IMG/VR virus record: IMGVR_UViG_3300042566_000746
Coordinates: 1 to 23,479 of that record
Strand: one strand, 5' to 3'
Source: a virus
DNA: 23,479 nucleotides
Shown: positions 1 through 23,479 of the stretch, in pieces
How positions within the stretch are numbered: position 1 is the first letter of the stretch
Layout: every line of letters begins with the position of its first letter
Position numbers and translations under genes: made by a program
Notes under the pieces: generated by a model
Database searches by the model: none
Seen by the model: only the letters and a program-made list of their open reading frames with translations
Told to the model about the DNA's origin: nothing

Positions 1-805
1 ACCTTCTTTCTGTTCTATCATCAGCAGTCATTTTACCTCTTCCATGATGAGGTCCACCTCTAAGAGATCTCCACATATGCTTCTCAGCAGACTTCACTTT
101 TTTGGTTTTTTCTCCTTTTTTAGAATACTCAGATGCAGGTTTATTAGTTCTCTTTCTAACTAGGGCGCTATATGCTGCAGATGCTTTTGGAGTTTTACCA
201 TAGGAACCTTCTGCTTCCAAAATTTCTTCAATATCTTCAGAATCTAGTTCATTTGCCATAATCCACTCTGCTTCTTCCAGAGTTTCTGCGTATCCTTCTA
301 CTTGGAGGAACTCAAGAACAATATCAAAGATATCAAACTCTTCATTCTGCTTTGTTCTTCGTGATCTTACTCCAGCAGCAAGTTTTCTTGCTTTTGCTTC
401 TTTATCTGCAGCAGCAACAGTGTCTCTTACATTTTGAGGAGTATGATATTTATTTTCTCTATCAATTGCAGCACCAGTTGCAGCAATTCTTGCATTAACA
501 ACTTTGCCAGCAAGACCGGCAGAGATTTCGTCAATCTGTTCTACCTCTTCATTCTGTTCCTCTGCTACCTTTCTTTCTGCCTTTCTTTTTGCCAGTTCTG
601 CTCCTCTTTTTCTTTTTTCTATGGTTTTCAGTTGACTAATATCCTTATTCACGACACCTTTAGCAAAAGCACCAACCATAGACTTAACATTTTTTCCGGC
701 ATATTCGTTTGCCTTTTCTGGAGTGTCTAGCACTTCATCAATCTGTTGTGGAGCATAAACTTCAGAATATGCTTCCATCAAACCGCGTAGTTCTTTGCTG
801 TCCAT
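1..805 (-). CDS. Cyanophage conserved protein, probably structural or late-expressed (3' end cut by window)
   Basis: An open frame of 268 codons starts at 805 and leaves the left edge without a stop. The N-terminus (MDSKELRGLMEAYSEVY) resembles the opening of many cyanophage late proteins of unknown function. Residues about 60-85 are a Lys/Arg/Glu-rich, probably coiled segment. A second recognisable stretch, EEFDIFDIVLEFLQVEGY followed by AETLEEAEWIMAN, is a short acidic helical motif that I recall recurring in cyanophage proteins. The visible C-terminal part is basic and Gly/His-rich. There is no clear Shine-Dalgarno before the ATG, but an exact T4-type late promoter lies just upstream, so it is likely expressed with virion genes. 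The function is unknown; a structural or prohead-associated role is inference only. Confidence 0.8.
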   Translation of the reverse strand, partial: MDSKELRGLMEAYSEVYAPQQIDEVLDTPEKANEYAGKNVKSMVGAFAKGVVNKDISQLKTIEKRKRGAELAKRKAERKVAEEQNEEVEQIDEISAGLAGKVVNARIAATGAAIDRENKYHTPQNVRDTVAAADKEAKARKLAAGVRSRRTKQNEEFDIFDIVLEFLQVEGYAETLEEAEWIMANELDSEDIEEILEAEGSYGKTPKASAAYSALVRKRTNKPASEYSKKGEKTKKVKSAEKHMWRSLRGGPHHGRGKMTADDRTERR

Positions 806-826
806 TTTTTACAAATACTTTTTAGT

Positions 827-834
827 TATTTATA
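827..834 (-). promoter_or_regulatory. T4-type late promoter, TATAAATA
   Basis: The minus strand reads TATAAATA, the exact T4 late -10 element recognised by the gp55 sigma-like factor with gp33 and the gp45 clamp. It sits about 22 bases upstream of the ATG at 805 and just after the T-tract of the terminator that closes the preceding operon. The placement supports a switch from early/middle to late transcription here. Confidence 0.7.
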
Positions 835-859
835 AAAAAAAAACCTCCCGAGGGAGGTT
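833..859 (-). terminator. Rho-independent terminator after the gp43-to-mazG operon
   Basis: Bases 842-849 (AACCTCCC) and 852-859 (GGGAGGTT) form a perfect inverted repeat; the realistic fold has 7 pairs and a 4-base loop. Read on the minus strand it is followed by about ten T residues. It begins four bases after the stop codon of the 60-residue gene. Confidence 0.85.
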
Positions 860-863
860 CAAA

Positions 864-1046
864 TCAAAGAGTGTGTTTTTCAATCTCTTTATCAAGTTGC
901 ACAATCGCCAAACGAATATCTGCAACACGAGGAGGAATACTGACTTTATCATAAGTATATCCCTTCTGTGCATCAAATAGAACTTGGCGAACTGCAGCTG
1001 CAGTACGAACATCAATTACAATACTTACTCCAGTCTCTTTAGTCAT
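864..1046 (-). CDS. Small conserved hypothetical protein, 60 aa
   Basis: This 60-residue protein (MTKETGVSIVIDVRTAAAVR...) has no membrane segment or signal peptide. It looks like a small alpha/beta protein, with a hydrophobic strand (VSIVIDV) and a C-terminal amphipathic helix. Its ATG overlaps the TGA of the preceding 50-codon gene (ATGA), so translation is probably coupled. It is the last gene of the mazG operon and ends next to the terminator. I do not recognise a function. The overlapping frame ending near 830 is a shadow that would run through the terminator. Confidence 0.7.
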   Translation of the reverse strand: MTKETGVSIVIDVRTAAAVRQVLFDAQKGYTYDKVSIPPRVADIRLAIVQLDKEIEKHTL

Positions 1047-1195
1047 TCAGCGAACCTCTCAATAAATTCTTTCCAATTTTGTTCCAAACACTCCTTAGGA
1101 GAATGAATATATTCACCATCATCATTATCAATTAATGCATAGTCAATCTCATTTTGAATGAGAAGACGGAGATTGTTAATTTGGGTTTCAGTCAA
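1043..1195 (-). CDS. Small acidic protein, 50 aa, TTG start
   Basis: A 50-residue frame begins at a TTG codon (1195-1193) and reads MTETQINNLRLLIQNEID in its first part, ending FIERFAE. It has no usable in-frame ATG. A strong Shine-Dalgarno, GGAGG, lies seven bases upstream within the end of mazG, and the TTG overlaps the mazG stop (TTGA). Its stop overlaps the next gene's ATG (ATGA). Those two coupled junctions, plus filling an otherwise empty 150-base gap in a tightly packed operon, make it a real gene in my reading. It is acidic and soluble, and its function is unknown. Confidence 0.6.
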   Translation of the reverse strand: MTETQINNLRLLIQNEIDYALIDNDDGEYIHSPKECLEQNWKEFIERFAE

Positions 1196-1605
1196 AGGTC
1201 CCCCTCCACACGATTTTCAGAACGATAAACATCAAAAGAACCTTCAGGATAACGAGCACTCAACTTCTCATAATTCATATGTAGAACTTCTTCAAAGTTA
1301 GTATCAAGTGCCATACACGCTTGAGCAAGATACCAACACAAATCACCAAGTTCTCGCTTCATATGAAAGACATTCTCTTCATTATAAGGTTTGCCTTGCA
1401 GAAAAATCTTTTTCACAACTTCAGTAAACTCACCCGCTTCTGCACTCATACCAAGAGCAGCAGTCAAAAGACGAGGAACATCAGCATCATGAGTTGCTTC
1501 AAGTTCAGTCATACGAGCAAGTAGTTGTGCATAATCAGTACTTGCAGGACTTGTGGTTTGACGAACGAATTCAATATATTTGTTTGTATCAATAACTTGT
1601 GTCAT
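1192..1605 (-). CDS. mazG: MazG-type nucleoside triphosphate pyrophosphohydrolase
   Basis: This 137-residue protein (from MTQVIDTNKY) belongs to the all-alpha MazG NTP-PPase family, which cleaves nucleoside triphosphates to monophosphate and PPi using Mg. The metal-binding signature is present: E56-x2-E59 (SAEAGEFTEVVKK) and E85-x2-D88 (KRELGDL). An ATG further upstream in frame would extend it into the helicase gene; the start at 1605 is preferred because it follows the gp41 stop by one base. MazG is a common cyanophage auxiliary gene. It was first proposed to lower ppGpp, but biochemistry on a cyanophage enzyme points to dNTP substrates such as dGTP and dCTP, which would fit recycling of host nucleotides. 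Here it is joined directly to the helicase gene. Confidence 0.9.
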   Translation of the reverse strand: MTQVIDTNKYIEFVRQTTSPASTDYAQLLARMTELEATHDADVPRLLTAALGMSAEAGEFTEVVKKIFLQGKPYNEENVFHMKRELGDLCWYLAQACMALDTNFEEVLHMNYEKLSARYPEGSFDVYRSENRVEGDL

Positions 1606-1606
1606 A

Positions 1607-2989
1607 TTAGAATTTAAATCCTTCAAATGTTTTTTTAGGTTTGTTCTCTTCATGATAATCATACTCTTCTTCCTTACCATTGTCAAGAATATCATTTTGA
1701 GCAGACTGTTCACAATCATAAAGTCTCATTTTGGCACGGTCAATTCCAACAACAAAACGCTTATGAATTGTTGGATCGTTATATCGATTCTTAAGTTGTT
1801 TTACAAGAATCTGTCCCAATCCCTCCAACTCTTCAGTGCTAATAAGGGCAAACATAAGGTCAGCAGTAGCAGGGAGACCAAAGGACTCACTAGTATCAGT
1901 AAGTTCAACATCAGAACTGCCATAACCACTGCGGGTAGTCTGGGTAGCAGAGACAATGGGAACATTGAATTCCACTGCCAAACCGCGAAGTTCCTCTGCA
2001 ATTGCTTTAACCAATGTATAAGAATTGACATTGCTACCTCCCCTGAACCTAGAGGAAGAACAAATATTAAGGTAATCAATGAAAATAATATCAGGCCTAA
2101 ATGACTTCTTAAGTGCAAGTTCGCTAAGAAGTGATTTGAAATGTCCCGCATGAGCAGATGCTGTTGGGTATTCCTTAATTATAAGAGAACCCTGAGTCTT
2201 CTTTGCAAGACTATTAACCTTACTTTCAAACATTGATTTTGGAAGATCTCCAATATCCTGAATAGGAACATTCAGGAGGTTTGCGTCAATTCTTTCAGCA
2301 ATTCGTTCCTCCGCCATCTCAAGAGTGATATAGAGGACGTTCCTACCCTGAAGCAAGACGGAACTAGCCACATGACACATGAACAACGATTTCCCAACAC
2401 CCGTTCCAGCAAGAGCAATATTGAGAGTCTTATTAGGTAAACCACCTTTCGTGATTTTGTTGAAATATTCCAAGTCAAATTCAATTTTCTCTTCCTTTCT
2501 ATGATAGGACTCATAACGTTGCTCATAGTCTAGCAGATAGTCATGACCAATATGAGTATCAAAAGATACTGATAGGGCATCCGATAGAATACTAGGAATA
2601 CTGTCACGATTCTTTTTCTCATCCTCACCATCAGCAATATGAATTGACTCCATAAGTGCTAGGTAAATGGCACGATCTCGACACCACTTTTCAGTAGTAT
2701 CAACTAACCAACCAAACTCTACAGGAACATCATCAAGGCATTCAATTAGATGAATAAGTTGCTTAAAAGAATCTTCATTGACATCTTTGCGTTTTTCTAC
2801 TTCAATGCATAGAACTTCTTTTGTTGTTGGTTGATTATATTCTTGAACAAAACTTAAAATTTCTTGAAATACAATTTTTTGATTTGCATCCTCAAAATAT
2901 TCTGCTTTAATAAAAGGAATAACCTTACGCACGTATTCTTCATTATGAAGAAGATTTCGCAAAATTAAAAATTCAACTTTATCCATCAT
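1607..2989 (-). CDS. gp41: Replicative DNA helicase, T4 gp41 / DnaB family
   Basis: This 460-residue protein has the two-part DnaB layout: a helical N-terminal domain (about 1-150) and a RecA-like motor (about 170-420). Walker A is AGTGVGKS at 194-201, the catalytic-Glu region is NVLYITLEM at 217-225, and Walker B is DIIFIDYLNI at 300-309. It would form the hexameric 5'-3' helicase that unwinds the fork and works with the primase. The length is close to T4 gp41 (475 residues). The start ATG overlaps the end of the oxygenase gene by 11 bases; a second ATG directly follows, so the exact first residue is uncertain by one. The neighbours uvsX and gp43 place it in the replication operon. Confidence 0.96.
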   Translation of the reverse strand: MMDKVEFLILRNLLHNEEYVRKVIPFIKAEYFEDANQKIVFQEILSFVQEYNQPTTKEVLCIEVEKRKDVNEDSFKQLIHLIECLDDVPVEFGWLVDTTEKWCRDRAIYLALMESIHIADGEDEKKNRDSIPSILSDALSVSFDTHIGHDYLLDYEQRYESYHRKEEKIEFDLEYFNKITKGGLPNKTLNIALAGTGVGKSLFMCHVASSVLLQGRNVLYITLEMAEERIAERIDANLLNVPIQDIGDLPKSMFESKVNSLAKKTQGSLIIKEYPTASAHAGHFKSLLSELALKKSFRPDIIFIDYLNICSSSRFRGGSNVNSYTLVKAIAEELRGLAVEFNVPIVSATQTTRSGYGSSDVELTDTSESFGLPATADLMFALISTEELEGLGQILVKQLKNRYNDPTIHKRFVVGIDRAKMRLYDCEQSAQNDILDNGKEEEYDYHEENKPKKTFEGFKF

Positions 2990-3557
2990 TTATTTTATGC
3001 TGTGGGTTGTCCGTAGAATGTGGGATATCAAATACAAATGTGATTCTAACTTCATCTGCAATATTGACTGTTCCATGAGGTAATTTATTATTAAACCAGA
3101 AAAGTGTTCCTGGTTCAACTATGACAGTTTCATTACCAACAAAATATTGATATCTACCAGATATTGATAAATGATAACGATCTCGTTTTAAGTAATAAGT
3201 TCCTTCGTCAATATGAGCACCAACTATTTCATCAACTGGGAGAGAAAGAAATCCACATCGATGTATTTCTTTGCCATTAAATTCTTTTTTTAGAATTTTC
3301 CTAATCTCACTATGATGCTGATATGCTGGAGTTTTGATACAAATATCTGTATCACCAACAAAGTCCTCTTTGTTTTTTACACCACCAATAATCATCTGAA
3401 GAGAACTTATGGGTAGGTCATCAAATCCACGATCAACTAGTGACTGAACATCTTCAATATGTTTTTGGTGGTCCCAGTCTTGAGGATATTTTTTAAGTTG
3501 CTCAATTACTTTAGAAACATTAATGTTAGTTTTGATGACTTTGATGCATTCACCCAT
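2979..3557 (-). CDS. 2OG-Fe(II) oxygenase, aspartyl/asparaginyl beta-hydroxylase-like
   Basis: The 192-residue product (from [10 protein letters not shown]) has a cupin/double-stranded beta-helix signature. An HxD motif at 115-117 ([10 protein letters not shown]) is followed by YHLSISG, H161 in [11 protein letters not shown] and R171. This gives a plausible 2-His-1-carboxylate iron site plus a 2-oxoglutarate-binding Arg, as in the Asp/Asn beta-hydroxylase family (PF05118 type). The substrate cannot be read from sequence. The frame extends upstream to 3587, but the ATG at 3557 gives an 8-base overlap with uvsX (ATGGGTGA), the geometry also seen at uvsY/uvsW, so I prefer it. It lies between uvsX and gp41, normally close neighbours, and is therefore an insertion into the core. 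Confidence 0.85.
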
Positions 3558-4554
3558 AACTAAACTCTTGTTTAGCAATTTCATCAAGTTTTTGCATTAC
3601 TTCCTCAGTAAAATACTCTTCTGGATTTGCAAGAATTTGTTTTGCATAGATTTTTTTACCCTCAATCTCATAGCGTCCTGCTACATTCTTCCAGAGTCCA
3701 CCAATCTCACCAAGTTCTAGAAGACCATAATATCGATCAAGACCCCGCTCATCATAGTAAAGACGAACATCTACTTGCTGATTTTCCTTACTTAAACGCG
3801 ATTTAGCAGTCTTAGCCTTGATAATATTTCCGACCACTTCCGTTCCATCCTTTTCTTTTTTCTTGCTGAGATAAATGATCGAAGATGCTGCGTACTTGAG
3901 TCCGCTGCCGCCGCCCATTTCCTTAGTTGGTACGTAAGATCCGATAACATCATAAGTGTGATTAGTAACTATCATTGGAATATTTGCTTGACCAAGTTTC
4001 AAGGTAAGCATACGGAATGCACCTTTAATCAGTTGTGATTTGGTCATGTCCCGAACTTCTTTATCGTTCAGAGCATCATTAATCTCTTTACTTGTAGAAA
4101 GCATCCCCAAAGAGTCTAGCACAAACATGCAAGGATTGCGCTCCCCTTCAGGTTTTTTCATATAAAGATCTACCGCCTTGAGCGCCTTTCCGCGAAACTC
4201 TTCAACAGTAACCACATTAACAACCACCAAACGAGAAGTATCAATTCCACGGGATTCTAATAGAGATTTAGTGATAGCAGCCTCAGTGTCAAAGTAGAGA
4301 CAGTAACCATCGGGATGAGTATCAAGAAAGTTCTTAACCACGGCGAGAGAGAAAAAAGTCTTTCCAGTAGAAGACTCTCCAGCAATAGCAGTAATTTTAT
4401 TCCCAGATACGCCACCAAATACACTACCTGAAACCAGTGCATTAAAAATGTATGAACCTGTATCAACATAACTCTCAGTCTCGTCAATGTCGGAAGCAAG
4501 TTGTGTATACTCGCCACCAATTTCTTTTACAATATCTTTAAGAAAGTCCATCAT
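3550..4554 (-). CDS. uvsX: UvsX, RecA-like strand-exchange recombinase
   Basis: The 334-residue protein is a RecA/UvsX homologue that coats single-stranded DNA and catalyses homologous pairing for recombination-dependent replication. Walker A is GESSTGKT at 59-66; YLYFDTEAA-like sequence ([10 protein letters not shown]) carries the conserved acidic residue, [10 protein letters not shown] is Walker B, and the segment [16 protein letters not shown] fits the mobile DNA-binding loop region. It is somewhat shorter than T4 UvsX (391 residues). Its ATG overlaps the stop of the 45-residue gene upstream (ATGA), with GAGGAG as Shine-Dalgarno. Partners elsewhere in the window are UvsY (mediator), UvsW and gp46/47. 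Confidence 0.96.
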
Positions 4555-4688
4555 TTTTTCTCCTCATTTTTATTATCCAAATAATTCATTTTATAAGTCC
4601 ATAGTTTTTGATAGAGTGCGGAATCTCCCCCCAATCTCATAGCACTAATAATTACATCTAATTCTTTTTCGTTAATCGGTAAATCCAT
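4551..4688 (-). CDS. Small conserved protein between polymerase and uvsX, 45 aa
   Basis: A 45-residue frame ([18 protein letters not shown]..., ending NKNEEKK) fills the gap between gp43 and uvsX exactly. Its ATG shares one base with the gp43 stop (TGATG) and its stop overlaps the uvsX ATG (ATGA). Such paired overlaps are strong evidence of translation. I recall similar short proteins at this position in other cyanophages, without known function. It has a probable N-terminal helix, a charged Asn/Glu/Lys tail, and no membrane segment. Confidence 0.75.
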
Positions 4689-7183
4689 CAAGAGAAAAAT
4701 GAGTCAAGGTTTACAGTTTTTTCCACATTCCACCCAATTGCATCAAGAATAATCTTGAGTGGTTCTAGAAATGCTTTCTCAAATTGTAGGTCATAATCAA
4801 TGTATTTGTCAAGATTAAGTTCCTTTGGAAACTCTTGGATAAAAGAGATAATATTTTCGTGAATACTATTTGGTTTTTTTAGATAGATAAATTTAATCTT
4901 TTCACCATTTTGAATAAGAGAATACTTATTTGTAAGATTTGCTTCCTTTATATAATGATTGAAAAGAAGTGCCCCACGAACATGAATAGGAGTTCCTTTT
5001 GCATAAATTGTTGCCGATGATTTGTATTTTTGAACATCAGAGGCTGAACGAGGAAATGAAATTTGTTCTGGAGGAAGTTTTTTAAACTCCTTACGAGCAT
5101 TCTCAATGAAGTCAATCACCTCATCTTCAGTTCCACTCATCATTAGTTTGAGTGCGTCCTTAATCATTTTACGACAAGGTGCAGGAGTAGAAGATTTGAC
5201 TGCCTCAATACCCATCATCTTGAGTTTGGGTTCTTCATAGCGAACACCCTCACTATCCCAGACATTGAGGATATAACGCTTCTTAGCAGTCCAGATTCCA
5301 CGGTCAGCAATGTTCTCTCGCTTCATCTGCATCTTCTGATCATATGCATTTACATAATTCGCCAATTCTTGGTAAGAACCTTCAATATATTTTTCAAGTT
5401 CCATACCAGCGACCTTATCAAGGAACGAAACAACGCTTTCAGTAGTTTTTTCTCTTCCCTTGTATACAGTCTCCACCAAAGGACCCATATTAAGGTAAAT
5501 AGAATCAGTATCCGAAGCAATAACGTAATCAACAGCATTTGTCTTAAGAATTTTGTTTAGATAAGTATTCATCTTACCTTCAATCCAACGGATTGAAACT
5601 TGTCCTGAAAGAGTGATTGCCTCAGCATTCTCCAATTTATAATAGCGAAAATACTGATTACCAATGGCACCATAAGCAGAGTTAAGAGAAATCTTCTTTG
5701 CCATTTGAATGTTATTGCAACGAGCAATTTCTTTAACCAATTCTTTATTTTTGGTTTTCTCATACTGCTTCTTTGCTGCAATCATCTTCCTTTTAAAGAT
5801 GACACGATCCTCATACATCTTCTCCATTAGTTCTGGAAGAAATCCACGTACATCCTTACGGAACATTGCACCATTAGCACAGACTGCCTTATCTTTGTAT
5901 AATTCAAAACTAAGAGATTGGTTTAGAATTTTATCTACAGATACTGTGGGATGACGTTCATCAAGAAGAGTTTCTGGAGAAATATTGTATTGCATAATCA
6001 GGTGTGGATATAGACTGTTAAGGTCAAAGTTCACAACCCAATCATACTTACCAGGTTTTGGTTCTTTTACATAAGCACCTGCATATTTCTCATTCTTCTG
6101 AGATTTGTTCTTAGGGGGAATAACAATATTTCTCTTTTTGAGATAGTTGTAGATAATATTATCCCACATACGAACCTGATAGAACACATCAGCATAGTTC
6201 ACCTTAGCGTCATATGCCATCGTAAGAGCAAGTTCAATCAACTTCATCTTGTCTTCCAAACGGTCAACGAGTTCTACGTCAACGATGTTGTACTCAATAA
6301 ACTTTTGCCAGCCCTTGGTATAGAAGTCTTTAAAAGTATCAAACTCGGAGTGGTCAAGTTTTTTCTGACCTAGTTCTACTTCAGCAATATAATCAAGACG
6401 ATAAGATTCTTGTGCTTTATAGGTAAACTTCTTATAGAGATCCAAGTAGTCCAATTGAGTTACGCCACCAACATCAAAAGAAGTATGCTTGCGACCATTG
6501 ATATAAATCTCACCTTCGGTCACGAGACCCCAAGGAGAAAGACGCTTCATCAACTTTTCACCAAGAACTCGATTAAGTCGTTTAGCAATATATGGAATGT
6601 CATATAGTTGAATATTCCAACCAGTAATAACTTCTGGAGTATTTTGCATCCAATAGTGGATAAATGAGTTCAAGAGAGCATACTCAGATTCGCACAAGTT
6701 ATAAGTAACGTCATTGCGAGTATTATTAAATGGTTTAACTCCCCAAGTAATAATTTTCTTTGTAGTATAATCCTGAATCGTAATTGCAAGAATTTCTTCA
6801 CAGCAAGATTCGACATCAGGGAATCCTTGCTCCGAAGCAACCTCAATATCCAGAGTTACAAGTTTAATTTTGGTAATATCAAACTTAATTTCATCCTCTG
6901 GATATTTTTCTGAAATGTATTGGTAGATATAACGGTCATTTCCGTAAATCTCAAATCCATCTACACCTTCATATTTGCTATAAAACTCACGACAATCCCT
7001 AACAGTTCCAGGTTGAACTGGTTCTACAGGTTCGCCACTTAATGTTCTATACTTGGATTCTTTTTTAGTTTTTACAAAGAGAGTTGGAAAGAACTCATCT
7101 CTCGTTTCAAAGTGTTGCCCATTGTCATAACCACGAACCAAAAATTGATTTCCAATCAATTGAACATTAGTATAAAATCTCAT
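4688..7183 (-). CDS. gp43: DNA polymerase, family B, T4 gp43 type
   Basis: This 831-residue replicative polymerase has an intact 3'-5' proofreading domain and polymerase domain. Exo I is LDIEVA with D112 and E114, Exo II has N190 and D195 (TGWNIQLYDIPY), and Exo III is Y298 and D302 (YNIVD). Polymerase motif A is FDLNSLYPH (D387), motif B is KKISLNSAYG (about 496-505) and motif C is SDTDSIY with DTD at 558-560. It is a little shorter than T4 gp43 (898 residues). No intron, intein or split is seen, although polymerase genes are frequent targets of these. The ATG overlaps the stop of the preceding small gene (ATGA). It works with gp45, gp44/62 and gp41. Confidence 0.97.
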   Translation of the reverse strand: MRFYTNVQLIGNQFLVRGYDNGQHFETRDEFFPTLFVKTKKESKYRTLSGEPVEPVQPGTVRDCREFYSKYEGVDGFEIYGNDRYIYQYISEKYPEDEIKFDITKIKLVTLDIEVASEQGFPDVESCCEEILAITIQDYTTKKIITWGVKPFNNTRNDVTYNLCESEYALLNSFIHYWMQNTPEVITGWNIQLYDIPYIAKRLNRVLGEKLMKRLSPWGLVTEGEIYINGRKHTSFDVGGVTQLDYLDLYKKFTYKAQESYRLDYIAEVELGQKKLDHSEFDTFKDFYTKGWQKFIEYNIVDVELVDRLEDKMKLIELALTMAYDAKVNYADVFYQVRMWDNIIYNYLKKRNIVIPPKNKSQKNEKYAGAYVKEPKPGKYDWVVNFDLNSLYPHLIMQYNISPETLLDERHPTVSVDKILNQSLSFELYKDKAVCANGAMFRKDVRGFLPELMEKMYEDRVIFKRKMIAAKKQYEKTKNKELVKEIARCNNIQMAKKISLNSAYGAIGNQYFRYYKLENAEAITLSGQVSIRWIEGKMNTYLNKILKTNAVDYVIASDTDSIYLNMGPLVETVYKGREKTTESVVSFLDKVAGMELEKYIEGSYQELANYVNAYDQKMQMKRENIADRGIWTAKKRYILNVWDSEGVRYEEPKLKMMGIEAVKSSTPAPCRKMIKDALKLMMSGTEDEVIDFIENARKEFKKLPPEQISFPRSASDVQKYKSSATIYAKGTPIHVRGALLFNHYIKEANLTNKYSLIQNGEKIKFIYLKKPNSIHENIISFIQEFPKELNLDKYIDYDLQFEKAFLEPLKIILDAIGWNVEKTVNLDSFFS

Positions 7184-7443
7184 TCCTTAATAAGGTCCTC
7201 GTATTTTTCAAGAAGTGTGGGCGTTGGATCTGCAAGAGTCAAAATCTTATCAGAGCTCATCATAAATGTTTTTTCTTTTGTATATCCACAAAGAAAGGGT
7301 TCAAGAGTTTGATCATTTTTTGCTACAAACGGATTGATCAATTTACAATCAGGTTCGCCAATATCTGCACCAACTTCTTCAATCCGACTGATTAGAATCA
7401 GTTTGTCCATCAGTACTATTACTTTGATCGTTTGGTTTTCCAT
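7180..7443 (-). CDS. Small beta-rich conserved phage protein (paralogue 2 of 3)
   Basis: This 87-residue protein (from MENQTIKVIVLMDKL) shares its layout with the genes at 7379-7762 and 19890-20285: an N-terminal strand pair, a central NPF element, an EPFL strand, and a C-terminal MSSDKILTLADP strand followed by L..KY. The start at 7443 keeps the first strand, which aligns with IKLMLLKSGEDLI of its neighbour, at the price of a 65-base overlap with that gene. An AGAGG lies 12 bases before this ATG. A later ATG at 7410 would shorten the overlap to 32 bases but lose the strand. The spacing of strands suggests an Sm-like small barrel; this is inference. It is coupled to gp43 by an ATGA overlap. 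Confidence 0.7.
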   Translation of the reverse strand: MENQTIKVIVLMDKLILISRIEEVGADIGEPDCKLINPFVAKNDQTLEPFLCGYTKEKTFMMSSDKILTLADPTPTLLEKYEDLIKE

Positions 7444-7762
7444 AGTTAATAACATCCTCTAAATACATTTCTTTAAGTTTAACTGTTGGTTCAACCATCG
7501 TAACCAACCAATCGGCAGGAATGGGAATTTGTTCATCAGCAGAAAGTGGCATCCAGGGATACAAAGATACTTGGAATCCCGCTTTTTTATTATTACCTTC
7601 ACTTTCTTCTTTAAGAAGATTTGAATTTCCCATACGAACAAGACAAGGTTTGGTGAGATAATATCCAACAACCCTGCGTTGCTCTTCCTCACCAACAACC
7701 ATTTCCGAAATATCCGCAATCAGGTCTTCTCCTGATTTTAAAAGCATCAATTTAATAGTCAT
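7379..7762 (-). CDS. Small beta-rich conserved phage protein (paralogue 1 of 3)
   Basis: The 127-residue product has an N-terminal core and a disordered Asn/Ser/Gln-rich tail that overlaps the next gene. Key elements are LKSGEDLIADI, YYLTKPCLV, VSLYPWMPLSAD, and IPADWLVTMVEP followed by a helix. The same sequence of elements occurs in the other two small proteins listed here. I recall such proteins next to gp43 in cyanophages, always uncharacterised. A GGAGG lies 12 bases before the ATG, a slightly long spacing. It is the first gene after the terminator at 7794-7834 and so probably opens the polymerase operon. Confidence 0.75.
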   Translation of the reverse strand: MTIKLMLLKSGEDLIADISEMVVGEEEQRRVVGYYLTKPCLVRMGNSNLLKEESEGNNKKAGFQVSLYPWMPLSADEQIPIPADWLVTMVEPTVKLKEMYLEDVINYGKPNDQSNSTDGQTDSNQSD

Positions 7763-7793
7763 AAAACACTTCTACCTCCATACATTCTAGCAA

Positions 7794-7834
7794 TAAAAAG
7801 GAGGGGCGTCAACTGGATTTTGCCAGTTGCCCCT
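7794..7834 (-). terminator. Terminator with bulged stem, after hsp20 operon
   Basis: Arms 7802-7806 (AGGGG) with 7810-7816 (CAACTGG) pair with 7823-7834 (CCAGTTG plus CCCCT), leaving a 3-base bulge (7807-7809) and a 6-base loop. On the minus strand it is followed by CCTTTTTATT. It separates the hsp20 unit from the polymerase operon. Confidence 0.7.
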
Positions 7835-7858
7835 CGCGGCGACGATATTCAGTTTTAT

Positions 7859-7996
7859 TTATCTCTTTCTTTTGAACTTACAAACTTTCTTTCCAGGAAG
7901 CATTTTATATGTTGTAGTTCCTGCCCAACCACACTTTGCTTTTGGTGGTTTTGCATCTGAGCCAAAATCACCCTTCATCTCCTGAAGTATTTGCAT
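7859..7996 (-). CDS. Tiny basic protein with two cysteines, 45 aa
   Basis: The frame starting at 7996 reads MQILQEMKGDFGSDAK and then a conserved-looking basic core (CGWAGTTTYKMLPGKKVCKF) before ending at a TAA. AGGA four bases before the ATG at 7996 favours that start; a second in-frame ATG at 7978 would give 39 residues. The gene overlaps the 3' end of hsp20 and finishes shortly before a terminator. I do not know its function. Its charge (Lys/Arg-rich end) and Cys pair would suit nucleic-acid or metal binding, but this is a guess. Confidence 0.55.
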   Translation of the reverse strand: MQILQEMKGDFGSDAKPPKAKCGWAGTTTYKMLPGKKVCKFKRKR

Positions 7997-8447
7997 GAAT
8001 TCCTGAAACGATTTCATAAACCTTCTTCTTCTGATGTTCTGGAATAACTCTATTTAGTTTAATAGTAAGTAATCCATCAACAAAAGAAACATCCTTAACT
8101 TCTACATCATCAGATAAAGTCCAAGTACGAGTAAATGCTCTCTTAGCAAGTCCTTGATGTAAATATTCCTCGCCATCATCATCAGATTTCTTTGCTTCCA
8201 CAAAGAGTTTATTCCATTCTGTAGTAACTTCAATTTCTTCTCGCTTAAATCCAGCAAGAGCAATTTCCAATCTAAAAGTAATACTATCTTCTTTTACTAG
8301 ATTGTATGGTGGATAATTTGTATGTGTCTCAAACGCACTATCAAACCTCCGAAACCACTCATCCATTCCAATACTATTTTTTTGAATATCTAACAAGTAC
8401 TTTGCAGTATCTGGTACAGAAAGCGTAACTGAATTTGTTCCGAACAT
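7968..8447 (-). CDS. hsp20: Small heat-shock protein, Hsp20/alpha-crystallin family
   Basis: This 159-residue chaperone has an N-terminal arm (1-42), a YPPYNL entry into the alpha-crystallin domain, the ALAGF and REEIEV strands, GLAKRAFTRTW, VDGLLTIKL (a variant of the family A-x-x-x-G-V-L signature) and a C-terminal RVIPE resembling the I/V-x-I anchor. sHsps hold unfolding proteins in an ATP-independent way and are common in cyanophages. An upstream in-frame ATG exists at 8498, but the start at 8447 is chosen because GGAGG lies six bases before it. That Shine-Dalgarno sits in a small hairpin described separately. The gene stands alone between two terminators apart from the tiny gene at its end. 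Confidence 0.93.
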   Translation of the reverse strand: MFGTNSVTLSVPDTAKYLLDIQKNSIGMDEWFRRFDSAFETHTNYPPYNLVKEDSITFRLEIALAGFKREEIEVTTEWNKLFVEAKKSDDDGEEYLHQGLAKRAFTRTWTLSDDVEVKDVSFVDGLLTIKLNRVIPEHQKKKVYEIVSGIHANTSGDEG

Positions 8448-8450
8448 AAT

Positions 8451-8504
8451 AGACCTCCATGAGCGTCTTAGTAGTGATTGGACCCTTTCGGCATCCACTA
8501 CTAA
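8451..8504 (-). promoter_or_regulatory. Structured hsp20 leader, candidate RNA thermometer
   Basis: On the minus strand the last leader hairpin (8468-8451) is AGAC-G-CTC-ATG-GAG-GTCT: seven pairs with one bulged G and a 3-base loop, with the GGAGG Shine-Dalgarno inside its 3' arm. Upstream, 8468-8476 and 8496-8504 form a perfect 9-bp inverted repeat (TTAGTAGTG). A small, imperfect hairpin that hides the ribosome site of a heat-shock gene is the layout of known bacterial thermometers, including that of cyanobacterial hsp17. The function is inference. Confidence 0.45.
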
Positions 8505-8519
8505 TTATAAGAGATTATA
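8504..8519 (-). promoter_or_regulatory. Candidate hsp20 promoter, two overlapping-phase TATAAT boxes
   Basis: TATAAT occurs twice on the minus strand, at 8519-8514 and 8509-8504, directly after the regA terminator. No good -35 box is seen at 16-18 bases for either. The upstream box would give a transcript carrying the whole leader structure. Confidence 0.35.
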
Positions 8520-8545
8520 AAAAAAGCGGGATGTTGTTTCCCGCT
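8519..8545 (-). terminator. Rho-independent terminator after regA
   Basis: AGCGGGA (8525-8531) and TCCCGCT (8539-8545) form a 7-bp stem with a 7-base loop, followed on the minus strand by a run of seven T. It starts five bases after the regA stop codon. It would end the gp45-gp44-dam-gp62-regA transcript. Confidence 0.85.
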
Positions 8546-8550
8546 CCTTT

Positions 8551-8997
8551 TTATTCGGTTTCCTGGGTCTTACCCTTTTTACCAATATTATATTTTTGTT
8601 CTAGAATCCAATCACCTTTGTCCTTGTAAGCAAGAACTTTGATTTGATTAAGAGGAGCAATATCGGCAACTGAATCTGGATTCACTACCGTAATAAGACC
8701 CCAATCAGCAAGTAAGCGAGCAATACGATTACGACGCTGAACATCATTGACTGTAAGATTCGCATGTTTACCGTCCAGAGCAAACAACTCCTTAAAGTGA
8801 ACAATATAATAACGCCCCTGCTTATGCAGAATATGGCAAGACTGATAGAGTTTCTTCTCTTTACGCGATGCAACTCCAATGCGAGTTAAAGTCTCACGGA
8901 CCTTCAGAAAGTCGTCGGGTTCATTAAGAATCACCTCTACCATTTGATCCTGAGACCAATGGACTACAGGTTCTACTGTTTGTTGGGCAGTAGTCAT
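8551..8997 (-). CDS. regA: RegA translational repressor
   Basis: The 148-residue protein matches T4 RegA over its central part: DDFLKVRETLTRIGVAS, LYQSCHILHKQGRYYIVHFK and LLADWGLI all have direct counterparts. RegA binds AU-rich sequences around the start codons of early mRNAs, including those of clamp and clamp-loader genes and its own, and blocks ribosome binding. An extra N-terminal stretch of about 20 residues (MTTAQQTVEPVVHWSQDQ) and a Lys/Glu-rich tail make it longer than T4 RegA (122). The ATG overlaps the gp62 stop (ATGA) and has GGAGG seven bases upstream. It ends the clamp-loader operon at a terminator, as in T4-type gene order. Confidence 0.95.
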   Translation of the reverse strand: MTTAQQTVEPVVHWSQDQMVEVILNEPDDFLKVRETLTRIGVASRKEKKLYQSCHILHKQGRYYIVHFKELFALDGKHANLTVNDVQRRNRIARLLADWGLITVVNPDSVADIAPLNQIKVLAYKDKGDWILEQKYNIGKKGKTQETE

Positions 8998-9374
8998 TTT
9001 TTTCCTCCAATATCAAGTCTTTGTTTGATGAAAGCAATTTGTTCTTTTGATAAGATTTTCAGAGCTTGGGATGCCTTTTCATTACTATAAGAATAATAAC
9101 TTTTTACACATTCTAAGTCTGTGACTTTATCCTTGCGGAGCCAGGGAGAAAATCTCTTCCGTTTCCTAAGACTATTTAGATAAAACGAATATTGCATATC
9201 TTTATCAAGTTGATGATGAATATTCATTTCATTTGTAAAGAGGATACAGTCAATATGCCCAGATAGACATCGATTGATAATATATGGAGCATACTCCCTT
9301 TTTACATTTGGGTCCGCTTCCATCAAATTTTCTTTTGTAAAATTAATCGAATTCAACCAATCCTTCAGTTCCAT
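8994..9374 (-). CDS. gp62: Clamp-loader small subunit, gp62
   Basis: This 126-residue protein is the small subunit that joins the gp44 tetramer to load the gp45 clamp at primer ends. The recognition rests on cyanophage-type gp62 features such as MELKDWLNSINF, INRCLSGHID and SLRKRKRFSPWLRK, and on its place directly upstream of regA. It is much shorter than T4 gp62 (187 residues), which is usual in cyanophages. It has no Walker motifs, as expected. The start overlaps the end of dam by 10 bases, and the stop overlaps regA. Confidence 0.88.
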   Translation of the reverse strand: MELKDWLNSINFTKENLMEADPNVKREYAPYIINRCLSGHIDCILFTNEMNIHHQLDKDMQYSFYLNSLRKRKRFSPWLRKDKVTDLECVKSYYSYSNEKASQALKILSKEQIAFIKQRLDIGGKK

Positions 9375-10207
9375 AACAAATCTTTATTATAATTAAACAG
9401 CAAAAGTTCCTTTCTTTCTTTTTGCTCTCGCATATATTCACCAACGGAACGCATCGTATAAGTCAGATCAAACTCACCCATCTTCCAGTTCTTGAAGCGA
9501 TCTTTAACCAGTTGATCTGAGTTATAACTTATTAGTTGGTGCATATAACAAGCATAGCAATCAGAAGCAAACTTATCGTGATCAAATCCTTTGTGCATTG
9601 ATCCCTTACGCCCATAGAGATTATCCTTAATATCATAAGGAGGATCAAGATACATAAAAGCACCCATGTTTCCATCCATCAGATAATCATAAGAGTAATT
9701 AGTTATACGCCACTTAGAAATTAGTTTTGAATACTCTGGCAGTTTCTCAATTCCTCGCAATGAAAAATTGCTTTGTGATGCTTGAGCAGAAAATGATGAA
9801 CTTTCTGTGAGACCAGAGAATGAACATTTATTGACAATATAGAAAGCAACAGCACGATCAAGACTTGATATCTCTTTTTCATTTACATGTTCCTTCGATT
9901 TGAGAAAAAGTTCTCTCGCAAGTTCAGGAGTATTGTATGCAAGTTTACAATCAGATAATTCATTCTTCAGGTCATTCCCAAACATCTGGAGTTGTTGCCA
10001 GAAGTTTACCAGTGGCTCATAAAGGTCATTTACCCAAATATCCAAACTGGGATACTTCTTTGTGACATAGATTGCAACACTTCCACCACCAAGAAATGGT
10101 TCACGGAATTCATCGTAGTTTCGTAGGTCGGGGAAGTAAGGTCCCATTTTTTCACAAGCACGGGACTTGCCCCCAGGATACCTCAAAGGAGTTTTAAGAG
10201 ATTTCAT
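9365..10207 (-). CDS. dam: DNA adenine methyltransferase, D12/Dam class
   Basis: The 280-residue enzyme would transfer a methyl group from SAM to N6 of adenine. It has the D12-class N-terminus TPLRYPGGKSR (6-16), SAM-binding motif I as EPFLGGGS (36-43), and catalytic motif IV DPPY at 188-191. This is the same class as E. coli and T4 Dam, which act on GATC, but the target cannot be read from sequence. It lies between gp44 and gp62, which are adjacent in T4; its ATG overlaps the gp44 stop (ATGA), so it is fully built into the operon. No restriction gene is nearby, so it is an orphan methylase, perhaps protecting phage DNA. Confidence 0.93.
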   Translation of the reverse strand: MKSLKTPLRYPGGKSRACEKMGPYFPDLRNYDEFREPFLGGGSVAIYVTKKYPSLDIWVNDLYEPLVNFWQQLQMFGNDLKNELSDCKLAYNTPELARELFLKSKEHVNEKEISSLDRAVAFYIVNKCSFSGLTESSSFSAQASQSNFSLRGIEKLPEYSKLISKWRITNYSYDYLMDGNMGAFMYLDPPYDIKDNLYGRKGSMHKGFDHDKFASDCYACYMHQLISYNSDQLVKDRFKNWKMGEFDLTYTMRSVGEYMREQKERKELLLFNYNKDLLWN

Positions 10208-11148
10208 TTGAACTCACACTCCACCATAATTTCCGTCAGTGCTGCCAATAGATTAATTTCTTGGTCAGCCACGAACGCAATTTGGTATTGATACTTAGCA
10301 ATAACAAGAACGGCAGCAGGGATAGACTGGGGAAGTAAAATATCGTAAAGGGTGTCATAAACCCTGCGAAGAATGACAGAAGAATCGTTGTCCAAGTTGG
10401 AGACCACCCACTTTCGAACTTCTGAGAAGTTTTTTTCTTTGAGATGCTTGACAAGTTCATTTACTGTAAAGTCTGAGAAAGATGCAAGAATTGCTGCGTC
10501 GATTTTTCCTGACGTAGAATATCGTTGGCATTCGTTGAGGACTCGACGAAAATCTGGGAAGTGTTTTGTAACAAGTTCTGCAAGTGTTCTTTGATCATAT
10601 TCGATGCTTTCCGCATCCAAGATGTTTTGTAGACGCTTGAAGAAGGATCCTGCCAACTGGGTTTTTTCTTTCCCCTTGATTGTGAAGTCGATGACTGCAC
10701 ATCGGGAGTGAAGGGGTTCGATGATTTTGTTCTTGTAATTGCAAGTGAAGATGAATCGGCAGTTGTTATAAAATGCCTCAATATTTGCCCGTAGTAGGAG
10801 TTGTACGTCGTTGCCTGTGTTATCTGCCTCATCGATGATGATGACTTTGTGTTTAGAAGATCCCGTAAGTGAGACGGTCGAAGCAAAGTTTTTCGCTTGG
10901 TTCCGTACAGTATCCAGGAAACGCCCCTCGTCGGATCCGTTGATGACATAAAAATCTGCTCCCAACTCGTTGCAAAGTGCTTTTGCAATTGTAGTTTTAC
11001 CAATACCAGGGGGACCTGCAAGAAGAAGATTTGGAATCTCTCCCTTCTCCACAAACTCCTTAAATGTTTTTTTAGTTGTATCTGGGAGGATACAGTCATC
11101 AATTACTTGAGGACGGTATCGTTCCACCCAAAGAAAATCACTTGCCAT
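10204..11148 (-). CDS. gp44: Clamp-loader large subunit, AAA+ ATPase gp44
   Basis: This 314-residue AAA+ protein belongs to the RFC/gp44 family and uses ATP to open the gp45 clamp. Walker A is GPPGIGKT at 45-52, Walker B with DEAD is VIIIDEADN (102-110), and the SRC arginine-finger motif is at 148-150. The C-terminal collar domain follows to about 310. The length fits T4 gp44 (319). The N-terminus WVERYRPQ is typical for the family. It starts seven bases after the unidentified 169-residue gene. Confidence 0.96.
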   Translation of the reverse strand: MASDFLWVERYRPQVIDDCILPDTTKKTFKEFVEKGEIPNLLLAGPPGIGKTTIAKALCNELGADFYVINGSDEGRFLDTVRNQAKNFASTVSLTGSSKHKVIIIDEADNTGNDVQLLLRANIEAFYNNCRFIFTCNYKNKIIEPLHSRCAVIDFTIKGKEKTQLAGSFFKRLQNILDAESIEYDQRTLAELVTKHFPDFRRVLNECQRYSTSGKIDAAILASFSDFTVNELVKHLKEKNFSEVRKWVVSNLDNDSSVILRRVYDTLYDILLPQSIPAAVLVIAKYQYQIAFVADQEINLLAALTEIMVECEFK

Positions 11149-11155
11149 AATTTAA

Positions 11156-11665
11156 TTAAATCCAATCAGGTTTTCGTTCTGGCATACGAAGATAATTAGA
11201 TGCAACCCAAGGTTTGGATGCAATATACATCTTGTAAGCAGTAAAAGTGTCAATGCTTGTGTCAAGTTTATACTCATCTGGCATAGCACGAACAAAGTTT
11301 TCTACCTTATTAATTTTACCACGAGGGAACAAATAAAAGGCATCTACAAGTGTCTTGTAACAAGAATGAATCTTACCATAGCGTAGCGTGTATTCATCGC
11401 ATAAATTAAGACCATGCTTAATCAACCAGTATGCATTATGAACAGACTCTGCTGCCCATTTGGTGCAGGGATGATTGCGAAAAGCACCCTTCTCGGTGCT
11501 GTAGGGAGTGCCGTCTGCCTTGAGAAGGGGTCCATAGCTGTGATACCACTTAGAGGCAACGATAGAGAGCATCTGGCAGCACTCTAGGGGCATTTTGACA
11601 ACGTGCTTGTCAGGAAGGCAGAGAGCACTTTCAGCAGGGTATTCACTTGTTACAAAGATGTTCAT
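11156..11665 (-). CDS. Conserved phage protein of unknown function, 169 aa
   Basis: I do not recognise a characterised family. The protein has conserved-looking polar clusters that could form an active site: D19-K20-H21 with K24 and E28 (LPDKHVVKMPLECCQM), N64-H65-P66-C67 with W70, and a YKMYIASKPW segment near the end. I recall similar DKHVVKM..E / HPC..W proteins in many large phages, usually labelled hypothetical. There is no signal peptide or membrane segment. Its ATG shares one base with the gp45 stop (TAATG), and gp44 follows, so it is cotranscribed with the clamp and clamp loader. A nucleic-acid or nucleotide enzyme role is a guess from context. Confidence 0.75.
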   Translation of the reverse strand: MNIFVTSEYPAESALCLPDKHVVKMPLECCQMLSIVASKWYHSYGPLLKADGTPYSTEKGAFRNHPCTKWAAESVHNAYWLIKHGLNLCDEYTLRYGKIHSCYKTLVDAFYLFPRGKINKVENFVRAMPDEYKLDTSIDTFTAYKMYIASKPWVASNYLRMPERKPDWI

Positions 11666-12330
11666 TAACCAAAAGTAGAGTCAGGTTCCAGTGCGATATA
11701 GTATTTCACATCATGATTCTTGCTCTCAAAGCGAGAGAGAAGTTTTTGTGAAATGACAACCTCATAAGTTCCAGGTAGAATCTTGATATTTTCAACCTTG
11801 AAGTTAAAGGTAAAGACCGAATCAGTTTCGCCAACAACAATAGAGAAATCGTTAGAGGTGTCGTTCTTCTTATCGCGTACAACCAATTTTACCACACCTG
11901 CCTCACCAACGGCAGAAAGGTCGGGCAGTTGATAAACTGCTGCTGCCTTAAGGAGTTTGTCCAACTGCTCAGTGCTCAATTCAAAGCACACATCTTCGCT
12001 CGGGAGAGCAATTTCTTTGTCGGGTGGCGTAACGATTACGTTGGGATCTGCAAAGAAATACTTGGACCGCATCTTACCTTCGCGGATAACTACATATCCA
12101 CCATTCTCAAAATCAAGTTCAGGACTTTGGTGAAGACCAAGACCATTCAGAAATTGATTCAAATCATAGATACCAAAATCTTTTGGAAGGTCCTCAGTAA
12201 TTGTTGCTTCAGCAAGAATATTCTTCATTACCGAAATGGTACGAAGAGAATTTCCTTCCTTAAAAAGGATAGACTGATTAATGGAAGAGAAGTTCTTGAG
12301 GACAGAAAGAGTTTTATCAGAAAGTTTCAT
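11665..12330 (-). CDS. gp45: Sliding clamp, gp45
   Basis: This 221-residue protein is the trimeric DNA clamp that tethers gp43 and, with gp33 and gp55, serves as mobile activator of late transcription. It matches T4 gp45 (228 residues) at the start (MKLSDKTLSVLKNFSSINQS), at IYDLNQFLNGL, at VFTFNFKVENIKILPGTYE and at the end (YYIALEPDS). The fold is two beta-clamp repeats, so no catalytic residues are expected. Its start is five bases after the preceding gene. It is the likely target of RegA repression. Confidence 0.95.
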   Translation of the reverse strand: MKLSDKTLSVLKNFSSINQSILFKEGNSLRTISVMKNILAEATITEDLPKDFGIYDLNQFLNGLGLHQSPELDFENGGYVVIREGKMRSKYFFADPNVIVTPPDKEIALPSEDVCFELSTEQLDKLLKAAAVYQLPDLSAVGEAGVVKLVVRDKKNDTSNDFSIVVGETDSVFTFNFKVENIKILPGTYEVVISQKLLSRFESKNHDVKYYIALEPDSTFG

Positions 12331-12335
12331 AATAA

Positions 12336-12662
12336 TCAGCGAAATTCAGAGAGACCATTATTTTGACGAGAGTAATGCCCATCAAAGTGAAGAAGAAGCA
12401 TAGCGTAATGAATCACTTTTAGAAGGTCACGCTTATTGCGACCATCCTTGTCTCCATAACGACTTCCATACTTAAGAATATTTGATTGACAAAAGCCAAC
12501 AGCAAGGTCTTTTGCTGCCATCAAATCGATAGTTTGAATATCTTTGTAGTCTTCATTATGACCGCAATAGTGACTACCATAAGTACTGGTCACATAATCC
12601 TCAACATCTTTGAGGATTTTATCTTCATTGTATTTCCAAAGGTGATTTGTTGTTTCAGGCAT
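12336..12662 (-). CDS. Conserved cyanophage protein, DUF3310-like, 108 aa
   Basis: This 108-residue soluble protein ends in a helical region (YGSRYGDKDGRNKRDLLKVI then HYAMLLLHFDG). That part resembles the 'KYLWR.G.K...EDL.KA.HYL' helix pattern of the DUF3310 family found in phages. It is the first gene after the cobS terminator and so begins the clamp operon, five bases before gp45. Its biochemical role is unknown; family members are sometimes labelled nucleotide kinases without proof. No good Shine-Dalgarno is seen before the ATG. Confidence 0.75.
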   Translation of the reverse strand: MPETTNHLWKYNEDKILKDVEDYVTSTYGSHYCGHNEDYKDIQTIDLMAAKDLAVGFCQSNILKYGSRYGDKDGRNKRDLLKVIHYAMLLLHFDGHYSRQNNGLSEFR

Positions 12663-12689
12663 AGTAATAGTAAAAATTTATTCAATCGT

Positions 12690-12718
12690 AAAAAGAGGGA
12701 AGATACTTTTTACCTCCC
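12690..12718 (-). terminator. Terminator after cobS, with alternative fold
   Basis: On the minus strand GGGAGG (12718-12713) pairs with CTTCCC (12702-12697) with one G-T pair and a 10-base loop, followed by TCTTTTTA. A competing stem, GTAAAAAG with CTTTTTAC (12713-12706 and 12695-12688), uses overlapping bases. It lies nine bases after the cobS stop codon. Confidence 0.65.
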
Positions 12719-12727
12719 CCAATTATA

Positions 12728-13837
12728 TCAGAAAATAGCAGGAGATGCAACTTGCTCAGTAGGCATCACAAAGTCAGCATCCACCTTATCGTACAGTTCC
12801 AGGAAAGCAGTCTTGGTTTCATCATCAAAGCGGTTCACACACACTTGAATTGCCTTTGCCTTATCTTGGAAGATACTGTAAGCACGAATGATGTGAACCA
12901 GACGGCGGGTGCTGATGATTTCCTCAATACCACCATCGTAGAAGGTCTTGCGGATGATATCACCCCAATCCACCAGGCGCTTGCAGAAGTCACGATCCTC
13001 CACACCAAGGTCCAGAGCGATGCCCTCAAGAATCTTCTGCTCCACAGAGGGGGCGGGATAGGACTGCTCCAGAGTCACAGGGAAACGCTCCAGGAACGCC
13101 TCGTTGAGCACGTTGGTGCCGATGAACCTACCGTCGTCAGAACCCTTACCCTTGGTGTTTGCAGTGGCAAATACGTTGAATCCAGCAGCTGGTTTGACGA
13201 ACTTTCCGATTTTCTTGAGGAAGACACCTTTACCTTCCAGAACAGACTGGAGGCACAGAATCTTGTTAGAGGCAAGGTCAATCTCATCCAGAAGCAGAAT
13301 CGCACCACGCTCAAGTGCTTCAATCACGGGACCATTGTGCCAGGCAGTTTCACCATTCACCAGACGGAAACCTCCAATCAGATCATCCTCATCAGTTTCA
13401 ATCGTGATGTTAACCCGAATCAGTTCACGCTTAAGTTGAGCACAAGCTTGCTCAATACTGAACGTTTTACCATTACCCGAAAGACCCGTAATGAACGTCG
13501 GATAAAAAAGATTGGAAGAAATAATTTTTTTAATATCGTTAAAGTTACCAAACTTGACGAAGGTATCATCTTTAGCAGGAATGAGATTTTGAGTTACTGT
13601 GGGAAGAACAGCAGGAGAATTAAAGTTACGCTCAATCTCCTGAACTTTTTCTTGAGTCACTTCAAGATTCCACTTACCACGACCAATCTTGAAATAATCC
13701 AGTCGTTTGGTAACAGTGGGATAAGAAAGATTTTTAGATGCGCAATAACCACGAACATCTGCGGTGGTCAGTTGAGTACCAAAGGTATTCTTAAGATCCG
13801 TGAGAATTTGGTCGTCGGTCATTTGGATGCGAGTCAT
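12728..13837 (-). CDS. cobS: AAA+ ATPase of MoxR/CobS type
   Basis: This 369-residue protein is the gene labelled cobS (cobaltochelatase subunit) in cyanophage genomes. The first 75 residues look like a winged-helix-type module, and the AAA+ domain follows with Walker A GLSGNGKT at 118-125, Walker B ILLLDEIDLA at 180-189 and sensor 1 NVFATANT at 221-228. Without a cobaltochelatase large subunit in sight, a MoxR-type remodelling ATPase acting with the VWA protein next door is at least as likely as a cobalamin role. The frame opens six codons earlier at a TTG, but GGAG abuts that TTG directly; the ATG at 13837 or the one at 13822 are alternatives. GC rises sharply in its C-terminal part. Confidence 0.88.
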   Translation of the reverse strand: MTRIQMTDDQILTDLKNTFGTQLTTADVRGYCASKNLSYPTVTKRLDYFKIGRGKWNLEVTQEKVQEIERNFNSPAVLPTVTQNLIPAKDDTFVKFGNFNDIKKIISSNLFYPTFITGLSGNGKTFSIEQACAQLKRELIRVNITIETDEDDLIGGFRLVNGETAWHNGPVIEALERGAILLLDEIDLASNKILCLQSVLEGKGVFLKKIGKFVKPAAGFNVFATANTKGKGSDDGRFIGTNVLNEAFLERFPVTLEQSYPAPSVEQKILEGIALDLGVEDRDFCKRLVDWGDIIRKTFYDGGIEEIISTRRLVHIIRAYSIFQDKAKAIQVCVNRFDDETKTAFLELYDKVDADFVMPTEQVASPAIF

Positions 13838-13862
13838 GAAGTGGTTTTGTTTCAACTCCGTT

Positions 13863-13868
13863 ATTATA
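13863..13868 (-). promoter_or_regulatory. Candidate -10 box for cobS
   Basis: A perfect TATAAT lies on the minus strand immediately after the T-tract of the preceding terminator and about 25 bases before the cobS ATG. The position where a -35 box should lie falls in the terminator stem and is a poor match, so this is only a candidate. Confidence 0.35.
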
Positions 13869-13872
13869 GAGC

Positions 13873-13895
13873 AAAAAGGGGGTCAGTTGACCCCC
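13873..13895 (-). terminator. Rho-independent terminator after the VWA gene
   Basis: GGGGGTCA (13878-13885) and TGACCCCC (13888-13895) form a perfect GC-rich inverted repeat, followed on the minus strand by TTTTTGC. The very short 2-base centre means the innermost pairs open to make a loop. It lies about 45 bases after the stop of the HExxH/VWA gene. Confidence 0.8.
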
Positions 13896-13941
13896 CAGTG
13901 GACAGTTTTTAAAGTGTCTACCCACACATTTAAAAGACCGA

Positions 13942-16089
13942 TCAAGCAATCAACTGCACAAACTCACCAAGAACTTTTTTATTCAGTTTTTTGGTTTTGA
14001 GAGACTTCACAAAAGCAGATTTAATTTGTGCTTTAGTTGCATCATCACTCACCTCAAACTCAGAGTCTTGAGAAAGTGCAGAGGAAGAAAGTCCAAAATA
14101 TGCATCATAACCAGATTTAGTAATAATGAAACTCTTGAGTTTTTTCCAATCACTTTGGATTTTATCATATTCCTTATCACTGTAAGAGTGATAAAGACTG
14201 ATAAAGCGATTCGCATCACGATTAGAAAGAACACGAATACCAATGAAATTTACCGTGGGAAACTTGTCCTTCAGATTCTTGAGAAGAGTATCGGTAAATT
14301 CGTGATGAGAATATCCAATATTGTAAGTTGTACCAATCTTACGATCACGCAGGAAGCATTTATTTGGATTAATACTACGAGCACCAATATAAGGTTCGGT
14401 GTCCCAACCACGCTTTACTGTAACATGATAAGGAAGCTGACTTGCTTCACCATCAGTCAGAATTACACACTGAACCTTTTGAAGTTTATTTTCTTTTTGG
14501 AATTTGGGAAGAATTTGATGAAGCGTAATCATAGTTTCATTCAAAGGAGTTCCAGACAAACAAAGTTTGGTGGGATATGTATATTTACAAGAATATGTGT
14601 TTTCAAAACAAGAAGCAAGACGCCAGATATTCAGCATCTGATTTTCAAGTTCTTTACCATTCACTTTATTTGTAAAGAGATTCATCAAAGAAAAAGTTTC
14701 TTCAACACACACCAACCCGTCTTTCTTTTCATAGCAAGATTTTGGAATACCTCCAACAATCTTGTAATTTTCATCATAGACAGGGCGAGACCATTCATGC
14801 GTGAAGGCATAAACCTCAAAAGGCAAAGAAACTTTCTTACAGAACCAAATCAAGTTAAACAGTTGCTTGCAAGTATCCAGAAGAACACTTGCCATAGAAC
14901 CAGACCAATCCAGAATAAACACCAGACCGTGATTTTTACCATCAGGAATCACAGTCACTTTCTTGAATAGATCTTCATTAAACTTGTAAGTATGAAGACG
15001 AGTAGTATCAAGAACTCCAGTGCGAGCAGTAGAAGCACGAGCATAGCTATCTGCTGCCTTACGGCACTCAAACTCTTTTACAAGATAATTAACTTCTTTC
15101 TGAGCAGATGCCTTAAACTTTTTGAATTCAGCATCTACAATATTAAAAAGATTGTCATGAGCACTCTTTTTCTGTTGTTCATCAAAAGAATCTTTAATTA
15201 CTTGATGAACTTCGGAGTTCTTACCAATAACAATATCCAAATCAACTTTAGGAAGTTCAATATAGACATTCTCTGGGCCGTTATTATCTACAAGATCTTT
15301 GATTTTATCTTGAAGAGAATCAGCAGTACGAACTTCGGGTTCTGAATTTTGAGTAGGTGAATTGCTTACCTGATCACCAGATGCATTCCCATTTTCACCA
15401 CTAGACTCTGGTTGGGAAGATTTTGACTCATTAGATTCTCCCTCTTCAGATTCTTGCTGGTCCACAAAATCATTTGCTTGAGATTGTGAATCACCTTGAG
15501 TTTCGTGAGAATCCCAATCAGCAACCTTTTGCTGCTGCTCTTTTTCCTTTTTACAATACTTATAAAGTTCCTCTGCAGCAATCAGGGCATCTGCAAAAGT
15601 TTCTGATACTGCAATCAGGTCGATAATCTCCTTCTCCTCAGAAGTAAAGTCAAGAGGAAGAAAGTTTCCAACTTTAAAGTAAAGGTTAGAACGATCTGCA
15701 AGATTGAAAGTAGAGATATCCTCGTCCTCTAACTGAAAGAAGTCTTGTTCATTCAGTTCTTTGTATCCATTAAAGAAAGTTTTAGCAAGTCCTGCATACT
15801 TGCGTTTCATCAGTTTCTCAACGCGGGCATCTTCCACGACGTTAATAAACTGTTGGGGAACTTTACAGGTCTTACTCCAATCCTCATCAGGAGTGAAAAG
15901 AGCGTGACCAACTTCATGACCTACCAATAGATCATAAACAGTATTGCTTGCCTTTTCCCACAAAGGAAGAGTTAGAACACGGGTATGAACATTAAAGCAA
16001 GCAGTAGAAACTTGCTTGTGCTCCACCACAAGATCCTCAGTAGCAAGCAGGCGAGCAAGTTGGGATTTGATTTCGTGACGGACTGCCAT
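13942..16089 (-). CDS. HExxH metallopeptidase-like and VWA-domain protein (CobT-like partner of the AAA+ gene)
   Basis: This 715-residue protein combines three parts. The N-terminal region has a zinc-protease-type HEVGH at 58-62 followed by VVEDARVEKLM (E86/E91 as possible third ligand). A Ser/Gln/Glu-rich disordered linker runs from about 180 to 260. The C-terminal VWA domain has a complete MIDAS: D394-S396-S398 (DWSGS), T514 (LSGTPLNE) and D546 (ILTDGEAS). AAA+ plus VWA pairs (MoxR, NorQ/NorD, CobS/CobT) act together in metal insertion or protein remodelling, and the next gene is the AAA+ partner. The frame opens at 16116; the ATG at 16089 is preferred because 16116 abuts the T-tract of a hairpin and the sequence MAVRHEIKSQL looks like the conserved start. 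Confidence 0.88.
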   Translation of the reverse strand: MAVRHEIKSQLARLLATEDLVVEHKQVSTACFNVHTRVLTLPLWEKASNTVYDLLVGHEVGHALFTPDEDWSKTCKVPQQFINVVEDARVEKLMKRKYAGLAKTFFNGYKELNEQDFFQLEDEDISTFNLADRSNLYFKVGNFLPLDFTSEEKEIIDLIAVSETFADALIAAEELYKYCKKEKEQQQKVADWDSHETQGDSQSQANDFVDQQESEEGESNESKSSQPESSGENGNASGDQVSNSPTQNSEPEVRTADSLQDKIKDLVDNNGPENVYIELPKVDLDIVIGKNSEVHQVIKDSFDEQQKKSAHDNLFNIVDAEFKKFKASAQKEVNYLVKEFECRKAADSYARASTARTGVLDTTRLHTYKFNEDLFKKVTVIPDGKNHGLVFILDWSGSMASVLLDTCKQLFNLIWFCKKVSLPFEVYAFTHEWSRPVYDENYKIVGGIPKSCYEKKDGLVCVEETFSLMNLFTNKVNGKELENQMLNIWRLASCFENTYSCKYTYPTKLCLSGTPLNETMITLHQILPKFQKENKLQKVQCVILTDGEASQLPYHVTVKRGWDTEPYIGARSINPNKCFLRDRKIGTTYNIGYSHHEFTDTLLKNLKDKFPTVNFIGIRVLSNRDANRFISLYHSYSDKEYDKIQSDWKKLKSFIITKSGYDAYFGLSSSALSQDSEFEVSDDATKAQIKSAFVKSLKTKKLNKKVLGEFVQLIA

Positions 16090-16258
16090 TGGTTTTGTTT
16101 CGTATGGACCTATCATAAAACGAAAGGTCGCCTTTCGGGCGACCCATGTGACGCTTTTTGAACTGGGCGAGTCGTGCTTTTGCTTGCCTCAGTGCTTGCG
16201 GTTTAAGTTTTCGTTTCTGCTCCTTGCGGGAGTGGTGCTGCCAGTTTGGAACTTTCAT
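16037..16258 (-). CDS. Small basic protein, 73 aa
   Basis: The frame begins after AAGGA with the ATG at 16258 and reads MKVPNWQHHSRKEQKRKLK, then more Lys/Arg/Gln-rich helix through about residue 38. The second half (from HMGRPKGDL) is encoded by a terminator-like hairpin and then overlaps the start of the VWA gene by 53 bases out of frame, so the last 25 residues may not be conserved. The good ribosome site, position 14 bases after gp46, and basic composition support a real gene, perhaps nucleic-acid binding. I do not recognise the family. Confidence 0.5.
   Translation of the reverse strand: MKVPNWQHHSRKEQKRKLKPQALRQAKARLAQFKKRHMGRPKGDLSFYDRSIRNKTNGSPSRNQIPTCSPACY
16117..16144 (-). terminator. 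Terminator-like hairpin with competing antiterminator-like fold
   Basis: On the minus strand GGTCGCC (16144-16138) pairs with GGCGACC (16132-16126), 5-base loop, followed by TTTCGTTTT. A second stem, CGAAAGG (16137-16131) with CCTTTCG (16127-16121), uses the same bases, so only one can form. It lies inside the small basic ORF and just before the VWA gene, suggesting attenuation between gp46 and the VWA gene. Confidence 0.5.
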
Positions 16259-16272
16259 TATCCTTTTGAGTT

Positions 16273-17985
16273 TCAGGTCATCATACGACTAAATCCTTTA
16301 ACTTTCTCAAACTTTATGACACTTTCAAATTTGTCCTCAAGTCCAGTTTTGTGAGATATTACAAAGATATTTGCATCTTTGATTACATAACGAATGATTT
16401 TAAGAAACTCTTCTGTTCCAAATCCATCAAGTGAACTGTCAAATACTTCGTCCATAATTAAAAGATTTGTATTGACAGAGTTCTTAAATCTTGCAACTTC
16501 TCTCCAAGTAAAAAGAAGAGCAAGGTCAATTCTCATTTTCTCTCCTTCAGAGAAGGAAGCATATGAAAAATCTTCGTGAATTGGAGACTGAACGGTTTCG
16601 TTAAATTCCTCATCAAGAGTGAAGTTAATATAGAAATCCATCATCTGAAGATAACGGTTAACTTGCTGATTTATCAGCGGTAGGTACTTCTTAATGATTT
16701 TGGATTTTACTCCACCGTCTTTAAGCAAACTATATGTAAAATCGTAATAGTTGATTGAGTCTTTTTTAGTTGAGAGTTCTTCGTATGTAGTGTGGAGACT
16801 TTCTTTAAAACTTTCTAACTTTTCATGTTCAGTATTTCTGTTTTCAAGCTGATTGGTAATAGTTTGAATTTCAAGTTCAAGACCTCTGACTTGTCTCTGA
16901 CATCCAGCGATCTTAGTATTGTTTTGAGAAATGTCATGCGTTAGTTTTGTAATCTCCTTAGAGAGAGTGAGAAATTGACGCTCTCGCTCTTCTTCCTCTT
17001 TAATTGCCTCCTCTAGTTCTTTATAACCAGATTGCAACTCTTTTGCTTTAGATTGAGCGTCGTTAATTCTATTTATTCTGAAGACTTCATCAATCTCCTG
17101 TGTACAGGTAGGACAAACCGTATTCTCGCTGAAAAACTTATGTTCTTTGGTAATTGTGGATACCTTTTGAGATATCTTACCTTTTAGATTGCCAAGTTTC
17201 TTAAGTTTATCATTTGCCCCAATATATTCATTCAAGTCATTTTGGAGTTTGAAGATATCGCCATCAAGAATTGAATTATCGCTCATAAGAAGTCCTTGTT
17301 CTTCAGTAAGAGATGCAATTAAGACTTCTTTATTTTTAATATTTTCTTTACCGCGATTTTCAAGTTCCTCAATAAAGTCTTTTTGCATTTGAACTTTATC
17401 ATTCAAAGACTCTTTCTTAAGTTCAAGAGTTTTGACTTCATCTCGGATTTGGCGAATCTTATCTTTAATAATTGCATTCATAGAAGAAAAGATCTTAATA
17501 TCCAAAAGATCTTCAATCACCTCTCTGCGATGTGCTGCAGGAAGTTGCATAAAAGGAACAAAAGTACTTGATCCCAGAATTACAATCTGAGTGAAAGACT
17601 TATAGTTCATCTTAAGAACATTTTGTTCCAACCACTTTTGCTGGTCCAATGCAGCAGAAGATTGGTCAAGAGCTGAACCATTCCTGTAAATTTCAAAAAT
17701 TGCAGGTTTAATTCCCCTCACAACTTTCCATTCGGTCGATCCAATAGTAAATTCAACCTCAACTTTACAGTCCTTTTCATTTACTGTATTAACCAGTTGG
17801 GGTTTGTTAATTTTCCGAAATGGTTTTCCAAACAGAGAAAATGTAAGAGCATCCAATACCGTACTCTTACCAGCACCATTTGTACCAATAATTAAATTGG
17901 TTGAATTTTTTGTAAAGTCAACTTCAGTAAATTGATTACCTGTAGAGAGGAAGTTCTTCCAACGAATTTTTTCAAATAAAATCAT
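16273..17985 (-). CDS. gp46: Recombination endonuclease subunit gp46, Rad50/SbcC-like ATPase
   Basis: The 570-residue protein is an SMC-type ATPase that works with gp47 to resect DNA ends for recombination. Walker A is GTNGAGKS at 34-41, long coiled coils run from about 170 to 410 and are broken by the zinc-hook CPTC at 291-294, the ABC signature is FSEGEKMRIDLALLF from 478, and Walker B is LLIMDE at 508-513. It is close in size to T4 gp46 (560). The ATG overlaps the end of the DUF3110 gene by 14 bases. The complete motifs indicate an active enzyme. Confidence 0.96.
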   Translation of the reverse strand: MILFEKIRWKNFLSTGNQFTEVDFTKNSTNLIIGTNGAGKSTVLDALTFSLFGKPFRKINKPQLVNTVNEKDCKVEVEFTIGSTEWKVVRGIKPAIFEIYRNGSALDQSSAALDQQKWLEQNVLKMNYKSFTQIVILGSSTFVPFMQLPAAHRREVIEDLLDIKIFSSMNAIIKDKIRQIRDEVKTLELKKESLNDKVQMQKDFIEELENRGKENIKNKEVLIASLTEEQGLLMSDNSILDGDIFKLQNDLNEYIGANDKLKKLGNLKGKISQKVSTITKEHKFFSENTVCPTCTQEIDEVFRINRINDAQSKAKELQSGYKELEEAIKEEEERERQFLTLSKEITKLTHDISQNNTKIAGCQRQVRGLELEIQTITNQLENRNTEHEKLESFKESLHTTYEELSTKKDSINYYDFTYSLLKDGGVKSKIIKKYLPLINQQVNRYLQMMDFYINFTLDEEFNETVQSPIHEDFSYASFSEGEKMRIDLALLFTWREVARFKNSVNTNLLIMDEVFDSSLDGFGTEEFLKIIRYVIKDANIFVISHKTGLEDKFESVIKFEKVKGFSRMMT

Positions 17986-18244
17986 GATCAGTGTTAGGAG
18001 GAATTACGATGTCATCTGGTGTGATAATTACATATTGATATCCATGCATTTCGCAGGTTTTAATCATAACATCATCTTCTATTTCTATTACATGCATTTC
18101 GGGATATTCATCTTCTTCTAACATCATAGCATATCTTGTCGCATCATCTTCTTCCTGAAACAAATAGAGAATTTGTTCTCCTTCATCATCAGTTACAGAG
18201 TATGCTCCTTCGGTTTCTCTACCATTGATTGTTAGAATAAACAT
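17972..18244 (-). CDS. DUF3110-type protein, cyanobacterial relative
   Basis: This 90-residue acidic protein resembles the cyanobacterial DUF3110 family: an N-terminal strand (MFILTINGRETEGAYSV), a strand with ILYLFQ, and the hallmark EEDDATRYAMMLEEDEYPE followed by a Val-Ile-Glu-Ile strand. The C-terminal part, with VIITPDDIVIPP, is less familiar. DUF3110 proteins are short and uncharacterised, and cyanobacterial genomes carry them, so the gene may derive from the host. It sits between gp47 and gp46, one base after the gp47 stop, in a pair that is adjacent or nearly so in most T4-like phages. Confidence 0.8.
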   Translation of the reverse strand: MFILTINGRETEGAYSVTDDEGEQILYLFQEEDDATRYAMMLEEDEYPEMHVIEIEDDVMIKTCEMHGYQYVIITPDDIVIPPNTDHDFI

Positions 18245-18245
18245 C

Positions 18246-19286
18246 TTATACTAATTCACAAGCCTCTTGATAAATTTCCTGCATCATCTTTTGAATTACA
18301 GTTTTATCAAGACTGATTTCTGCCTCCTGAATATATCTATCCAAGATAGAAAGAGTATCTTCAGATTCAAATGCTTCAAACTCTTCAGTTCCATGAATTT
18401 CAAAATTTTCAACTACTTTGAGTTCTGCAACATTTGATGTATAAAGTTTATCAACAAACTTTTCAAATTGTTTAGTATCAGTTTTCTTGCGAACAACAAC
18501 TTTTACAATTTTATTTTCATACTCGCGAGTATCAAATGTCTGATAATTAGTATCCTCATAGTAGATGCTATAATACATCTTATGCGGATTATTAATTGGA
18601 GTGTGCTCTAAGGTTTCGGTATCAAAGATATGAAATCCCCGAGTATCATTCAAATCATTCCAATATATCTCGTAAGGATTACCCAAGTAGAAGACAGTAT
18701 TGTTATCAGAACGAGTGTGGTAATGACCAGAAAATACTCTTTTGAAGTTTTTAAAAAGATCTGCTTCCAGTCCATGTTCCATCACAATTGAACGGTTTAC
18801 TCTAAATCCCCGAAGTTCAAGGTGTCCCATAGCAACTTTTGCTTGGGTACTTTTAATCATTCGGATAGTTTTTTCTTGATTATCCTGATTAATCCAAGGA
18901 ATAAGAAATACTTTAAGATTATTCAATTGAACTTCAGTTGGTTCTGAATAAACTGTTACATTTTCATATTCTCTAAGCAACAAATCAACTGCATTTACTT
19001 CATTAGTATTTTTGTAGTATGCAGTATGATTTCCAACAATCGTATGAACAGTAACTCCCATTGATTGGAGTTTATCATAGTAATTATTTTTAGCCCAAGA
19101 AAGGGCAGAAAAATCAATACCTTTACGACTATCAAATGTATCGCCCATATCAATAACAGTTGTTATCCCGTACTGTTCCAGCGTCGGGAAAAAAATGTCA
19201 TTGTAGAACTTTAGGAAATAGTCATGAAAGAGTTTAGAGTTCTTTCTTGCTCCAAAGTGTTGGTCAGTAATAATTGCTACTTTCAT
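18246..19286 (-). CDS. gp47: Recombination endonuclease subunit gp47, Mre11/SbcD-like nuclease
   Basis: The 346-residue metallophosphoesterase is the nuclease partner of gp46. All family motifs are visible: D8 and H10 (ITDQHFG), D49 in DMGDTFDSR, GNH at 85-87, H155 in MGHLELRG, and GHYH at 187-190. These coordinate two Mn ions. The length is close to T4 gp47 (339). Its ATG follows the gp55 stop with no gap. The pair resects ends so that UvsX can start recombination-dependent replication. Confidence 0.96.
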   Translation of the reverse strand: MKVAIITDQHFGARKNSKLFHDYFLKFYNDIFFPTLEQYGITTVIDMGDTFDSRKGIDFSALSWAKNNYYDKLQSMGVTVHTIVGNHTAYYKNTNEVNAVDLLLREYENVTVYSEPTEVQLNNLKVFLIPWINQDNQEKTIRMIKSTQAKVAMGHLELRGFRVNRSIVMEHGLEADLFKNFKRVFSGHYHTRSDNNTVFYLGNPYEIYWNDLNDTRGFHIFDTETLEHTPINNPHKMYYSIYYEDTNYQTFDTREYENKIVKVVVRKKTDTKQFEKFVDKLYTSNVAELKVVENFEIHGTEEFEAFESEDTLSILDRYIQEAEISLDKTVIQKMMQEIYQEACELV

Positions 19287-19766
19287 TCAATAACGAAGTT
19301 TGGAGTGTACACCGTCTTTAATGGAATTATAGTCGGAATAGTTCCCCCCGTCAATAGTGTTGTCGTCAGTAAACACCTCACTGAACCCAGAACGCTCAAG
19401 AATTTTGTTTTTGATTTCCAACTGACGCTTTTCTCTTTGAATACGACGAAGAAAAGCAAAGTGAATAATTTGAGTAAAGTAAGCAAAAGGATTTTGAGAC
19501 TTCTCTGGATTGAAATTGTGAATGTACTGTACACAATTCTCAATGCCATCAGAAATCATATCCTCTTTGAACATATAGTTGACAAAGTTTGGTTTGAATG
19601 ATAGGTGATTGGCAATCTTCAGAAAACACTCCCCAATGTAGCGTGGAATGGGGGGTTTTGGTTTCCCTTGAATCAAGGCAATTTCTTTATCTTCACGATA
19701 CTTAATTAGAGCAGCAAGAAACTCCTTGTTGTTTACATAGTGCTCTGACCTTTTTCTTTTGGCCAT
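19287..19766 (-). CDS. gp55: Late sigma-like factor gp55
   Basis: This 159-residue protein (from MAKRKRSEHYVNNKEF) matches T4 gp55, which directs host RNA polymerase to TATAAATA late promoters. Conserved parts are YVNNKEFLAAL, the region-2-like stretch EDMISDGIENCVQYIHNF and NPFAYFTQI. It is slightly shorter than T4 gp55 (185). An in-frame ATG lies six codons upstream at 19784; the later ATG is chosen since the distance to YVNNKE then equals that in T4. Neither has a clear Shine-Dalgarno. It is the first gene after a good sigma70 promoter, so it would be made early or mid infection by the unmodified host polymerase. Confidence 0.93.
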   Translation of the reverse strand: MAKRKRSEHYVNNKEFLAALIKYREDKEIALIQGKPKPPIPRYIGECFLKIANHLSFKPNFVNYMFKEDMISDGIENCVQYIHNFNPEKSQNPFAYFTQIIHFAFLRRIQREKRQLEIKNKILERSGFSEVFTDDNTIDGGNYSDYNSIKDGVHSKLRY

Positions 19767-19809
19767 AACTGCGGTGGTTATCATAAGTTTTTATCATTAT
19801 TATGTATGA

Positions 19810-19838
19810 ATTATAACACGTAATCAAATGCTTGACAA
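19810..19838 (-). promoter_or_regulatory. sigma70 promoter for gp55 operon
   Basis: On the minus strand TTGTCA (19838-19833) and TATAAT (19815-19810) are separated by exactly 17 bases, and a TG one base before the -10 adds an extended -10 element (TGTTATAAT). This is the best host-type promoter in the window. The gp55 ATG lies about 44 bases downstream. Confidence 0.8.
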
Positions 19839-19842
19839 GCAT
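19828..19842. promoter_or_regulatory. Operator-like palindrome over the -35 box
   Basis: The 15 bases ATGCTTGACAAGCAT are a perfect 7-bp dyad around a single central base. The -35 hexamer of the gp55 promoter lies within it. This is the position and size of a site for a dimeric repressor or activator, or it may be chance. Confidence 0.45.
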
Positions 19843-19889
19843 CTCAAAACCATGTACAATAACCTTTGTCAGGGTTGATAAGATTAATC

Positions 19890-20285
19890 TTAGCTACTCT
19901 TAAAGATCTTCTCTAGTATCTCTTTAGCATCATTAACATTAGAGATATATCCCATTCTACGATTTATCTTTGATTCTTTATTCTTTTGTTTGTAGCTAGA
20001 ACGAATATAACTTTGATACATCATAATCATTTCTATATCTGAAGACTCACTCATTGTAAGTACATCTTCAAGGTTAAGAATAAACATATCCTCAGTGGTG
20101 GTTTTTAACCAAGGTTCTATCTTATATCCAGTTACACCACTAACTCTTCCCTTTATTTCAGAGATAACAATCGGATTAGAAACAATAAGCATTGTTCTAT
20201 CATCTTCTTCTGATGCTGCTACTTTTGCAAATATTTCTTCACCTGTTTTTAATTTAAGAGTGCAATAAAAATCTTCTTCTATCAT
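19890..20285 (-). CDS. Small beta-rich conserved phage protein (paralogue 3 of 3)
   Basis: This 131-residue protein repeats the layout of the two small genes before gp43: LKTGEEIFAKV, a central SNPIVI strand, GYKIEPWL, a strand MFILNLEDVLTMSES, then a helix ending MMYQSY. It has an additional basic C-terminal tail of about 40 residues. The match LK-G-E / PWL / VLTM-E in the same order and spacing suggests descent from a common ancestor. An Sm-like barrel is one possible fold. Its ATG overlaps the uvsW stop (ATGA). It ends just ahead of the gp55 promoter region, where only a 12-base palindrome and a weak hairpin could act as terminator. Confidence 0.75.
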   Translation of the reverse strand: MIEEDFYCTLKLKTGEEIFAKVAASEEDDRTMLIVSNPIVISEIKGRVSGVTGYKIEPWLKTTTEDMFILNLEDVLTMSESSDIEMIMMYQSYIRSSYKQKNKESKINRRMGYISNVNDAKEILEKIFKSS

Positions 20286-21754
20286 TTCTTTAATTGAATA
20301 GTTATTATTTCATAATTGAAATTCTCTTCATTGTAAATTTTAATTCTTTCAATGAGATGATTTAAAGTATAATTTTTTCTTGAATTGCTTGTACAGTCAT
20401 CAGCAATATCATATAATACTGCTTTTGTTTTATTTTTACCCTTTCTTAAAACTCTTCCGATTGACTGGAGGTTTCTGACTCTTGATTTACTAGGGGAAGC
20501 AAAGATAACATTATGCAGATTTCTAATGTTGATACCAGTAGAAAAAGTGCCGTAAGAAGCAACGATGATTGCATTATTTTCTCTTTCAGTAATTTCTCTT
20601 ACAAGTTCTCTCTCTTCTGTATCCACACCACCATGAACAAAGAAGACTTTTCTATCACCTTGCTTGTTATTATTTATTTGCTCAAAAAGTACTGCCCCAT
20701 GTGCTTCTACTCTGCTGAATAGAACAAGAGTATTGCCTTTTAAATCAAGTGTAAGATTTGTAATAAATTTATTTCTTTGCTCATGAGAAATTAAGTATTG
20801 AATCTCATCCTCATAAGTTTCAAACTTTTGGGGAGGATGTTTTAGAACTAGGCATCGGATATCTAACTGAGAAAGATGTCCTTGCTTCATCAATTCATCA
20901 GTTCTTGTGACTTTGTATGATGGACCAAACAATCCTTCCAGAACCCATTTATGAGTTTGAGTTCCATCTAGAGTTCCAGTAAAACCAAATCTATACTTTG
21001 CATGATGAAGTTTGGTCATAATTTCAATGAGGGATTTGCTCTTGAATAAATGAGCTTCATCACCTATAATTACGCCATAGTCTTCAAAGAATGAACGATC
21101 TAGTTTATATACCGATTGCCAAGTAGTAATTGTAACTGGAAACTCATTTGTTTTCTCTCTTCCTGAATAGATACGGTGGCAATATGACTCAGCATCCCAA
21201 CCATAATCCTGGAAATCCTTGTACATCTGCTCTACAAGAGATGTCGTCGGAACAACTAGAAGAATTTTTTGACCTTTATCCACATAATATCTTACGAGAG
21301 AATAAATCATCAACGATTTGCCACTGGCAGTGGGGCTTATCAATAGTTTTCTATTATGCTTTAGAGCATCATATACGCCCTCTATTTGATACTGCCTCGG
21401 TTCATGAGTACAAATAGATTTCATATAATCTTTGACACCTTCATATGAAATTAAATCATTAACTTCAAAGGGTTGTCCGTAAAACTTATTATCTTCAAAC
21501 TTATAACTATATCCGTACTGTTCGCAGAAATTGACAATCTTATCTAAGAGACCCACATAAATCTGCTTGGATCTCATGTCGTATAAGTGTATCTCTCCAT
21601 TCCAATTTCTGCCTCTGTACTGGGGCATAAACTTTGCATTTGGAACCTCAAATTTGAAATGATCTCTGAGTTCATATTCGATATGAGGTTCTGTTTTAAT
21701 TTTTAAAAAAACTTCGTTGGATTTTTGTATAACTAGATTCGTTGTATCAACCAT
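20282..21754 (-). CDS. uvsW: UvsW, superfamily 2 DNA/RNA helicase
   Basis: The 490-residue protein (from MVDTTNLVIQ) is an ATP-driven helicase that unwinds R-loops and branched DNA, shutting down origin-type initiation and promoting recombination-dependent replication. The N-terminal domain (about 1-105) is followed by PRQYQ, Walker A PTASGKS at 141-147, DEAH at 232-235, TGT at 259-261, and motif VI in SIGRVLRKG. The size is near T4 UvsW (503). The frame opens at 21787, inside uvsY; the ATG at 21754 leaves an 8-base overlap (ATGGTTGA) with AGGAT next to it and is preferred. Confidence 0.95.
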   Translation of the reverse strand: MVDTTNLVIQKSNEVFLKIKTEPHIEYELRDHFKFEVPNAKFMPQYRGRNWNGEIHLYDMRSKQIYVGLLDKIVNFCEQYGYSYKFEDNKFYGQPFEVNDLISYEGVKDYMKSICTHEPRQYQIEGVYDALKHNRKLLISPTASGKSLMIYSLVRYYVDKGQKILLVVPTTSLVEQMYKDFQDYGWDAESYCHRIYSGREKTNEFPVTITTWQSVYKLDRSFFEDYGVIIGDEAHLFKSKSLIEIMTKLHHAKYRFGFTGTLDGTQTHKWVLEGLFGPSYKVTRTDELMKQGHLSQLDIRCLVLKHPPQKFETYEDEIQYLISHEQRNKFITNLTLDLKGNTLVLFSRVEAHGAVLFEQINNNKQGDRKVFFVHGGVDTEERELVREITERENNAIIVASYGTFSTGINIRNLHNVIFASPSKSRVRNLQSIGRVLRKGKNKTKAVLYDIADDCTSNSRKNYTLNHLIERIKIYNEENFNYEIITIQLKK

Positions 21755-22184
21755 ATCCTGCCTGGAATTTAATAAATTCAATGGCATTCTTAATCTGGTA
21801 GGTTCTGTTTTGAATTACCTTAAGAATACTCTCAATATAATTTAGGAGAGTTTCATAGTACTCAATTTTGAGAGCAACATTGGATAATTTTTCATCCGAA
21901 TCTAGATATCCCTGAAGAGTTTCTTTGTCTCTAATCTTTTTGGGAAACGGATTCTCCAAATATACTTCTGGATCTGCTTTGCCAGTAAAGTATTCATATC
22001 TTTCGTGGCGAATTCTTTTCTTTTGTTGGTCCGCTTTCTTTTTTAGTAGATTGATTGTATTATATAAATCAAAATATTTTGCATGAAGAACTGGAATATT
22101 TAAAGATTCTGTATGAAGATTATCTGGATCTATTTTCGAATCTTTTTCCCACATCCCCTGAATAGTTTCAAGATCAATACTCAT
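21747..22184 (-). CDS. uvsY: UvsY, recombination mediator
   Basis: This 145-residue, mostly helical protein matches T4 UvsY (137 residues), which helps UvsX displace the single-strand binding protein. The similar parts are the start with its acidic Asp-rich helix (WEKDSKIDPDNL), YFDLYNTINLLKKKADQQKK, RYEYFTGKADPE, and the C-terminal helix NRTYQIKNAIEFIKFQAG. There is no catalytic motif, as expected. The ATG overlaps the gp3 stop (ATGA), so a recombination mediator is coupled to a tail gene. Confidence 0.9.
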   Translation of the reverse strand: MSIDLETIQGMWEKDSKIDPDNLHTESLNIPVLHAKYFDLYNTINLLKKKADQQKKRIRHERYEYFTGKADPEVYLENPFPKKIRDKETLQGYLDSDEKLSNVALKIEYYETLLNYIESILKVIQNRTYQIKNAIEFIKFQAGYG

Positions 22185-22726
22185 AAAGGATTTCCGCTTA
22201 AATCTGTTATATTGTAAATAGTATACTTGAAACCGACATCTGCTGTAAAGTATTGGATATCAGTTTGTGTTGCATCAAAGGTTAAAGTTCCCAAAGAATA
22301 TGGAAATAAGTCTTTAAATGAAATTTGAAAATTTGGTATAGAAGAACTTGTCAAAATTTGAAGAGTTCCATCAGAATAAATGTTCTGTGCCCTATTTACA
22401 TAGTTTGGATTTGAAAGGGTTCCAGAATTTTCCAAATCCGCAAATTGACTAAGTTTTTCTGGATAACCTAGTCCTCGTATCCAGTTTTGAATTTCCAAAT
22501 AATTTTCAAGATTTTCATCAACAAGAAATCTTAAATTTAAATCTCCAAAAATAATTTTATCACCGGGAACATCAATATCCTTCAAGTAACTTGTTTGAAC
22601 AGCAATGCCAAGATTTAAATCTGGAATATTTGCTTGATTGCAGAAGAAAGCAACCTTAGGTGCTCTATCCAGTTTAAATTTAAAACCAGTTGGAGATAAA
22701 AAATTTCTATTTTCTATTTGTGCCAT
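22181..22726 (-). CDS. gp3: Tail completion and sheath stabiliser protein, gp3-like
   Basis: This 181-residue virion protein resembles T4 gp3 (176 residues), which caps the tail tube and stabilises the contracted sheath. The match rests on the central part: a short PGDKIIFGDLNLRFLVDENL segment followed by NYLEIQNWIRGLG, aligned to VTFEYDPLIVRFIVDEELKS of T4, and on a C-terminal beta-rich region. The family shares the tail-tube fold. The N-terminus (MAQIENRNFLSPTGFKF) is typical of cyanophage versions. It follows gp23 and a terminator, and has a late-type -10 box 11 bases before its ATG. Another tail-tube-like protein remains possible. Confidence 0.75.
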   Translation of the reverse strand: MAQIENRNFLSPTGFKFKLDRAPKVAFFCNQANIPDLNLGIAVQTSYLKDIDVPGDKIIFGDLNLRFLVDENLENYLEIQNWIRGLGYPEKLSQFADLENSGTLSNPNYVNRAQNIYSDGTLQILTSSSIPNFQISFKDLFPYSLGTLTFDATQTDIQYFTADVGFKYTIYNITDLSGNPL

Positions 22727-22736
22727 CTTTTTTAAA

Positions 22737-22743
22737 TATTTAG
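22737..22743 (-). promoter_or_regulatory. Candidate late promoter for gp3, CTAAATA
   Basis: CTAAATA on the minus strand resembles the late -10 element used by T4-like cyanophages. It begins just after the T-tract of the gp23 terminator and would give a very short leader before the gp3 ATG. No -35 box is expected for such promoters. Confidence 0.5.
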
Positions 22744-22745
22744 AT

Positions 22746-22773
22746 AAAAAAAGGGACCCTTTTGGGGTCCCTT
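22746..22773 (-). terminator. Strong rho-independent terminator after gp23
   Basis: AAGGGACCC (22751-22759) and GGGTCCCTT (22765-22773) form a perfect 9-bp stem with a 5-base loop. On the minus strand it is followed by seven T residues. It starts about 20 bases after the gp23 stop codon and insulates the capsid gene. Confidence 0.9.
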
Positions 22774-22792
22774 CAGAATTTGTGAGAAAGAC

Positions 22793-23479
22793 TCACATGA
22801 GGTTCTTAACAGCAACTCTTCTGTAGTAACGGTTCTGATTAACCGTAAGAGCACCGAGACCCTTGTTGGTTCCTTCTGCGAATGGGTTGGCGACCAGACC
22901 ATATCTGGTCTTAAAGCCAATCTTGGGCTGGAAGGAGTTCTCACCAACGGCACGAACCATTTGGAGAGGAACGTATGGGCAATAGAACAGACCTGCATCA
23001 TAAGGGGAAGAACCCTTATAACCAACAACATAGTACTGGTTACCAGGAGTTCCGTTAGCGGAAGTCAGGTTAGCAGCATATGGGTCGATGTAGACGCGGA
23101 ATTTGCCCATCAGTGTACCAGCAAAGGTGTTGCCGGTGTCATCAACGGTTAGGTTAGCGTTCAGAGCAGGGGTGTAATCGAGAACACCAGCCATGGTCAG
23201 TGCTGAAGCAACGTCAGCAGAGCACATGATGATGTTGCCCTTTCCTCTTCTTGTTCTCTGAGCGATTGCGTTAGCATCACGCTCAATCTGGAACAGAAGA
23301 CCCTTGAACTTCTCAACCGACCAACGACCATTGGAGTCGATGTCTAGGTCGAATACGCCAGGAGTTGCAACGTTTTGTACAGCACCTTGCTCAGCAACCT
23401 TGTAGATGGTTCTGATAACTTCGCGGTTGATTTCAGCAAGAATCTCAGTTGAGAGAATGTTTGCTAATTCCGCTTCAGC
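22793..23479 (-). CDS. gp23: Major capsid protein gp23 (5' part outside window)
   Basis: About 228 codons of the C-terminal half are present, entering at the right edge and ending in TGA. Recognisable stretches are AEAELANILSTEILAEINRE, VFDLDIDSNGRWSVEKFKGL, GKGNIIMCSADVASAL and the C-terminal FKTRYGLVANPF, all characteristic of T4-type gp23, the HK97-fold shell protein. This part is more GC-rich than most of the window, fitting a very highly expressed gene. The conserved order gp23-gp3-uvsY-uvsW places the region. The prohead protease cleavage site would lie in the missing N-terminal part. Confidence 0.97.
   Translation of the reverse strand, partial: AEAELANILSTEILAEINREVIRTIYKVAEQGAVQNVATPGVFDLDIDSNGRWSVEKFKGLLFQIERDANAIAQRTRRGKGNIIMCSADVASALTMAGVLDYTPALNANLTVDDTGNTFAGTLMGKFRVYIDPYAANLTSANGTPGNQYYVVGYKGSSPYDAGLFYCPYVPLQMVRAVGENSFQPKIGFKTRYGLVANPFAEGTNKGLGALTVNQNRYYRRVAVKNLM

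Follow-up and report, generated by a model that had tools for sequence, protein, structure and literature searches.

The window, that is, the whole stretch of 23,479 nucleotides analysed here, is a fragment of a T4-like cyanophage genome, in which matches to Pfam and PHROG identify minus-strand genes for RegA, gp62, gp44, gp45 and the major head protein. A gene for a small heat-shock protein (sHsp), hsp20, lies downstream of regA, and the following features were found at this locus:

7968..8447, minus strand: hsp20, IbpA-type small heat-shock protein, 159 aa (Pfam PF00011 HSP20, E=1.3e-15; PHROG 432, E=1.5e-53)
8447-8445, minus strand: start codon ATG of hsp20 (sequence)
8454..8458, minus strand: Shine-Dalgarno (SD) sequence GGAGG of hsp20, 6 nt ahead of the ATG at 8447 (sequence)
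8451..8468, minus strand: P2, ribosome-site hairpin AGAC[G8464]CUC-AUG-GAGGUCU, 7 pairs and one bulged G, dG37 -4.8 kcal/mol (predicted fold)
8479..8497, minus strand: P1 core UGGAU[G8492]CC-GAAA-GGGUCCA, stable hairpin with a bulged G and a tetraloop (conserved pairing; model R1, 19.1 bits, E=3.8e-4)
8468..8504, minus strand: outer 9-bp stem, arms 8504-8496 and 8476-8468 (sequence, predicted fold)
8502..8509, minus strand: late-promoter-like box TATAATTA (T4 consensus TATAAATA), 9 nt ahead of the bulged G of P1 (motif scan)
8519..8545, minus strand: intrinsic terminator AGCGGGA...TCCCGCT with a T-run, separating regA from hsp20 (sequence)
8551..8997, minus strand: regA, translational repressor, upstream neighbour outside the element (Pfam PF01818, E=1.3e-45)

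The gap between regA and hsp20 is thus occupied, in this order, by the terminator (8545-8519), the TATAATTA box (8509-8502) and the leader. Several other features of the neighbourhood were recorded. A gene for a D12-class adenine methyltransferase (9365-10207, minus strand; Pfam) is located between gp44 and gp62, in the clamp-loader operon. Two neighbouring, overlapping ORFs (7180-7455 and 7379-7762, minus strand) each match DUF6561 (Pfam), and an ORF at 19890-20285 (minus strand) looks similar by eye. The 3' end of hsp20 is overlapped by a 52-aa ORF (7859-8017, minus strand) without a Pfam or PHROG match. Just past the major head protein gene there is a strong, terminator-like palindrome, GGGACCC..AAAA..GGGTCCC with a T-run (22728-22785), which is also the second-best match in the window to the covariance model R1 described below.

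The original prediction, made from the letters of the window, was that an RNA thermometer controls hsp20. The structures that it named are present: an imperfect 7-bp hairpin with one bulged G at 8451-8468, the GGAGG (8458-8454) in the 3' arm of this hairpin six bases ahead of the ATG, and, directly upstream, a perfect 9-bp stem at 8468-8504, formed by TTAGTAGTG (8504-8496) and its perfect complement CACTACTAA (8476-8468). A8468 is common to both hairpins. The predicted fold of the leader contains P2 and the 9-bp stem; inside 8504-8468, the 9-bp stem faces a competing pairing, the P1 core (8497-8479), which is the part that is conserved. The folding energy of the 121-nt leader is unremarkable when compared with shuffles (z=-0.18), so the single-sequence fold provides no evidence beyond chance.

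To assess conservation, hsp20 loci were gathered from IMG/VR and from named isolates, and 205 distinct leaders were extracted. One of the locus-fetching queries was an improvised Hsp20-like bait and not a database sequence; the loci themselves come from public records. Leaders were scanned with a finder that requires, in each hairpin, a bulged G between pyrimidine-G/C pairs and, in P2, the SD; it rewards pairing and therefore favours the structure, and the same finder was used on the controls. Both hairpins were found in 180 of the 205 leaders, versus none of 250 leaders of other genes from the same loci (the sole listed match, the window's own hsp20 read from L081, was discounted) and 0.15% of shuffles in which the SD was preserved. 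A P2-like hairpin was present in 189/205 hsp20 leaders versus 9/250 other-gene leaders (10 were listed, one being hsp20 itself). The two-hairpin leader is kept in nearly all examined relatives, marine as well as freshwater, and the expectation that related phages with hsp20 would also keep the hairpin is thus borne out. We conclude that a conserved RNA structure that hides the SD almost certainly lies ahead of hsp20.

Two variants of the layout were seen. Five distinct hsp20 leaders (L194, L195, L196, L199 and L201) keep a P1-like hairpin, with CUGUCU replacing the YGCU anti-SD and a different P2 design. The hsp20 leader of the jumbo Pseudomonas phage Deifobo (L173, 234-298) has GAGUGCC-GGGCUC and CUUGCGUAAAGGAG; its Hsp20 is ~28% identical to that of the window, and no relatives turned up when the Deifobo protein was used as a query. 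Judging from the Deifobo leader sequence, the P1/P2 layout may extend beyond T4-like phages.

When a plain MAFFT alignment of 57 leaders was analysed with RNAalifold, almost no structure was found, because the SD arms shift and the loops vary. The leaders were therefore aligned by bulged-G anchors and padded with N. In P1, several pair types occur at each of the outer pairs 2 to 8, the hairpin's own arms pair over 5.4 contiguous bases versus 2.1 for swapped arms, and the loop varies across hsp20 leaders (GAAA, UUCG and others). In the clade to which the window belongs, two sister types have both bases exchanged at P1 pairs 2, 4, 5 and 7, and the loop switches between GAAA and UUCG. Among 26 distant leaders, 61 cells were changed on both sides, versus 21 in shuffles, and the covariation score was 0.443, versus 0.179 for shuffles and no more than 0.134 for slid structures, in a structure-built alignment that favours the structure. 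P2 varies little, because the SD is fixed, and most of its covariation comes from a few lineages. The [G]CU of P2 pairs with the AG of the SD, and the outer arm has changed on both sides: GAC/GUC in the window's clade, CUC or CUU/GAG in most leaders, GAU/AUC in DSL-LC02, CAC/GUG in S-TIM5 and UUC/GAA in L105. Changes in the arms are thus compensated in P1 and in the outer arm of P2, as the prediction had anticipated.

A covariance model, R1, was built from the 26 distant phage leaders, the window's clade being left out; its anchor-based alignment favours the structure, and its E-values are rough. On the 23-kb window, the best match of R1 was the hsp20 leader (19.1 bits, E=3.8e-4), mainly via P1. 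A strong best match was obtained in 14 of 18 other phage records (E from 1.9e-4 to 1.5e-11), one per genome, and it was located just ahead of hsp20 wherever its position was checked. R1 misses S-TIM5 and Deifobo and is weak on HTVC008M; in DSL-LC02, its sole match lies away from hsp20. R1 also matches bacterial ibpA leaders, including that of E. coli ibpA (E=0.018), which no pattern had pre-selected.

The closest Rfam family is ROSE_3 (RF02523), which aligned over its full length to several phage leaders, with a top score of 34.8 bits (E=0.0015). The window leader alone scored 10.6 bits, below the gathering score of 43 bits, and its link to ROSE_3 therefore rests on intermediates; an Rfam scan over the whole window gave no thermometer match. 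Leaders of Pseudomonas ibpA that had been picked out with a DNA pattern scored 65-71 bits. The pattern, GGATGCC-GGGTCC-CTYGCT, when searched in bacterial and archaeal genomes, was located directly before an Hsp20 gene in 29/80 of the matches listed, and among these 29, the loci with a given lineage are from Pseudomonadota. Because the P1 sequence is fixed in the pattern, the matches tell where such elements are located and not how frequent they are.

ROSE thermometers of proteobacterial ibpA genes have been proven experimentally in Pseudomonas, where the element consists of two hairpins in a 61-62 nt leader, hairpin II (-4.1 to -7.6 kcal/mol) melts and hairpin I stays closed, and deletion of the bulged G represses the gene and abolishes heat induction (PMC3669281). 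The phage element shares with ROSE_3 and the Pseudomonas ibpA leaders two hairpins in ~60 nt, a P1 of the form GGAUGCC-loop-GGGUCC, a P2 that sets the SD against a YGCU strand with a bulged G, and a position ahead of an IbpA-type sHsp gene. Features that define the ROSE class are found in the window leader too: it occupies the 5' UTR of an sHsp gene, directly before hsp20, its 3'-proximal hairpin sequesters the SD (P2, 8468-8451, contains GGAGG), and its upstream hairpin, P1, is stable and conserved with covariation. It differs in that phage leaders score below the gathering cut-off, the bacterial genes are under sigma-32 whereas the phage gene has a late-promoter box, and the phage element is carried by viruses of cyanobacteria. 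The U(U/C)GCU anti-SD motif with a bulged G, present as UUGCU or UCGCU in most phage relatives, is ACGCU in the window, with an AGAC/GUCU clamp; YGCU and the bulged G are retained, and the first U is replaced by A, which pairs with U. From its sequence, the window leader would hence be a variant of the ROSE class that departs from the consensus (ACGCU for UYGCU). The CUCGCU...AGGAG core of the E. coli ibpA ROSE element is identical to that of most cyanophage leaders, but the E. coli leader is longer and contains multiple hairpins; its function in vivo is proven according to the work cited in PMC3669281.

Two further thermometers were compared. The hsp17 thermometer of Synechocystis (PMC4477652) likewise conceals the ribosome site of an sHsp gene in a hairpin, but it is a single hairpin with an internal 1x3 bulge, in which the start codon is also paired, in a stem separate from that of the SD, and it contains no ROSE motif. 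The window leader forms two hairpins, with the start codon unpaired in the fold, and an hsp17-type thermometer was rejected. A phage-borne leader thermometer is known from SP-beta blyA (PMC10586365), but that one is of the FourU class and belongs to an autolysin gene, not a chaperone gene, of a Bacillus prophage. In the open-access literature searched, there was no mention of a thermometer in cyanophages, and the control of hsp20 in T4-like cyanophages is unstudied there.

In a quick tree, a branch with an SH-aLRT support of 100% separated the phage Hsp20 proteins and ROSE-led proteobacterial IbpA from 27 cyanobacterial sHsps, nearly all from the host family. Only one of 31 sHsp leaders from the cyanobacterial host family contains a P2-like hairpin, with start codons that were picked automatically and may be wrong in some cases, and R1 gave chance-level matches only on 151 host-family genomes. 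Given the split between host and phage proteins and host leaders that lack the element, gene and leader are of proteobacterial type. The claim of an RNA thermometer thus stands as regards structure, conservation and the match to a class proven in Pseudomonas; the proposed parallel with cyanobacterial hsp17 does not, the relatives being proteobacterial ROSE elements and 30/31 host leaders being without the hairpin. In a separate count, 73 of the 151 genomes of the Synechococcus sp. UW140 family (L441), whose completeness is not given, were without an HSP20 match; many likely hosts may be without any sHsp while their phages carry one.

A box matching TATAAATA with at most one mismatch was found upstream of P1 in 80/185 leaders, versus 18 in shuffles, and in 78 of these 80 leaders it is 8-12 nt from the bulged G of P1. 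With the spacing usual in T4, transcription in the window would start at the first G of P1, near 8496. Since the promoter box and the 5' arm of the 9-bp stem overlap, the main transcript probably begins with the P1 core. That arm would accordingly be promoter DNA for the most part, and the 9-bp stem is probably confined to read-through RNA.

Together, these results make it probable that 8504-8448 (minus strand) is a short RNA thermometer of the ROSE type that controls translation of a phage IbpA-like Hsp20. In the mechanism that we propose, a T4-type late promoter would start hsp20 mRNA at or near P1, a stable 5' hairpin that probably aids folding and stability. P2 pairs the SD with an anti-SD strand broken by one bulged G, leaving a helix that is only marginally stable. 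In cool cells P2 would block ribosome binding; warming would open P2, and Hsp20 would be made. Temperature is likely the main input. In favour of this scheme, P2 of the window (-4.8 kcal/mol at 37 °C) is close to the last hairpin of E. coli ibpA (-4.6 kcal/mol) and within the range of working Pseudomonas thermometers. At 37 °C, P1 has a stability of -6.4 kcal/mol for the window core and a median of -8.3 kcal/mol. Against the scheme, P2 of typical marine phages is weak (medians of -1.9 and -1.1 kcal/mol at 37 °C), and such hairpins may be leaky even in the cool. Most marine values fall between -1 and -2 kcal/mol at 37 °C and are near -4 kcal/mol at 15 °C, which would fit cooler working ranges.

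The leader may also respond to a protein, either alongside heat or in place of it. In E. coli, IbpA acts through its ROSE-type leader to repress its own translation, for which Arg93 is needed (PMC10474464). If phage Hsp20 likewise bound its own leader and repressed its own translation, unfolded or aggregating proteins, e.g., capsid protein late in infection, would titrate it off, and the leader would be a sensor of chaperone demand. An Arg occupies the position equivalent to Arg93 (R103 in the window) in 42/43 Hsp20s of phages, in 28/28 bacterial sHsps with a ROSE leader and in 0/27 host sHsps, whose leaders are without the element; the Tyr34 position is Tyr or Phe in all phages, and the late-promoter box is in keeping with synthesis at the time when virions are assembled. 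However, the Arg difference tracks a single split of the tree, phage and proteobacterial IbpA versus host, and therefore counts as one event, and Lys98 of IbpA, also needed in E. coli, is not retained in phages. Among the phage proteins, Hsp20 of S-ShM2 has already been studied in vitro (PMC5028025). We regard such feedback as quite possible, if somewhat short of an even chance. Because phage Hsp20 retains the arginine that IbpA needs for self-repression, feedback by Hsp20 has to be taken seriously as a complement or an alternative to direct heat sensing, and the suggestion that the phage tunes chaperone synthesis independently of any protein regulator is doubtful.

A static structure, in which P1 merely stabilises the 5' end and P2 is a fixed brake that lowers Hsp20 without sensing anything, is unlikely. 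P1 is indeed stable and located at the expected 5' end, and nearest-neighbour folding from 5 to 50 °C predicts that accessibility of the window SD hardly changes, the site being closed to 50 °C. However, the same folding also keeps the SD of E. coli ibpA, a proven thermometer, closed to 50 °C and fails to reproduce melting there; because of this, it cannot decide the thermometer question. In addition, highly divergent leaders retain the bulged G and the [G]CU/AG core, with changed pairs around them, and the Pseudomonas element is no longer induced by heat once its bulged G is deleted (PMC3669281).

The hairpins could instead be an operator for RegA, the repressor encoded just upstream, regA being the upstream neighbour in the window, S-CAM1, DSL-LC02, S-CAM7, ACG-2014f, S-PRM1 and S-SSM7. 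This is very improbable: in S-SSM5, P-SSM7, P-RSM6, P-TIM40, S-IOM18 and ACG-2014b the element stays with hsp20 and regA is elsewhere, the other phage leaders (0/250) lack the element, and bacterial ibpA genes are preceded by it too. A RegA operator, which would be expected at the known RegA target genes 44, 45 and 62 or in company with regA, is thus largely refuted. That the palindromes are promoter or operator DNA, as overlap of the late-promoter box with the 5' arm of the outer stem might suggest, was rejected as having next to no likelihood, since the GAAA/UUCG tetraloop swap, the bulged G and G.U pairs in P1 and the SD/ATG spacing indicate RNA.

The ROSE-type thermometer thus remains the preferred reading of the hsp20 leader. 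A wider proposal, which we put forward tentatively and rate slightly below feedback as such, is that the proteobacterial unit of ROSE and IbpA is a core module of T4-like phages of cyanobacteria and Pelagibacter that senses chaperone demand in virion assembly: Hsp20 would repress its own mRNA via P1/P2, unfolded phage proteins would release it, and temperature would be a second input. T4-like cyanophages are among the most abundant marine viruses, and hsp20 is one of their core genes (PMC3037559). Being conserved and of a proven thermometer class, the leader would directly link water temperature or folding stress to synthesis of a phage chaperone. The phages have also brought an RNA regulator of proteobacterial type, together with its cognate sHsp, into cyanobacterial cells that do not have this element at their own sHsp genes.
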